The position numbers and the translations under genes are program-made. From NCBI GenBank assembly GCA_947166625.1, contig CAMVEX010000001.1, forward strand, positions 62,001-126,000: DNA of 64,000 nucleotides. Direction: 5' to 3'. How positions within the stretch are numbered: position 1 is the first letter of the stretch; each line of letters starts with the position of its first letter. Below the pieces are notes generated by a model. The model had not been told where the DNA came from. It made no database searches and was given only the letters and a program-made list of their open reading frames with translations. This DNA is from an uncultured Clostridia bacterium (GTDB taxonomy: Bacteria > Bacillota > Clostridia > Oscillospirales > Acutalibacteraceae). This document shows, in pieces, positions 1-64,000 of this stretch.

Positions 1-1
1 A

Positions 2-97
2 AAGATTTATGAGGAGTGGTACACCGACGGATTCGGCGGCCACAAGGCTCATCACGATCTTCACACCACTTATACCGCAAGGAAGAAATTCAATTAA
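2..97 (+). CDS. C-terminal end of an unidentified protein (partial)
   Basis: An open frame enters from the left edge and stops at TAA (95-97), leaving 31 codons. The visible tail is rich in His and Tyr and ends in RKKFN. It is too short to identify. A GC-rich hairpin follows 16 bases later, which fits the end of a transcript. The genes to the right degrade polysaccharide, so a carbohydrate-related protein is possible, but nothing in the residues proves it. Confidence 0.6.
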   Translation, partial: KIYEEWYTDGFGGHKAHHDLHTTYTARKKFN

Positions 98-113
98 CAT
101 CAATCCTTTTATG

Positions 114-146
114 AAACGGGCTGTCGCTTCAAGCGGCAGTCCGTTT
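114..146 (+). terminator. Hairpin terminator candidate after the left-edge gene
   Basis: An arm at 114-127 pairs with 133-146 across a 5-base loop, with about 14 pairs including two G-T. No real T-run follows, so it may be a weak terminator or an mRNA-end hairpin. Confidence 0.5.
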
Positions 147-199
147 GAGTATATTGAGCGAAAAAATTTACAATAAACAAATTTATCATTCGGAATTTA

Positions 200-228
200 T
201 TGATTTGAATGTAAACTTCTGATATAAT
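200..228 (+). promoter_or_regulatory. Sigma-A promoter for the lipoprotein/phosphoesterase/GH51 operon
   Basis: TTGATT (200-205), a 17-base spacer and TATAAT (223-228). TGA directly before the -10 makes an extended -10. The gene at 260 starts about 25 bases after the expected transcription start. Confidence 0.75.
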
Positions 229-259
229 TTTTTCAGATAAAAATTCGGAGGAATGAAAC

Positions 260-574
260 ATGAAAAAAATTCTGTCATTCATCTCGGTAATTCTTATCAT
301 CTCGGCTCTTGCCTTGACTCTCGCAGGATGCGGAATGCCGCTTAAAGGCACCTACACCCCTGTTGAAGGAAAAGAAAGCCTGACATTTGAGGATGAATCA
401 ACGGTAAAAGGCGAAATATTCGGCCTCACGCTCGGCAGAGGATACTCCGTAAACGATGATAAGATAGAATTTGAATATCAGACGCCGCTCGGCATTTGGA
501 TGACGGTCGAATACTCTTTCTCAAAGCATGGCAAATCAATATTCATCGACGGCAAAGAATTCGTAAAACAGTGA
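260..574 (+). CDS. Small lipoprotein, function unknown
   Basis: A 104-residue protein with a classic lipoprotein signal: basic MKK start, hydrophobic core, then lipobox LAGC with Cys24 as the probable lipidated residue. The mature part is about 80 residues and looks like a small beta-rich domain with alternating polar and hydrophobic residues. No family was recognised. A GGAGG site precedes the ATG. It is the first gene of an apparent operon, 13 bases before a phosphoesterase and followed by a GH51 enzyme, so it probably sits on the outer face of the membrane. No catalytic motif is visible. Confidence 0.8.
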   Translation: MKKILSFISVILIISALALTLAGCGMPLKGTYTPVEGKESLTFEDESTVKGEIFGLTLGRGYSVNDDKIEFEYQTPLGIWMTVEYSFSKHGKSIFIDGKEFVKQ

Positions 575-587
575 TCAGAGGTGCACG

Positions 588-1556
588 ATGCTGCTAAAAA
601 GCTTATTTTTAAGGATAATCTCATTTATTGTTGCTTCGGCGATGCTGATGTTTTCGGGCATCGGCAGCCACAGCGAATACGATGTAAAAGACCCCGATAA
701 TCTTAAACTGAATTTCACGGTGATCTCCGACTCTCACATTGAGGGTAACAACTACGAGAGATATAAGGTATTCGCGCAGGCCTGCAAAGATCCGAACGCG
801 AACAAAAGCGGAAACGACGCCGTAATATTCCTCGGCGACAACACCATGAACGGGCAGATGATAGAGAATACTATCTTTCACGGGACCGTTTCGATGCTGC
901 TCAAAAATCAGAAGGTGCTGCCCGTCGTGGGCAATCACGATATAGGAAACGGTCAGGGCGATTATGAGAAGCTCCAGAACCGCTGGTATGATTTTACGGG
1001 CGCGTTTTTCGGCAAATCGCTCGACAGGCCCTACTATTACGAAATCATAGACGGCTGCTACTTTATCGTCCTCGGTATGGAAGCGCAGAAAGTATATGAA
1101 ATGTATATCTCGGACGAGCAGTTTGCCTGGCTTGAAGACACACTTTCAAAGGCCGCGGAAAGCGGAAAGCCGGCGTTTGTATTTTCTCACTATCCCGCCG
1201 ACGAAGTAACGGATAAAGACGGCGAATATACCTCACGCCTCATTGATATGCTCGCCGAATATAATAAGGAAAATGATATATTTATGTTTGTGGGGCATAC
1301 TCACATGCCGATGTATCTTTTCTGGTCGTTCCATGACGAAGGCTTCCCCGAAATCTATCTGCCGCGGGTCACCGAGCTCGGCGGCGAGGGTGATGAAGAG
1401 ATAATCAAAAATACCGGAGTCGGCGCGGAAATAGAGGTCTATGAAAACGAAGTCACGGTCCGTGCGCGCGACTTTTACAGCGGAGAATGGCGGTATGAAG
1501 AGGATGAGGGCAAATTCTGCGAAATGACATATCAGCTCAAAAATCCCGTTAAATAA
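588..1556 (+). CDS. Exported calcineurin-like metallophosphoesterase
   Basis: The protein has 322 residues and an N-terminal hydrophobic stretch (about 5-24), so it is exported or membrane anchored. The five metallophosphoesterase metal-site blocks are all visible: SDSH (47-50), GDN (83-85), GNHD (116-119), FSHYP near 200 and GHTH near 236. Such enzymes hydrolyse phosphomonoesters or diesters with a two-metal centre; the substrate cannot be read from the sequence. It lies between a lipoprotein and an arabinofuranosidase with 13- and 17-base gaps, which suggests one transcript. The start has an AGAGGTG site. The family assignment is firm, the role is not. Confidence 0.9.
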   Translation: MLLKSLFLRIISFIVASAMLMFSGIGSHSEYDVKDPDNLKLNFTVISDSHIEGNNYERYKVFAQACKDPNANKSGNDAVIFLGDNTMNGQMIENTIFHGTVSMLLKNQKVLPVVGNHDIGNGQGDYEKLQNRWYDFTGAFFGKSLDRPYYYEIIDGCYFIVLGMEAQKVYEMYISDEQFAWLEDTLSKAAESGKPAFVFSHYPADEVTDKDGEYTSRLIDMLAEYNKENDIFMFVGHTHMPMYLFWSFHDEGFPEIYLPRVTELGGEGDEEIIKNTGVGAEIEVYENEVTVRARDFYSGEWRYEEDEGKFCEMTYQLKNPVK

Positions 1557-1573
1557 CAGACGGAGGACCGATC

Positions 1574-3700
1574 ATGAAAAAATACAAATCACTGCTGAGC
1601 GTTATACTTTGTTTTTCGATACTGATTTGCGGTTTCGGCGGCTTTGACGCCTCCGCCTCCGTTTCATCAAGAGCGGTAATTACCGTTGACGGGAATGCGC
1701 CCGGTCGCGAGGTCAGCGATAATATGTTCGGCATATTTATTGAGGATATAAACTACGCCTGCGACGGCGGATTGAATGCGAACCTTATCAGAAACAATTC
1801 CTTTGAACAGCGCCTCGCATGGGATCTCAACTGGGATTGCCGCATGACTGGCTGGGAGATCAAAAACGGCAGCGGCGCTCTTCGCGGGGAAAATCCGCTG
1901 AATGAAAACAATCCCTCCTATTTCCACGCGGACAGCGAATGCGTGATTAAAAATATCGGTTACCCCGACCCGGATGAAACCGACGGCATTTATCTACGCA
2001 AAAATACGGAATATGATTTTTCATTCTACTGCAGAGGAAAGGGCAAAATATCATATTACTTCGGCAATGACAGCGGCAGTTCACCAGGCTCGGATTTTAA
2101 CGCCGACAGCGACGAATTCGTTAAATTCTCAACAAGCTTCAAGGCCGCTGAAACGGAATATGTTTCACTTTATCTGACGATACCCGAGGGCTGTGATGTG
2201 GATTATTTCCGCCTTATACCGCGCGACAGCTTCGGCTACGGCGACCCGGAATGGAAATACACGGCTCTGCGCGCCGATCTTGTAAAGGCGCTGAAAGACC
2301 TGAATCCGTCTTTTGTGAGATTCCCTGGCGGATGCCTTGCGGAAGGCGCATACGACTGGTCAATGGCATATAACTGGAAAACGACTGTCGGTGAGCCGGA
2401 GCAGAGGAAACAGATCCCCAATATATGGGGCTACAATCAGAGCCTTGAAATAGGCTTCTATGAATACTTCTGCCTGTGCGATTATCTTGACGCCGCTCCC
2501 GTGCCCGTGGTGCACGCAGGGCTTATGTGCCAGGGCAGAGGCGATTGGAAGCTTGATATCGACAGCGAGGAATTCGCCGCTCATATAGAGGATATTCTCG
2601 ATTTGATCGAATATGCAAACGGCTCGGCAGACACCGAGTGGGGCGCCGTAAGGGCGGCAAACGGCCACAGCGAGCCTTTCGATCTGAAATATATAGCGAT
2701 CGGCAACGAAAACTGGATGGAGGATTACTGGGAAAGATTTGACGTAATTTACAACGCCGTCAAAAAAGCATATCCCGATATTACGGTAATATCATCCGCA
2801 GGCGCGTGGGCTGACGGAAAAGAATGGGAATACGCCTGGGAGCAGATCGACGAAAAATACACCGACACGGTGGTTGACGAGCATTACTACGTCGCCCCGT
2901 GGTGGGTTTACGGAAACTATGAAAAATATGACAATTACAATCGCAACAGCGCAAAGGTATTTGTCGGCGAATACGCCGTACACAGAGGCGGCGGAGATCA
3001 GATCACAAAAAATAACGAATATGTTGCGATAGATGAGGCGGTACACTGCACCGCTCTTATCAGGAACTCCGATATAGTGGAGATGGCGTGCTACGCTCCC
3101 CTCTTTGCCCGACAGGGATACACTCAGTGGGCACCGAATCTGATCTGGTATAATTCCGAAGAGGTAGTAAAAACACCGAGCTACTATGTTCAGCAGCTCT
3201 ATATGCAGAATACGGGAAATGTATCTCTGAAAACAGATGTTAAGGGCGAGGACATTTATTCTGCGGCGACGGTCGATACAGAAAACAAGCTGATTTATGT
3301 TTATGTGGTCAATCCCTCAAAATCATCGCAATCAGCCGAAATCGATCTGAAGGGCTTCGGGGACCTCGACAGCGCCTGCGAAATAAGATATATCGGCAGC
3401 GGGCTATGGAATGTGGCAAACAATTTCGGATTCCTCAATGATTTCATCTCCCCCAGATACAGCAAAACCGTCGTGACGGGAAATAAGATCAAAAAATCCG
3501 TCGGTCCCGAATCCATGAATGTATTTTGCCTGAGCTACGGCGGAGAGAACACTTATCGGGGTATTTCGAGCGATACGGGATACAAAGCCGGCACTCAGCT
3601 TGAAATCACATTCTTTGAATATCTCGGAAAATTCGTGGTATGGTTTACCGCTACTCCGTTCTACGAAAACTTTATCAAAGGTCTTATTTTCAAGGACTGA
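1574..3700 (+). CDS. Secreted alpha-L-arabinofuranosidase, GH51 family
   Basis: This 708-residue glycoside hydrolase should release arabinofuranose from arabinan or arabinoxylan side chains. A signal peptide (about 1-28, ending near ASA) is followed by a carbohydrate-binding-like insert (about 90-220), then the GH51 barrel. The acid/base Glu is in GNEN (Glu379) and the nucleophile is probably Glu466 in VGEYAVH. A C-terminal beta domain follows. The last 45 residues, after the usual end near FCLSYG, are unusual: two aromatic-rich hydrophobic stretches that could hold the enzyme at the membrane. It is third in the operon and no terminator follows; a new promoter starts 5 bases after the stop. 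Confidence 0.92.
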   Translation: MKKYKSLLSVILCFSILICGFGGFDASASVSSRAVITVDGNAPGREVSDNMFGIFIEDINYACDGGLNANLIRNNSFEQRLAWDLNWDCRMTGWEIKNGSGALRGENPLNENNPSYFHADSECVIKNIGYPDPDETDGIYLRKNTEYDFSFYCRGKGKISYYFGNDSGSSPGSDFNADSDEFVKFSTSFKAAETEYVSLYLTIPEGCDVDYFRLIPRDSFGYGDPEWKYTALRADLVKALKDLNPSFVRFPGGCLAEGAYDWSMAYNWKTTVGEPEQRKQIPNIWGYNQSLEIGFYEYFCLCDYLDAAPVPVVHAGLMCQGRGDWKLDIDSEEFAAHIEDILDLIEYANGSADTEWGAVRAANGHSEPFDLKYIAIGNENWMEDYWERFDVIYNAVKKAYPDITVISSAGAWADGKEWEYAWEQIDEKYTDTVVDEHYYVAPWWVYGNYEKYDNYNRNSAKVFVGEYAVHRGGGDQITKNNEYVAIDEAVHCTALIRNSDIVEMACYAPLFARQGYTQWAPNLIWYNSEEVVKTPSYYVQQLYMQNTGNVSLKTDVKGEDIYSAATVDTENKLIYVYVVNPSKSSQSAEIDLKGFGDLDSACEIRYIGSGLWNVANNFGFLNDFISPRYSKTVVTGNKIKKSVGPESMNVFCLSYGGENTYRGISSDTGYKAGTQLEITFFEYLGKFVVWFTATPFYENFIKGLIFKD

Positions 3701-3705
3701 AACAC

Positions 3706-3734
3706 TTGACTTATTATTTATGAAATGGTAAAAT
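3706..3734 (+). promoter_or_regulatory. Promoter for the NifU-like/GGGtGRT operon
   Basis: TTGACT (3706-3711), a 17-base spacer and TAAAAT (3729-3734), with TGG just before the -10. The 5' leader is about 50 bases, and an AAAGGAG site precedes the 3794 start. Confidence 0.75.
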
Positions 3735-3793
3735 CTATCACGAAATTTATACCTTGTAAGGGTAGTTTCGGCAAATAAGAAAGGAGTAAATTT

Positions 3794-4486
3794 ATGGTTT
3801 ATTCTCATGAAGTTGAAATGATGTGCCCTGTGGCGCAGGGCGTCGCCCACGGCGCGGCTCCGATCCCGGAGGAAGCAAAGTGGGTAAAAGCAAAAGAAAT
3901 CAAGGATATTTCCGGTTTCACACACGGCATCGGCTGGTGCGCTCCCCAGCAGGGCACCTGCAAGCTGACGCTCAATGTCAAGGACGGCATTATCCAGGAG
4001 GCTCTGGTAGAAACTATCGGCTGCTCCGGCATGACTCACTCTGCCGCCATGGCATCGGAAATCCTTCCCGGCAGGACAATTCTCGAAGCTCTTAACACAG
4101 ACCTTGTCTGTGACGCTATAAATACCGCAATGAGAGAGCTCTTCTTACAGATAGTTTACGGCCGTTCACAGTCCGCTTTCTCAGAGGGCGGCCTCGTGGT
4201 AGGCGCAGGTCTTGAAGACCTCGGCAAAGGTCTCCGCTCACAGGTCGGCACCCTTTACGGCACTCTCGCCAAGGGTCCCCGCTATCTCGAAATGACAGAC
4301 GGATATATCACCGACCTTGCTCTCAACGAAGACGACGAGATAATCGGCTATAAGTTTGTCAACTTCGGCAAGATGATGGATTTCATCAAAGCCGGCGACG
4401 ACGCAAACACGGCTCTCGAAAAGGCAAAAGGTCAATACGGCAGAGTGGCAGACGCGGTCAAATTCATTGACCCGAGAAAGGAATAA
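3794..4486 (+). CDS. NifU/IscU-like iron-sulfur scaffold protein
   Basis: The protein has 230 residues. Its centre follows the IscU/NifU-N layout: GTC (Cys56) before a beta strand ending in DGIIQEA, IGC (Cys77) before a helix, then a helix with DLVC (Cys106). These are the usual three cluster ligands. Two more cysteines are at positions 11 and 49. The last 90 residues go beyond the normal scaffold length (about 130) and have no family I recognise. It is the first gene of a pair with the GGGtGRT gene 14 bases downstream. The pairing suggests that the scaffold builds or passes a cluster to that protein, which is inference. Confidence 0.82.
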   Translation: MVYSHEVEMMCPVAQGVAHGAAPIPEEAKWVKAKEIKDISGFTHGIGWCAPQQGTCKLTLNVKDGIIQEALVETIGCSGMTHSAAMASEILPGRTILEALNTDLVCDAINTAMRELFLQIVYGRSQSAFSEGGLVVGAGLEDLGKGLRSQVGTLYGTLAKGPRYLEMTDGYITDLALNEDDEIIGYKFVNFGKMMDFIKAGDDANTALEKAKGQYGRVADAVKFIDPRKE

Positions 4487-4500
4487 GGAGGATTTGTATA

Positions 4501-5499
4501 ATGGCATTATTTGAATCTTATGAGAGAAGAGAAAAACAGATCCTTGCCGTAATTAAGGAATACGGCATCAATTCCATAGGGGAATGCGCCGATATCTGCA
4601 AGGCAAAAGGCCTTGATATTTATAAGCTTGTCGAAGGAATACAGCCTATCTGCTTTGAAAACGCAAAGTGGGCATATACCGTCGGCTGCGCTATCGCGAT
4701 AAAGAAGGGCTGCACCAAAGCCGCTGACGCCGCCGCCGCCATAGGCGAAGGCCTTCAGTCATTCTGCATCCCCGGCTCCGTTGCCGACCAGCGCAAAGTC
4801 GGTCTCGGCCACGGCAATCTCGGCAAGATGCTCCTTGAAGAAGATACCGAATGCTTCGCATTCCTCGCGGGTCACGAATCATTCGCGGCTGCGGAAGGCG
4901 CAATCGGCATTGCCGAAAAGGCAAACAAAGTCCGCCAGAAGCCCCTTCGCGTTATCCTCAACGGTCTCGGCAAAGACGCCGCTCAGATAATCGCAAGAGT
5001 AAACGGCTTCACCTATGTTGAAACCGAGATGGATTACCATACCGGCGAGGTCAAGGAAGTTTTCCGCAAGGCATACTCAACAGGCCTTCGCTCAAAGGTC
5101 AACTGCTACGGCGCAAACGACGTAACAGAAGGCGTTGCCATCATGTGGAAAGAAAATGTTGACGTTTCCATCACCGGCAACTCGACCAACCCCACCCGCT
5201 TCCAGCATCCCGTCGCGGGCACTTACAAGAAGGAACGCACCGACGCAGGCAAGAAATATTTCTCTGTCGCTTCGGGCGGCGGCACCGGCCGTACCCTTCA
5301 CCCCGATAACATGGCGGCAGGCCCCGCTTCCTACGGTATGACGGATACCATGGGCAGAATGCACTCCGACGCTCAGTTCGCCGGCTCATCCTCGGTACCC
5401 GCTCACGTTGAAATGATGGGACTTATCGGAATGGGCAACAATCCGATGGTCGGCGCTACCGTCGCCTGCGCTGTTGCGGTTGAAGAGGCAATGAAATAA
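4501..5499 (+). CDS. GGGtGRT family protein
   Basis: The protein has 332 residues and contains the motif that names this family, GGGTGRTLHP, near residue 260. It then has a glycine/methionine-rich tail with several short GM repeats. An Ala-rich region near 60-90 and cysteines at 23, 27, 41 and 53 could form or accept a metal cluster. The biochemical role of the family is unknown to me. It is directly behind the NifU-like gene (14-base gap, GGAGG site), and the two share one promoter and one terminator, so they probably form a dedicated two-gene system. Confidence 0.85.
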   Translation: MALFESYERREKQILAVIKEYGINSIGECADICKAKGLDIYKLVEGIQPICFENAKWAYTVGCAIAIKKGCTKAADAAAAIGEGLQSFCIPGSVADQRKVGLGHGNLGKMLLEEDTECFAFLAGHESFAAAEGAIGIAEKANKVRQKPLRVILNGLGKDAAQIIARVNGFTYVETEMDYHTGEVKEVFRKAYSTGLRSKVNCYGANDVTEGVAIMWKENVDVSITGNSTNPTRFQHPVAGTYKKERTDAGKKYFSVASGGGTGRTLHPDNMAAGPASYGMTDTMGRMHSDAQFAGSSSVPAHVEMMGLIGMGNNPMVGATVACAVAVEEAMK

Positions 5500-5517
5500 T
5501 TATCCTCAAAATAAATT

Positions 5518-5555
5518 TACGGCTTCACCGTTTGAGTGAAGCCGTATTTTTGTGT
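5518..5555 (+). terminator. Rho-independent terminator after the GGGtGRT gene
   Basis: An 11-bp stem (5518-5528 with 5536-5546) with a 7-base loop, followed by TTTTTGTGTTTT. It can also serve the leftward SDR gene that ends at 5564. Confidence 0.9.
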
Positions 5556-5563
5556 TTTATAAA

Positions 5564-6427
5564 TCAGTCTTTGACTTTACCGAATTTTTTCATCAACTTA
5601 TATCCCGCGCCGACGAGCGCCTTATAGCCGGCGTCTATTATTTTATCGGGGATCGGGTCTATTGCCGCGAGATACCAGGTATTTTTGCTCTTATAATTCG
5701 TTTTGGGAGACGGCGAGTATATCGCCTTCATCACCGTATCCACAAGATATTTTTTATCGTGAGGATGGGCAAGAGCGGTACTCATCAAGGGCTTGAGGAC
5801 CGTCAGCACCGGTTTATAATACTCTGTTGATTCAAGCAGTTTGCGGTAACCGTCCGCCGCCTGATTATGCATACCGGTTTTGAATGAGCCAGGCTGAATC
5901 TTCACAACATCAATGCCGATAAAATTCAACTCCCGTCTGAGCCCCATGGTATATGCCTCCACGGCGTATTTTGTGATGGCATAAGGGGCATTGAAGGGCT
6001 GAGGCTTTTCCCAGCCGCATTCAGATGAGAAATTGATGATCCTGCCGCCGCCCGCTTTAATGAGTGGGAACATCACTTTATTAAGGCGTATCATACCCAT
6101 TACATTGATGCTCAGCATTTTTTCCATAACGGAAGTGATATTGCCTTCAACCAGGGACGCCATGGTATGGATGCCGGCGGCATTGACAAGCACATCGAGT
6201 TTACCGGAGAATTCTCTGATAAACTCAGCAGCCGCTTCGCAGCTCTCATTGCTTGTGATATCAAGGACTACGGGTATAACTCTTTCATTTGTGCGTTCTC
6301 TCAGCTCATCAAGACCCTGTTTCGCTATATCGGCCGCAAATATGATATAGTTTTTATCCTCGCTGAGTTTTTCCACGCAGGCTCCCGCAAGCCCGCCCGC
6401 GGCTCCGGTAATCAAAGCGTATTTCAT
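5564..6427 (-). CDS. Short-chain dehydrogenase/reductase
   Basis: A 287-residue NAD(P)-dependent oxidoreductase. The Rossmann start TGAAGGLAG (near 7-15), the NAAG motif (about 85-88), the active-site Ser in the NFSSE strand and the YAITK catalytic Tyr/Lys pair are all present. An upstream in-frame start would add 17 residues, but the start at 6427 is preferred because GGAGG lies 5 bases before it and the Rossmann strand follows at once. The C-terminal 60 residues carry basic and aromatic residues as in SDRs that act on lipids or steroids; the substrate is unknown. It is a single gene that converges on the GGGtGRT operon. Confidence 0.88.
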   Translation of the reverse strand: MKYALITGAAGGLAGACVEKLSEDKNYIIFAADIAKQGLDELRERTNERVIPVVLDITSNESCEAAAEFIREFSGKLDVLVNAAGIHTMASLVEGNITSVMEKMLSINVMGMIRLNKVMFPLIKAGGGRIINFSSECGWEKPQPFNAPYAITKYAVEAYTMGLRRELNFIGIDVVKIQPGSFKTGMHNQAADGYRKLLESTEYYKPVLTVLKPLMSTALAHPHDKKYLVDTVMKAIYSPSPKTNYKSKNTWYLAAIDPIPDKIIDAGYKALVGAGYKLMKKFGKVKD

Positions 6428-6484
6428 AATATCCTCCGCAAATTCAATAAGTTTTCGGCGAATTATCCGCCGCCTCACAAGATT

Positions 6485-6513
6485 ACTGTATCACAGATAT
6501 ACTCATAATGCAA
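6485..6513 (-). promoter_or_regulatory. Promoter for the SDR gene
   Basis: On the minus strand: TTGCAT (6513-6508), a 17-base spacer and TACAGT (6490-6485), with TGA before the -10. The -10 is weak but the spacing is ideal. Confidence 0.5.
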
Positions 6514-6553
6514 CATTGAGTTTTGAAGCTATGCTTTTATTGCTTATTCACCG

Positions 6554-6582
6554 TTGTCAAAAATAAAACCGTGTGTTATAAT
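6554..6582 (+). promoter_or_regulatory. Promoter for the DUF2130 gene
   Basis: TTGTCA (6554-6559), a 17-base spacer and TATAAT (6577-6582), with TGT before the -10. The start codon is at 6617 with a GGAGG site. Confidence 0.75.
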
Positions 6583-6616
6583 TCCGAAGGAAACAATATC
6601 TTCACGGAGGTAAAAT

Positions 6617-7870
6617 ATGAATAAGATCACCTGCCCCAACTGCGGCAAAAGCTTTGAACTGAACGACGCCGACTACGCCGACATACTCAGCCAGATCAGA
6701 ACGGCGGAATTCAGCAAAGAACTTGAAAGGCAAAAAGACGCCGCCGTAAAGCTTGCGGTCACGCAAAAAGAAACCGAATACAAGGATGAGCTCTCGGAAA
6801 AAGAGAGAGAAATACAGAAGCTTGCCGCTCAGATAGAGCTTGACAGAAAAAGCAGCGAGATGCGCGAGCGCGAGGCGTTAAAGGAAAAAGACGCTCAGAT
6901 AGCGGAATTGAGCGGCAAAATCAAGATGAGCGAGCAGGCAAAGGAAATGGATATAAGAGCCGCCGTGAGCGAAAAAGAAGCGGAGATAATGAAGCTAAAG
7001 AGCGAGGCGGCGCTCGTTAAATCCGACACGGAGCTTCGCATCAAATCGCTTGAGGACAATCACAGAGCAGAGCTCAGCCGCAAGGATGAGGAAATAGCGT
7101 TTTATAAGGATTTCAAAGCGCGTCAATCCACAAAGATGATAGGCGAAAGCCTTGAAATACACTGCATGAATGAATTTAATAAGCTGAGAGCGACCGCCTT
7201 CCCCAAAGCGTATTTTGAAAAGGACAACGACGCAAGCTCGGGCAGCAAGGGCGACTTTATCTTCCGCGATTATTCGCAGGACGGAACGGAATTCGTATCA
7301 ATCATGTTTGAAATGAAAAATGAAGCGGATTCAACGGAAAAGAAACACAAAAACGAGCATTTCTTTAAGGAACTTGACAAAGACAGAAACGAGAAAAACT
7401 GCGAATACGCGGTATTGGTAACTACCCTTGAGGCCGACAATGATTTTTATAACAGCGGCATTGTCGATGTATCATACAGATACCCGAAAATGTATGTCAT
7501 CCGCCCTCAGTTTTTTATTCCGGTAATTACAATACTGAGAAATTCGGCTATGAACTCGCTTCAATATAAGCAGGAGCTCGCCGAAATACGCAGCCAGAAT
7601 ATAGACATAACTCATTTTGAAGAGAATATGGAGACCTTCAAGGCGGGATTTGCGAAGAACTATGATCTGGCGTCGAGAAAGTTTCACGAGGCGATAGAAG
7701 AAATAGACAAGACGATAACTCACCTGCAAAAGACAAAAGAAGCGCTGCTCTCTTCAGACAGAAATCTACGCCTGGCAAATGACAAGGCGCAGGATCTGAC
7801 GATAAAAAAACTCACCCGCGGCAATCCGACAATGAAGGCAAAATTTGCCGAGCTTGATTCGGGCGAATAA
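6617..7870 (+). CDS. DUF2130 protein: zinc finger, coiled coil, nuclease-like core
   Basis: The protein has 417 residues. It starts with a CPNCGKSF half-zinc finger (5-12), followed by a charged coiled coil (about 25-175). Next comes a compact domain whose residues fit a PD-(D/E)XK nuclease: Asp213 in KGDFIF and Glu232-x-Lys234 in FEMKNE. A second helical stretch follows (about 330-390). DUF2130 proteins are widespread and poorly characterised. The intact D..ExK set suggests real DNA-cleaving or DNA-binding ability, perhaps in repair or defence; this is inference. It has its own promoter and stands alone. Confidence 0.88.
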
Positions 7871-7887
7871 TCTGAATTTACGCATAT

Positions 7888-8050
7888 AAACATTAAACCG
7901 GACAGTCTGAAAAGGCTGTCCGGCATCGCATTTCGGGCGCGGTTTATCAATAAAATACCCGGAGCACCCGGCCTTGGGCAGCGGCAGGATGCTCCTCAGT
8001 AGGTCCGTCGGCAAAATTGATTTTGATTCGGGAGGCCGGACGCGCCTACT
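7888..8050 (-). ncRNA. Candidate stand-alone small RNA, about 163 nt
   Basis: A minus-strand unit with no credible reading frame but with every part of an RNA gene. It has a strong promoter (8085-8057), a first base near 8050, and a long 5' hairpin (8051-7997, closed by 7 bp CAGTAGG with CCTACTG on the plus strand). A second hairpin (7995-7961) has 9 bp including one G-U pair. A final hairpin (7923-7898) has an 8-bp stem followed by TTTAATGTTTAT, a terminator. It does not match the consensus I know for 6S, SRP, tmRNA, RNase P or common riboswitches, and no gene follows in its direction except the converging DUF2130 gene. Confidence 0.6.
7898..7923 (-). terminator. Terminator of the candidate small RNA; also downstream of DUF2130
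   Basis: CCGGACAG pairs perfectly with CTGTCCGG across a 10-base loop. Read leftward it is followed by TTTAATGTTTAT. On the plus strand no T-run follows, so leftward use is more likely. Confidence 0.6.
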
Positions 8051-8056
8051 GCGTAA

Positions 8057-8085
8057 ATCATACCATAAAATTATCCGCTTGTCAA
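8057..8085 (-). promoter_or_regulatory. Promoter of the candidate small RNA
   Basis: On the minus strand: consensus TTGACA (8085-8080), a 17-base spacer, TGG and TATGAT (8062-8057). It is one of the best-matching promoters in the window, yet no protein gene follows it. Confidence 0.75.
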
Positions 8086-8135
8086 TTACGCTGTAACGGC
8101 ATCATCACATAAATCCCGGCGTGAACATCGAATTC

Positions 8136-8164
8136 TTGCAATAAAGACGGCTCAATGATATAAT
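8136..8164 (+). promoter_or_regulatory. Promoter for the GH20 gene
   Basis: TTGCAA (8136-8141), a 17-base spacer and TATAAT (8159-8164), with TGA before the -10. The start codon is at 8185, so the leader is only about 14 bases. Confidence 0.7.
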
Positions 8165-8184
8165 CAGACCGGGCAGGTGATAAA

Positions 8185-9633
8185 ATGAAACCAGCAATCA
8201 TACCTCAGCCGCGTAAAATCACTTATACCGGCGGCATTTCGAGGGCAAACGCGCTCTCGGAAATAAAGATTTCTCACTCATCGGAAATCCCTTCGGAGGG
8301 ATACAGACTGACCCTTAAAAACGACATATTTCACATAATCTGTTCGGATGACGCGGGCGAGTATTACGCGCGAAACACCGTGAAACAGATAGTATCCACC
8401 TGCGGATGTGTCTGCCCCGACCTTGAAATCTATGATTTCCCCGCATTCGCTTACAGAGGACTTTCGCTTGACTGCGCAAGGCATATTTTTGAAATATCCG
8501 ATATAAAAAAGCTGATCGACGCCGCAGCGCTTTGTAAGATGAATGTTTTTCACTGGCATCTTACCGACGATCAGGGCTGGAGGATTCCGATCGACGGCTA
8601 TCCCCTTCTCACCCAAACGGGGAGCAGGCGCAAAAAATCAAATTTCAGAGGGCTTAAAGAAGACGGAGAATACTGCGGATTTTATCAAAAAGACGAAATA
8701 AGAGAAATTGTCGGTTACTGCGCAAAAAGGCATATTGAAGTCATCCCCGAAGCGGAAATGCCGGGGCATACAACGGCGATACTCGCCTCTTACCCCGAAT
8801 TCGGATGCACGGGAAAGGAAATCAAGGTGCAGACAAAAGAGGGAATATTCGATACGGTTTTATGCCTCGGAAACGAAAAAATATATGATTTGATCTTTGC
8901 GATACTCGACGAGATCTGCGAGCTGTTTCCGGGCAGATATATTCACATCGGCGGGGATGAAACGCCGAGGACGGAATGGAAAAAATGCGAAAAATGCGCA
9001 AAGAAAGCCGAAGAACTCGGCATAACGGATCTTGACGCATTTCAGGGGCAGTTTATCAAATCCGTCGCCGCTTATCTCAGATCAAAAGGCAAAACGGCAA
9101 TAACCTGGAACGAAAGCCTGAAGGGCGGTCAGCTCGAGCCCGGCGATGTAATGGTCCAATACTGGATGGGAAATAAAGAATATACGGATGATTTCATGAG
9201 CAAAGGCGGCAGGATAATCCAAAGCGATTTTTTCCATTACTACTGCGATTATCCGCTCGCGATGACGCCGCTTAAAAAAACATACGATTTTGAGCCGGAA
9301 AAAACGGGCAAGAAGGCAGATTCCGTTTACGGCATCGAAGCGGAGATGTGGACGGAATTCATCAACACCTTCGAGGGGATCTGCGAAAAATATATTCCGA
9401 GGCTTCAGATAATCGCGGAAAGGGCATGGTGTTCGGATGACGCCCCGGGATTTGACAGCTTTATGAAAAGATTTGAAAGGCTCCGGGCTCTGACCGAACA
9501 ATGCGGAGTCAAAATCCCCGCAAGCGAAAAGCTGAAAATAAATCCGCTTTTGAGAATACCGAAAATCATCGAATTTTTTGCGGGAGTGCCCGATTTCAAC
9601 ACCATCAAAAATTCAATATTCAACAGCAAATAA
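8185..9633 (+). CDS. Beta-N-acetylhexosaminidase, GH20 family
   Basis: A 482-residue enzyme that removes terminal GlcNAc or GalNAc from glycans. GH20 family signs are the short N-terminal alpha/beta domain (about 1-90), the HWHLTDDQGWRI block (near 120), PEAEMPGH (near 190) and the paired catalytic Asp258-Glu259 in GGDE. These residues drive substrate-assisted catalysis through the N-acetyl group. No signal peptide is visible, so it probably acts in the cytoplasm on imported oligosaccharides. The gene just downstream, with its own promoter, is a GPH sugar symporter that could supply them. Confidence 0.92.
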   Translation: MKPAIIPQPRKITYTGGISRANALSEIKISHSSEIPSEGYRLTLKNDIFHIICSDDAGEYYARNTVKQIVSTCGCVCPDLEIYDFPAFAYRGLSLDCARHIFEISDIKKLIDAAALCKMNVFHWHLTDDQGWRIPIDGYPLLTQTGSRRKKSNFRGLKEDGEYCGFYQKDEIREIVGYCAKRHIEVIPEAEMPGHTTAILASYPEFGCTGKEIKVQTKEGIFDTVLCLGNEKIYDLIFAILDEICELFPGRYIHIGGDETPRTEWKKCEKCAKKAEELGITDLDAFQGQFIKSVAAYLRSKGKTAITWNESLKGGQLEPGDVMVQYWMGNKEYTDDFMSKGGRIIQSDFFHYYCDYPLAMTPLKKTYDFEPEKTGKKADSVYGIEAEMWTEFINTFEGICEKYIPRLQIIAERAWCSDDAPGFDSFMKRFERLRALTEQCGVKIPASEKLKINPLLRIPKIIEFFAGVPDFNTIKNSIFNSK

Positions 9634-9636
9634 TGC

Positions 9637-9665
9637 TTGACCGAAAAGCGCATATTTGCTATTAT
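9637..9665 (+). promoter_or_regulatory. Promoter for the GPH symporter-lepA-hemW operon
   Basis: TTGACC (9637-9642), a 17-base spacer and TATTAT (9660-9665), with TGC before the -10. It lies just after the GH20 stop. The leader to the GTG start at 9693 is about 20 bases. Confidence 0.7.
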
Positions 9666-9692
9666 TATTTATATTGATTCAGGGGTGAATTT

Positions 9693-11282
9693 GTGGGAAA
9701 GACAGGAGATAAAATCAAGGATATTATCGGCGTTGAAGGCAAGTTTTCACGCGCTTTCTGGCCGAAGGCCGGCTACACCTGCGCAAACATCACCATCGGC
9801 GGCGCGGGATACCCGCTCAACCAGTTTCACCAGCAGTTTCTCGCCTATGTGGAGGGAATGAAAACCGGAATGGCGGGCAGGATAACTCTCATAGCCGGTC
9901 TGTGGGACGCGGTGAGCGACCCGATAATGGGAGTGCTGACTGACAGGACAAAATCGAGATTCGGCAGACACAGACCGTATCTCCTTCTCAGCGCCATTCC
10001 CTTCGCCATAGCGTATCTTACGAAATGGACCTCATTCGGCATCTCATCCGGCGGCAACGAAAAGGCCGTGTGGTGGTGGTATCTCTTTTCCGCAATACTT
10101 TACTGCACCTTTATGACGATAATGTCGATACCGCACGAGGCGATGCTTCCGACCGTCGCTCCGAAATACTTTGAGCGCACGCAGGTAAAGATAGTTGAAT
10201 ATATGATGAACTCCGTAGGTCAGGTATCATCCTATGTTTTCACCGCGCTTGCTCTGAGCGGATTCAACATAAAAACGGCTCTTGTGGACCTGCCGACTCC
10301 CTCGGCAGACGACCGTCAGAATTATACGATGGTCGGAATTGTGCTCGCGATATGGTTTGTGTGGGCGCCTATCCTCTGCTTCTTCACCACGAAGGAGCCT
10401 TCTTCCGTAAATCAGGTGAATCCGCCGCTTGATATCAAGCATCTGCTAACGGAATACAAGCTCGTATTTTCAAGCAGGGCATTCCGCCAGTATTTTATCA
10501 TCGCCCTGTTTTTCTCAATGAGCAGATATTTCTGCAACTACGCGGATCAGTATTTTATGGTGAGCGTGACAGACACCTACAATATTTTTATCTCGATGAA
10601 TATTATTTCGGGCATTGCTGAATTCAGCGGCTCGCCGATAAATTATCTTATCACCAGATACAAGGGCAAGACCGCCTGCGGAAAGCTGCTCGGGCCGCTT
10701 ATGGTCATAGGTATCGCAGTGAATTCATTACTGACATATGAAACCCCGAGAGCGATAAAATACATCGTTATAGTTGTTTCGGCGATATGCTACAATATAG
10801 GATTTTCAGGCCCCGGATTTGTGGCGGAGAATATTCAGCCCGACATAACCGATGTTGACGAGCTGATCACGGGAAGACGGCGCGAGGGCGTGATAGCGAC
10901 CTTCAAAACCCTTTTCAGCAAGACGGTGAGCTCCCTTATGGGTTACGCGGTCGGTCAATCGCTTGAATGGTTCGGCTACGACCCGAAAATCAAACATCCT
11001 TCGCTTCAATCAAAGCGCACGACATTCGGCCTCAGGCTCAACTATTCGATCATCCCCTCAATTCTCGCTCTCTTCTGCGTGATCTCGATTTTCAGATATA
11101 AAATGACCAAGCACGATCACGAGGAAATCAAGAGGATAATAAGAGAGAAACACGAAACGGGTACCTGCACGATAACCGAAGACGAAAAGAAACGCATAGA
11201 GGAAATAGCGGGTCAGCCCTGGGAAAAGATGTGGATAGGCAAAGGCGACACATATCGCAGCCTTGACGGCGTTCAACTATGA
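9693..11282 (+). CDS. GPH-family sugar:cation symporter
   Basis: A 529-residue membrane protein of the glycoside-pentoside-hexuronide branch of the major facilitator superfamily. The cytoplasmic signature is near 75-100: WDAVSDPIMG followed by a DRTKSRFGRHRPY loop. About 12 hydrophobic segments follow, and the tail after about 480 is charged. The start is GTG with AGGGGTG upstream. The substrate is probably a sugar or oligosaccharide, perhaps the product used by the GH20 enzyme before it; the link is only by position. It is followed 18 bases later by lepA. A second member of the family is at 62977. Confidence 0.88.
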   Translation: MGKTGDKIKDIIGVEGKFSRAFWPKAGYTCANITIGGAGYPLNQFHQQFLAYVEGMKTGMAGRITLIAGLWDAVSDPIMGVLTDRTKSRFGRHRPYLLLSAIPFAIAYLTKWTSFGISSGGNEKAVWWWYLFSAILYCTFMTIMSIPHEAMLPTVAPKYFERTQVKIVEYMMNSVGQVSSYVFTALALSGFNIKTALVDLPTPSADDRQNYTMVGIVLAIWFVWAPILCFFTTKEPSSVNQVNPPLDIKHLLTEYKLVFSSRAFRQYFIIALFFSMSRYFCNYADQYFMVSVTDTYNIFISMNIISGIAEFSGSPINYLITRYKGKTACGKLLGPLMVIGIAVNSLLTYETPRAIKYIVIVVSAICYNIGFSGPGFVAENIQPDITDVDELITGRRREGVIATFKTLFSKTVSSLMGYAVGQSLEWFGYDPKIKHPSLQSKRTTFGLRLNYSIIPSILALFCVISIFRYKMTKHDHEEIKRIIREKHETGTCTITEDEKKRIEEIAGQPWEKMWIGKGDTYRSLDGVQL

Positions 11283-11300
11283 TTTAAGAGGTAACTCAAA

Positions 11301-13115
11301 TTGGCAATAAACAAAGACAAAATCAGGAATTTCTGCATAATAGCCCATATCGATCACGGCAAATCCACCCTCGCCGACCGCCTGCTCGAAAAGACGAATT
11401 CGGTGGCGCTCAGGGATATGACTGATCAGCTTCTTGACGATATGGATCTCGAAAGAGAGAGAGGGATTACCATCAAGGCTCACGCCGTTACGCTCAACTA
11501 CAGGGCGAAGGACGGCGAAGAATACCTGCTCAATCTGATAGACACTCCCGGCCATGTGGACTTCAATTATGAGGTTTCCCGTTCTCTCGCAGCCTGTGAG
11601 GGAGCGATACTGATAATCGACGCCACTCAGGGAGTTGAGGCTCAGACCCTCGCAAACACTTACCTTGCGCTTGACCACGACCTTGAGATAGTGCCCGTAA
11701 TAAACAAGATTGACCTCCCCTCCGCCGACCCGGACAGAGTATCAAAAGAGGTGGAGGATGTAATAGGTCTTGACTGCTCCGAAGCCGCAAAGATCTCGGC
11801 TAAAACGGGCGAAAATGTTGAGGAAGTCCTTGAGCAGATTGTAAAGTTCATCCCCTCGCCCGAGGCAAACGACGATCTGCCCTGCCGCGCCCTCATATTT
11901 GACTCAGTTTATGACAGCTACAAGGGCGTAATAGTATATGTCAGGGTAAAAGAAGGCAGGATAAAGCCGGGCGACACCATGCGGCTCATGGCTACGGGCG
12001 CTGAATTCACCGTGGTCGAAACAGGCTACATGAGGGCGAGAATGCCCGAGCCGAGAGATGAGCTGACAGCCGGCGAAGTGGGCTACATAACCGCGAGCAT
12101 CAAGACCGTCGGCGACGCGAGAGTGGGCGATACGGTCACTACCGCTGCAAACCCCGCTTCACAGCCTCTGCCCGGATACAGAAAAGTAAACCCGATGGTA
12201 TTCTGCGGAATTTATCCGGCGGACGGTGCAGACTATGAAAATCTGCGCGAAGCCCTTGAAAAGCTTCAGCTGAATGACGCCTCGCTCAGCTTTGAGCCCG
12301 AAACATCGGGGGCTCTCGGATTCGGTTTCCGCTGCGGATTCCTCGGTCTGCTTCACCTTGAAATAATTCAGGAGAGGCTTGAAAGAGAATATGATCTCGA
12401 TCTGGTCACAACCGTTCCGAGCGTTGTGTATAAGATAAATCTCACGGACGGCACACAGGTCGAAATCGACAACCCGACCCACTACCCCGACCCCGCAAAT
12501 ATCGCCTCATGCGAGGAGCCATTTACCGACGCTCACATTTATACCCCCGCCGAATATGTCGGGACGATAATGGATCTCTGCCAGGAAAGGCGCGGAGTAT
12601 TCAAAAATATGGATTATATCACTCCCGAGAGGGTCGATATACATTATGAGCTTCCGCTTAATGAGATCATTTATGACTTCTTTGATTCTCTCAAATCAAG
12701 GACCCGCGGCTACGCTTCATTTGACTATGAGATAAGCGATTACAGAGCGAGCAAGCTCGTGAAGCTGGATGTCTTGCTGAACGGCGATATAATCGACGCT
12801 CTCTCATTTATCATCCACTCGGATAAAGCATATTCAAAGGCGCGTAAAATAGCCGAAAAACTGAAGGATAATATCCCCAGACAGATGTTTGAAATACCTA
12901 TTCAGATAGCCATAGGCGGCAAGATCATCGCCAGAGAGACCGTCAAGGCAATGCGCAAAGACGTGCTCGCAAAATGCTACGGCGGCGATATTACCAGAAA
13001 GAAAAAACTGCTTGAAAAGCAGAAGGAAGGCAAAAAGAGAATGCGCCATTTCGGCACCGTCGAGGTGCCGCAGGAAGCGTTTATGGCGGTGCTCAAGCTT
13101 GACGATGACGGATAA
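11301..13115 (+). CDS. lepA: Elongation factor 4 (LepA GTPase)
   Basis: A 604-residue ribosome-associated GTPase that affects translocation and ribosome assembly. The GTP-binding motifs are clear: [37 protein letters not shown]. The domain order is that of EF-G without domain IV, with the LepA-specific C-terminal domain ending in [17 protein letters not shown]. Length matches the family (about 600). It starts at TTG with a GAGGT site. It overlaps hemW by 11 bases; the lepA-hemW order is common in Firmicutes, although hrcA and heat-shock genes do not follow here. Confidence 0.97.
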
Positions 13116-14217
13116 AACAAAGCCGATCGGGCTCTATATCCATATTCCTTTTTGCAGGAGTAAATGTCCATACTGTGACTTTTACTCCTTTTCTCCGCGC
13201 GAAGAACTGATCGACGAATACACAAAGCGGGTCTGCGAAGAGCTGAAAAATACGCATCATACGTTTGATACCGTATATTTCGGCGGCGGCACTCCCTCAT
13301 TTATCGGAGAAAAGAGAATTACGGAAATTCTCGGTAATGTTGCCTTCACAAATAACGCCGAGATCACCGTTGAATGCAATCCGTCTGATACGGGCGACAA
13401 GGAAAGATCCTTTGATTTTTCCGCTCTCGCGCAAGCGGGAGTAAACAGGATATCAATGGGGCTTCAAAGCTCCTCGGACAGCGAGAGAAGGGCTCTGGGA
13501 AGAAGGGCCGGGAAAGACGAGGTCCTGAGAGCCGTGGAGAGAGCGCAAAACGCAGGCATAGACAATATTTCACTCGATCTGATGCTCGGCATACCGGGTC
13601 AGACAGCCGAAAGCCTTAAAGGGTCCGTTGATTTTGCGGTCTCCGCAGGCGCGCGCCATATCAGCGCATATATCCTCAAAATAGAAGAAAACACCTTCTT
13701 CGGCAGGCATCCCGAAAAGTATTCATTCCCCTCGGATGACGAGACCGCGGATCTTTATCTCAAAACGGCAGAAGCCCTGAAGGAAAAGGGATATATCCAC
13801 TATGAGATCTCAAATTTTGCCGTTCCGGGATATGAGAGCAGACACAATCTGAAATACTGGAAGCTGGACGATTATCTCGGCACAGGCCCTGCCGCTCACT
13901 CATTCATCGGCGGGAAAAGGAGCTTTTACCCGGCAGATATAAAAGAATATCTCGCCGGCTGTGAGAGAATCTGTGACGGTGAGGGCGGAGGCGAAGATGA
14001 ATATATCATGCTCTCGCTGAGGCTCCGTGAAGGCTTGGATCTCGATAAATATGAGGAGAGATACTCAAAGACCGTGAATCCCGGCTTCACGGAAAAATGC
14101 AGGCTTTACGCCGACAGGGGCTTCGGGAGCTTTGACGGCAGAATATTTTCACTGAATTCACGAGGATTTCTGATATCAAATACCGTTATTTCTGAACTGC
14201 TCGCTGAACTTGACTGA
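13105..14217 (+). CDS. hemW: HemW-like radical SAM protein
   Basis: A 370-residue radical SAM protein of the oxygen-independent coproporphyrinogen oxidase-like group, now seen as a haem chaperone. The 4Fe-4S motif is CxxxCxxC in [12 protein letters not shown] near residue 20. YFGGGTPS (near 57) and NRISMGLQS follow. HemW lacks the extra N-terminal residues of true HemN, as here. A longer TTG-start reading is possible but would run inside lepA without support. The chosen ATG overlaps the lepA end by 11 bases, so the two are probably translationally coupled. Confidence 0.93.
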
Positions 14218-14311
14218 AATTGAACTTTGGTAAATTTTTGTTAATCTTTTATTAAAATATACTACATATTTGGCGCAATATACAATAATGGCACCGAATA
14301 TGATTTTATCC

Positions 14312-14340
14312 TTGATTTTTCCATATCTCAATATTATAAT
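14312..14340 (+). promoter_or_regulatory. Promoter for the xpt-nucleoside transport operon
   Basis: TTGATT (14312-14317), a 17-base spacer and TATAAT (14335-14340). The upstream 90 bases are A+T-rich. No purine riboswitch core was seen before the TTG start at 14377. Confidence 0.7.
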
Positions 14341-14376
14341 AAAAGAGTAAAAATTCTCGTTTCGGGGTGAGTTAAA

Positions 14377-14946
14377 TTGCAGCTTTTGGAGGACAGGATC
14401 CGTCAGCAGGGCGAGATTATCGGCAACGATATAGTTAAGGTTGACATGTTCCTAAATCACCAGATAGATGTTGATTTACTCTGCGAAATCGGCAAGGAAT
14501 TCAAGAGACTTTTTGCAGGCGAAGAAATCAATAAAATACTCACGATAGAGGCTTCGGGTATCGGGATAGCGTGCATTGCCGCGCAGTATTTTTCCGTGCC
14601 TGTGGTTTTTGCGAAAAAAGGAATTCACCGCAATGTCGGCAACGATATTTATACCGGTGAAGTTTTTTCATTTACAAAGAATCAAAACACGCAGATAGGA
14701 ATTTCCAAAAAATACATAAACGCAAACGATAAGATCCTGATTATCGACGATTTCCTCGCAAACGGCGCCGCGGTCAAGGGGCTTATCGGAATCTGCAAGC
14801 AGGCGGGTGCGAGCGTAAACGGAATAGGCATCTGCATCGAAAAGGGCTTCCAGCCCGGCGGCAAAGAGCTGAGAAGCATGGGATACCATGTTGAATCGCT
14901 CGCGATCATCAAATCTATCGACGACGGAAAAATCATCTTCGGATGA
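14377..14946 (+). CDS. xpt: Xanthine phosphoribosyltransferase
   Basis: A 189-residue purine salvage enzyme that makes XMP from xanthine and PRPP. The length and residues fit Xpt: IEASGIGIA near 50, FAKKGIHRN near 76 and the PRPP-binding ILIIDDFLANG near 122-132. The start is TTG with GGGGTGAG upstream. It is followed 34 bases later by a BMP nucleoside-binding lipoprotein and the matching ABC transporter, so the operon takes up nucleosides and feeds their bases into salvage. In Bacillus, xpt is controlled by a purine riboswitch; none is visible here. Confidence 0.93.
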   Translation: MQLLEDRIRQQGEIIGNDIVKVDMFLNHQIDVDLLCEIGKEFKRLFAGEEINKILTIEASGIGIACIAAQYFSVPVVFAKKGIHRNVGNDIYTGEVFSFTKNQNTQIGISKKYINANDKILIIDDFLANGAAVKGLIGICKQAGASVNGIGICIEKGFQPGGKELRSMGYHVESLAIIKSIDDGKIIFG

Positions 14947-14980
14947 TAATATAACAGCAATTTTTTACGGAGGTAATTTT

Positions 14981-16219
14981 ATGAAAAAGATTCTCGCAAT
15001 CATCCTTTCACTCATGCTTGTGATCGGTCTCGCGGCCTGCGGAGCAAAAGATTCCGCCGACAACACGACCGCCGCTCCCGAAAACAGCAACAGCGAAAGC
15101 ACACCGTCGGCAACCGATATGAAAGTCGGCTTCATTTTCCTTCACGATGAAAACTCTACTTATGATAAGAACTTCATCGATGCCGCAAAAGAAGCCTGCG
15201 AAAATCTCGGCGTTGAGTATGTTCTTAAAACCAACATTCCCGAAGATAAAGAATGCTATGAAACCGCTGCAGACCTTGCAGAAAGCGGATGCTCTATAGT
15301 ATTTGCCGACAGTTTCGGTCATGAGGATTATATGATTCAGGCAGCAAAAGAATATCCCGAAGTTCAGTTCTGCCATGCCACCGGCACTCAGGCTCACACC
15401 GCCGGCCTTGATAATTTCAATAACGCTTTTGCTTCCATTTATGAGGGCCGTTACCTTGCAGGCGTTGCCGCAGGTATGAAACTCAATGAAATGATTGAAA
15501 GCGGTAAGATCAAAGCTGAAGATGCAAAAATCGGTTATATCGGCGCTTATACTTATGCTGAAGTTATTTCCGGTTACACCTCATTCTTCCTTGGTGCTCG
15601 TTCTGTTTGCAAAAGCGCAACAATGGCAGTTCAGTTCACCGGTTCCTGGTATGATGAAACTGCCGAGAAAGAAGCAGCAAATACTCTTATTGAAAGAGGC
15701 TGTGTTCTTATTAGCCAGCACGCCGATTCCATGGGTGCCCCCACTGCCTGTGAAAACGCCGGTGTTCCCGATGTTTCCTACAACGGCTCCACAAAGAGCG
15801 TAGCCCCCAACACCTATATTATTTCTTCTAAAATTAACTGGGTTCCCTACTTTGAATATATAATCAACCAGGTTGCCAACGGCCAGCCCATTGATACCGA
15901 CTGGACCGGCACAATCGCAACAGGTTCCGTTCAGCTTACCGAGCTTAATGAAGATGTAGCCGCTGAAGGCACAAAAGAAGCCATTGAAGAAGCACAGGCA
16001 AAGCTTGAAGCAGGCACACTTCATGTATATGATACCGCAACATTTACAGTTGACGGCAAAGAGCTTACCGAATATAAAGCTGATGTTGATTCCGATCCCG
16101 ATTATACACCCGATACCAATGTTGTTTCAGACGGCTATTTCCATGAGAGCGAATTCCGTTCAGCACCTTATTTTGACCTTGAGATAGACGGTATTGAACG
16201 CCTGAACGCAAAATTCTGA
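14981..16219 (+). CDS. BMP-family nucleoside-binding lipoprotein
   Basis: A 412-residue substrate-binding lipoprotein of the BMP/PnrA family, which binds purine nucleosides outside the cell for ABC import. The lipobox LAAC places Cys20 at the mature end, followed by a Ser/Thr/Glu linker to about 45. The two-lobed domain starts with KVGFIFLHDE and includes ADSFGHEDYM and the GYIGAYTYAEV strand typical of BMP. The C-terminal tail (about 345-412) is longer than usual. The start at 14981 has a GGAGG site; an earlier in-frame ATG lies inside xpt and is not used. A terminator-like hairpin follows. Confidence 0.93.
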   Translation: MKKILAIILSLMLVIGLAACGAKDSADNTTAAPENSNSESTPSATDMKVGFIFLHDENSTYDKNFIDAAKEACENLGVEYVLKTNIPEDKECYETAADLAESGCSIVFADSFGHEDYMIQAAKEYPEVQFCHATGTQAHTAGLDNFNNAFASIYEGRYLAGVAAGMKLNEMIESGKIKAEDAKIGYIGAYTYAEVISGYTSFFLGARSVCKSATMAVQFTGSWYDETAEKEAANTLIERGCVLISQHADSMGAPTACENAGVPDVSYNGSTKSVAPNTYIISSKINWVPYFEYIINQVANGQPIDTDWTGTIATGSVQLTELNEDVAAEGTKEAIEEAQAKLEAGTLHVYDTATFTVDGKELTEYKADVDSDPDYTPDTNVVSDGYFHESEFRSAPYFDLEIDGIERLNAKF

Positions 16220-16236
16220 TTTAAATAATGTTTCCC

Positions 16237-16276
16237 GGCGGGGCAGTTTGCTCGAACTCCCCGCCTCTTTATTATT
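16237..16276 (+). terminator. Partial terminator between binding-protein and ATPase genes
   Basis: GGCGGGG (16237-16243) pairs with CCCCGCC (16259-16265), with an inner AGTT/AACT pairing, then TCTTTATTATTTT. Placed inside the operon, it probably lowers the ATPase and permease levels relative to the binding protein. Confidence 0.75.
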
Positions 16277-16303
16277 TTCTATTCGGTTTCAAGGAGGATA
16301 TCA

Positions 16304-17845
16304 ATGCCTGTACCTGCAATTGAGCTGCGCAATATAAGTAAATCATTCGGAAGTATTGCGGCAAATAAAAACATAAACTTAACTGTTAACCGGGGCGAGA
16401 TTTTATCTATACTCGGTGAAAACGGAAGCGGTAAAACCACGCTGATGAATATGATCTGCGGAATATATTTTCCCGATCACGGCCAGATTTTTATTGACGG
16501 CAAAGAGGTTGTTATCCGCTCCCCCAGAGATTCTTTTGAATATAAGATAGGAATGATACATCAGCATTTCAAACTTGTTGATGTTTTTTCTGCTGCAGAA
16601 AATATTATTCTGGGTATGGAAGATACCGGTAAATACAACCTGAAAAAATCCATTGAACAAATCAAAAAAATCAGTGAAGAATACGGCTTTGATATTGACC
16701 CGAACAAAAAAATATATGAAATGTCTGTTTCTGAAAAACAGACTGTTGAAATAATTAAAGTTCTTTACAGAGGCGCAGATATTCTTATCCTTGATGAACC
16801 CACGGCGGTTCTGACTCCTCAGGAAACCGATAAACTCTTTACAGTTCTCAGAAAAATGAAAGAGAACGGCAAATCAATTATTATCATTACCCATAAACTA
16901 CATGAAGTGCTCTCAATTTCCGATAAAGTATCGGTATTGAGAAAGGGAGAATATATCGGAACACTTATTACCAAAGAAACAAATGAGTCACAGCTTACCG
17001 AAATGATGGTAGGCAAAAAAATCAGCCTGGATATAGACCGCAGCGAACCCGAAGGCTGTGAAGACAGGCTGGTAGTTGAGAACCTGAACTGTACCAATTC
17101 AGATGGAATTAAAACCCTTGACAGCGTTTCATTCACTGCAAAAAGCGGAGAAATACTCGGCATAGCCGGTATTGCCGGCAGCGGGCAGAAAGAACTGCTT
17201 GAATCAATTGCAGGCCTTCAGAAATTTGACAGCGGTGAAATTGTATACAACAACCCAAAAACAGGCAAAGCGGATAATCTCAAGGGAAAAACTCCCCTGC
17301 AGATAAGAGAGCTGGGGGTACGGCTTTCATTCGTTCCCGAAGACCGCCTTGGTATGGGACTTGTAGGCAATATGGATATAACCGATAATATGATGCTCCG
17401 TTCCTACAGGAAAGGAAAAACCGCATTCCTTAAAAGAGGAGCACCTAAAAAACTGGCAGAAAAAGTTGTTTCTGACCTTGAAGTAGTTACACCGGGAATC
17501 GGAACCCCGGTAAGGCGCCTTTCCGGCGGCAATGTGCAGAAAATACTTGTTGGCAGAGAAATAGCATTTGCCCCGACCGTATTTATGGCAGCATATCCGG
17601 TAAGAGGTCTTGATATAAATTCATCGTATCTTATATATAACCTGCTCAATGAACAAAAAGAAAACGGCGTTGCCGTTATTTTCGTTGGCGAAGACCTTGA
17701 TGTTCTGCTTGAACTCTGTGACAGAATAATGGTACTCAGCTCAGGCTCGGTTACCGGAATTGTTGACGCAAAAAACACAACAAAAGAAGAGCTGGGTATT
17801 CTTATGACTAAAAACAGCAAAGGAGGCTATGGCGATGAGCAATAA
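16304..17845 (+). CDS. Nucleoside ABC transporter ATPase, two domains
   Basis: A 513-residue tandem ABC ATPase. Domain 1 (about 5-240) has Walker A GENGSGKTT, a weak signature MSVSEKQ and Walker B ILILDEPTA. Domain 2 (about 255-505) has a reduced Walker A, GIAGSGQKE, a full signature LSGGNVQK, and a Walker B that lacks the catalytic acid (VFMAAYPVRGLD). Such asymmetry is usual in the sugar/nucleoside type with one good ATP site. It overlaps the first permease by 11 bases. With the BMP lipoprotein and two permeases it forms a complete importer. Confidence 0.93.
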   Translation: MPVPAIELRNISKSFGSIAANKNINLTVNRGEILSILGENGSGKTTLMNMICGIYFPDHGQIFIDGKEVVIRSPRDSFEYKIGMIHQHFKLVDVFSAAENIILGMEDTGKYNLKKSIEQIKKISEEYGFDIDPNKKIYEMSVSEKQTVEIIKVLYRGADILILDEPTAVLTPQETDKLFTVLRKMKENGKSIIIITHKLHEVLSISDKVSVLRKGEYIGTLITKETNESQLTEMMVGKKISLDIDRSEPEGCEDRLVVENLNCTNSDGIKTLDSVSFTAKSGEILGIAGIAGSGQKELLESIAGLQKFDSGEIVYNNPKTGKADNLKGKTPLQIRELGVRLSFVPEDRLGMGLVGNMDITDNMMLRSYRKGKTAFLKRGAPKKLAEKVVSDLEVVTPGIGTPVRRLSGGNVQKILVGREIAFAPTVFMAAYPVRGLDINSSYLIYNLLNEQKENGVAVIFVGEDLDVLLELCDRIMVLSSGSVTGIVDAKNTTKEELGILMTKNSKGGYGDEQ

Positions 17846-18974
17846 TACCGGTAAAAAAGCCCACGAGCCTCTGTTTCACATAATCAAGAGAAACGGTCTG
17901 CCGTTCTGGAAAAGCTGGCTAATAAGAATATTGTCAGTTATTGCCGCTTTGATTGTTTGCGGAATCGTAATTGTATTTGTGACCGGCGAGAACCCTCTTG
18001 AAATGTATAAAACAATGTTTGAAGGCGCTTTCGGCACAGAGAGAAGACGCTGGGGACTGATGCAGGACCTTGCCATGCTGCTTTGTGTTTCCCTTGCCGT
18101 TACTCCCGCTTTCAAAATGAAATTCTGGAATATCGGCGCTGAAGGCCAGGTGCTTATAGGCGGTCTGGCAACGGCAGCCTGTATGATACTTTTCGGCGAG
18201 AAGCTTTCGCCTTATATTCTTTATCCCCTGATGATCTGCTCCAGCATTATTGCCGGTGCAGTTTGGGCGGTTATCCCCGCTTTCTTTAAAGCAAAATGGA
18301 ATACAAATGAAACCCTGTTCACCCTGATGATGAATTATATTGCAATTCAGATTCTTTCTTACTTTTCTTATATTTGGTCAAACCCAAAAGGAAGCGGAAA
18401 AATAGGCATTATCAACGCCTCGTCAAGTGCCGGGTGGCTTCCTTATATAGGCAACAACAAATACCTTTTCAATATACTTATTGTTCTTGCTTTAACAATA
18501 TTTATGTATATATATCTTAAATATTCAAAGCACGGCTATGAGCTTTCTGTTGTGGGCGAAAGTGAAAACACAGCAAGATATATCGGTATAAATGTTAAAA
18601 AAGTAATTATCCGTACTATGCTTCTATCAGGCGCAATATGCGGAATAGCGGGCCTGCTGCTTGTTGCAGGAGCTAACCATACCGTATCAAGCAATGCGGC
18701 AGACGGCAGAGGCTTCACAGCTATAATGGTTTCCTGGCTTGCAAAATTCAACCCGATATATATGATTCTGACTTCACTGCTGCTTGTATTCCTTGATAAA
18801 GGAGCAACAGAAATATCCACTACTTTTTCGCTTAATGATTCGTTCTCGGAAATAATTACGGGAATAATCATATTCTTTATAATAGGCAGCGAATTCTTTA
18901 TAAATTATAAAATCAAGTTCCGTGAAAAAGAAGTTATAACAAAACCCGAAGTAAAGGAGGGAAATGAGCAATGA
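17835..18974 (+). CDS. Nucleoside ABC transporter permease 1
   Basis: A 379-residue integral membrane protein of the BPD_transp_2 type, with about 9-10 hydrophobic segments. The block KFWNIGAEGQVLIGG (near 100) and the coupling block STTFSLNDSFSEIITG (near 330-345) match nucleoside-type permeases. The ATG six bases earlier is only 2 bases from the AGGAGG, so the start at 17835 (8-base spacing) is preferred. It overlaps the ATPase end by 11 bases and the second permease by an ATGA overlap. Partner of the following gene in the channel. Confidence 0.9.
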   Translation: MSNNTGKKAHEPLFHIIKRNGLPFWKSWLIRILSVIAALIVCGIVIVFVTGENPLEMYKTMFEGAFGTERRRWGLMQDLAMLLCVSLAVTPAFKMKFWNIGAEGQVLIGGLATAACMILFGEKLSPYILYPLMICSSIIAGAVWAVIPAFFKAKWNTNETLFTLMMNYIAIQILSYFSYIWSNPKGSGKIGIINASSSAGWLPYIGNNKYLFNILIVLALTIFMYIYLKYSKHGYELSVVGESENTARYIGINVKKVIIRTMLLSGAICGIAGLLLVAGANHTVSSNAADGRGFTAIMVSWLAKFNPIYMILTSLLLVFLDKGATEISTTFSLNDSFSEIITGIIIFFIIGSEFFINYKIKFREKEVITKPEVKEGNEQ

Positions 18975-19951
18975 TTGTTGCATTTATAACCAGAGCAATT
19001 ATGCAGGCAATTCCTCTTCTTTACGGTTCAACAGGAGAAATAATAACAGAAAAAAGCGGCCACCTTAACCTCGGTACCGCTGGTGTAATGTATGTTGGCG
19101 GCATCTGCGGTGTAATCGGTGCTTTTATGTATGAAACACATACATCATCATTCAACAGCGTGCTTGCCGTGCTTGTTCCCCTGCTGGCATCTGTTTTAGG
19201 CTCCGCAATCATGGGCCTTATTTATGCTATTTTAACCGTAACATTAAGGGCTAACCAGAATGTTACCGGCCTTGCTCTTACCACCTTCGGCGTTGGTTTC
19301 GGTAATTTCTTCGGCGGATCTCTTATAAAACTCTCCGGCAATACCGAAATACCTTCAATAGCTCTTTCAAATACAAGCAACGCATTCAGAACAACACTCC
19401 CCTTTGCAGATAAACTCGGTGTAATCGGTAAGCTTTTATTCTCATACAGCTTTCTTGCTTACGCTGCAATAATAATTGCTTTTATAGCAACATATTACTT
19501 CAACCACACAAGATCCGGTCTTCATCTTAGAGCTGTTGGCGAAAGCCCTGCAACTGCCGACGCCGACGGAATAAATGTAAGCGCCTATAAATACGGGGCA
19601 ACAATTATCGGTTCTGTTATTGCAGGTCTCGGCGGTCTTTACTATGTTATGGATTATGCAAACGGCGTATGGTCAAATGACGGATTCGGTGACAGAGGAT
19701 GGCTTGCAATCGCACTTGTTATTTTCGCAATCTGGAGGCCGAATATCGGTATAATCGGTTCGTTTGTTTTCGGCGGGTTGTTTATAATTCACAATTATAT
19801 TCCGGGCCTTTCAATGGGCGCTCAGGAAATATTTAAAATGGCGCCTTATGTTGTAACAATACTTGTGCTTATAATAGTCAGTACAAGAAAGAAGAGGGAA
19901 AATCTTCCCCCTGCAAGTCTCGGCCTATCATATTTCAGAGAAGAAAGATAA
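18971..19951 (+). CDS. Nucleoside ABC transporter permease 2
   Basis: A 326-residue permease of the same class, shorter as is usual for the second member of the pair. It has the typical SGHLNLGTAGVM block near 30-41, about 8-9 hydrophobic segments, and a loop with GESPATADADGINV near 195 that contacts the ATPase. ATGA overlaps the stop of permease 1. It is the last gene of the xpt-BMP-ABC operon and is followed 10 bases later by a strong terminator. Confidence 0.92.
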   Translation: MIVAFITRAIMQAIPLLYGSTGEIITEKSGHLNLGTAGVMYVGGICGVIGAFMYETHTSSFNSVLAVLVPLLASVLGSAIMGLIYAILTVTLRANQNVTGLALTTFGVGFGNFFGGSLIKLSGNTEIPSIALSNTSNAFRTTLPFADKLGVIGKLLFSYSFLAYAAIIIAFIATYYFNHTRSGLHLRAVGESPATADADGINVSAYKYGATIIGSVIAGLGGLYYVMDYANGVWSNDGFGDRGWLAIALVIFAIWRPNIGIIGSFVFGGLFIIHNYIPGLSMGAQEIFKMAPYVVTILVLIIVSTRKKRENLPPASLGLSYFREER

Positions 19952-19960
19952 AACGAAATC

Positions 19961-19995
19961 ACTTGCGGAAGCGATTTGTTTCCGCAAGTTTTTTA
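19961..19995 (+). terminator. Terminator of the nucleoside transport operon
   Basis: ACTTGCGGAA (19961-19970) pairs with TTCCGCAAGT (19980-19989), followed by a six-base T-run and ATT. Confidence 0.92.
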
Positions 19996-20005
19996 TTGAA
20001 GAATA

Positions 20006-20034
20006 TTGATTAAAAAAGAGAGTTTTGATATAAT
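20006..20034 (+). promoter_or_regulatory. Promoter for the NlpC/P60 lipoprotein
   Basis: TTGATT (20006-20011), a 17-base spacer, TGA and TATAAT (20029-20034). The start codon is at 20054. Confidence 0.75.
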
Positions 20035-20053
20035 GACATAAAGGATTGATTTT

Positions 20054-21478
20054 ATGAAAAAGGCTCTCTCCGTGATATTGATAATATGCGCTGTTTTAGG
20101 CTGTCTGTGCTCTTGCAGACGGCTAGATCCCATTGTACTCACGCCGAGAAACAAGGTGCCCGAGGATGAATATATCAGGCTGGCGCCGGGAGTAACAAGA
20201 GAGATGACCTCAGCCGAATACTGGCAAAAAGAGGAATATAATTCAACGGTTATGTCGCTGCCGCAGATAGAAAGATTCAACAAAGAAAACAACAAGCTGA
20301 TTTCATTCGGCGGCAAATCAATAGCTCTTAATGAATACAGAGAAACGGTGAGCGGCGAGGATGTCAAAAGGCTGATAAATTCGATTCCGCTTGATAATAT
20401 TGAAACGGAATTCTTTGTAAATTCTCAGCAGATAGGCAGCGAATACCGCTACTCTCTGAACCAAAACATAAACACCGACGGAATCCCCGAAAGAGTAAAT
20501 GTAAAATTCGGCTTCTCGACCGAGAGAGCCACTCTGCGCAAATATCCGACGGCGGACTACGCCAACAATGAATATGACGACCTTTTTCACGATGAATTCA
20601 TAATGAGCGACTATATGCCTTTCGCTCCGCTCGCGGTATTGCACGAGAGCAGAGACGGGCTTTGGTATTTTGTATCTCTCTACGGGGTCAGCGGCTGGAT
20701 AGAAAAGGACAAAACTGCAATATGCCCCTCAAGATCAGACTGGCTCAGGAGGCAGGAGCCCGATGAATTCCTCATAGTAACCGGCAAAAATCTGCGCCTT
20801 GCGGATGACCCTTACTGCCCGCAGCTATCGGGTCTGCTGCTGCCGATGGGCACAAAAATGGAGCTTGTTTCAAGGAAAGAAGCGCCCGAATCGATCGGCT
20901 CGAGATACACTTACGGAAACTATATAGTCAGGCTCCCGGTAAGATTATCGGACGGCTCGATTTCGGACGCGTATTCGCTCATCCCCTCAAATTCGGACGT
21001 GAGCAAGGGATATATGCCCTATAATTTCAACAATGTGATCTCTCTCGCGCTGAAGCTGCAGGGGGACGCCTACGGATGGGCAGGCTCATTCAATTCAAAC
21101 GACTGCTCCGGGATAATACGCGAAATTTTCCTCTGCTTCGGCTTTGAAATGCCGAGAAGGGCGGGTCAGCAGATATCTTTATCGGGATTTACGCCCGTTG
21201 ACTGCTCGCAGAGAGCGGATTATTTCAAGATGGAAACGCTGAAGAACTCGCCGCCCGGCACTTTCATTTATTATCAGGGCCATATAATGATATATCTCGG
21301 AATGAGCAATTCGGAGCCGTTTGTGCTCTCTTCGGTAGGAACGATTTCAACCTCTGAGGCAAAGCAGGGAGAGACTTTCAGAGTCAATGCCGTGATGATT
21401 TCGAGCCTTCAGAGAACTCTGCGCAAAAACGGAGAATCGTGGCTGACATCGGCAGAGAAGATACTGACCTTGGAATAA
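20054..21478 (+). CDS. Lipoprotein peptidoglycan hydrolase, NlpC/P60 with SH3-like domains
   Basis: A 474-residue exported enzyme predicted to cut peptidoglycan stem peptides. The signal ends in a Cys-rich lipobox (LGCLCSC, Cys20-Cys24). Two SH3-like regions (about 150-240 and 240-320) precede the C-terminal NlpC/P60 domain (about 325-474). The catalytic Cys351 lies in NDCSG and His410 in GHIMIY. The order SH3-SH3-NlpC/P60 fits the family of gamma-D-Glu-diamino acid endopeptidases. It stands alone, with its own promoter, at the edge of the accessory island. Confidence 0.9.
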   Translation: MKKALSVILIICAVLGCLCSCRRLDPIVLTPRNKVPEDEYIRLAPGVTREMTSAEYWQKEEYNSTVMSLPQIERFNKENNKLISFGGKSIALNEYRETVSGEDVKRLINSIPLDNIETEFFVNSQQIGSEYRYSLNQNINTDGIPERVNVKFGFSTERATLRKYPTADYANNEYDDLFHDEFIMSDYMPFAPLAVLHESRDGLWYFVSLYGVSGWIEKDKTAICPSRSDWLRRQEPDEFLIVTGKNLRLADDPYCPQLSGLLLPMGTKMELVSRKEAPESIGSRYTYGNYIVRLPVRLSDGSISDAYSLIPSNSDVSKGYMPYNFNNVISLALKLQGDAYGWAGSFNSNDCSGIIREIFLCFGFEMPRRAGQQISLSGFTPVDCSQRADYFKMETLKNSPPGTFIYYQGHIMIYLGMSNSEPFVLSSVGTISTSEAKQGETFRVNAVMISSLQRTLRKNGESWLTSAEKILTLE

Positions 21479-21510
21479 AAGCAAGAAGAGGACCGATGCT
21501 CCGCATATCC

Positions 21511-21690
21511 TTGTGGCGGGATGCCGAGGGCATCATCCCCTACGATGTCAAATGCTTATAAATAGTCAGAATTACAGAGCGAAAAATTAAATTTCACTCA
21601 CGGGATGAGGCGTATTTACCTTATGCAATCGGAAAAGGGTGTATAAGAATATCGCCACACCCGCCCCTTCGGGGCACCCTCTCCAGTCTG
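21511..21690 (+). repeat. Interspersed repeat, left copy
   Basis: From about 21537 the sequence matches 36370-36522 with roughly 88% identity by eye, including a CACTCACGGGATGAG block and a GCCCCTTCGGGGC hairpin. The preceding hairpin (GATGCC-GAG-GGCATC, 21520-21534) corresponds to a hairpin of different sequence in the right copy. With the rest of 21479-21776 it has no credible gene. Confidence 0.7.
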
Positions 21691-21762
21691 CGGGCGGGTC
21701 GTAAACCAGTATTATTGGATTTTTCAAGATAATACCAAAAAAATCAATATTATCAAGAGGTT

Positions 21763-21784
21763 CGGCGTGATTCAGGTCACGCCG
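21763..21784. terminator. Hairpin at the recombinase stop codon
   Basis: CGGCGTGA (21763-21770) pairs with TCACGCCG (21777-21784) with a 6-base loop. The recombinase stop (read leftward) is inside the stem. It may be a terminator or a recombination-related palindrome; leftward there is only a short run of T. Confidence 0.4.
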
Positions 21785-23612
21785 ATATTTCTTTGCCTTG
21801 GGCTTGTTCTGATTCTTCGGCATACCGCATCAGACTTTTAACGGGAATAAAACCGATAAAGTCGTATTTGATGTGTATTTTGCGGATGCGGTGTTTCTTT
21901 GCACTTGACATCTTGGGTTTCTTGCTGTAAATGATAAATTCACCGTTGTCATCATCATCGATGTTCTCATCGGTATTGTTATCCACATCGCAGTTTTCGA
22001 TGTATATGCCTTGAATCAGTTCGTGAAGATTGTATCCGTTAAGAACGTCATCTTCTATGTGAGATCTGACAAGTGAAACAAACCTGTCAATATTCTCTGT
22101 ATTCTGTTCCTGTGTATCAATCTGTTTCTGTAACTGTATTGCTTTTGCTTTGAGTTCTGCCTGCTCTGAGTCATATCCTTCTGAAAGCATTCTGAATCGT
22201 TCATCAGATATTTTGCCGTTAGCATTATCCTCATAGGTCTTTGTATAAAGCCTGTCTATTTCTGCTATACGGTTCTCTGCAAGGGAAAGCTGCTTTTTCA
22301 GAGACTTCAGTTCCTGTTTGCTGACACTCTCACTCACCCGCTTCATATATTCACGAAAATATGGTTCATGGCAGTAAACGAATGAAATGACTTCCTTCAG
22401 ATGTTCCCATACCAACTCCTTCAGAACTGATTCACGGATGTAGTGCGTCTTACACTCCGAAATATCGGTGTGATGCGTTGAACATTCATAAATATATTGA
22501 ATTTTGTCACCCGATCCGGTTCGTGAGCTGTTCATCCTTCCGCCGCAATCATAACAGTAAAGCAAACCTGAGAAAATATTCTCTCTTTCTTCCGATTTTA
22601 TTCTGCGATGGCGATTTTCTCGGATCTGCTGAACCTTATTGAAAGTGTCCTCGTTAATGATTGCTTCATGAGTTGCCGGAGTAATGACCATCTTGTCGGC
22701 AGTATTCTCTCTTCGTCTTTTATCCCATAAAGAATTGGTATAAGTTTTGAACGCTACCGTGCATCCGGTATATTCTTTTCTTTCAAGAATATGAACTACG
22801 GTCGATTGCTTCCAGCGGTACGGACTGTCTTTTACCACAGATCCGACCGGCAATCCTTTTTCAATTTTGTATGCGGTAGGATTCAATATCTTTTCCTTGG
22901 TTAAAATATCCGCTATCTGATGAGGACCTTTTCCTTCCATACATAATGCAAAAATATGCTTTACAATTTTTGCAGCATCTTCATCGACAATCCAATGATT
23001 ACTGTCATCGGGATCTTTGACATATCCATATGGAATCATTGTGGTAAGTGTCTTTCCGCTTTCGCCTTTCATACGGTTAACCGCACGGATCTTCCTGCTG
23101 GTATCAAGCGGATAAAACTCATTAAACAGATTCTTGAACAGCGCCATATCATTATCGGTGCTGTTTGGATTCGCGGAGTCATAATTGTCATTTACGGCTA
23201 TGTATCTGACTTCCAGCTGGGGAAATACATATTTCTGATAATATCCGACCATTGTGGAATCTCTGCCGAGTCTGCTAAGATCCTTGGTTATTAGAGCGGA
23301 TACTTTACCGTTTTGCATATCGGAAAGCATCTGCTGGAAACCGGGTCTGTCGAAATTGGTTCCGGTATATCCGTCATCAACATAGAAAACGGGGTTTGAA
23401 AATTTGTTCTCTTTGGCATAGTTCAGAAGCATTTCTTTCTGATTCTGAATACTCATTGATTCGCCGAGGCGTTCATCTTCCTGGGATAATCTGCAATACA
23501 GTGCTGTGATTTTTGTTTTTGCTGCCGTATTCACTTTTTCCTCCTTTTCTGCGGCAACTGTCATTGATACAGGGTTGGTTACTATATCATTACGGTCAGA
23601 GAACTTATTCAT
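21777..23612 (-). CDS. Large serine recombinase of a mobile element
   Basis: A 611-residue site-specific recombinase. The resolvase domain (about 35-185) has the catalytic Ser in CRLSQEDE (Ser43) and DLSRLGRD. A recombinase domain (about 200-310), a zinc ribbon (CYDCGG, near 370-420) and a coiled coil (about 440-540) follow, as in transposon integrases of Clostridia. An in-frame start lies ten codons earlier, but the ATG at 23612 has a GAGGG site and overlaps the upstream gene by 8 bases. It should integrate and excise the element it belongs to. Confidence 0.92.
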   Translation of the reverse strand: MNKFSDRNDIVTNPVSMTVAAEKEEKVNTAAKTKITALYCRLSQEDERLGESMSIQNQKEMLLNYAKENKFSNPVFYVDDGYTGTNFDRPGFQQMLSDMQNGKVSALITKDLSRLGRDSTMVGYYQKYVFPQLEVRYIAVNDNYDSANPNSTDNDMALFKNLFNEFYPLDTSRKIRAVNRMKGESGKTLTTMIPYGYVKDPDDSNHWIVDEDAAKIVKHIFALCMEGKGPHQIADILTKEKILNPTAYKIEKGLPVGSVVKDSPYRWKQSTVVHILERKEYTGCTVAFKTYTNSLWDKRRRENTADKMVITPATHEAIINEDTFNKVQQIRENRHRRIKSEERENIFSGLLYCYDCGGRMNSSRTGSGDKIQYIYECSTHHTDISECKTHYIRESVLKELVWEHLKEVISFVYCHEPYFREYMKRVSESVSKQELKSLKKQLSLAENRIAEIDRLYTKTYEDNANGKISDERFRMLSEGYDSEQAELKAKAIQLQKQIDTQEQNTENIDRFVSLVRSHIEDDVLNGYNLHELIQGIYIENCDVDNNTDENIDDDDNGEFIIYSKKPKMSSAKKHRIRKIHIKYDFIGFIPVKSLMRYAEESEQAQGKEISA

Positions 23613-23949
23613 TGTCTTCGCCCTCTTGACCGGTAATGTCATTATCAGTCATTTTCAGATTATTTACAACATTGTCGATAATTCTTTTCAGTTTATTATG
23701 AAGAAATGAATTCCCGTCGTATGTTCCGTCAACTACATATTTAATGCTTTTTTCCTCATCTTCAATCTCTATTTCGGGCAGCCAGAATGCGGCATGATTC
23801 TTGACTGTAAGATTTCCGTTTTCATCAAATGAAGCGAGATTGTTTTCGTGCGGTGGCGACGGTGCGTTTTCTTCATCGGGATTTTTGTAGTAATACTCCA
23901 GTATTTCGTCTGCTTTTTCGATTGCTTCGCTTAAGTCAGTTTCTTTCAA
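23605..23949 (-). CDS. Small acidic protein coupled to the recombinase
   Basis: The protein has 114 residues, is rich in Asp and Glu, and has no recognised domain. It starts at TTG behind GAGGAGA and overlaps the recombinase by 8 bases, so the two are translationally coupled. Its place upstream of the integrase and its small acidic nature would suit a recombination directionality factor or DNA-mimic partner, but no motif proves it. Confidence 0.6.
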   Translation of the reverse strand: MKETDLSEAIEKADEILEYYYKNPDEENAPSPPHENNLASFDENGNLTVKNHAAFWLPEIEIEDEEKSIKYVVDGTYDGNSFLHNKLKRIIDNVVNNLKMTDNDITGQEGEDNE

Positions 23950-24019
23950 TCACTATTCTCCTCGTATTCGTTAAAAAATATTCTTTCTTTTCGAGGCTGC
24001 TGTTTTTTCGTGTTTTTAT

Positions 24020-24033
24020 CGATACCGGTATCG
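24020..24033. promoter_or_regulatory. Perfect 14-bp palindrome upstream of the recombinase operon
   Basis: CGATACCGGTATCG reads the same on both strands. It lies between the leftward promoter (24113-24085) and the TTG start at 23949, a fitting place for an operator or recombination accessory site. Confidence 0.5.
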
Positions 24034-24084
24034 GGGTTTTGACACTTTATCCTTTCAGTTAATTAAAAAAGTATCCGACATCAT

Positions 24085-24113
24085 AAAATATTTTCTATCC
24101 GATAAAAGTACAA
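24085..24113 (-). promoter_or_regulatory. Promoter for the recombinase operon
   Basis: On the minus strand: TTGTAC (24113-24108), a 17-base spacer and TATTTT (24090-24085). TATCCGA occurs twice around it (24072-24078 and 24097-24103). Confidence 0.5.
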
Positions 24114-24119
24114 TTTATA

Positions 24120-24737
24120 TTATCCTTCAAGATTTTTAATAACCTTAACCGCCACACCCTGTATCTTAATTTCATTCTGATAAATGTCATCATACTTATC
24201 ATTTTCGGGATGAAGATACGGGCGCTTTTTCTTTTTGTCATACATAAATCTTTTGAGAGTGTTTTCATTATTCTCATCAATGGCAACTACAATCTTTCCG
24301 TAATCGGCGGTAGATTGTCTTCTGACTATTACCAGATCATTCTCTTCTATTCCGGCATCAATCATTGAATCGCCGTATGCCTGCAGAACAAAATATTCAC
24401 CCGAACCGAGCAGTGCAATCGGGAAATCAATAGTTCCTATTCTTGTTTCTTCTTCGGTTACAGGATTACCGCAGGCTATCTTACCTACGATGTTTAACTC
24501 TTCTGTTTTTTTCGATGTCAGTTTTTCTATATGTTCGGTAACAATTGTTCCGACAGAACCATCATACTTTAACACTCCGTCTTCACTTAATCTTTTTAAG
24601 TATCTCATAGAAGTCTGACGTGAAATACCAATAGCGTTTTCTATTTCTCTGAGAGAAGGGGCGCGCAAGTATTCATCATAAAACGAATCAATGTATCCGA
24701 TAATTCTTTCGGGAGCGTTCTTCAATTTTGCCGGCAT
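24120..24737 (-). CDS. LexA-like repressor with S24 self-cleavage domain
   Basis: A 205-residue transcriptional repressor. A winged helix-turn-helix (about 10-65, QTSMRYLKRL recognition helix) is followed by a LexA/S24 domain with cleavage bond Cys89-Gly90, catalytic Ser124 in GDSMIDAG and Lys162 in TLKRF. Spacing matches LexA (84/85, 119, 156 in E. coli), but the usual Ala-Gly is Cys-Gly. An upstream in-frame start would put the promoter -10 inside the gene; the start at 24737 has AAGGAG 8 bases before it. The palindrome and promoter upstream suggest self-repression. It could link element activity to DNA damage. Confidence 0.88.
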   Translation of the reverse strand: MPAKLKNAPERIIGYIDSFYDEYLRAPSLREIENAIGISRQTSMRYLKRLSEDGVLKYDGSVGTIVTEHIEKLTSKKTEELNIVGKIACGNPVTEEETRIGTIDFPIALLGSGEYFVLQAYGDSMIDAGIEENDLVIVRRQSTADYGKIVVAIDENNENTLKRFMYDKKKKRPYLHPENDKYDDIYQNEIKIQGVAVKVIKNLEG

Positions 24738-24759
24738 AAGCATATCTCCTTCAATAGTA

Positions 24760-24773
24760 GTGACTGTTGTCAC
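24760..24773. promoter_or_regulatory. Operator candidate of the LexA-like repressor
   Basis: GTGAC-AACA-GTCAC (minus strand) is a 5+5 inverted repeat just downstream of the -10 and before the start codon, where a bound repressor would block transcription. Confidence 0.6.
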
Positions 24774-24777
24774 AATA

Positions 24778-24806
24778 AATATATCACACAACTATCTCCT
24801 TGTCAA
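24778..24806 (-). promoter_or_regulatory. Promoter of the LexA-like repressor gene
   Basis: On the minus strand: TTGACA (24806-24801), a 17-base spacer ending in TGA, and TATATT (24783-24778). Confidence 0.75.
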
Positions 24807-24847
24807 TAGAATTTTCGAAACCAAATATTGAGACATTATGAAACAAA

Positions 24848-24887
24848 AATCACAGCTCCGGTTCGGGAACTGTGATTGCTTTTTATT
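24848..24887. terminator. Two-way hairpin terminator upstream of the repressor
   Basis: AATCACAG (24848-24855) pairs with CTGTGATT (24870-24877), with inner pairing, followed by GCTTTTTATT on the plus strand and TTTGTTTC on the minus strand. Confidence 0.75.
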
Positions 24888-25098
24888 AAGAATAAACCTT
24901 AAACCATAACAACTTGTTTGTTATGCGCAATTATACACCTGCGGTGCCATTGCGCCCTGCGGGACGTTCGGCTTCGCTCACTTTGAGATTGCTCCGCAAT
25001 CGGAAAGGACTCTGTCCTTCGCAACAGGTTGCTACCTGGGCGGCAAAAATTAAAAACTATTAAATTCAGCTTCATTGATTTTAATCAATGTTGGTATG

Positions 25099-25132
25099 GG
25101 GTCTTAGGGGAAACTCCCCTAACAAGCTGTAA
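25099..25132 (+). repeat. Hairpin repeat, copy 1 (inverted relative to copy 2)
   Basis: GGGGT, then TTAGGGG-AAACT-CCCCTAA (25104-25122), then CAAGCTG. The same layout occurs in reverse at 25403-25432, about 270 bases away. Confidence 0.65.
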
Positions 25133-25278
25133 TGGTATATACCATTGCCTTGCTTGCCGAATCGCTTTTGGGTAGTGATTGCACGAAGGGGTATTCCCCT
25201 TATGAGCGAAGCGAGCTTAGTATGATAATTCCTTTTATCATAACCGCACGGATATTCATATTTTCGATATTAATATAG

Positions 25279-25295
25279 AAGTGCGCCCTTACGGG
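25279..25295 (+). promoter_or_regulatory. MobQ-type oriT nic site
   Basis: AAGTGCGCCCTTACGGG matches the relaxase cleavage region of RSF1010-, pIP501- and pSK41-like plasmids, where the nick falls after AAGTGCG. An A+T-rich imperfect inverted repeat lies just before it, as is common at oriT. Confidence 0.65.
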
Positions 25296-25402
25296 AAAAT
25301 CAAATTAACTTTTTTATAAATACGGTCTATTTCATTCCGGCAAGCAGTGCATCTCGGTCCCGAAATGACCTTCATGCGTGATTTTTGCTTTTCATTCTCA
25401 AT

Positions 25403-25432
25403 CACCTTGTTAGGGAAATCCCCTAACACCCC
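25403..25432 (-). repeat. Hairpin repeat, copy 2 (minus strand)
   Basis: Read on the minus strand: GGGGTGTTAGGGG, then ATTTCCCTAACAAGGTG, nearly the same as copy 1. The two copies face each other across the nic site. Confidence 0.65.
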
Positions 25433-25563
25433 AAACAACATTCGCACTTCGTTTTGATGAATCGGCGCATAATGTGTCATTATGCTTGGATAAAAAATGA
25501 ACATTATATAAAAAACAGTCAATCTTCTCCGATAGATAATACACTTATATGAGTTGGATACTT

Positions 25564-26232
25564 TTATTCAATTACATCAACGGATCTGATTATTTCAATA
25601 AACTCATTTTCGGTCAGCTCTGCGAAACAGGTTAATTCAAATATGTAACCTTCATTTTCCCAAAAAGCGTATTTGAAATTTTTATCTTTAGTGTTTGTTA
25701 TTATGGTTACAGCTAAATCGTCAATTTGTATTTCATTTGAAACAGAGTTTTCGTTATCAAATGTTAATTGGCCGTATTCGCTTGTATGCTGAGCAAAAGT
25801 AATTGCAACGCCATTTTTATCATTAAAACTATAATACACTTTGCTGTCTGAAATTTCTTTTTCACTTAAGTGAAAGCCATCTGGAATACTTGTTATTTTG
25901 TAAACAGTTTGGATCATATCGGTAGTCTCTCCGTCAAAAGTTACCGATATGAATTTTTCATAAATCGTTTTAACAAATTGAATTACAGGATCCCTGACTG
26001 CTTTTACGCTCATGCCGGCTGCTCCGATAATGATAATTCCGATAATAATTGCGGCAGCTTTCTTTGCTGTGGAATTAACATAATTCCAAAGGGGATTTCT
26101 TCTCGCCGTAATGAGTTTATTCATTTTTCTTTCAAATTCATCGGAAAAAGATGCTTCCGGTATTATCCGAATACTTTCAAAGCTTAATGTATACGATTCT
26201 CTAAACGCTTCTTTCAATTGAACTTCAGTCAC
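25564..26232 (-). CDS. Anti-sigma factor-like membrane protein with DUF4367 domain
   Basis: The protein has 222 residues. The N-terminal 50 are cytoplasmic and charged, one membrane segment covers about 58-77 (AIIIGIIIIGAAG), and the outer 130 residues resemble DUF4367, ending in a strand like GYIFELTCFAEL. This is the layout of an anti-sigma factor: inner sigma-binding part, one membrane span, outer sensor. It starts at GTG and overlaps the sigma gene by 8 bases. The sensed signal is unknown. With the sigma factor it probably controls the rightward surface module. Confidence 0.82.
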   Translation of the reverse strand: MTEVQLKEAFRESYTLSFESIRIIPEASFSDEFERKMNKLITARRNPLWNYVNSTAKKAAAIIIGIIIIGAAGMSVKAVRDPVIQFVKTIYEKFISVTFDGETTDMIQTVYKITSIPDGFHLSEKEISDSKVYYSFNDKNGVAITFAQHTSEYGQLTFDNENSVSNEIQIDDLAVTIITNTKDKNFKYAFWENEGYIFELTCFAELTENEFIEIIRSVDVIE

Positions 26233-26788
26233 AGCTATCCTCCCTTGATTTAAGTATTTTTATTAACTGCTTTTTGCCGCGGTAGATTCTTTTCCTTATC
26301 GTTTCCCGTTTTTCTCCCGTAAGTTTTGATATTTCTTTTGATGATAATTCCATAACGAGATTCATATAAAGAGCATCCCTGTAATTGTCTTCGAGAATGT
26401 TAATGGCTTTCAAAACATTTTCATACAAATTCTCTTTTTCGATCACATCGACAAAATCGTCATCAACCGATTTCTTGTTTTCTGTTTTGATCGCTTCTTC
26501 GATTTTCTTTTGATTATCTCTGCGCCTTAAAATATCTATTGATTTATTCTTAACGGCAATAAGCAAATAGTTCTTTATATCCGTTTCGTTTTTAACTTTG
26601 TTTGAAAACAGGGAAAAGTTTTCCGCAAGCGACCAAAAAACATTATGAACGGCATCTTCCGCATCGTGATGATTTTTCAAAATCGAAACCGCGTACGAAA
26701 ACATTATGTCTCTGTTTTCAAGATAAATCGCTTCAAACCGATCTTTATCTTCTTCATTTTCAATTATGCTCAGATAGATGTACAGCAT
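26225..26788 (-). CDS. ECF-type RNA polymerase sigma factor
   Basis: A 187-residue sigma-70 family factor of ECF size. Region 2 is at about 20-90 (DIMFSYAVSILKNHHDAED) and region 4 at about 125-180, with a helix-turn-helix ending RKRIYRGKKQL. The two are joined by a Lys/Asp-rich linker. It has a GGAGG site and is co-translated with a DUF4367 anti-sigma gene. The promoter motif before it is repeated in mirror image before the divergent secreted protein gene, which is good evidence that the factor controls itself and the rightward operon. Confidence 0.9.
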   Translation of the reverse strand: MLYIYLSIIENEEDKDRFEAIYLENRDIMFSYAVSILKNHHDAEDAVHNVFWSLAENFSLFSNKVKNETDIKNYLLIAVKNKSIDILRRRDNQKKIEEAIKTENKKSVDDDFVDVIEKENLYENVLKAINILEDNYRDALYMNLVMELSSKEISKLTGEKRETIRKRIYRGKKQLIKILKSREDSCD

Positions 26789-26812
26789 AAATCCTCCGTA
26801 CCCTTCAATAAC

Positions 26813-26842
26813 TATAGCGGAACAAAAAACGTAAACGGGACA
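26813..26842 (-). promoter_or_regulatory. ECF-type promoter of the sigma/anti-sigma genes
   Basis: On the minus strand: TGTCCCG (26842-26836), exactly 15 bases, then CCGCTATA (26820-26813). The same two motifs with the same spacing occur on the plus strand at 26887. Confidence 0.65.
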
Positions 26843-26886
26843 GCCTTTGCAAAAATTTTCATATTTTTTGAAAAATCCAAAAAATC

Positions 26887-26916
26887 TGTCCCGCTTTGTC
26901 CTTTTTCTCCGTTATA
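26887..26916 (+). promoter_or_regulatory. ECF-type promoter of the secreted/RHS operon
   Basis: TGTCCCG (26887-26893), exactly 15 bases, then CCGTTATA (26909-26916). No sigma-A promoter of good quality is visible here. The A+T-rich tract between the two divergent motifs could act as an UP element for both. Confidence 0.65.
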
Positions 26917-26968
26917 TATTACAGAGGGCAAAAATGTTCTCAATAAATGAATTGTGAGGGAAACTACC

Positions 26969-27406
26969 ATGAAAAATCTTTTTACCGCATTCTTATCAGT
27001 AATCTTAATTTCTGCAATGTTGCTTTCCACAGCGGCGACATCAACTCCACCATCTGATAATCCCGCAAAGTATAACAACACGGTTTCAACTTATACATCA
27101 GCTTCAATTTCAAGCTCTGGAAAATTGAGTATTGATCTAAATTATACGGGAATAAGCGGAGTAACAACAAAAGGTGTAATTACAAGTTATGTTGAAAAAC
27201 GATTTCTCGGTTTATTCTGGACAAGAGTGAATATCGGTCAGCCTAACAACGAATGGGTTGATACGAGCTACAGCTACACTTATTCCGGCTCTCATACTCA
27301 ACAGCTAACAAGTACCGGTACATACAGAATTACTGTTAATTACAAAATCTCCGGCTCCGGCGGAGCAGCTGACAGCATTGACTATCAGGTTACAAGGACA
27401 TATTAA
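26969..27406 (+). CDS. Small secreted beta-rich protein
   Basis: The protein has 145 residues. The signal peptide (about 1-26, ending near AAT) is followed by a Ser/Thr/Tyr/Gly-rich domain of alternating strands, as in small immunoglobulin-like secreted proteins of Clostridia. It has no cysteines and no catalytic motif. The earlier GTG at 26954 lacks a site; GAGGG lies 8 bases before the ATG at 26969. It is the first gene after the rightward ECF-like promoter and 59 bases before the giant RHS gene, so it belongs to the same controlled module. Function unknown. Confidence 0.8.
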   Translation: MKNLFTAFLSVILISAMLLSTAATSTPPSDNPAKYNNTVSTYTSASISSSGKLSIDLNYTGISGVTTKGVITSYVEKRFLGLFWTRVNIGQPNNEWVDTSYSYTYSGSHTQQLTSTGTYRITVNYKISGSGGAADSIDYQVTRTY

Positions 27407-27465
27407 CATATAGACTTTCAGATATCAACTTTATTAGTTGAGAATACTATGCAGGAGGGGTATTT

Positions 27466-30400
27466 ATGAGAGTTGTTAAAGTATTTTTCCTAATTGTGTT
27501 ATGTTTGATTTTTGTATTTCAGTCAATTTCTCCCATAGCAAAGGCATATGGGAGCAGAAAAGTTTCACTTGAACCTGCTCATAAAAGTGCGCTAAAAGGA
27601 GAGCCTTTAGTAGGTGGTAATGGTGGCTACAGCGGAGCGGATGATGTTACTATTGAAAACAATAAAGTTAAACTTAATGATCCGATAGTAGGAGAAAAAG
27701 TTGAACTGCGTTCTGCCTACACAAAGCATTTCCAACATAGAGACGGAACATATACAGCGGTTCTGTATCCATTTCCGGTTCATTACCTTGCTTCAACGGG
27801 AAAATGGGAAGAATATGATAACAGTTTAGTCCTCAACAACGAAAGAATCGACTCTAAAGGTCAGGCAACATATACGCCGACATCAACGCCTTTAGATATA
27901 AGGTTGCCGCAAAATATAATTGACAATACTATAGTTATCGGGAAAAACGGTTATACATTAACCATTGGGGTGAATTCAAATAATAAAACAATCAATCCCA
28001 AAGCCAAATCCGTTATTGTCAAAAATTCGGAATTGCAAGCCCGTGAAAAAATCAGATCATCTGATGTGTATAATCTTTCTGACAAAGAAATAAAAAACTA
28101 TAATACAGAAATTATCAAAGTGGATGAGAAAAACTCGTCTGCTAAATATGAAGAAGTGTTTGATAATGCTGATTTAACAATTGATATCACTTCCGCCGTT
28201 GTAAAAGAAACCATTGAAATAAAAGAAAAGTCAAATATACCTTCTTATTCTTTTGATGTTGGATTAAATGGTTTAATACAGAAAAAGCAAAATAACGGAT
28301 CAATAGCACTGTATGATAACAGTAAAAGTGAATATCCGATTTTCGTTATCAACGCGCCGTATATGCTTGATTCATCAGGAGAAGAATGCCATAATATCGA
28401 GATGTATTTTGAGAACAATTCTCTGACGATTACTCCGGATAGTGAGTGGCTCAATGAAAGCAACAGACAATTTCCCGTTTACTTAATACCCTCTATCTCG
28501 GTTTCGCCATCATCTGTTTCAGATGCCTATGTATCTCGCTTGTCTCCAAACACAAACTACGGAGATAACGAATATCTCAATGTTGGTAAAACAATCCTTA
28601 CCCGGACTCGATCATATTTGAAATTTTCGCTTCCGGAGTTGCCGGAAGGAAGTGTGATCTACAATGCAACTTTAGGCATAACTCAAAACAATATACTATA
28701 TGGAAACACTTCAAAATGGATTTACGCTTTTGATCTGTCTCGAGTTTCTACATGGAACAGCGACTCAATCACATGGAACAATCAGCCTGTTTCAACTGAC
28801 GAAGACGGTCCCCAAAACGATGGGATTCAACAGATAGATTATCAATATTATCTGACCGGCAGCGGAAATAAAGATTATATATTTGACATAACCAAATCGG
28901 TAAGGAATTGGTATGAGGGACGCAACAATAACGGCTTTCTCTTAACCAGTAACGACGAATCAGCAAATTGCAGTTCAAGGTTTTTCTCATCAGACAATTC
29001 ATCTGGAAATCGCCCGGTTATTACCGTGTCATACAGTAATAACATAGGTTATGAGAATTATTGGGAATATGAGACTGTTGAAAACTCTGATGATTATGAA
29101 ATTCCGTTTGTGAATCTGCACAATGGGAGTTTAACGTACATAAAGAATGATATCAGTATGACCGGCAATTTAATGCCCATTCAAATCAGTCATGTCTATA
29201 ATTCAAATGCTGCAGAAATATATTCAGAAGTGTATAGTGATATGAATGTTGGCTTGCGTTTTCATCTTAACATTCAAGAGGCACTTATTCCTATTTCACA
29301 AAACAGTGATTTGTACGGATCCGGGTATAGGTATAAATACTTTGATTCTGACGGAACTCTTCACTACTATATTCAATCAGGTAATGAAATTATAGACAGT
29401 TTTGATCCCTCAAACAAAATAATTGCAGGCGGTAATGTATTGTATCGGGAAGACGCTGCCGGAAATAAAAAATATTTTGACAATAACCATAAATTATACA
29501 GGATAGAAGACAAAAACGGCAATGCACAGATTATTTCATATTCAGGATCAAAAATAACTCAGGTTACTGATCCGGTAGGAAGAAAAGCTGTCTTTTCATA
29601 TGACAATAACAATAACCTTATAAGTATTACAGACAATGTTGACAGAATAATCGGTTTTGTTTATACTGAAGATAATAACAATACTCTATTAACGGAAATG
29701 TCTTTCCCCGGTAACAGAGATATTTTACTTGATTATTCTGATTACAGCAGTAAAAACAGACTTACAAAAATAGATCATCAGGATTACAGACCTTTTTTAA
29801 TTTCATACAACAACAAAAAAATAAACCGAGTATACTCCATATCCAAGAGGTATTCTTACAGATATTTTTATTACAGCCAAAGTGACGAAACCGGATTCTC
29901 TTCGGGAAACACATCAATGACTATGTCAAGCAGTATAAATGCCCAATTCAACTTTAGCTTTGATAGATTAGGCCACGCTCTGACCAAAACAAACGGTAAC
30001 GGTCAAACAGAATATTTGAATTATTGTGCCGAAAACAACTACTATAAGCTCAATAAATTGGAAAACAAGTCTGAGCTTCAAGCTATTTCCCAAAACATGC
30101 TGAAAAATCATGGGTTTGAAGGTAGCGGATACTGGACTTCATTACAGTGTATTAACGGTAGCTATGAAATTACTGATGAAATGCATTCTGTAGGAAGAAA
30201 ATCCTTAAAGTTGATTGCAACAGGTGAAAATTCCATAATAGAAATAGATCAGGATTTAGGCACAATTCCTCAAATTAATGCCGGCGTTTTTTCAATTTCA
30301 CTTGATGTGTTTTTTAAGCCGTCTGCTCCGATAACTGAAGATGAGCGCGGCATTGCGTTCGGTGCTACATATATGTATAATAACTCGACATGGCAGCCAA

Positions 30401-33400
30401 AAAGAAGTGAATGGATAAATGGAACCAACGGCTGGGAAAGATTCAGCTTATCGGGAGTCCAAATTACAGGTGCCTATTCAAATGCTCACTTTTTCATTGA
30501 ATTTGCCAATTGTAACATCGGTGATATTGCATATATTGACAACATTCAGATAGAAATGGGAGACGGCCCGGGATGTTATAACCTCGTTGAAAACAGTGAT
30601 TTTTCATATGAGACAAATGCTCCTTCAATCGGGTCAACTTCAGACGGATTATCTGCATCAAAATGGAGCGGAATAAACCTTCAATCAGCTGACGGTATAA
30701 GAACTAACGGAACACGCAATTGCTTTGTTATCAACGGTTTACCGGATACGAATAAAGTCTTATATCAAAATATTGAAGTCAATAAAGAAGCCGGTCAAAC
30801 GTTAATTTTCGGAGGTAAAGCGGCTGCATATGCCTCTAATATTGAAAACAACCGATTATTTGAGATACAAGTTACTTTATTCTATGACAACAGTACTGAA
30901 ACAGATACGATCACCTTAAAATATGATCCTTCTATTGACGGAGCGGAGCAATTAAGATCTACTGCCGTAAAATTGACCGCAGATTGTACTTATGCTCAGT
31001 TTAAGTTTATCTATTCTAAACAAATAGGCAAGGCTTATTTCTATGATGCTTTTGCTTACATAAGTAATTACGGAAATCACTTTGAGTATGATAACAGTGG
31101 GGCGTTGATTTCAGTATCAAACGGTTACGATTATATTGAGAATTATTCGTTAGCCTCGGATTCCGTTGATATAGTATCAATTGAGCAGACCACAGGCGGT
31201 AAATCATCCACCATAGAAATTACTTATGATTCAAATCGTAACATCACTGAAATCGAAAACCCCGAAGGGTCAACAATTGGATACTCTTATAATAATTCCG
31301 GGCAGGTCTTGACTCATACCGTTTCAACTTCTACTCAAAATTCTTCAACTGAATCCGTTACGTATATTCAAAACGGTAACTATGTCAAAACATTTACAGA
31401 TGCTGACGGTATTACAACGACATATACTTACGATAACAATGATCAGGCCAAAATCGGTTTGATTGTAGGAATATCAAAAAGTAATGGAGAATCTCAGACT
31501 TTTACCTATGATCCCAACACAGATGAATTGCTCAGTAAAAGTGTTCCCGGGGGAAGCGGTACGATTAATGCCGATGTTAATATAACTTATGCTGACGGAA
31601 AAATCTCCAATATCAATCATAACTCAACTGATTATTCTTTCACATATTCCTATGGAAATCTAAATGAAGCATACATTGGTCAAAACTTGTTGTTCAGAGA
31701 TACTTATAATAATTTCAATCAGTTATTATCACGCTTGTATCCCAATTATCAAACATTTTCTCGCCGTTATAATAGTGATGATTTAAGCCTTTCCGTAGAT
31801 CGATTTGAGACTACGGTATTGCACGGATATAGGTATGGAAAGAACGGAAAAGTATCTTCAGTTATAGAATGGCCGATGGGAATTCCCACTTCCTGCTATA
31901 TCGATTATGCTTTATACGGATTACCGGCTCATGTGATAGGGGAAGACAAGACAAAAGCCTTGTATGAATATGATATGGCAGGCAATTTGTCTCATTACAC
32001 ATTTTCAAAAGATAATAATGTAATTTATGAGGGCAACTATCATCTGAATGATAAAGCTTTGCCCGAGTTAGTGACTGTTGAAGGCGCGGTTACAGCAAAC
32101 ATGCAGTATGTTTATGATCATTGCTGCCGAGTTTTAAGTTCCACATGTGGCCCCATAATTAATGAGTATGCCTACTCTGACAACTCAACAACAGGAGATT
32201 TTGACAAAAAGCCCACCCAATACTCGGTTAAGGATTTTACCGGAAACACACTGATGCAGTATAGTTTACAGTATGATTCATCCAATAATCTTGTTTCTAC
32301 TGCAAGCGGCAGTAATTCGACTTATTACACCTATAATGAGTTAAATCAGCTAACGAGTGAAACCATCGGTAACGATACCTATACATACACTTATGATTCC
32401 GGAGGGAACATTATTAAGGTTTCAAAGGGATATTCTGTTGAACATACTTTTGTTTACGGCAATTCTGATTGGAAAGATCAGCTGACTTCATATGATTCAC
32501 ACAGTATTACCTACAATGCGGGCGGCAATCCTATATCATACAAAGGATACAGGATGAACTGGACAAGATATAACTGTCTTAATGTTTTCAGCGGAAACGG
32601 AACAAATGCTATCTATATGTATAAGGGAAAAAGCACCAGATGTAAAAAGATTCTGAATGGAGTTGATACAGATTATACATACTCCGGCGACTTACTTATG
32701 CGGCAGGTTTCGGGAGATGATGTAATTGATTTCTCCTACGACTTTTTCGGAAATCCTATAGGCTTTAACTATAACGGAAACAGTTATTATTATGTTTATG
32801 ACTGTCTCGGAAACATTGTTAATGTGGTTGAACCAACCGGCAACATAGTAGCAACCTATACTTATGATGCATGGGGAAAAATTCTTTCTTCTTCGGGGAC
32901 GCTTGCCGACATAAACCCGATCAGATATAAAGGATATTACTATGATTCGGAAACAGGTTTCTATTATTTAAAATCAAGGTATTACAATCCTGAATGGCAT
33001 AGATTTCTCAGCCCTGATACAGAAATGATAGCAGGCAACGATCTTTTCCTCGGCTGTAATATGTACAGTTACTGTTACTATAACCCGATAAAATATACAG
33101 ATTCCGAAGGGAAAGCTCCTAATTTAAGGGATACAATGATCAATGCTGCTTGTGAACTGATCCGCATCAGTGATAAAGTCATAGCATTTTCACTTGCTAT
33201 CCCGACAAGCAAGTTTTTTGAGGTAGTTAACGGTGAAATTCTTGAACCTATTAAAGAAAAAATCGGCAATGATTTTGTGAGTAACCCGAATGTTCAATTC
33301 GTATTACCGTTTTTTGAAGCGGGAGCAAAAAAAATTATACCTTTTCTGCTTGGAAATTTAACCGAAACTTTTGACAGGCCGATCGGATTAAGAAATCTTA

Positions 33401-34020
33401 TGCCCGTCTTTATGAACGGTGGGGCTGTATGGGCACAATATTTCTTGGGATTTAAACCAGATGGAAATGGTAATTATGTTAGCCATGATGACGGAACATT
33501 TATGTGGCAGAGTTTGGCAGGATATTCAATGGGATACGATTACTTTTTCAGTTTGGGCGGTCCGATATTCAGACGATTATATGAATTTCAAAATACTGTG
33601 GGCAATAAAACAACATACTATGTAGTCTGGATCTGGAAGGGAGATTACTGGAATCTCGGTGCAGGTGCGGAAATAGGAATCTACAAAACGGATGATTTTT
33701 ATAGTTACAATAGACATTTTTATGAAGTTGATCCAGATTTAAAACTTACTGTTGATATTTTAATAAAATATCATGAATATTTTCAGACACCATATCCAAT
33801 ATATGAAGAAGACGGCAAAGCTGGCTGGTGGATCTGCTTTTTTACACCCCAAATTCAGTTTCCCAAAGTGGATTGGATAGATGTATATTTGAATGTGAAG
33901 TTTAATGATACAAGTCTGTTTGCACCGTTCTATTCTAAGTATTGTTCGTCCGAAACAAATTGGAGCGAAGTAACTATACCTTCAATAAAGAATAATTATC
34001 AGTTTGATATTACGTATTAA
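27466..34020 (+). CDS. Giant secreted RHS-repeat protein with DUF4474-like C-terminus
   Basis: A 2184-residue surface protein with a signal peptide (about 1-28). A DNRLRE-type domain (about 345-525) has the typical YVSRLSPNTNYGDNEYL start. Two carbohydrate-binding-like stretches lie near 880-1010 and 1040-1190. Many YD repeats fill about 620-860 and 1200-1810. The RHS core (about 1819-1882) has RYKGYYYDSETGFYYL and RFLSPDT. The last 300 residues, after the core, resemble DUF4474 and end in FDITY. In other bacteria, variable domains after the RHS core are often toxins, but DUF4474 has no known activity. A GGAGG-type site lies 7 bases before the ATG. Confidence 0.9.
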   Translation: MRVVKVFFLIVLCLIFVFQSISPIAKAYGSRKVSLEPAHKSALKGEPLVGGNGGYSGADDVTIENNKVKLNDPIVGEKVELRSAYTKHFQHRDGTYTAVLYPFPVHYLASTGKWEEYDNSLVLNNERIDSKGQATYTPTSTPLDIRLPQNIIDNTIVIGKNGYTLTIGVNSNNKTINPKAKSVIVKNSELQAREKIRSSDVYNLSDKEIKNYNTEIIKVDEKNSSAKYEEVFDNADLTIDITSAVVKETIEIKEKSNIPSYSFDVGLNGLIQKKQNNGSIALYDNSKSEYPIFVINAPYMLDSSGEECHNIEMYFENNSLTITPDSEWLNESNRQFPVYLIPSISVSPSSVSDAYVSRLSPNTNYGDNEYLNVGKTILTRTRSYLKFSLPELPEGSVIYNATLGITQNNILYGNTSKWIYAFDLSRVSTWNSDSITWNNQPVSTDEDGPQNDGIQQIDYQYYLTGSGNKDYIFDITKSVRNWYEGRNNNGFLLTSNDESANCSSRFFSSDNSSGNRPVITVSYSNNIGYENYWEYETVENSDDYEIPFVNLHNGSLTYIKNDISMTGNLMPIQISHVYNSNAAEIYSEVYSDMNVGLRFHLNIQEALIPISQNSDLYGSGYRYKYFDSDGTLHYYIQSGNEIIDSFDPSNKIIAGGNVLYREDAAGNKKYFDNNHKLYRIEDKNGNAQIISYSGSKITQVTDPVGRKAVFSYDNNNNLISITDNVDRIIGFVYTEDNNNTLLTEMSFPGNRDILLDYSDYSSKNRLTKIDHQDYRPFLISYNNKKINRVYSISKRYSYRYFYYSQSDETGFSSGNTSMTMSSSINAQFNFSFDRLGHALTKTNGNGQTEYLNYCAENNYYKLNKLENKSELQAISQNMLKNHGFEGSGYWTSLQCINGSYEITDEMHSVGRKSLKLIATGENSIIEIDQDLGTIPQINAGVFSISLDVFFKPSAPITEDERGIAFGATYMYNNSTWQPKRSEWINGTNGWERFSLSGVQITGAYSNAHFFIEFANCNIGDIAYIDNIQIEMGDGPGCYNLVENSDFSYETNAPSIGSTSDGLSASKWSGINLQSADGIRTNGTRNCFVINGLPDTNKVLYQNIEVNKEAGQTLIFGGKAAAYASNIENNRLFEIQVTLFYDNSTETDTITLKYDPSIDGAEQLRSTAVKLTADCTYAQFKFIYSKQIGKAYFYDAFAYISNYGNHFEYDNSGALISVSNGYDYIENYSLASDSVDIVSIEQTTGGKSSTIEITYDSNRNITEIENPEGSTIGYSYNNSGQVLTHTVSTSTQNSSTESVTYIQNGNYVKTFTDADGITTTYTYDNNDQAKIGLIVGISKSNGESQTFTYDPNTDELLSKSVPGGSGTINADVNITYADGKISNINHNSTDYSFTYSYGNLNEAYIGQNLLFRDTYNNFNQLLSRLYPNYQTFSRRYNSDDLSLSVDRFETTVLHGYRYGKNGKVSSVIEWPMGIPTSCYIDYALYGLPAHVIGEDKTKALYEYDMAGNLSHYTFSKDNNVIYEGNYHLNDKALPELVTVEGAVTANMQYVYDHCCRVLSSTCGPIINEYAYSDNSTTGDFDKKPTQYSVKDFTGNTLMQYSLQYDSSNNLVSTASGSNSTYYTYNELNQLTSETIGNDTYTYTYDSGGNIIKVSKGYSVEHTFVYGNSDWKDQLTSYDSHSITYNAGGNPISYKGYRMNWTRYNCLNVFSGNGTNAIYMYKGKSTRCKKILNGVDTDYTYSGDLLMRQVSGDDVIDFSYDFFGNPIGFNYNGNSYYYVYDCLGNIVNVVEPTGNIVATYTYDAWGKILSSSGTLADINPIRYKGYYYDSETGFYYLKSRYYNPEWHRFLSPDTEMIAGNDLFLGCNMYSYCYYNPIKYTDSEGKAPNLRDTMINAACELIRISDKVIAFSLAIPTSKFFEVVNGEILEPIKEKIGNDFVSNPNVQFVLPFFEAGAKKIIPFLLGNLTETFDRPIGLRNLMPVFMNGGAVWAQYFLGFKPDGNGNYVSHDDGTFMWQSLAGYSMGYDYFFSLGGPIFRRLYEFQNTVGNKTTYYVVWIWKGDYWNLGAGAEIGIYKTDDFYSYNRHFYEVDPDLKLTVDILIKYHEYFQTPYPIYEEDGKAGWWICFFTPQIQFPKVDWIDVYLNVKFNDTSLFAPFYSKYCSSETNWSEVTIPSIKNNYQFDITY

Positions 34021-34035
34021 AAGGAGGACAAAGTA

Positions 34036-34818
34036 ATGGGAATATTTCTGAAAGTATGGGCTTTAATACTGGGTATGATAATGGCTTTCTTTTCTGTGAA
34101 GACTCCTGTAAAAGCTTACGAGCCGGAAACGGTTGTTATCAATGGTGTTACTTACAAGAATTGTTTTCTCCCGGAGTATGCAGGGCTTAATACCACAAAT
34201 GATGATGGTAGCAAGAAAAGGTATTTTGATATCAACGATCCTTTTTATATAGACGAGTCAGGATTATTCAGATCAAAAACAAAATGGTATAATATAAATG
34301 AAAAAATTATTATTTGTGGGAGTGATGAGTATCCTTCCTTTGGCGCTCCGGGAACGATTTATTACTGCCGGGAATCCGATTGGAATGATCTCAAAGCATA
34401 TTACGGCAACATGGATAATTGGACTTGTTATATCGGAGATATTTATCATACGGAAGACTCGAAACATATTGAAATAGAAGAAGAATACTTTAACGCAGAT
34501 TTATGGAAAAGAATAATGCAGTTTAATTACGATTGCGATGAAACCGACTTATATAAATCTGTAGAATTACCTATTAACCGGAATGATATAAAGGACTATA
34601 CTTTTGTGCATTTAAATCTCTATATGAAAAGCTCTGATGAAGTGTTTTATGCTAATGTAAGAAATGTATTAGAGTATAAAGGAGATATATATATTCAAAA
34701 AGTCTATTATGAAGGATTATATGTGAAGGCATACAAATTTCCCAGTGAACTTCAAGAGTATATTTTAAAACTTACGAAACAATATGACAGTGCTGTTCAC
34801 TTTGTTGAGCAAATCTAA
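34036..34818 (+). CDS. Secreted protein, paralogue of the lipoprotein at 35164
   Basis: The protein has 260 residues and a signal peptide ending near VKA (26). The mature protein starts with a motif shared with the gene at 35164: NGVTYKNCFLP here and DGTKYRNGFLP there. It also shares the YCRESDW block near 115 and a C-terminal FPSELQEY. No catalytic site is seen. It starts 15 bases after the RHS gene with a GGAGG site, so it is made with the RHS protein and may be its partner or its immunity protein. Export argues for a role outside the cell. Confidence 0.82.
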   Translation: MGIFLKVWALILGMIMAFFSVKTPVKAYEPETVVINGVTYKNCFLPEYAGLNTTNDDGSKKRYFDINDPFYIDESGLFRSKTKWYNINEKIIICGSDEYPSFGAPGTIYYCRESDWNDLKAYYGNMDNWTCYIGDIYHTEDSKHIEIEEEYFNADLWKRIMQFNYDCDETDLYKSVELPINRNDIKDYTFVHLNLYMKSSDEVFYANVRNVLEYKGDIYIQKVYYEGLYVKAYKFPSELQEYILKLTKQYDSAVHFVEQI

Positions 34819-34889
34819 CGAAGCAACAGAAGGATAATCAAATTGGCGGTTAATTAAAAAAGCTAGAATGGCAACAGGGAGGTGTTATT

Positions 34890-35123
34890 ATGCCAGGCGC
34901 CGGATTGTTTACAATGTCTGTATTAACAATAATTTACACCTATTTTCCGGGGCTTATAGGTCCGTTGTTCAATGCAATGGGTGCTGATATGGATATGAAT
35001 ATGGCTATGGAATTTCGTGAAATGGCTTTTGAATTCTTAAAAATTGCAGGACCTGTCGCTTTGAAAGATTTTCTCATTCCTGTAATAATCGAAATAGCAA
35101 AGAACCATATCCCTTGGATTTGA
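34890..35123 (+). CDS. Small hydrophobic protein, function unknown
   Basis: The protein has 77 residues with two hydrophobic helices (about 3-30 and 48-73) around a Met/Asp-rich middle (DMDMNMAMEF). It has a strong AGGGAGGTG site 8 bases before the ATG, so it is probably expressed. No family recognised. Its place between the two related exported proteins of the RHS module suggests a membrane helper or a small toxin/holin-like peptide; the sequence does not decide. Confidence 0.6.
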   Translation: MPGAGLFTMSVLTIIYTYFPGLIGPLFNAMGADMDMNMAMEFREMAFEFLKIAGPVALKDFLIPVIIEIAKNHIPWI

Positions 35124-35163
35124 TAAATCTATGTGGAAAAGTAATAAGGTTATCGGAGATACT

Positions 35164-35991
35164 ATGAAAAGAATAATCGGTTTAGCATTACCTCTGATGA
35201 TAGTATTGTCGGCCGTTTCGTGTTCTGTCGGCTCTCCAAATGCTCCGTTTAATCAGGAAGCATCTTTATCCGAATCGACAATTATTTCTTCTGAAAAAGG
35301 AGAAGAGATAAATCGCGAATCGGATCCATCTTACGGCGGAGAAGAAACATCAACTTTGAACGGAGAAGAATCCTCTTCAATCGAAATTGAGGTTGATGGC
35401 ACTAAATACAGAAATGGATTCCTGCCGGGTTTATCATTAACCTATGATGAGGGAAACACGCAGCTTGTTCAAAGCGAAGCTTTAGGTGAATGTTATTTGG
35501 TTAAACAAGGCAATAAGCAGTTTTTGGTATGTAACAGTAATGACGGCAAAACTTCCGCTGAGAATGTTTATTGTAAATCAAGCGATTGGAAATCGTACAG
35601 GTCCTTTTATTCAAGCGCTGAAAATTATGACATAACGGTTTCAAAAATCACAAACGGCAAAGAGAAAATCACCGATATCAAGGATGTCAATCTGATTAAG
35701 CTCATTGATTTAATATCATTTTGCGACAGGAATCGTTATGACGATTTTTCCTCAACTGTACCGAAAGCAGCTTATGCTGTAGCATATAAGCTCGCCGACT
35801 CTCCGAAATATCGAATTTCAATAAATTCAAAAGACGGTTTGGTTTTGGGAAAGTCCTCCGATTTAATGATAATCAGCGAAAAGATTTCTTTGATTTACCA
35901 CATAATAATGAGTGAAAACAAGGCTTTGATTATTGACATACCATCCGATCTGAACAAATACTTTATGAATGTATTAAAAAACGAAACATAA
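35164..35991 (+). CDS. Lipoprotein, paralogue of the secreted protein at 34036
   Basis: A 275-residue lipoprotein with lipobox VSCS (Cys20), followed by a Ser/Glu-rich linker to about 75. The folded part starts with VDGTKYRNGFLP and has YCKSSDW and IPSDLNKY, aligned in order with blocks of the gene at 34036. The reading frame opens 33 bases earlier, but only the ATG at 35164 has a GGAG site. One copy is freely secreted and this one is anchored, which resembles an effector/partner pair that diverged after duplication. Last gene of the module. Confidence 0.8.
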   Translation: MKRIIGLALPLMIVLSAVSCSVGSPNAPFNQEASLSESTIISSEKGEEINRESDPSYGGEETSTLNGEESSSIEIEVDGTKYRNGFLPGLSLTYDEGNTQLVQSEALGECYLVKQGNKQFLVCNSNDGKTSAENVYCKSSDWKSYRSFYSSAENYDITVSKITNGKEKITDIKDVNLIKLIDLISFCDRNRYDDFSSTVPKAAYAVAYKLADSPKYRISINSKDGLVLGKSSDLMIISEKISLIYHIIMSENKALIIDIPSDLNKYFMNVLKNET

Positions 35992-36105
35992 TAATTTCAG
36001 ACTGTTCAAAACCAAACCTCATCAACATTAATGAAATGAAACATAAATCATTATCAAACCTCAAAACCGCCGCTCAACCAACAGCTCGTCGGACAATATA
36101 ACATT

Positions 36106-36144
36106 AAGGGAACAAAGATCATTAAGATCATTGTTCCCTTTTTT
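36106..36144 (+). terminator. Terminator of the RHS module
   Basis: AAGGGAACAA (36106-36115) pairs with TTGTTCCCTT (36131-36140), followed by more T. The inner part (GATCATT and ATCATT) may add pairing. Confidence 0.85.
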
Positions 36145-36226
36145 AACCAACTATGTTGACAGTTACGCAAATAAATGATTGTTGTTCTTAATTTTAGAAA
36201 TTACTGGTTTATGAATCACTGCCTTC

Positions 36227-36640
36227 TCGGAGAGGGCTATGGTGTGCGACTTATTAACTGAGCAATCAATAATTTGCACACTCAAAAGATTGCTCACTCA
36301 CGGGATGCTGTATATTTCCCTCATCCGCTCGGTAACGGGTGCCGATAAAAAAGCGGGCGACAGGTTGTCGCCCCTACGTTGTCAAATGCTTGTGAATAAT
36401 CAAAATTACATAGTGAAAATTAAGTTTCACTCACGGGATGAGACGCATTTACCTTCCGTAATCGGTAAAGGGTGTATAGGAATATCGCCACACCCGCCCC
36501 TTCGGGGCACCCTCTCCGGTCTCGGAGAAGGCTATCGAGTGCGACTTATTAACTGAGCAATCAATAATTTGCACTCTCAAAAAATTGCTCACTCACGGGA
36601 TGAGGCATATTTACCTTATGCAATCGGTAAAGGGTGTAAA
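36227..36640. repeat. Interspersed repeat block, right side of the island
   Basis: Several repeat units in 400 bases with no gene. A unit of about 61 bases with GAGCAAT...ATTGCTC arms is present at 36246-36306 and again at 36540-36602. A copy matching 21537-21690 lies at 36370-36522, and a partial third copy starts at 36590. The hairpin GGGCGAC-AGGTT-GTCGCCC (36355-36373) takes the place of a different-sequence hairpin in the left copy. CTCACGGGATG occurs three times here and once at 21597. Confidence 0.75.
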
Positions 36641-36660
36641 TGAAAAAGGTATGCGGGAAT

Positions 36661-37329
36661 TCATCTGGATTTGCGTGACTTTTTGGCGCCTTTGCGGGAT
36701 TCATAATCTGCGTTGGCTTCGCCGCACCATTTATCGGAGATACTGCCGCATGTTCTCATTGAGCAAAGCGCTCCCGCGACGGATCTGTGCATCTTGACGG
36801 TGCCGACGGAATCAGGGACATAGTTTACCGCTCTGTCTTCGTCTATGCCGAAGCTGACGGCGGTTTCGACCGCGTCAATATTTGCGCCGAGGAAAAGGAA
36901 TTCCCAGCCCTCCTTCTTCTTTTTCTTTACGGTCTTTTTGACATCTGCCGCAGTGTATTTGCTGCTCGAATTCTCCATTCCGTCTGTTGTGATGATAAAC
37001 ACGGTATGCTCCGGCACATCCTCCGGGCGGGCGTATTTATGGATCTTTTCGATATGGTCTATCGAAATGCCTATCGCGTCCACCAGCGCGGTGCTTCCTC
37101 TGACGAAATATTCTTTTTCTGTCAGTTCCTTCGCCTCGTTGATATCCACTCTGTCGTGGATCATCTCGTATTCATTATCAAAAAGCACGGTAGTCAGGTA
37201 GCATTTGCCCCCGATCTCTCTCTGCTTTTTGAGATTGGCATTGAAGCCGCCTATGGTATCGGCTTCGAGACCTCCCATGGAACCGCTTCTGTCAAGAATG
37301 AAGACGACCTCTGTGATGTTGTTTTTCAT
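36661..37329 (-). CDS. von Willebrand factor A domain protein
   Basis: A 222-residue cytoplasmic protein that is essentially one vWA domain. The metal-ion-dependent adhesion site DRSGSM is near residue 13-18, with Thr in the RGSTALVDA loop and Asp in IITTDGMEN, completing the MIDAS set. The tail is basic (KGAKKSRKSR). The frame opens 41 codons earlier, but the ATG at 37329 has AGGAGG 6 bases before it. It follows a macro-domain gene in the same direction. vWA proteins usually form complexes; the partner is unknown. Confidence 0.88.
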   Translation of the reverse strand: MKNNITEVVFILDRSGSMGGLEADTIGGFNANLKKQREIGGKCYLTTVLFDNEYEMIHDRVDINEAKELTEKEYFVRGSTALVDAIGISIDHIEKIHKYARPEDVPEHTVFIITTDGMENSSSKYTAADVKKTVKKKKKEGWEFLFLGANIDAVETAVSFGIDEDRAVNYVPDSVGTVKMHRSVAGALCSMRTCGSISDKWCGEANADYESRKGAKKSRKSR

Positions 37330-37365
37330 AACGAATCCTCCTGAAAAATAATTCATAAAATGATT

Positions 37366-37395
37366 GTGACTGCTCACCTTTCGGCTTGCAGTCAC
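37366..37395. terminator. Hairpin between the macro-domain and vWA genes
   Basis: GTGACTGC (37366-37373) pairs with GCAGTCAC (37388-37395). Read leftward it is followed by AATCATTTTA, so it may partly terminate the macro-domain transcript. Confidence 0.5.
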
Positions 37396-37442
37396 ATTAT
37401 ATTCTTTCGGGATCCGTATTTGGTCGCTTTTGAAGCGACATA

Positions 37443-38558
37443 TCAGAGGCATTTCTGATCGTAGCTGAAAAGCACTTCGTTTATCTCAAAAATATCGTAT
37501 ATTTTGTTTTCGATAAAATATCTGATTATCACATCAAAAAGAATGGAATTTGACAGACGGTAGCCCGCCTTGCCGAGCAATTCCTCCGTCTCGGAAATAT
37601 CAAGCTCAAGGGCAATGGCAAAGGCGACCGCCGTTTCTTTTTTGGGTCTGTAATCCGCATTGCATCTGATTTTTGAAAACAGCTTGCGGTCGGAATTTGC
37701 CCTGTAATAACATTCGGAATCGGTCATCCCCTTCTCATCGATCTTTCTCAAAAGCATACGGCTGAAAGATTCGTCGATGACAAATTCGGGCTTTGAGTCC
37801 GAGAAATCACACTGAGCGCTTTCATAAGACTGCCCAAGCAGACGCTCCTCATCCCGCGGCTCAACCGGAAGCGAGCCCGCGGTTTTATCGGAAAACAGCC
37901 TGCGTTTAAGCGGGCGTTTTTTCTTTTTTTCGGTCGGTGCTTTTGCGGCGGGCGCACCCATACAAGGCATAGGTTCGACAGCCGCAGTGTGGAGAAGGTT
38001 TCCCTCGCGCGAGAATCTGCGCTCGGTTTCGCTCACATAGTTTTCATCAATGTAGGATCTGAGTGAGCCGAATTTGCCGCTTCCGATAACAAATGAGCCG
38101 CGGTCAAAAATAACGAGGGTAACATCGATTTCGTTATCTTTGATAAAACGCTTGATCTCATCGCAGGCGACCTCGATCGCTTTATCCTTCGGATAACCGT
38201 AAACACCGGCTGAAATAAGCGGGAAAGCAACGCTTTCGCATCCGTTTTCGGCAGCGAGGCGCAGGGAATTGCGGTAGCAGGAACGAAGCAGAGCTTCCTC
38301 GCCGGAATCGCCGCCGCTCCATACGGGACCGACAGTGTGGATAACGTACTTTGCGGGCAAATTATATCCTTTTGTAATTTTAGCCTCGCCCGTTTTGCAG
38401 CCGCCGAGGGTTTTGCACTCCTCAAGAAGCCCTTTGCCTGCCGCTGCGTGAATGGCGCCGTCAACTCCTCCGCCGCCCAAAAGAGAATTATTCGCGGCGT
38501 TTACTATGGCATCCGCCTTTATCAGGGTAATATCGTTTCTCTCTATTCTGAAAGGCAT
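37443..38558 (-). CDS. Macro-domain protein with C-terminal helical domain
   Basis: The protein has 371 residues. The N-terminal macro domain (about 1-170) has the ADP-ribose binding motifs [18 protein letters not shown] and the loop SAGVYGYPK, so it should bind or remove ADP-ribose. A basic linker with a [10 protein letters not shown] run leads to a helical C-terminal domain (about 255-371) like those joined to macro domains in Clostridia. It has weak helix-turn-helix character, so DNA binding is possible. A GGAGA site precedes the ATG. The pair with the vWA gene downstream is repeated in other Firmicutes as far as I recall, but its job is unknown. Confidence 0.85.
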
Positions 38559-38594
38559 ACGCGTCTCCTTCGGTAAAATATATTTCTAACGGCG

Positions 38595-38623
38595 ATTATA
38601 TCACGAATATTTTTTTGAATCAA
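38595..38623 (-). promoter_or_regulatory. Promoter for the macro-domain/vWA genes
   Basis: On the minus strand: TTGATT (38623-38618), a 17-base spacer ending in TGA, and TATAAT (38600-38595). Divergent from the ATP synthase promoter 30 bases away. Confidence 0.75.
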
Positions 38624-38652
38624 TGCGAACGATTTATTTTTATCAAAAAGTG

Positions 38653-38681
38653 TTGATAAAATACGAAAAGAGTGATATTAT
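38653..38681 (+). promoter_or_regulatory. Promoter of the ATP synthase operon
   Basis: TTGATA (38653-38658), a 17-base spacer ending in TGA, and TATTAT (38676-38681). The start codon of the first gene is at 38717. Confidence 0.72.
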
Positions 38682-38716
38682 ACTTAATTATAAAAATAAA
38701 GGAAGGAGACTTCATT

Positions 38717-39577
38717 TTGAGTAAAAAGCGGCGCCTGATAAGCGCTCTTGTATTCTGTCTGATAATAATCGGGCTGATTGTCGGAATAATCCTGACCTCC
38801 CCTCCTCAAGGCGAGAAAGAACCCGTCAAAGAAGTCATGCGCGACGCGGTTTTACACGAAAGCGGAAAAATCGCGCTGCCGATCGTCGGCGAGGTAAATC
38901 CCGGATTTATTTCCGCAATGGCAGTATCCGCCGTGCTGATGATATTCGCGGCGGCAGTCAGGATCTTTGTAATACCGAAATTCACCATGAGACCGGGGAA
39001 ATTCCAATATCTGCTCGAAAAAGCCGTGGGTCTGTTTACCGGGCTTGCGAAGGAAAACAGCGGCCACAAGCCTGTTTTCATAGGCGGCTATATCTTTGCC
39101 GCAGGCCTGTATATCTTTGCGAGCACGATATTTGAATTATTCGGGGTGCAGGCCGTAACGACAGCGGGAAGGTCGATATCTCTCTCCGCTCCGCTCTCGG
39201 ATATAAACGGGGCGATCGCCATGGGTGTATTCTCATACTCCGTAATACTTCTCGGAGGGCTTGTCACAAACGGGCCTAAGGGCGCAGGCAAGGCGCTAAA
39301 GGATTTTTCGCTCCCAATCTCGATGAGCTTCAGATTATTCGGCGCGTTGCTCTCCGGAGCGCTCGTAACTGAGCTTGTATATTACTTCTCCCTTACAAGC
39401 TATGTGATACCGGTATTGGTCGGAATAATGTTTACCCTGCTTCACGCACTGATACAGGCATACGTTTTGACTATGCTCGTTTCAATTTTTTACGGGGAAT
39501 CAACAGAGCCCCCACACAAAATCAAAAAACAAAAAGACACCGAAAAGAGGTTAAATAATCATGAAAAAGTATCTTAA
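38717..39577 (+). CDS. atpB: ATP synthase subunit a
   Basis: A 286-residue Fo membrane subunit that carries protons to the c ring. The key region PISMSFRLFGALLSGALV holds the essential Arg, and HALIQAYVLTML (near 245-256) is the last helix with the polar channel residues. About six hydrophobic segments. The usual start region is poor in ATG, so the TTG at 38717, with GGAAGGAGA before it, is preferred to the in-frame ATG at 38672 without a site. It overlaps the c subunit by 17 bases. First gene of the operon a-c-b-alpha-gamma-beta-epsilon. Confidence 0.88.
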   Translation: MSKKRRLISALVFCLIIIGLIVGIILTSPPQGEKEPVKEVMRDAVLHESGKIALPIVGEVNPGFISAMAVSAVLMIFAAAVRIFVIPKFTMRPGKFQYLLEKAVGLFTGLAKENSGHKPVFIGGYIFAAGLYIFASTIFELFGVQAVTTAGRSISLSAPLSDINGAIAMGVFSYSVILLGGLVTNGPKGAGKALKDFSLPISMSFRLFGALLSGALVTELVYYFSLTSYVIPVLVGIMFTLLHALIQAYVLTMLVSIFYGESTEPPHKIKKQKDTEKRLNNHEKVS

Positions 39578-39932
39578 AGCAATATTTGCCGTTTTGGCGG
39601 TCATGCTCATAATCACAGCCGTTTCTCTCTCCGCTTTTGCGGCAGAGGGCGAAGAAACGACAGCGGCGGCAACTCAGGAAGCGCAGGAAGCCGCCTCATC
39701 CGACAGCACGACCAAAGCAAAGGCTTACGCCGCCGCGATAATGATAGCCGCAGTGGCTTCGGCAGGCGCAGTGGCGATGGCGATATCCATCAAGAGCGGC
39801 TCAAACAACATCGCACGCCAGCCCGAGGCGGCAGGCAACATAAGGACCAATGTAATGCTCGGTCTTGTTTTTATCGAGACTGCGATAATCTACGCGCTCA
39901 TAGTCGCGATTTTGCTTATATTCGTGCTTTAA
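39561..39932 (+). CDS. atpE: ATP synthase subunit c with N-terminal extension
   Basis: The protein has 123 residues, where the family is usually about 70-90. Residues 51-123 form the c hairpin: the loop ARQPEA (85-90) and the ion-binding Glu106 in FIETAIIY. The first 50 residues are extra: a signal-peptide-like stretch (1-27, ending SAFA) and an acidic Ala/Thr/Ser linker. The GxGxG pattern of helix 1 is largely Ala instead of Gly. No Gln typical of sodium-binding c rings is visible, so protons are the more likely ion. Its start overlaps atpB. A cleaved leader would leave the normal outside N-terminus. Confidence 0.85.
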   Translation: MKKYLKAIFAVLAVMLIITAVSLSAFAAEGEETTAAATQEAQEAASSDSTTKAKAYAAAIMIAAVASAGAVAMAISIKSGSNNIARQPEAAGNIRTNVMLGLVFIETAIIYALIVAILLIFVL

Positions 39933-39947
39933 CCGGAGGATCTTACA

Positions 39948-40424
39948 ATGCCTTTGAATATAGATATTCAGCAGATACTGCTGCATATGCTTAATTTTGC
40001 GATTCTTTTTGCAGCATTGTATTTTTTGCTCTATAAGCCCGTCAAGAAATTCATGGATAACAGAGATAAATACTATGACGAGCTTGACGAAAAATACAAA
40101 TCTTCTCTCTCCGAAGCGGAGAAGGCAAAGGAAGAATATCAGAAGGAACTTGACTCACTGAAGGAAGAAAGCGAACAAATAAAGGTGCAGGCCGCTCAGG
40201 AAGCCCGTGAGCAGGCAAAGATAATCGTTTCCGACGCAAAGAAGCAGGCGGACGAAATCATAGCCAAATCAAAGGCGAGAGCCTCAAAAGAGAAGAAAGC
40301 CATGATAAAATCGGCGAATAATCAGATAAGAGAGATCGCCGAGCAGGCCGCTCAGAAGCTGATACTCGACGGCGAGGACGCTTACGAAACCTTCCTCAAT
40401 TCCTTCGACAGCGAGGAAAACTGA
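39948..40424 (+). CDS. atpF: ATP synthase subunit b
   Basis: A 158-residue peripheral stalk subunit: one membrane helix (about 8-28) followed by a long charged helix to the end. It normally binds the delta subunit with its tip. The next gene starts 2 bases after the stop and begins with a delta-like domain, so the tip probably docks there. Length is normal and there is no delta fused to its C-terminus. Confidence 0.92.
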
Positions 40425-40425
40425 T

Positions 40426-42150
40426 ATGGCCCGAAATAAAACTGCATTCATTTATTCGGACCGTGAGCCGACGGCGGAGCAATTTGAGAGAATTCAGAAT
40501 CTCATTCGCCGCAGATACGGTATAAAAGAATTAAAATTCGTCAAGGACGAAAAAATAACCACGGGATTCAAGCTCGAATTTGACAACAAGCTCTTTGACT
40601 GGACCATAGAAGGAAGACTTCACCAGCTCACGAGCGAATTCGATACTCTTGACTCCTACGATTCAAAGAAGTCGGTTATGCCTCTGATGAGGAAAATGGT
40701 GGCCGGCTTTGAACTGCATGCCGTCAGCGAAGAAATAGGCACGGTCGATTCGGTCAGAGACGGAATCGCTTTCATAAGCGGGCTTGACAGCGCCGAATAC
40801 GATGAGATACTCGTATTTGATTCAGGCGTAAAAGGACTGGTGCAGGATATAAAAGAGAAGCAGATAGGCTGCATCCTCTTTGACAGCGACGAATTTGTTT
40901 CGGCCGGCAGCAAAGCCGTAAGGACCGGGCACATCGCCGGTATGCCCGTAGGCGAGGATTTTCTCGGCAGGGTTATCGATTCGCTCGGGAACCCCATTGA
41001 CGGGCTCGGCGAAATAGACGCGGACGACTATTGGCCGATAGAAAAGCGGGCGCCCGGTATAATAGACCGTCAGCCCGTCAACACCCCTCTTGAAACGGGA
41101 ATACTCTCAATTGATTCGATGTTTCCCATCGGCAGAGGTCAGCGCGAGCTGATAATCGGCGACAGACAGACGGGAAAGACCGCCATCGCGGTGGATACCA
41201 TTCTCAATCAAAAGGGTAAAGACGTTATCTGCATATATGTTTCAATTTGCCAGAAGGCGAGCACCACAGCCGCGCTTGTAAACAAGCTGAAGGAATTCGG
41301 CGCGATGGATTACACGATAATCGTCAACTCCCCTGCCAGCGACGCCGCTCCGCTTGAATTTATGGCACCCTACGCGGGATGTACGCTCGGCGAATACTTT
41401 ATGTCGCAGGGCAAGGATGTGCTTATAGTATATGACGATCTGTCAAAGCACGCCGTAGCATACAGGACAATATCGCTTCTCCTCGGCAGGACTCCCGGAA
41501 GAGAGGCGTATCCCGGAGATATATTCTATCTGCATTCACGCCTGCTTGAGCGCTCGGCTCATCTGAGCGACAGCCTCGGCGGAGGCAGTATGACGGCTCT
41601 CCCCATAGTTGAGACGCAGGAGGGCGATGTTTCCGCATATATTCCGACAAATGTAATATCAATAACCGACGGGCAGATCTTCCTTGAGAGCGAGCTGTTT
41701 TTCAGCGGTCAGAGACCTGCAGTAAATGTCGGCGTTTCAGTTTCGAGAATAGGCGGAGACGCTCAGTCACAAGCAATGAAAAAAGCGACGGGCACTCTGC
41801 GCCTCGACCTCGCTCAATACAGAGAAATGGCGGCGTTTATGCAGTTTGCCGGCGACCTTGACGCCGCATCGAAATCAAAGCTCAATTACGGCAGAGGGCT
41901 TATGAATATTCTCAAACAGAAGCAGTATAATCCCATACCCAGACACAGGCAGGTCATAATTCTCGTTACCGCTCTCGCTCACAGAATTCAGAATATGGAT
42001 GAGCAGCAGGCAAGGCTCTATCTCGACGCGGTTTGCGAAAAGGCAGAGCGCGAGGACGAATATCTCTGCTCCGATATTGACGGCAACGGCAGTTTTTCAC
42101 CCGAGATCAAGCAGAGAATACTTGAGATCGCCGACAGCACGGTGGTATAA
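40426..42150 (+). CDS. atpA: ATP synthase subunit alpha fused to a delta C-terminal-like domain
   Basis: A 574-residue F1 alpha subunit (usual about 505). Residues from about 75 match alpha in full: [13 protein letters not shown]-loop GDRQTGKT, and the Arg finger region near [10 protein letters not shown]. The first 72 residues are extra and look like the C-terminal domain of delta: [11 protein letters not shown] then a segment like [11 protein letters not shown], which corresponds to the GGi..riGD..iDgSv..rL pattern of delta. No separate delta gene is found between b and alpha, where it normally lies. So the delta helical domain is missing and its b-binding part rides on alpha. Confidence 0.88.
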
Positions 42151-44625
<2,475 letters not shown>

Positions 44626-44630
44626 AATTA

Positions 44631-44663
44631 AAACGGAATCGCCCGGGCGATTCCGTTTTTTTT
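44631..44663 (+). terminator. Terminator of the ATP synthase operon
   Basis: AAACGGAATCGCC (44631-44643) pairs with GGCGATTCCGTTT, followed by eight T in all. It also serves the convergent argS gene. Confidence 0.95.
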
Positions 44664-44671
44664 GATTCATA

Positions 44672-46414
44672 TTACATTTTTTCGGGAACGGTGATCTTGA
44701 ACATATTCAGGATATTCGCCAAAACCGTTTTAACGCACAGGCAGAGCGAAAGGCGGGCGTTTCTGAGCGCTTCATCATCACAGTTTACCCTGCAGGCATT
44801 ATAGAATTTATGGAAGAGCGTCGCAAGATCGACGGCGTATCTCGTGATCCTCGCGGGATCGTAATTTTTGGCGGAAACAACGATCTGATCGGTGAACGCC
44901 GAGAGATGCTTTATGAGCTCTTTTTCTTCGCTCTCTTTAAGCAGCATGATATCCGCAAACTGCGGCTTTGAATAAGCTCTGCCCTCCTCCTCAAGTTTTC
45001 TGAAAATGGAGCAGATCCTCGCGTGGGCATACTGGCAGTAATAGACGGGATTTTCGCTGTTTTGAGAAACGGCAAGCCCGAGATCGAACTCCATCTGTGA
45101 GCCGGGCTCTCTGATATTGAACAGGAATCTGACGGCGTCGATGGGGATTTCATCAAGGAGATCGGAGAGAGTGATCGATTTGCCGGAGCGCTTACTCATC
45201 CTGACTACTTCGCCGTCTTTGGTGAGATTGACAAGCTGCATAAGCACGACATCTAGCCTGTTGCCGTCATAACCCACGGCGTCGAGAGCGCCCTTCATCC
45301 TCGCTACATGGCCGTGATGATCGGCTCCCCATACATCAATCGCTTTATCGAATCCGCGCTTGAATTTGTTGCGGTGATAGGCTATATCCGCCGCGAAATA
45401 GGTGGGATTTCCGTTTTGCCTGATGAGCACTTCATCTTTAAGTTCAAGCTTTTCGATATCTTTATCGCTCTTGCCTTCGTTTTTGAGCCTCGCGGAGAGG
45501 ACTTCTCTGTTTTTATACCAGAGCGCACCGTCCTTCTCGTATGTGAGCCCCTTATCTTTGAGTATCCCGATCGTTTCGACAAGCTCGCCGTCATTATGGA
45601 GGGTGCTTTCGAGGAACCAGGTATCGTAAACTATACGGTACTTATCCATATTTGCCTTCATAAGCTTGATATTCTCGGGAAGGGCAAAATCGATCAGCGC
45701 CTTCCTGCGGACATCTTCGGGCTCATTCAGATAAGAATCGCCGTGTATTTCGGCAAATTCCTTCGCTCTTTCGATAATATCATCGCCGTGATAACTGTCT
45801 TCGGGCAGCTCGACCGCATTTTCACCGAGGAAGAGCTGACGGTATCTGACATCGAGCGAAAGACCGAATTTGGCGATCTGATTGCCGGCGTCATTCACAT
45901 AAAATTCTCTCTCTACATCATAACCGGCAAAATCGAGCACGGCGGCAAGACAATCGCCGAGAGCGCCTCCCCTCGCGTTGCCCATGTGCATCGGGCCGGT
46001 GGGGTTGGCTGAAACGAACTCGACATTTATTTTTTTGCCCGAGCCGTAATCGGAGCGGCCGTAATCTCCGCCCTTCTCAAGTATATCCTCGATAACGCAG
46101 GCATTGAATGAATCGCTGAGATAAAAATTAAGAAAACCGGGTCCGGCTATTTCGCATCTGTCTGCAAAAGTATCGGCAAGCACGAGCCTCTCAACCAGCA
46201 GGGAGGCGATCTCACGGGGAGCCTTGTGAAGATCTCTCGCCCAAGCCATCGCCGCATTTGAAGAATAATCTCCGTTTGCCCTGTTTGCGGGCACCTCTAT
46301 CACAAAATCACCGAGCGGAGCCTCGGGAAATACACCGTCCGCCACGGCTCTGCCGGCGGCATCCATAATCGCCCTTCTGATCTCGGTTACAGCTTGCTTT
46401 ACAATCACTGACAT
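44672..46414 (-). CDS. argS: Arginine--tRNA ligase
   Basis: A 580-residue class I aminoacyl-tRNA synthetase. The HIGH-type motif is PTGPMHMGNARGG (near 125), and the arginyl-type KMSKS equivalent is VRMSKRSGKS. It has the N-terminal Arg-tRNA domain and the C-terminal helical anticodon domain ending KITVPEKM. Its start overlaps the DUF1934 gene by 10 bases, and the set ddl-DUF1934-argS runs as one leftward operon. It converges on the ATP synthase terminator. Confidence 0.96.
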   Translation of the reverse strand: MSVIVKQAVTEIRRAIMDAAGRAVADGVFPEAPLGDFVIEVPANRANGDYSSNAAMAWARDLHKAPREIASLLVERLVLADTFADRCEIAGPGFLNFYLSDSFNACVIEDILEKGGDYGRSDYGSGKKINVEFVSANPTGPMHMGNARGGALGDCLAAVLDFAGYDVEREFYVNDAGNQIAKFGLSLDVRYRQLFLGENAVELPEDSYHGDDIIERAKEFAEIHGDSYLNEPEDVRRKALIDFALPENIKLMKANMDKYRIVYDTWFLESTLHNDGELVETIGILKDKGLTYEKDGALWYKNREVLSARLKNEGKSDKDIEKLELKDEVLIRQNGNPTYFAADIAYHRNKFKRGFDKAIDVWGADHHGHVARMKGALDAVGYDGNRLDVVLMQLVNLTKDGEVVRMSKRSGKSITLSDLLDEIPIDAVRFLFNIREPGSQMEFDLGLAVSQNSENPVYYCQYAHARICSIFRKLEEEGRAYSKPQFADIMLLKESEEKELIKHLSAFTDQIVVSAKNYDPARITRYAVDLATLFHKFYNACRVNCDDEALRNARLSLCLCVKTVLANILNMFKITVPEKM

Positions 46415-46842
46415 ATTTGATCTTCCTTTACCTCTACCGTAATTTTGATTTCATTTTCACTTACGAGATCACCGTTTGAATCAATGGTGAACGCCAAATG
46501 GATAACTCCTCCGTTCTCATTGAAATCGGTAAAAATCGCATTGGTATATACGCCTATCATTATTTCGCCGAAAGGCGTTTCATAGCAGCAGATATGCCTT
46601 TTTTGCTGCTCAAAAATCATACTTGTGCTGTATTTGCCGCTCCTCATCATGGTGACCCTGCCCTGCTTGATCATAAGGCAGGTGGAGCAGCTGAACATTT
46701 CGTCGAATTTTTCATAGTATCTGACAACTATCGAATCTCCGTCAACGCCGACGGTGCAGGAGGTCGAAAGCTCGCCGAATTCGTCTTCATCCGAGCCGCC
46801 GCCGAAGTGACGGTCTCTGACCGTAATTATACCGTTTTTCAT
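46405..46842 (-). CDS. DUF1934 (YwiB-like) protein
   Basis: The protein has 145 residues with a lipocalin-like strand pattern and paired cysteines (CSTC near 51-54, CC near 89). It resembles DUF1934, whose Bacillus member YwiB is encoded next to argS, the same neighbour as here. Its ATG abuts the ddl stop (TAAATG), and it overlaps argS by 10 bases. The function is unknown; the position suggests a role linked to translation or the cell envelope. Confidence 0.82.
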   Translation of the reverse strand: MKNGIITVRDRHFGGGSDEDEFGELSTSCTVGVDGDSIVVRYYEKFDEMFSCSTCLMIKQGRVTMMRSGKYSTSMIFEQQKRHICCYETPFGEIMIGVYTNAIFTDFNENGGVIHLAFTIDSNGDLVSENEIKITVEVKEDQICQ

Positions 46843-47901
46843 TTAATTCTCCAGGGCAAGGGTGATGAGCCTGTCCGTAAGTTCGGCAAACGAAACGCCG
46901 CTTGCCTCAAACAGCTTCGGATACATACTTATCGAGGTGAAGCCGGGTATCGTGTTCGGCTCGTTGAGCATCACCCTGCCGTCACTCTCTCTTACAAAGA
47001 AATCTATTCTCGCCATGCCGGTACAGCCGAGAGCTCTGTATGCTCTGACGGCTTCGCGCCTCACCTCTTCGGTTTTTTCGGCGGAAAGACGGGCGGGAAC
47101 ATAGAGATCCGTGTTATCGTCTATATACTTTGCCTCATAATCATAAAAATCGTTGCAGGGCACTATTTCGCCCAAAACGGAGGCAACGGGCTCACCGTTA
47201 CCGAGGACCGCGCATTCGACCTCGGCGCCGACAACTCCCTCTTCAAGCACGATTTTGGTATCATAATCAAAAGCGAATCCGCAGGCTTCTGCAAGAGAAG
47301 CGGCATCGGTCGCTTTTTTGATACCGACCGACGAGCCCGCATTCGCGGGTTTTACAAATACGGGGAACGAAAGGCAGGAAATGACGGATTCCACCGCCTT
47401 ATCGGGATCCGCATCATATTCACGCTTTGTGAGCGCTTTCCACTTAGCCTGAGGGATATTGTGATAATCACACATGGCGTTGGTCAGCGCTTTATCCATA
47501 CAGACTGCGGAGGCGGCGGTCTTACATCCGACATAGGGTATGCCCGCTATCTCAAGAAGCCCCTGCATGGTGCCGTCCTCTCCGTTTTTGCCGTGAAGAA
47601 CGGGAAAGACAACATCAATGCGGATAACTTCGCCGCTGTCAACGATGAGGATACCGTGATGGCCTCTGTCGGGAGAAATGATGCATCTTTTGAGGCGGGA
47701 AGGATCTTCGAGCCATTTCCCGCCGGGGATACTGTCGGGATCCCCGCTGTAAAGATAAGAAAGCCCGTCCTTTGTGATACCGAGCATATAAACTTCATAT
47801 TTGTCACGGGGAATATTATTTATGACCGCTCTTGCGGAAACAAGCGACACATCGTGCTCACTCGAAACTCCGCCGAAAACGGTAAGAACTTTTAATTTCA
47901 T
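46843..47901 (-). CDS. ddl: D-alanine--D-alanine ligase
   Basis: A 352-residue ATP-grasp ligase that makes the D-Ala-D-Ala end of peptidoglycan precursors. Residues FGGVSSEHDVS near 7-17, KPANAGSSVGI (ATP-grasp loop) and NEPNTIPGFT near 315 are typical. The loop YDYEAKYIDD with Tyr fits D-Ala rather than D-lactate specificity. The frame opens 7 codons earlier, but the ATG at 47901 has GGAGTG upstream. First gene of the leftward operon. Confidence 0.95.
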   Translation of the reverse strand: MKLKVLTVFGGVSSEHDVSLVSARAVINNIPRDKYEVYMLGITKDGLSYLYSGDPDSIPGGKWLEDPSRLKRCIISPDRGHHGILIVDSGEVIRIDVVFPVLHGKNGEDGTMQGLLEIAGIPYVGCKTAASAVCMDKALTNAMCDYHNIPQAKWKALTKREYDADPDKAVESVISCLSFPVFVKPANAGSSVGIKKATDAASLAEACGFAFDYDTKIVLEEGVVGAEVECAVLGNGEPVASVLGEIVPCNDFYDYEAKYIDDNTDLYVPARLSAEKTEEVRREAVRAYRALGCTGMARIDFFVRESDGRVMLNEPNTIPGFTSISMYPKLFEASGVSFAELTDRLITLALEN

Positions 47902-47935
47902 GATTTTCACTCCGCAGCGCAAATAAATTCATAAT

Positions 47936-47964
47936 ATATTATCACAATATTTTTGATTCGTCAA
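47936..47964 (-). promoter_or_regulatory. Promoter of the ddl-DUF1934-argS operon
   Basis: On the minus strand: TTGACG (47964-47959), a 17-base spacer ending in TGA, and TAATAT (47941-47936). Confidence 0.65.
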
Positions 47965-48037
47965 CGCTCAATCGGGCATCAAAAGAAAATACGGGTCAAA
48001 ACTGCTTTATTTATTATAAAATATTTATATAATATAC

Positions 48038-48066
48038 TTGATTACTAAGTGTTAGTATGATATAAT
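48038..48066 (+). promoter_or_regulatory. Promoter of the 48-60 kb gene run
   Basis: TTGATT (48038-48043), a 17-base spacer ending in TGA, and TATAAT (48061-48066). The first start is at 48105. Confidence 0.78.
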
Positions 48067-48104
48067 TATTGTGAATTTTTAGACAGAGAAAAAGGAGCAA
48101 AAAA

Positions 48105-48980
48105 ATGGCTGAAATCAGACAAGCGCTTGAAGCAATATACAAAGGAATACAGCCGGCTGTTAACGAATGCGGATTCAACCCGGTTTTTCCCGACGGAGCG
48201 GACAGATCCGAGGCTCCGGTGCAGGAGACGGGCGGCAGATACATAATGGAATTTGCCGGTGAAAACAAGGCATTCAAAATCGAATATTTCAACAGCAGGC
48301 TTTTTGTTTACGGAGTAAGCAAAGAGGGCGAAATAAAAAGCGGAGATTTCGTAATGCTCGACGAATCGCTTTTTGAAGCCGAAAATGCGAACGCAAAGGA
48401 TATAAACTACGCCGTCAACAACTGCGCTGAGACGCTGGTCCAGAACTTCGGCACAAAGACGGTGAAGCCCGTAAAATCCAAGCTGCCAACTCCGGTTTCA
48501 AAGGCTCAGGCAAAGAGCGGCGCCGTATCATATGACCCGAACACTCTCGCAAACAGATTCACGGCTATTTACCCCGAGCTGAGGAACGCATACAAAGAGA
48601 ACTGCGAGACATACGGCAGATTCCTCCCGGAGGACTTCTTTATGAATCACGGCAACGCAAAGGTGATCGAGGTCATCCGCAGAAACAACCCGACTGAAAT
48701 GAAGAGACTTTTCAAGCTCTTCAATGAGATATATGATGACGGCACAAACGAGACGCAGAGCCTTATCTGCGTGACTATCCTCGGCTCTCTCGAAAACGAT
48801 GTTGAGCTGCTCGCCAACTGCACCGACTACATGAGCGCCGACCTCGCCCAGCCGGTAATAAGCGTAAACAAATATCTTTGGTCAAATGCCGGCAAGGGCG
48901 CGAGAATGAAGCTTGACAATCCCCCGCCCTACAAGCCCAAAAAGAAAAAGAAAAGCGTGATTTCAACGCTCGGAATGTGA
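48105..48980 (+). CDS. Unidentified cytoplasmic protein upstream of gyrB
   Basis: A 291-residue protein with two parts: an N-terminal alpha/beta domain (about 1-115) and a C-terminal helical domain (about 145-275), where [12 protein letters not shown] and a segment near [16 protein letters not shown] stand out. A Lys/Ser/Pro linker joins them, and the tail is basic (KPKKKKKSV). The C-terminal part recalls small helical DUFs of Clostridia, but I cannot name one with confidence. It has an AAAGGAG site and is 16 bases before gyrB, in the same transcript. No membrane segment or catalytic motif is visible. Confidence 0.75.
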
Positions 48981-48996
48981 TAGAGAGGTTAACGAA

Positions 48997-51063
48997 TTGA
49001 GTACAGATAAATCCAAAGAAAAAGAAAAGATCGAGCCGATGGCTCCCGTAGATCCCGAAGAGGAGGCTGCAAACGCAGCCGCTGCCGCGGATATTGAGGA
49101 ATTTGAATCGGATGCGGATATGAACACCGTCGTTACCGATGATTATGATGCAAGCCAGATCCAGGTGCTTGAAGGCCTTGAAGCCGTCCGCAAAAGACCG
49201 GGTATGTATATCGGCTCAACCGGCGAATCGGGACTTCATCATCTCGTATATGAAATAGTCGATAACTCCATCGACGAGGCGCTTGCGGGATACTGCACGC
49301 ATATCGAGGTTGAAATCGAAGAAGGCAACATAATCAGCGTAACGGACAACGGCAGAGGAATACCCGTTGATATTCAGGAGCAGACAGGCAAGAGCGCTCT
49401 TGAGGTTGTTTTCACCGTGCTTCACGCGGGCGGTAAATTCGGCGGCGGCGGATATAAAGTATCCGGCGGCCTTCACGGCGTCGGCGCCTCGGTCGTAAAC
49501 GCCCTCTCGGAATGGCTTGAGGTCGAGGTACACAGAGACGGCAAGATACACCAGATGAAATTCTCACGCGGAAACATCACACAGGGAATAAAAGTGATCG
49601 GCGACACCGACCATACCGGCACCCACGTAAGATTCAAGCCCGACCCCGAAATGTTTACCGAGACGCTTGTGTATAACTACGATACGCTTCACAAGCGTAT
49701 GCGTGAGGAGGCGTTTCTCAACGCAGGCCTTGCCATATCCATAACCGATTCGCGCAGCGAGAGCGCAGGCAAGCCCGAAAAAGAGCGCTCGGATAAAATG
49801 TGTTATGAAGGCGGCATAAAAGAATTCGTTACCTTCATAAACAAAAACAAAACTCCGCTCCACGAAGATATTATCTATATGTCGGGCAAAAAGGATGATA
49901 TTCTTGCAGAGCTCGCATTCCAATACACGGACACTTACACCGAATCCATCGTTTCTTTTGCAAATAACGTCCACACACCGGAGGGCGGAATGCACGAGGA
50001 CGGTTTCAAGAGAGCGCTGGCAAACGCGATAAACAAATACGGCAAAAAGGCTAAAATCCTCAAGGATAACGATAAGGTTTCGGGCGAGGACTGCCGCGAG
50101 GGCATCACCTGCATAATCTCCGTCAAGCTGACCGACGCTCAGTTTGAAGGTCAGACCAAAGCAAAGCTCGGTAATCCCGAGGTCAGGACCCTTGTCAATT
50201 CTCTCGTAAACGAGGGAATGGAGCAGTATTTTGACGATAACCCCGCCGTAGGCAAGATAATTCTTGATAAGGCTCTCACCGCAAACAGAGCGAGAGAGGC
50301 CGCGCGAAAGGCAAGGGAGACGGTCCGCCGCAAAACGGGCCTTGAAAGCGGTCAGATGCCGGACAAGCTTCAGGACTGCAATGAAAAAGATCCGTCCCTG
50401 TGCGAATTATATATCGTCGAGGGCGATTCGGCTGCCGGCTCCGCCATTCAGGGCAGAGATTCGAGATTCCAGGCTATCCTCGCTATGTGGGGCAAAATGC
50501 TCAACGTTGAGAAGGCCCGCCTCGATAAGGTTTATGATAACGACAAGCTCAATCCGCTCATTATGGCGCTCGGCTGCGGCATAGGCGACGATTTTAACGC
50601 TGAAAAGCTGCGTTATCACAAAATAATAATCATGTCGGATGCCGATGTTGACGGCGCTCATATCAGGACTTTGCTGCTTACCTTCTTCTTCAGATATATG
50701 AAGCCGCTCATCGAGCACGGATATGTTTATTCGGCGGTTCCTCCCCTTTATAAGCTCACCAAGGGCAAGACCCAGAAGGTGGCTTATTCGGACGAGGAGA
50801 GAGACAGAGTCTCCGCCGAAATGAGAGGCGACAAAGCCGACACGAAAATAGATATAAGCAGATTCAAAGGTCTCGGCGAAATGGATCCGGAGGAGCTTTG
50901 GGATACGACCATGGACCCCGAAGCGCGTACCCTACGCAGGATCACGCTTGCCGACGCCATAGCGGCGGATACGGTATTCAATCTGCTCATGGGCGAAGAA
51001 GTCGATCCGCGCCGCGAATGGATAGAAGAAAACGCAAAATATGTTGTTAACATTGATATTTAA
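48997..51063 (+). CDS. gyrB: DNA gyrase subunit B
   Basis: A 688-residue ATPase subunit of the type II topoisomerase that supercoils DNA. The GHKL ATP site ([19 protein letters not shown]), the transducer region, the Toprim motifs EGDSAAGSA and DADVDGAHI, and the C-terminal GyrA-contact region are all in place. The first 50 residues before [20 protein letters not shown] are an acidic Ala/Glu-rich extension, unusual for GyrB. TTG start with an AGAGG site. Directly followed by gyrA (14-base gap). Confidence 0.95.
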
Positions 51064-51077
51064 GGAGGTGGCGAATT

Positions 51078-53627
51078 TTGGCTCACAACAGAGATTATAA
51101 ACCGGAGGATATATTATTCCCCAATCAGGCCATAACTACTTCCGATATAGTGCCCGAGATGAAGGCGGCGATGCTTGAATACGCCATGTCCGTTATCGTT
51201 GACAGGGCTCTGCCCGACGTCAGGGACGGTCTCAAACCGGTACACCGCAGGATCCTCTACACAATGTATGAGGATAATCTCACATCGGATAAGCCGTTTA
51301 AGAAATCCGCGACCTGCGTGGGCGATGTGCTAGGTAAATATCACCCGCACGGCGACACCTCGGTATATGACGCCATGGTAAGGCTCGCGCAGAATTTCTC
51401 GATGCGCTATATGCTTGTAGAAGGCCACGGAAACTTCGGCTCGGTGGACGGCGACCCGCCGGCCGCTTACAGATACACCGAAGCAAGGCTGAGCAAAATC
51501 AGCAACAAAATGCTCGATGATATCGACAAAGATACCATTGACTGGAACCCCAACTTTGACGAAACGAGAAAAGAGCCGAGGGTCTTGCCCTCAAGATTCC
51601 CAAATCTGCTCGTAAACGGCTCACAGGGCATCGCCGTAGGCATGACCACGAATATCCCTCCCCACAACCTCAGAGAGGCGATCGACGCCTGCATCTGCGT
51701 GCTTGACAACAAAGAAGCGACGCTTGACGATCTGATGATGCACATCAAGGGCCCCGATTTCCCGACCAGAGGAATCATAATGGGCAGAGCCGGTATCAGA
51801 GCGGCTTACGCCACCGGCAGAGGCAAGGTCGTAATCAGAGCGAGGACGGAATTTGAAGAATACGGCAGGGATAACCGCACGAGAATAATCGTGAAAGAGC
51901 TGCCGTATATGGTCAAGAAGCGCGCTCTGCTCAAAAAAATAGCGGAGCAGGTCAGAGATAAGCGCATTGAAGGCATATCAGATCTGCGCGACGAAACCGA
52001 CAAGAACGGTATGCGCATAGTCATCGAGCTCAAGAGAGACGCCAACGCGCAGGTCGTGCTCAACAAGCTATACAGCCAGACCGAGATGCAATCGACCTTC
52101 GGCATAATCATGAGAGCTCTGGTGGACGACCAGAAGCAGCCGAAAATACTGACGCTTCGCGAATACATAGACGAATATCTCGCATTTCAGGAGCAGGTTA
52201 TCCGCCGCAGGACGGAATTTGACCTCAAAAAGGCTCTTGAAAGGGCTCACCTGCTCGAAGGTCTTATCATAGCCCAGGATAACATAGACGAAGTGATCCA
52301 TATCATCCGCTCGAGTTACGATGACGCGAGGCAGAAGCTGATGGACAGATTCTCTCTTGATGAAGTGCAGGCGCAGGCTATCCTCGATATGCGTCTCAAA
52401 GCGCTACAGGGTCTCGATCACGAAAAGCTCGAAAACGAGTATAAGGAGATCGAGGAGAGGATAGAATATTACCGCTCGCTGCTCGCCGACGAGGCGAAAC
52501 TCGCTCAGGTGCTCAAAGAGGAGCTTATCGCCATCAGAGACAAATTCGGCGATGAGAGAAAGACGGAGATAGCCGATGTAAGCGGAGAGGTGGATATAGA
52601 AGACCTGATCCCCGAGGAAGAAAGCGTATTCACCCTCACGGAGATGGGCTATATCAAGCGCACCCCCGCCTCGGAATACAGGCAGCAGGGCAGAAACGGC
52701 CAGGGCAGAAAGGGCGTAAAGACAAGAGAAGAAGACACCGTTAAAACTATTTTCTCATGCTCGACCCACGATTACATAATGTGCTTTACCGATTTCGGCA
52801 GAGTATTCAGGGTAAAGGGCTATGAAATACCCGAGGGCAGCCTTGCCTCAAAGGGCACGAATGTAGTCAATGTAATTCAGATAAATCCGGGTGAAAAGAT
52901 CACGGCGATGCTCAAAGTCCCAGATTTCGGCACGGATGATGTTTATCTTGCGATGATGACCAAAAAGGGCGTTATCAAGAGAACCGCTCTCGATTGCTAC
53001 AAGAATCTGAGAAAGAGCGGAATCATCGCCATAAACCTCGATGAGGGCGACGAGCTCGGCTGGGTAAGGCTGACGGACGGCAAGCAGATCATATTTGCCG
53101 CTACAAAATACGGGAAACTGCTTTCATTCCACGAGGAGCAGGCGCGTCTTATAGGCAGGACAGCCAGAGGCGTGAGAGCCATCAAGCTCGCGAATGACGA
53201 CGACTGCGTTGTGGGTATGGATGTACGCAGCGACGACAAGTTAGTGCTCACTATAGGCGAAAACGGTCAGGGCAGGCTCTCGACGACGGATGTTTATCCG
53301 ATACATTCAAGGGCTACGCAGGGTCAGAAGAATTTCAACATCGTAAAATACGGCTTTGTGGTAAGCGTACAGAGCGTAAACCCCGATGATGACCTGATGA
53401 TGATAACGCAAAACGGCACGATAGCGAGAATTTCTCTTGAAGGTCTGGGCACAAAAGGCAAGACAGCAAGAGGAGTCAACTTCATGAAGCTCAAAGAGGG
53501 CGACAAGATAATTTCAGCCACACCGGTGAGCAAAAACGAATCCGACGGCGACGAGGCAGAACCGGATCAGATTCAGACGGCGCAGGACGGATCCGATGCG
53601 GCAGACGAATCTCGATCCGAAGAGTAA
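51078..53627 (+). CDS. gyrA: DNA gyrase subunit A
   Basis: An 849-residue DNA-cleaving subunit. The catalytic Tyr133 is in [11 protein letters not shown], and the quinolone region [14 protein letters not shown] has Thr where E. coli has Ser83. The C-terminal beta-pinwheel has only a partial GyrA box (QGRNGQG rather than the usual QRRGGKG), and the tail is acidic. TTG start with a strong AAGGAGGTGG site. The gyrB-gyrA pairing supports gyrase over topoisomerase IV, though the weak box leaves some doubt. Confidence 0.92.
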
Positions 53628-53652
53628 TCCACAAACAAGAAAAGAGGTAACT

Positions 53653-54069
53653 ATGAACATTGCTTTAATTGCACATGACGCGAAAAAAGAGCTGATGATC
53701 CAATTCTGCATAGCTTACTGCGGAATACTCAGCAGACACAACCTCTACGCCACAGGTACCACCGGAAAGGTAGTCGCCGAAGCAACGGGTCTTGACATCA
53801 CAAGATTCCTCAGCGGCACGCAGGGCGGCGATCAGCAGATAGCTTCACGCATAGCCTGCAACGAAATAGATCTGCTTCTTTTATTCAGAGACCCTCTTAC
53901 GGCTAAAATGAATGAGCCCAACGAGGCTACCCTGCTTCGCCTTTGCGATGTACACAACATCCCCGTCGCTACAAATATCGCGACGGCGGAGGCGCTTATC
54001 CACTCGCTCGCAAGAGGCGATCTTGACTGGCGCGAAATCGTTAATCCTAAAAAGAACAGTGAGGACTGA
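53653..54069 (+). CDS. mgsA: Methylglyoxal synthase
   Basis: A 138-residue enzyme that turns dihydroxyacetone phosphate into methylglyoxal, a bypass of lower glycolysis. The start [17 protein letters not shown] (near 37) and the catalytic [10 protein letters not shown] near 55-64 are diagnostic. A longer frame runs 19 codons upstream into gyrA, but the ATG at 53653 has GAGGT 6 bases before it. It sits 5 bases before hisS, so it rides in the gyr-hisS run. Confidence 0.93.
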
Positions 54070-54074
54070 TCAAA

Positions 54075-55418
54075 TTGGCTCTGTTAACCAAAGCAGTCAA
54101 GGGCACTCAGGATATGCTGCCCGGCGAGACCGGGAAACAGCGATTCCTCGAAAATACCCTTTTTGAAATAGCCGCTTCATTCGGCTTCAAAGAAATAAGG
54201 ACACCCGTTTTTGAGCACACCGAGCTTTTTCAGCGCGGAGTGGGTGAGACGACGGATGTCGTACAAAAAGAAATGTACACCTTCGATGACAAGGGCGGCA
54301 GATCGATCACACTTCGCCCCGAAGGCACGGCGGGAGCTGTAAGATCCTTCCTTGAGCACGGGCTTTTTAACGAGGCTCTGCCGCAGAAGCTCTGTTACAT
54401 TCTCAACTGCTACAGATATGAAAAGCCGCAGGCAGGCCGCTGGAGAGAATTCCAGCAGTTCGGAGTGGAGATGTTCGGCTCAGCCGCCCCGAGCGCCGAC
54501 GCCGAAGTAATATCCGCAGCGAATGAGATATTCGGCTTCCTCGGAGTTGAAAACCTTGAGCTCAGGCTCAATTCAATCGGATGCCCCGAATGCAGAAAAA
54601 ACTATCATGCCGCTCTCAAAGAATACTTTGAAGGATACAGAGATCGGCTCTGCGGCACCTGCCTTGAAAGGCTTGACAAGAATCCCATGAGGATCCTCGA
54701 TTGCAAGAGCCCGGTATGCAAAGAAATCGCGGCGGGCGCACCCGTAATCCTTGACTATCTCTGCGATGATTGCAAAAATCATTTTGAAGGCGTTCAAAAA
54801 TATCTGACCGCCATGGGCATAGAATTCAAGATCGACCCTCAGATAGTGCGTGGGCTCGACTATTATACCCGCACAGTGTTTGAATTCGTTTCCACGGCGA
54901 TCGGCTCTCAGGGAACGGTCTGCGGCGGCGGACGGTATGACGGGCTTGTTGAAGAGCTCGGAGGCCCCAAGACCCCCGCTCTCGGCTTCGGCATGGGCAC
55001 AGGCCGCCTCAAAATGGTGATGCAGGCGCAGGGGCTTGAGCTGCCCGAAGACAGCAAATGCGACATTTACATCGCTCCGATGGACGGCGACGCCTCATAT
55101 AAAGCCATGGCGCTGGCTTCGGATCTGCGCTCAAGCGGAATCCACGCTGAGACCGATGTAGTCGGCAGATCGCTCAAAGCCCAGATGAAATATGCCGACA
55201 AAATCGGCGCGAAATACACGATGGTTATCGGCAGCGACGAGCTCGCCGAAAACAAGGCAAAGGTAAAGAATATGGCAAGCGGCGTTTCGACCGAGCTGTC
55301 ATTTGAAAATTTTGAGGATAATTTCCTCCGACTTACGATAAACGAAGCCGCTTCCGGTTTAGGTGACGACTCCGATCTCAACATTTCACTCACCGATTTA
55401 TTCGGCAATATCAACTGA
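54075..55418 (+). CDS. hisS: Histidine--tRNA ligase
   Basis: A 447-residue class II synthetase. Motif 1 region FKEIRTPVFEHTELFQRGVG, motif 2 with RYEKPQAGRWREFQQFG, the His-specific YYTRTVFEF and GGGRYDGL blocks, and the C-terminal anticodon domain are all present. TTG start close behind mgsA. No T-box leader is visible, as expected for an internal gene of a run. aspS follows after 15 bases, a common pair in Firmicutes. Confidence 0.95.
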   Translation: MALLTKAVKGTQDMLPGETGKQRFLENTLFEIAASFGFKEIRTPVFEHTELFQRGVGETTDVVQKEMYTFDDKGGRSITLRPEGTAGAVRSFLEHGLFNEALPQKLCYILNCYRYEKPQAGRWREFQQFGVEMFGSAAPSADAEVISAANEIFGFLGVENLELRLNSIGCPECRKNYHAALKEYFEGYRDRLCGTCLERLDKNPMRILDCKSPVCKEIAAGAPVILDYLCDDCKNHFEGVQKYLTAMGIEFKIDPQIVRGLDYYTRTVFEFVSTAIGSQGTVCGGGRYDGLVEELGGPKTPALGFGMGTGRLKMVMQAQGLELPEDSKCDIYIAPMDGDASYKAMALASDLRSSGIHAETDVVGRSLKAQMKYADKIGAKYTMVIGSDELAENKAKVKNMASGVSTELSFENFEDNFLRLTINEAASGLGDDSDLNISLTDLFGNIN

Positions 55419-55433
55419 AAGAGGTGCGTCACC

Positions 55434-57224
55434 ATGGATTTTATGACAGGACTTAAAAGGACCGATTATTGCGGGGAGCTGAGAGCCTCCGATATCGGCA
55501 GAGAGGTCACAGTCGCGGGCTGGGTTCAGCGTCAGCGTGACCTCGGAAAGCTTATATTCATTGATTTAAGAGACAGAAGCGGAATCATTCAGCTCGCTTT
55601 TGACGAATCGACAGAGAAAGAGATATTTGACAAGGCCTTTGCCGCAAGAAGCGAATATGTATTGATGGCGAAAGGCACCGTCAGGGAGAGATCCTCCAAA
55701 AACGCAGAGATCCCGACCGGCGATATTGAAATAGAGGTAAATGATCTCAGGGTGCTTGCCAAGAGCGAGACTCCCCCGTTTGAAATCGCCGAAAACAGCC
55801 AGACCTCCGAGCTAACAAGGCTCAAATACAGATACCTCGATCTGAGAAGACCCGATCTTCAGAGAAATATCATTATGCGTCACAAAATCGCAAAAATCAC
55901 CCGCGATTATTTTGACGAAAACGGATTTATAGAAATCGAGACGCCCATCCTCATCAAATCAACTCCCGAAGGCGCGAGAGACTATCTCGTTCCCTCAAGG
56001 ATACACAAGGGTAAATTCTACGCTCTGCCGCAATCGCCGCAGCTGTATAAGCAGCTCTCAATGGTCGCGGGATTTGACAGATATATGCAGATCGCGCGCT
56101 GCTTCCGCGATGAAGATCTGAGAGCGGACAGACAGCCCGAATTTACACAGATAGATATTGAAATGTCTTTCGTTGATATGGAGGATGTGCTCACCATAGG
56201 CGAAGGCTATATGAAGAGAGTATTCAAAGACGCTCTCGGGGTGGATATAGCGACGCCCATCCCCCGCCTCACATACAAAGAGGCTATGGAGAGATTCGGC
56301 AGCGATAAGCCGGACACAAGATACGGCCTTGAGATAACCGATCTGACGGATGCGGTAAAAAGCAGTGAATTCGTCGTTTTTTCGGGCGCGATAAACGGCG
56401 GAGGATCGGTCAGATGCATCAACGCAAAGGGCGCGTACTCCGTCTTGACGCGCAAAGAGATTGATAAACTCACCGAAGCTGCGAAGGGCAGCGGAGCGAA
56501 AGGCCTCGCATATATCAGAATGGCCGATGACGGAACATATAACGCATCATTTGCAAAATTCATGACCGATGACGAAATGAAAGCCATCCTCGAAAAATCC
56601 GGCGCCGAGCCCGGAGACGTCATTCTTATCATAGCGGACTCCAAAAACTCGCTCGTCCTCTCCGTTCTCGGAGCGCTCAGGCAGGCTGTCGCCAAAAAAA
56701 TGGATATTATCCCCGCCGGCAAATACAACCTGCTCTGGATAACGGAATTCCCGTTTTTTGATTGGGATGAGGAACTCGGCCAGTTTGTGGCGATGCACCA
56801 TCCGTTTACGGCTCCGATGGATGAATGCCTTGACTATCTTGAAACGGACAAGGCACAGGTAAGGGCAAAGGCCTATGACCTCGTTTTGAACGGTATAGAA
56901 TTATGCTCGGGAAGCATCAGGATCACTAACCCCGAATTGCAGGGCAGGATATTCTCGCTGCTCGGTCTGAGCGATGAGGAGGCTCACAATAAATTCGGCT
57001 ATCTGCTTGACGCATTCAAATACGGCGCTCCGCCTCACGGCGGAATGGGCATCGGGCTTGACAGGCTGATAATGCAGATGCTCGAATGCGAATCTCTCAG
57101 AGATGTAATAGCCTATCCGAAAGTACAGAACGCCTCAGAGCCGATGACAGACTGCCCCGCGCAGGTGGATGAGATCCAGCTTGAAGATCTCGGCATAGGC
57201 ATAGTCTCAGACAAATCCGTTTAA
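55434..57224 (+). CDS. aspS: Aspartate--tRNA ligase
   Basis: A 596-residue class II synthetase of the bacterial type. The N-terminal OB-fold anticodon domain starts with VTVAGWVQRQRDLGKLIFID, motif 2 is in CFRDEDLRADRQPEFTQID, the bacterial GAD insert spans about 290-400, and the end FGIG-like block is GAPPHGGMGIGLDRL. Length is normal. Start ATG with GAGGTG upstream; a second Met four codons on is possible. Part of the 48-60 kb run. Confidence 0.96.
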   Translation: MDFMTGLKRTDYCGELRASDIGREVTVAGWVQRQRDLGKLIFIDLRDRSGIIQLAFDESTEKEIFDKAFAARSEYVLMAKGTVRERSSKNAEIPTGDIEIEVNDLRVLAKSETPPFEIAENSQTSELTRLKYRYLDLRRPDLQRNIIMRHKIAKITRDYFDENGFIEIETPILIKSTPEGARDYLVPSRIHKGKFYALPQSPQLYKQLSMVAGFDRYMQIARCFRDEDLRADRQPEFTQIDIEMSFVDMEDVLTIGEGYMKRVFKDALGVDIATPIPRLTYKEAMERFGSDKPDTRYGLEITDLTDAVKSSEFVVFSGAINGGGSVRCINAKGAYSVLTRKEIDKLTEAAKGSGAKGLAYIRMADDGTYNASFAKFMTDDEMKAILEKSGAEPGDVILIIADSKNSLVLSVLGALRQAVAKKMDIIPAGKYNLLWITEFPFFDWDEELGQFVAMHHPFTAPMDECLDYLETDKAQVRAKAYDLVLNGIELCSGSIRITNPELQGRIFSLLGLSDEEAHNKFGYLLDAFKYGAPPHGGMGIGLDRLIMQMLECESLRDVIAYPKVQNASEPMTDCPAQVDEIQLEDLGIGIVSDKSV

Positions 57225-57250
57225 TTTTTCTTTGAAAGAAGGTAAAATAT

Positions 57251-58330
57251 ATGGCAAGAGTTTACAACTTTTCAGCAGGACCCTCAATGCTCCCCGAAAG
57301 CGTGCTTAACAGAGCCGCCGAGGAAATGCTCGACTGCAACGGAACAGGGCAGTCCGTTCTCGAAATGAGCCACCGTTCAAAGGCGTTTGAGCCCATTATT
57401 TACGGCGCATTCGATCTTTTCAGAGAAGTTCTCAAGGTACCCGATAATTATAAAATAATCTTCTGCCAGGGCGGCGCATCCACCGCTTTTGCCGCGATCC
57501 CGCTCAATTTTATGAACGGCAGCCGTCAGGCGGACTATGTTCTCTCGGGTCAGTTTTCGACCAAGGCATATAAAGAGGCTCAGAAATATGGCGATGTAAC
57601 AGCGGTCGCTTCATCAAAAGAGCAGAATTTCTCCTGCATTCCGGAGCTTGACAAATCAAAATTCAATCCGGACGCGGATTACTTCTACATCTGCCAGAAT
57701 AACACCATATACGGCACAAGATTCACCACCCTGCCCGATACCGGTAAAGTGCCTCTCATAGCCGATGTTTCATCCTGCTTCCTTTCGGAGCCGATGGATG
57801 TTTCAAAATACGGTGTGATTTACGGCGGCGCGCAGAAGAACGTAGCTCCCGCGGGCCTTACGGTCGTAATAGTCAGAGAGGACCTGCTCGGCAACGAAAG
57901 ACCCGAGACGCCCGCTCTGCTCAACTACAAGCTGCTCGCCGACAATGACAGCATGTATAACACTCCCCCCTGCTACTCCATCTATATGTGCAAGCTTGTG
58001 CTTGAATGGATAAAGAGCATCGGCGGACTTGAGGCTCTGAAGATTCGCAACGAAAAGAAGGCCGAGATCCTTTATAATTTCATAGACAACAGCAAAATGT
58101 TCCACAATCCCGTTAAGAAGAGCGACCGCTCGATGATGAACGTAACCTTCGTCACCGACAGCGACGAGCTCAACGCAAAATTTGTTTCCGAAGCAGCTGC
58201 CGCTGGATTTGTCAACCTCAAGGGTCACCGCTCCGTCGGCGGAATGAGGGCGAGCATTTATAACGCGATGCCGATCGAAGGCGTAGAAAAACTTGTTGAT
58301 TTTATGGCGGAATTTGAAAAAAACAACTGA
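57251..58330 (+). CDS. serC: Phosphoserine aminotransferase
   Basis: A 359-residue PLP enzyme of serine biosynthesis that makes phosphoserine from 3-phosphohydroxypyruvate. The start VYNFSAGPSMLPESVL is typical, PLP binds Lys196 in GAQKNVAPAG, and the end has GMRASIYNA. The next gene, 11 bases on, is the dehydrogenase that makes its substrate, so the pair covers two steps of the pathway. serB is not nearby. Confidence 0.96.
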   Translation: MARVYNFSAGPSMLPESVLNRAAEEMLDCNGTGQSVLEMSHRSKAFEPIIYGAFDLFREVLKVPDNYKIIFCQGGASTAFAAIPLNFMNGSRQADYVLSGQFSTKAYKEAQKYGDVTAVASSKEQNFSCIPELDKSKFNPDADYFYICQNNTIYGTRFTTLPDTGKVPLIADVSSCFLSEPMDVSKYGVIYGGAQKNVAPAGLTVVIVREDLLGNERPETPALLNYKLLADNDSMYNTPPCYSIYMCKLVLEWIKSIGGLEALKIRNEKKAEILYNFIDNSKMFHNPVKKSDRSMMNVTFVTDSDELNAKFVSEAAAAGFVNLKGHRSVGGMRASIYNAMPIEGVEKLVDFMAEFEKNN

Positions 58331-58341
58331 GGAGGTAAATT

Positions 58342-59496
58342 ATGTTTAATATACTCACTCTGAACAAAATTTCAAAAATCGGTCTTTCCGTACTTGACGC
58401 GGAAAAATACAACTGCGCAGACAACATCGCGGACCCCGACGCTATACTTGTTCGCTCGGCTTCAATGCACGAAATGAAGCTCAGCGACAGCACTCTCGCC
58501 GTTGCCAGGGCGGGCGCGGGAGTTAACAACATCCCCCTCAGCGATTATGCCGACAGCGGCGTGGTGGTCTTTAACACACCCGGCGCAAATGCAAACGCGG
58601 TAAAAGAGCTTGTAATATGCGCTCTGCTTCTCTCCTCAAGAAAGGTTGCCGCTTCAATTGAATGGGCAAAGAGCCTCAAGGGCGAGGGTGAAAATGTACC
58701 CAAGCTCGTCGAAAAGGGCAAATCACAATTCGCAGGCCCCGAAATCGCTCATAAAACTCTCGGCGTTGTGGGTATGGGCGCGATCGGCGCACTGGTCGCA
58801 GAGAGCGCAAAGGCTCTCGGGATGAGCATAATCGGTTTTGACCCCTTCCTGAGCGAAGCGAGAAACAAAGAATTCAGAGACAAGGGATTCAGAATCACCG
58901 CAGATATAGAAGATATCTGGAGCTCGTGCGATTATATTTCGCTACACCTTCCCCTCAACGACGGCACAAGAGGAATAGTCAACGCCGAAAGCATAGAAAA
59001 AATGAAGGACGGCGCCAGAATCATCAATATGGCCAGAGGCGAGCTTGTGGATTCCGACGATATATTAGCCGCTCTCGACAAGGGCAAGATCGCGGCTTAT
59101 GTAACAGACTTCCCGAACGAAGCGCAGATCTCACACCCCGGCGTGACCGCAATCCCCCACCTCGGCGCCTCCACTCCCGAAAGCGAAGACAACTGCGCCG
59201 TTATGGCCGCGACCGAAGTCTCTCACTACCTTGAAAACGGCTCGATAATCCACTCCGTAAATTATCCCGACCTTGAGCTGCCCGAGGATTTCACGATAAG
59301 GACCTGCTTCCTTCACGATGAGAATGAAAAATTCGCGGATAAAGTGACAAAGGCGGCAAAAACCGGCGGAGCCAAAATCGAGAATATTTATTCAGCCTCC
59401 AAAAAAGGCAAAGGCTACACGGTTATTGACACAGATAAAATATTCGACGCATCCGACATTAAGGCGATCAGAGTAAGATTACTCAAAAACAATTAA
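58342..59496 (+). CDS. serA: D-3-phosphoglycerate dehydrogenase
   Basis: A 384-residue NAD-dependent enzyme, the first step of serine biosynthesis. The nucleotide motif GVVGMGAIGALVA is near 145, and the catalytic Arg, Glu and His lie in the HLPLNDGTRG, FPNEAQ and PHLGASTPESE region. The C-terminal 75 residues look like a short ACT-type regulatory domain, so serine may inhibit it. GAGGT site before the start. It follows serC in the same transcript. Confidence 0.93.
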   Translation: MFNILTLNKISKIGLSVLDAEKYNCADNIADPDAILVRSASMHEMKLSDSTLAVARAGAGVNNIPLSDYADSGVVVFNTPGANANAVKELVICALLLSSRKVAASIEWAKSLKGEGENVPKLVEKGKSQFAGPEIAHKTLGVVGMGAIGALVAESAKALGMSIIGFDPFLSEARNKEFRDKGFRITADIEDIWSSCDYISLHLPLNDGTRGIVNAESIEKMKDGARIINMARGELVDSDDILAALDKGKIAAYVTDFPNEAQISHPGVTAIPHLGASTPESEDNCAVMAATEVSHYLENGSIIHSVNYPDLELPEDFTIRTCFLHDENEKFADKVTKAAKTGGAKIENIYSASKKGKGYTVIDTDKIFDASDIKAIRVRLLKNN

Positions 59497-59509
59497 CGGA
59501 GGGTCATTT

Positions 59510-60439
59510 ATGAAAAAATTACTGGCTGTATTACTTGCGCTGGCAATGCTTGCCGCTCTCGCTTCATGCGGCTCAAAAACCGGCGGCGACGAAAACTCTT
59601 CCACCACTTCTACCGAAGCCGACACTGCCGAAGCAGTGACGGATGAAACCGAAGCAGTGACTCAGGAATCGGAAACGGAAAAAGCGGAGGAATCGACCGA
59701 AGCCGAAGAATCAAAGACCAAGGAAGATAAATCCGAAAAAGAGACAGAAAAGAAAGAAGAAGAGGAAGAAACTCAGGCGGTTAAAGCTCCCGAAACAAAG
59801 GCGGAAGTTCTCGCCGCATACAATGACGCGATAAACGGCGCATACAGCGCAAAGGCGGGCTTTTCAAAAGAGCGCTACACCGACAACGCGCAGTATGATA
59901 TGAGCATAGTGCTCAACACCTTCAAGAGCCTTGTTGAAAAATTCATCGGCATAGGCGAAAGCAATAAATACAGCGAAACCGTCACAAAAGGTCAGTGGGA
60001 TTCGGACGCAAAGCATCACTATCTCAGAAAGAGCACTCTGACCGAAGCCGATATAAGCAACGCGACCTGCAAAACCGAAGGCAATAACTATGTATTCACC
60101 ATTGATATCAAGGGCGCGTCAAGCGTAGGAAACAAAAACAGCAGGCAGTCAAGCGGCCCCATAGACAAATGCGGAATCTGCGTAGGCAACGAGGATAAAA
60201 ACTACTACGACCACAAGAGCGGACCCGTTATTTATGACGCTATCGGCGGCACCTTTGAAAATGCCGAAATCAAAGAGAGCTACAGCAACGCAAAAGCGGT
60301 GGCAAAGGTCGATAAAGAAACCGGCAAACTCGTGAGCCTCACCGTTACCTTTGACATCAAGGTGGATATTTCCGGAGTAGGCGGCAAGGGCACTGCAACA
60401 GGCACAACGCACGTCGCTTATAAGAATTTCAAATACTGA
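59510..60439 (+). CDS. Lipoprotein with acidic Thr/Glu-rich linker
   Basis: A 309-residue lipoprotein with lipobox LASC (Cys20). Residues about 24-100 are almost only Glu, Thr, Ser and Lys, a flexible spacer through the wall. The outer 200 residues form a soluble domain with KCGICVGNEDKNYYDHKSG near 220 and a terminal beta region, resembling lipoproteins of unknown function found in many Clostridia. GGAGG site; last gene of the 48-60 kb run, before a terminator. Confidence 0.8.
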   Translation: MKKLLAVLLALAMLAALASCGSKTGGDENSSTTSTEADTAEAVTDETEAVTQESETEKAEESTEAEESKTKEDKSEKETEKKEEEEETQAVKAPETKAEVLAAYNDAINGAYSAKAGFSKERYTDNAQYDMSIVLNTFKSLVEKFIGIGESNKYSETVTKGQWDSDAKHHYLRKSTLTEADISNATCKTEGNNYVFTIDIKGASSVGNKNSRQSSGPIDKCGICVGNEDKNYYDHKSGPVIYDAIGGTFENAEIKESYSNAKAVAKVDKETGKLVSLTVTFDIKVDISGVGGKGTATGTTHVAYKNFKY

Positions 60440-60450
60440 TAAAAAACGGC

Positions 60451-60486
60451 AAAAGACTTGCAGAGATTTTCTGCAAGTCTTTTATT
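60451..60486. terminator. Two-way terminator at the end of the 48-60 kb run
   Basis: AAAAGACTTGCAG (60451-60463) pairs with CTGCAAGTCTTTT (60471-60483), with A-runs on one side and T-runs on the other, so it can stop both the lipoprotein and hydrolase transcripts. Confidence 0.9.
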
Positions 60487-60502
60487 ATCCGTAAAATTCA
60501 CT

Positions 60503-61318
60503 TTATTTCATAAAGAATTCAAAAATACGCTCTTTATAATCCGGCGCCGTGTCAAATGCGGCGTGGCCGAATCCGTCATACATATAAATCCCGGAATCGG
60601 GCGAAGAGGTCAATCCGCGGTAAATTTCGGCGGACGCACCGCCCGAGAGCACCGCATCATCAGCCGAGCCGAGCACGAGGACGGGGCATTTTATCTCGCC
60701 GAGCTTATCTGTGATATCGTAACCCCGAACGGCAAGCGCGTGAATAACGAATCTCTCAAATTCATCATCCGAGATATTATCGCCGAGCAAACGAAGCGCC
60801 TGCCTGTTTTGCTCATAAAATGCCGGGGGATAAATATTTCTGCCGAATTCATCAAAAAGATCCGCTCCGGCTTTTGCTTTGGCGAGATTTATCCAGTTTT
60901 CGATAACGGCAAAACTCTCATTATCGGTTTTTGCGCACGAGGAGCCGATCACGGCTTTTTTCACAAGCCCCGGATGATGGGCGATAATGTCGAGGGCGAT
61001 CATCCCTCCCTGCGAGGCGCCGAAAATATAATTATCGCAAAGCCCGAGGGAAGCAATCGCCCGGGCGGTTTCCTCCGCCATTTGATGAACGGTGAGATCC
61101 CCTCCCGTCTCATTTGCTCTGTCAAACACATAGACGGTAAATTCGCGGGTAAAAAGATCGTAGGCATCGGCGATCATCCGTGCAGAATCCATAACGCTTT
61201 GGATGCTGAGCCCCGGAAGGATTATAAAATTTTTATCCCCGCTCCCGAATGAAAAATAATTCATTGAATTATTCTCAAGGCTGACGGTTTGGATATTTAT
61301 TATATCGTTATCTGACAT
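60503..61318 (-). CDS. Alpha/beta hydrolase
   Basis: A 271-residue cytoplasmic hydrolase. The nucleophile elbow GASQGG has Ser102, the acid is probably Asp near LGSADDAV, and His is in GFGHAAFD near the end. The oxyanion region ILPGLSIQS is near 33-41. No signal peptide. The substrate cannot be told from these motifs. It follows a zinc-ribbon gene by 15 bases. Confidence 0.88.
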   Translation of the reverse strand: MSDNDIINIQTVSLENNSMNYFSFGSGDKNFIILPGLSIQSVMDSARMIADAYDLFTREFTVYVFDRANETGGDLTVHQMAEETARAIASLGLCDNYIFGASQGGMIALDIIAHHPGLVKKAVIGSSCAKTDNESFAVIENWINLAKAKAGADLFDEFGRNIYPPAFYEQNRQALRLLGDNISDDEFERFVIHALAVRGYDITDKLGEIKCPVLVLGSADDAVLSGGASAEIYRGLTSSPDSGIYMYDGFGHAAFDTAPDYKERIFEFFMK

Positions 61319-61333
61319 AACTGACTGCCCTTC

Positions 61334-61669
61334 TTATTTTTTGCGGAATGCGCTTTTTATATCTTCTTTGATAAATTCACCTGCCGCGCGGGCAAGACCT
61401 CCTGCAATAGCTCCGCCTGCAGCAGAGCCTGCGATGGTTTTGATCAGATCAAACACCTCGTCACGATCCTGCTCATCCTTTATCCTTTGGGCTTCCTCGG
61501 CGGATTTTTCCTCGGCTTCAATTTTTTCAAGACGAAGCCTCGTTTTTTCTTTGAGTATAACATCGCGGAGAGAGCCGCCGCAATTTGGGCAGGTCTCATT
61601 CTCATCAACGCTCACATAAGAGCCGCAGTATTCACAGCAGACTTTTTTAAGAATAAATTCGGAATCCAT
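61334..61669 (-). CDS. Small zinc-ribbon protein with a Gly/Ala-rich helix
   Basis: The protein has 111 residues. A zinc ribbon (CEYCG, then CPNCGG, about 12-34) is followed by a charged coiled-coil stretch (about 40-75) and a Gly/Ala-rich segment (AGSAAGGAIAGGLARAAG), which may be a membrane-contact helix. No known function. GGAGG site; first gene of the pair with the hydrolase. Confidence 0.8.
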   Translation of the reverse strand: MDSEFILKKVCCEYCGSYVSVDENETCPNCGGSLRDVILKEKTRLRLEKIEAEEKSAEEAQRIKDEQDRDEVFDLIKTIAGSAAGGAIAGGLARAAGEFIKEDIKSAFRKK

Positions 61670-61692
61670 ACCGCACCTCCTCGGTTTTTATC

Positions 61693-61721
61693 ATTATATT
61701 ACATTCTCGGGCTGCTTTCAA
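61693..61721 (-). promoter_or_regulatory. Promoter of the zinc-ribbon/hydrolase pair
   Basis: On the minus strand: TTGAAA (61721-61716), a 17-base spacer and TATAAT (61698-61693). Confidence 0.65.
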
Positions 61722-61730
61722 TATTTTTTG

Positions 61731-61759
61731 TTTACTTATTGCGTATTATATGATAAAAT
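61731..61759 (+). promoter_or_regulatory. Promoter of the Mbeg1-like/GPH symporter genes
   Basis: TTTACT (61731-61736), a 17-base spacer ending in TGA, and TAAAAT (61754-61759). Divergent from the minus-strand promoter 10 bases away. Confidence 0.65.
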
Positions 61760-61809
61760 AGAGCAAATATGGGGTATGGCGCCTCAAAACACTATCGGAG
61801 GGGATTTTT

Positions 61810-62967
61810 ATGGCCGGCATAAGGGAATATATTACACAATTCGGCGACAAAACTTTTGCGGAGTATCCTTTTAATGACTGCGACGCTCTCACACTCAGCG
61901 AGCTTATTTATATGCCGTTTGAGAGAGTTGTTTCAAGATCGTTTGACACGGAGCCGAAGAATTATTCCGTGGCCGCAAATGAGCTTTTTGCGCTTAACGG
62001 CTTCAAGCATAAAAAGCTCGGGCTGATGATAACAAATCATTCGAGCATAAACATGGTGGCGATGGCCAACACCGTGAGATTTACCCAAATGAAAATCGCC
62101 GCGGTGCAGGAGGTTTACAGCGTAAAGCCCGCCATACAATATTGCGCAGGCACATTCATACTCCCCGACGGCACCAATGTTGTTGTATTCAGAGGGACGG
62201 ATGATACGATAGTCGGCTGGAAGGAAGACCTCGATCTTTTCACTCAAAAGAATCCTCCCGCATATAAAATGGCGCTTGAATACATCGAGCAGGTCGCCGA
62301 AAAATTTGACGGAGATATAATTATCTGCGGCCATTCAAAGGGCGGAAACATTGCGCTTATGACCGCTCTCAGATGCTCCGACAAGGTCAGAGACAGGCTC
62401 AAGGCGGTATATAACTGCGACGGCCCCGGTTTTCACGATTACGGTATATTCCACCTCGGCACTTACGAGGAGATACTGCCGAAATACAAGCACTATGTGC
62501 CGAGCTCATCTTTTATCGGGATGCTCATGGCTCACGATTATGATTATAAAGCCGTTAAAAGCACAAAGCACCTGGGCCCATTCCAGCACGATGTGGGCAC
62601 CTGGAAAATCAAAAACGGCGAAATCGAAACCGCTCCCGATATAGATATACTCGCAAAAACCACCGACGCCGTGCTCGCCATAGTATGCTCATACGCAGAC
62701 GACGCCTGCTGCAAGGCGGTTGACAATATAGTGACTCATCTGACAGAAGGTCTCGGGCAGCCAAATCTGACGCAGACCGCAAAGCACGCTCTCACCTCTC
62801 TCAGCGGAGCGATAGGAGCGGCGAAGCAGATAACTCCCGAAGTAAAAGACATCATCAAAGATTCTTTCGCGGGCTCGGGCAAGAGGATAATCGAGGCCGT
62901 AAAAGGCATAAACAGATCCAACGTAGCCGAAATCACTTCAGAAGCGTTTGCGGCAATTACAAGGTGA
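61810..62967 (+). CDS. Mbeg1-like (DUF2974) lipase-fold protein
   Basis: A 385-residue alpha/beta hydrolase of the Mbeg1-like group. The nucleophile elbow GHSKGGN has Ser176, and the segment VVVFRGTDDTIVGWKEDLD near 120 is typical of lipase-like DUF2974 proteins. His near AHDY or QHD could complete the triad. The C-terminal 120 residues are helical. No export signal. GGAGG site; a GPH symporter gene follows 9 bases later. Confidence 0.88.
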   Translation: MAGIREYITQFGDKTFAEYPFNDCDALTLSELIYMPFERVVSRSFDTEPKNYSVAANELFALNGFKHKKLGLMITNHSSINMVAMANTVRFTQMKIAAVQEVYSVKPAIQYCAGTFILPDGTNVVVFRGTDDTIVGWKEDLDLFTQKNPPAYKMALEYIEQVAEKFDGDIIICGHSKGGNIALMTALRCSDKVRDRLKAVYNCDGPGFHDYGIFHLGTYEEILPKYKHYVPSSSFIGMLMAHDYDYKAVKSTKHLGPFQHDVGTWKIKNGEIETAPDIDILAKTTDAVLAIVCSYADDACCKAVDNIVTHLTEGLGQPNLTQTAKHALTSLSGAIGAAKQITPEVKDIIKDSFAGSGKRIIEAVKGINRSNVAEITSEAFAAITR

Positions 62968-62976
62968 GGTAAGAGA

Positions 62977-64000
62977 ATGGCAACCGAAAAAACCAACAGA
63001 AATCTTCCCGAAAGCTCTCATCCGAATAAAATCGGAATAAAAGAGGGCATGGGTTATATGCTCGGCGACGCCGGCAATCTGTTTGTATTGACCTATGTAT
63101 CTTCGTTCCTCAAGGTTTTTTATACAGACGTGCTCAAGCTGGATACAAAGAAGGCTGCTAACCTCTTTTTATTCACGAGATTATGGGACGCCGTCAACGA
63201 CCCTATGTGGGGCGCGATAGTCGCCAAAAGGAAACCGACGAAAGACGGAAAATTCAGACCGTTTCTCAAATATGTGGCGATCCCTCTGGGCGTTTCGCAG
63301 ATAATCTGCTTCTTTAATATCGGCAGATTCACGAGCAATCAGGCTCTGCTGCTGGTATTCGCCTATGTGACTTATATAGCATTCGGTATGCTTTACACCG
63401 GAATGAACGTTCCCTTCGGCTCGCTCGCCTCGGTCATCACCGACGACCCCGACGGGCGCACACTTCTCTCGACCTTCAGAACGATCGGCGGAGGTATCGG
63501 AGGAGCCGCTCCCCTGCTTATCGCGCCGTTCCTTATCTATACAAAGGTTCGGCAGGCGAACGGCGAAACATACAATGTTGCCAACGCGAAGGGAATGTTT
63601 CTCTTTGCCCTCGCTATGGGCATTCTCTCGATAATCTTTTATTATTCCTGCTACTTCACCACAAAAGAACGAGTACCTTCGGAGGCGGAGCCGCAGGTAG
63701 ATATGAAAAAGACATATCTCGGAATGCTCAAGAGCAAACCCTTTATCATACTCGCGCTCACTGGGATCCTCATTAGCGGTCAGCTTCAATTTGCTTCGCT
63801 TAACCAGTATCTCTACAAAAACTATTTTTGCAACACAAATCTCTCGGTGCTCGGCACGATAGCGCAGTATCTGCCAATGGCGATAATGATCCCCTTTGTG
63901 CCGAAGCTCGTAAAGAGATTCGGAAAGAAAGAGCTCAGCGCTTTCGGCGGATTCTTTGCCGCCGCGGCAGCCATATTGACTTATATTCTCAAGCCTTCGC
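62977..64000 (+). CDS. GPH-family sugar symporter (cut by the window end)
   Basis: The first 341 residues of a second GPH-type transporter are visible; the frame runs off the right edge. The signature FLFTRLWDAVNDPMWGAI near 65-82 and the RPFLKY loop match the symporter at 9693, but overall similarity is moderate. Eight to nine hydrophobic segments are seen. GAGGT lies 6 bases before the ATG. It is in the same transcript as the Mbeg1-like gene. Confidence 0.85.
   Translation, partial: MATEKTNRNLPESSHPNKIGIKEGMGYMLGDAGNLFVLTYVSSFLKVFYTDVLKLDTKKAANLFLFTRLWDAVNDPMWGAIVAKRKPTKDGKFRPFLKYVAIPLGVSQIICFFNIGRFTSNQALLLVFAYVTYIAFGMLYTGMNVPFGSLASVITDDPDGRTLLSTFRTIGGGIGGAAPLLIAPFLIYTKVRQANGETYNVANAKGMFLFALAMGILSIIFYYSCYFTTKERVPSEAEPQVDMKKTYLGMLKSKPFIILALTGILISGQLQFASLNQYLYKNYFCNTNLSVLGTIAQYLPMAIMIPFVPKLVKRFGKKELSAFGGFFAAAAAILTYILKPS

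Follow-up and report, generated by a model that had tools for sequence, protein, structure and literature searches.

F-type ATP synthases are usually taken to have one peripheral stalk, and the N-terminal half of their δ subunit normally sits on the three-fold axis, where it joins the N-termini of the α subunits. Ueno et al. (2025) altered this arrangement by design in FoF1 of Bacillus PS3, removing the N-terminal domain of δ and fusing δ residues 105-178 to α; this engineered δΔN-α enzyme and its control both lack the ε C-terminal domain (PMC12229609). According to excerpts of that paper, the enzyme carries as many as three stalks and three a-subunits (about two of each on average in gels), and its cryo-EM classes comprise one, two and three stalks, the last very rare. 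Its H+/ATP ratio is 5.8 versus 3.0, and its pumping activity is lower than that of the wild type. The authors regard the δ N-terminal domain as what limits the stalks to one, note natural δΔN-α fusions (Acidaminococcus fermentans; UniProt G4Q3K6 and A0A1I2C5T3) and suggest that nature may have raised stalk number likewise (PMC12229609). Other systems without a separate δ are described in excerpts of further papers: δ-less units are reported in Clostridia (PMC5709465), and N-ATPases are said to lack δ and have a longer b (PMC5706428), and elsewhere to have δ absent or fused with b, in the gene order β-ε-X-X-a-c-(b δ)-α-γ (PMC11738941).

We examined a 64,000-nucleotide stretch of DNA from an uncultured Clostridia bacterium, hereafter the window. 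It contains an ATP synthase operon on the forward strand in the order a-c-b-[δ C-terminal domain-α]-γ-β-ε; open reading frames and Pfam matches bear out both this order and the missing δ gene, which an earlier note on this DNA had described. Subunit a is encoded by atpB (38717..39577; PF00119, E 3.2e-15), whose likely start, a TTG after GGAAGGAG, was picked by eye, the mechanical ORF running from 38672. It is followed by atpE for the 123-residue subunit c (39561..39932; PF00137 at residues 57-119, E 2.9e-9) and atpF for the 158-residue subunit b (39948..40424; PF00430, E 9.6e-16), and all three matches lie above the Pfam cut-offs. The fused gene, atpA (40426..42150), is a stop-free ORF with an ATG start that encodes a 574-residue α with the δ C-terminal domain in front. 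Downstream lie atpG for γ (42151..42990; PF00231, E 2.2e-75), atpD for β (42987..44390; TIGR01039, 776 bits) and atpC (44383..44625), an 80-residue ε consisting of the β-sandwich alone. PF02823 at residues 4-79 is the sole Pfam family in atpC up to E 1, and a C-terminal helical domain was not found there. Three subunits pass the F-type equivalog cut-offs, namely α (TIGR00962, 681 vs 484 bits), β (TIGR01039, 776 vs 463) and γ (TIGR01146, 221.8 vs 194.5); a, b, c and ε score below the stricter NCBIfam cut-offs of the models listed. By these three cut-offs and the accompanying a, b and c genes, the predicted product is an F-type ATP synthase.

Scans of the window for tRNAs and Rfam families gave no matches. 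Upstream of the operon, a 2184-residue RHS-repeat protein (27466-34020; PF05593) precedes three ORFs that encode 260, 77 and 286 residues (34036-35991), the 286-residue product having a lipobox-like start by eye. A 371-residue macro-domain protein (PF01661) is encoded on the reverse strand at 37443-38558; beyond residue 131 it has no further Pfam match at E 1e-5.

The extra N-terminus of α had been read in the earlier note as following the δ C-terminal pattern. When residues 1-80 are checked against the δ/OSCP family, as that note had proposed, Pfam OSCP (PF00213) matches at E 8.7e-8, and in the whole protein at E 3.6e-6, both above the curated 22.3 bits. The match covers residues 6-71 (40441..40638) and profile positions 104-171 of 172 (the match starting at about 103-104), which is the C-terminal, stalk-binding half of δ; the motif quoted in the note falls within residues 45-68. 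The δ identity thus stands, and the proposed extent of residues 1-75 is corrected to about 6-71. NCBIfam δ models match the same stretch more weakly (TIGR01145, 24 bits), below their whole-protein cut-offs, as would be expected with only half of δ present. Behind the domain the α subunit is complete, as the note had also said: TIGR00962 spans residues 82-570 with 681 bits, and α proper (40717..42150) comprises the β-barrel, nucleotide-binding and C-terminal domains (PF02874, PF00006 and PF00306). A helix predicted at residues 78-93 (40657..40704), at low confidence with pLDDT below 50 over most of its length, joins the δ domain to the α β-barrel and is presumed, from this prediction and from alignment to PDB chains over the junction, to be the retained N-terminal helix of α. 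AlphaFold, run on the whole chain with a mediocre mean pLDDT of 61, predicts a β-α-β-β-β-α fold for the δ domain; pLDDT is 70 for residues 1-10, 80-84 for residues 11-60 and 63 for residues 61-70, and we used only residues 11-60 of this model. Judged from its sequence, the fusion of a δ C-terminal domain before a complete α in the window is real. A b-δ fusion of the mycobacterial kind was considered for the window and rejected: b has 158 residues, and ATP-synt_B is the sole family above cut-off of 25 listed Pfam families.

A search of the whole genome (2.49 Mb, 97.5% complete, 0.7% contamination) for a separate δ (atpH), the check that the earlier note had called for, returned a single OSCP match up to E 10, the domain within the fused α; neither a second δ nor a separate full-length δ/OSCP subunit was found. 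The genome has one F-type α above cut-off and one subunit b above cut-off, atpF. Because there is one F-type α gene, all three α subunits of an F1 should carry the δ domain, in agreement with the three per F1 that had been predicted. Two weaker α/β-family matches lie side by side on contig C7 (46029-48244), and this pair appears to represent V/A-type A and B subunits, i.e., a V/A-type rotary ATPase. Two pump families, Rnf and complex-I/Ech, were searched in the genome: RnfC is present and the complex-I/Ech 49-kDa subunit was not found, a combination that would fit an anaerobe whose ion-motive force is small.

The closest structural counterpart of the fusion is the engineered chain. In a phmmer search of the PDB, residues 7-516 of the window's α align to residues 6-518 of that chain, 9jc1_I. 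A profile built from 14 natural fusions (A1) also has 9jc1_I as the best of 66 matched PDB chains (positions 7-172 to 4-171, E 4.7e-39), and among the best 60 of these 66 it is the only one that covers the δ part.

Subunit c of the window begins, in translation, with an extension of about 56 residues ahead of the c hairpin that looks like a signal peptide by eye; in the window and its relatives this extension resembles a signal peptide plus an acidic linker. Of 51 c genes from the first set of δΔN-α loci, 44 encode at least 35 residues ahead of the c domain; the same is true of 2 of 62 from loci with a separate δ and of none of 18 from loci with b-δ-α chains. Not all δΔN-α loci have the long extension: in the second set (L200-L218) most c subunits are only 72-102 residues long. 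A glutamine in helix 1 is a mark of Na+-binding c subunits; by eye it is missing from the window's c, so protons are more likely than Na+ as the coupling ion. Nor is the short ε typical, since ε has 125 residues or fewer in 5 of 49 other δΔN-α operons and is full-length in most, and loss of its C-terminal domain is therefore not part of the kind.

Fused α subunits recur well beyond the window. In a sample of 394 genomes from the window's order, 207 match A1 at E 1e-9 or better, and at least 68 of these 207 contain at least 69 unbroken rows of δ part plus α, which our own profiles resolve into 46 δΔN-α, 17 b-δΔN-α and 6 full δ-α chains. A phylum-wide sample of 398 genomes yields 227 matches at E 1e-25 and at least 21 unbroken fusions. 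Two of these (G000, the window's genome, and G167) were already in the order sample; the other 19 comprise 17 confirmed δΔN-α chains, one full δ-α (L217) and one row (L209) that A1 spans but that does not match our own δ profile and was left out of the counts. The fused loci total 96, with 78 in the first locus set and 18 in the second, and divide into 68 δΔN-α, 18 b-δΔN-α and 10 full or nearly full δ-α; these are counts of architectures and not frequencies, as loci were chosen as matches, with 40 more taken mainly as controls, and the separate-δ class among them includes one N-type b (L061) by an error of the sorting rule. Most of the assemblies are drafts, and one fusion (L204) lies in a single-contig genome. 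Named fused relatives of the window are the Clostridia MAG RUI251 (62% identity) and Christensenella sp. UBA4247 (48%). We take the carriers already in the literature, Acidaminococcus fermentans, G4Q3K6 and A0A1I2C5T3, to be Negativicutes. An apparent fusion in an Acidobacteria record (L053) was rejected, its tblastn match having run through the end of a separate δ gene.

Several variants accompany these architectures. In nine loci (L046, L047, L048, L049, L050, L051, L186, L198 and L199) δ is a separate protein of 72-102 residues with the C-terminal domain only; all but one of them fall into a single clade, to which L190, with a fused α, also belongs. Two tandem δ C-terminal domains precede α in L137:3713-5740 (675 residues), and a duplicated δ N-terminal region precedes it in L035:3536-5884 (782 residues). 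At least 13 genomes (G148, G104, G087, G318, G404, G384, G505, G390, G463, G422, G364, G236 and G502) have two F-type operons that differ in build, and one or both of the two lack the δ N-terminal domain; the pair might serve as two gears, though that purpose is a guess.

In 18 loci the fusion extends further, and a single ORF of 735-767 residues (516 in one cut by a contig edge) encodes b, the δ C-terminal domain and α: L037:5404-7611, L038:5401-7611 on the reverse strand, L135, L138, L140, L142, L143, L145-L148, L150-L154, L156 and L158. Where the contig shows it, the operon reads a-c-b-[b'-δ-α]-γ-β-ε, with a short free b of 138-152 residues; ε, seen in 17 of the 18 loci, is short in these (83-121 residues). 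Ten of the N-termini were scanned with Pfam ATP-synt_B, and eight match at E 1e-4 or better, six of them over the cut-off. In a separate scan the family also matches L038 over the cut-off and L037 below it. Our own b profile, partly trained on these loci, matches all 18. In each of the 18, a single hydrophobic helix lies at the N-terminus and is separated from the δ domain by 135-157 residues, compared with a median of 135 residues after the helix in the free b of ordinary operons. Of the 17 genomes in the order sample that have a triple fusion, 14 show one α and one δ each among the matches listed, the exceptions being G148, G236 and G502; some of the one-α genomes are incomplete (G306, 62%; G285, 80%), and a second α could be missed in them. 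Each α there should bring its own membrane-anchored stalk arm, which would make a one-stalk enzyme hard to build, and an F1 with fewer than three anchors seems difficult to obtain.

Trees were computed from the α core with the δ part excluded, using quick searches that left 42-50 branches open. Short α subunits and a few loci from other phyla were removed from the first tree, and further named loci, near-duplicates and mostly canonical rows were removed from the second by the author's choice; L059 is on a long branch and its placement is unsure. The outgroup, L061:4129-4875, comes from an N-type-like operon of an Anaerolineaceae MAG and encodes a 248-residue b with a δ-like C-terminal part. 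In these trees the window forms a group with L052 (Clostridia MAG RUI251) and with L045, from the same genus, at starred support of 98-99, within a δΔN-α clade of 43 rows in the first tree (95, starred) and 38 rows in the second (96, starred). A separate δΔN-α clade of 14 rows from other families has support 87, and the b-δΔN-α chains form one clade (100, starred). The δΔN-α label changes seven times on the α tree, at least four of these forced by starred branches, and the full δ-α label changes eight times, again with at least four forced. Repeated loss of the δ N-terminal domain is the simplest reading of the seven changes, which as counts cannot separate gain from loss. Full fusions (e.g., L033, L034, L131, L040 and L105, with L026 and L030) adjoin both truncated fusions and separate full δ subunits; an order in which fusion came first and the N-terminal half was lost later would fit, the counts themselves giving no direction. 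The tree mixes bacterial families, and both this mixing and the two-operon genomes are signs of transfer and paralogy.

The δ domain is under purifying selection in close pairs: its dN/dS is 0.07-0.32 in ten partly overlapping pairs whose α cores are at least 90% identical. In more distant pairs the value reaches 0.75, and it is mostly higher than that of the α core. The domain also keeps a type-specific consensus.

On these grounds we favor, with confidence somewhat above even, a native δΔN-α F-type ATPase that has two or three stalks and moves more ions per ATP. Among the observations in its favor, A1's best PDB match is the engineered δΔN-α with extra stalks, and the window's ε lacks its C-terminal domain as the ε of that enzyme does. 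The single α and b genes, the repeated changes on the α tree, the purifying selection on the domain, the anchored chains of the b-δΔN-α clade and the presence of RnfC also count toward it. With the N-terminal half of δ gone and the stalk-binding half on the sole F-type α found, each F1 would display three δ domains unless α is processed. As in the engineered twin, each of them could hold its own b2 dimer and a-subunit, and two or three peripheral stalks would then move correspondingly more ions per ATP. Such an enzyme could make ATP at low ion-motive force or, run in reverse, drive a large number of ions per ATP up a small gradient. This would suit an anaerobe whose ion gradient, like the one generated by Rnf, is small, if that is how the organism lives. 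Several observations speak against this reading: the great rarity of the engineered triple-stalk class, whose enzyme averaged about two stalks and pumped less than the wild type; the start codons at the window's junction; the mostly faster change of the domain relative to the α core; the incompleteness of some one-α genomes; and the full-length ε of most other δΔN-α operons. Full or nearly full δ-α chains in 10 loci also count against it, for the axis has no room for three δ N-terminal domains, and a fused chain by itself therefore does not have to imply more than one stalk. The earlier note was right that either one of the three domains is used or the stalk number changes, and the engineered copy, as excerpts of the paper describe it, favors more stalks (PMC12229609).

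The first of these alternatives, in which c-ring crowding or a limited supply of b and a lets a single b2 and a assemble and leaves two δ domains empty, we consider rather unlikely. It accords with the single b gene and single a gene of the operon, as in ordinary enzymes, and with the 10 full or nearly full δ-α loci, which presumably work with one usable N-terminal domain. Yet the engineered twin gains stalks by rearrangement alone, its control sharing the ε truncation (excerpts of PMC12229609). In addition, the stalk-limiting N-terminal domain is absent, a label that needs several changes on the tree, and the b-δΔN-α clade cannot easily leave two stalk arms idle. Canonical stoichiometry could also be kept by two forms of α from one gene, through an internal start or proteolysis, with about one δ-bearing α per F1. 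In the window, in-frame ATG and GTG codons occur at residues 85-92, with Shine-Dalgarno energies of -5.0 kcal/mol for M91 and -6.3 for V92, near those of real starts, and some δ-less α may be made from them. Over the 77 fused ORFs, however, such a start is not conserved, and we rejected it as a general fix of stoichiometry: 18 of the 77 junctions lack any start codon in frame, and the best site in the remaining 59 averages -3.9, nearer to the background of start-like codons in the α body (mean -2.9, its best tenth at -6.3 or lower) than to real starts (-6.2). A supply of two α forms is accordingly improbable as an explanation.

That the δ domain is a tolerated relic without a stalk role, or the fusion a sequencing artefact, seems very improbable. 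The match is weaker than that of an ordinary δ (TIGR01145, 24 bits) and the assemblies are mostly drafts, but the fusion recurs in 96 loci of three types, of which L204 comes from a genome assembled as a single contig; a type-specific consensus is maintained in the domain, with dN/dS well below 1 in close pairs; and the search of the window's genome found no second δ that could hold b. Least credible of all, to the point of being nearly negligible, is a variant of the N-type ATPase. N-ATPases likewise lack a separate δ or carry it on b (excerpts of PMC11738941; L061), but the window's α and β score below the N-type cut-offs (TIGR03324, 584 vs 750.5 bits; TIGR03305, 620 vs 752) and both the gene order and the position of the δ domain differ. 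On gene order and model scores, membership of the window operon in the N-ATPases was rejected.

A further fusion was seen among the relatives. In four genomes that form one clade (100, starred), γ and β share a reading frame of 786-802 residues (L041:912-3302, L108:2275-4683 and L116:2363-4723 on the reverse strand and L122:5787-8147 on the forward strand), which amounts to a rotor-stator fusion; in a similar case, L112, β is split over two frames. Within the linkers of about 35-47 residues lies a start codon whose Shine-Dalgarno match is good (-5.6 to -8.8), so free β is probably also made. An artificial cross-link between the γ C-terminus and the bearing still allowed rotation, according to an excerpt of PMC3536650.

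Our broader proposal, which we hold to be about as probable as its negation, is that three-stalk rotary ATP synthases are natural, widespread and repeatedly evolved, arising by δ-α fusion with the N-terminal domain shed. Three stalks would be obligatory in one clade, where the b-δΔN-α chain would tie every α covalently to the membrane; ions per ATP would be multiplied by the number of a-subunits without enlargement of the c-ring, and the γ-β relatives would have to rotate around a tether lying on the axis. If this is true, both c-ring size and stalk number can change the ions-per-ATP "gear" of the enzyme, a matter of relevance to organisms that live at low ion-motive force. The window and its many relatives make the suggestion of natural multi-stalk enzymes directly testable, and the b-δΔN-α chains, with little room for a one-stalk enzyme, offer the cleanest test.

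With respect to known systems, the δΔN-α layout itself is already in print and the window is a natural member of it; the earlier note knew of no described δ-α fusion, and natural cases are mentioned in excerpts of PMC12229609. The extent of the spread and the b-δΔN-α chains are new as far as the open literature goes: among open PubMed Central papers, judged by titles, the start of abstracts and excerpts, our searches listed no description of b-δΔN-α chains or of natural γ-β fusions. Compared with the N-type ATPase (excerpts of PMC11738941), the window shares the absence of a separate δ and the possibility that a δ-like domain sits on another subunit, but there the domain is on b and not on α, and gene order and subunit families differ. 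The b-δ subunit of Mycobacterium and Gordonia (excerpts of PMC5709465) is of a shared type, a stalk subunit in one chain with δ and a separate b alongside; α is a separate gene there, whereas the b-δΔN-α chains combine both fusions. Acidaminococcus fermentans, G4Q3K6 and A0A1I2C5T3 share with the window a δ without its N-terminal domain on α, by the description in excerpts of PMC12229609. Closest is the engineered PS3 enzyme (excerpts of PMC12229609; 9jc1), which has in common with the window a δ C-terminal domain before α, no δ N-terminal domain, no separate δ, no ε C-terminal domain and collinearity within about two residues over the junction. It differs in being designed and from another species, and its stalks have been counted, whereas the window enzyme is known from its sequence.
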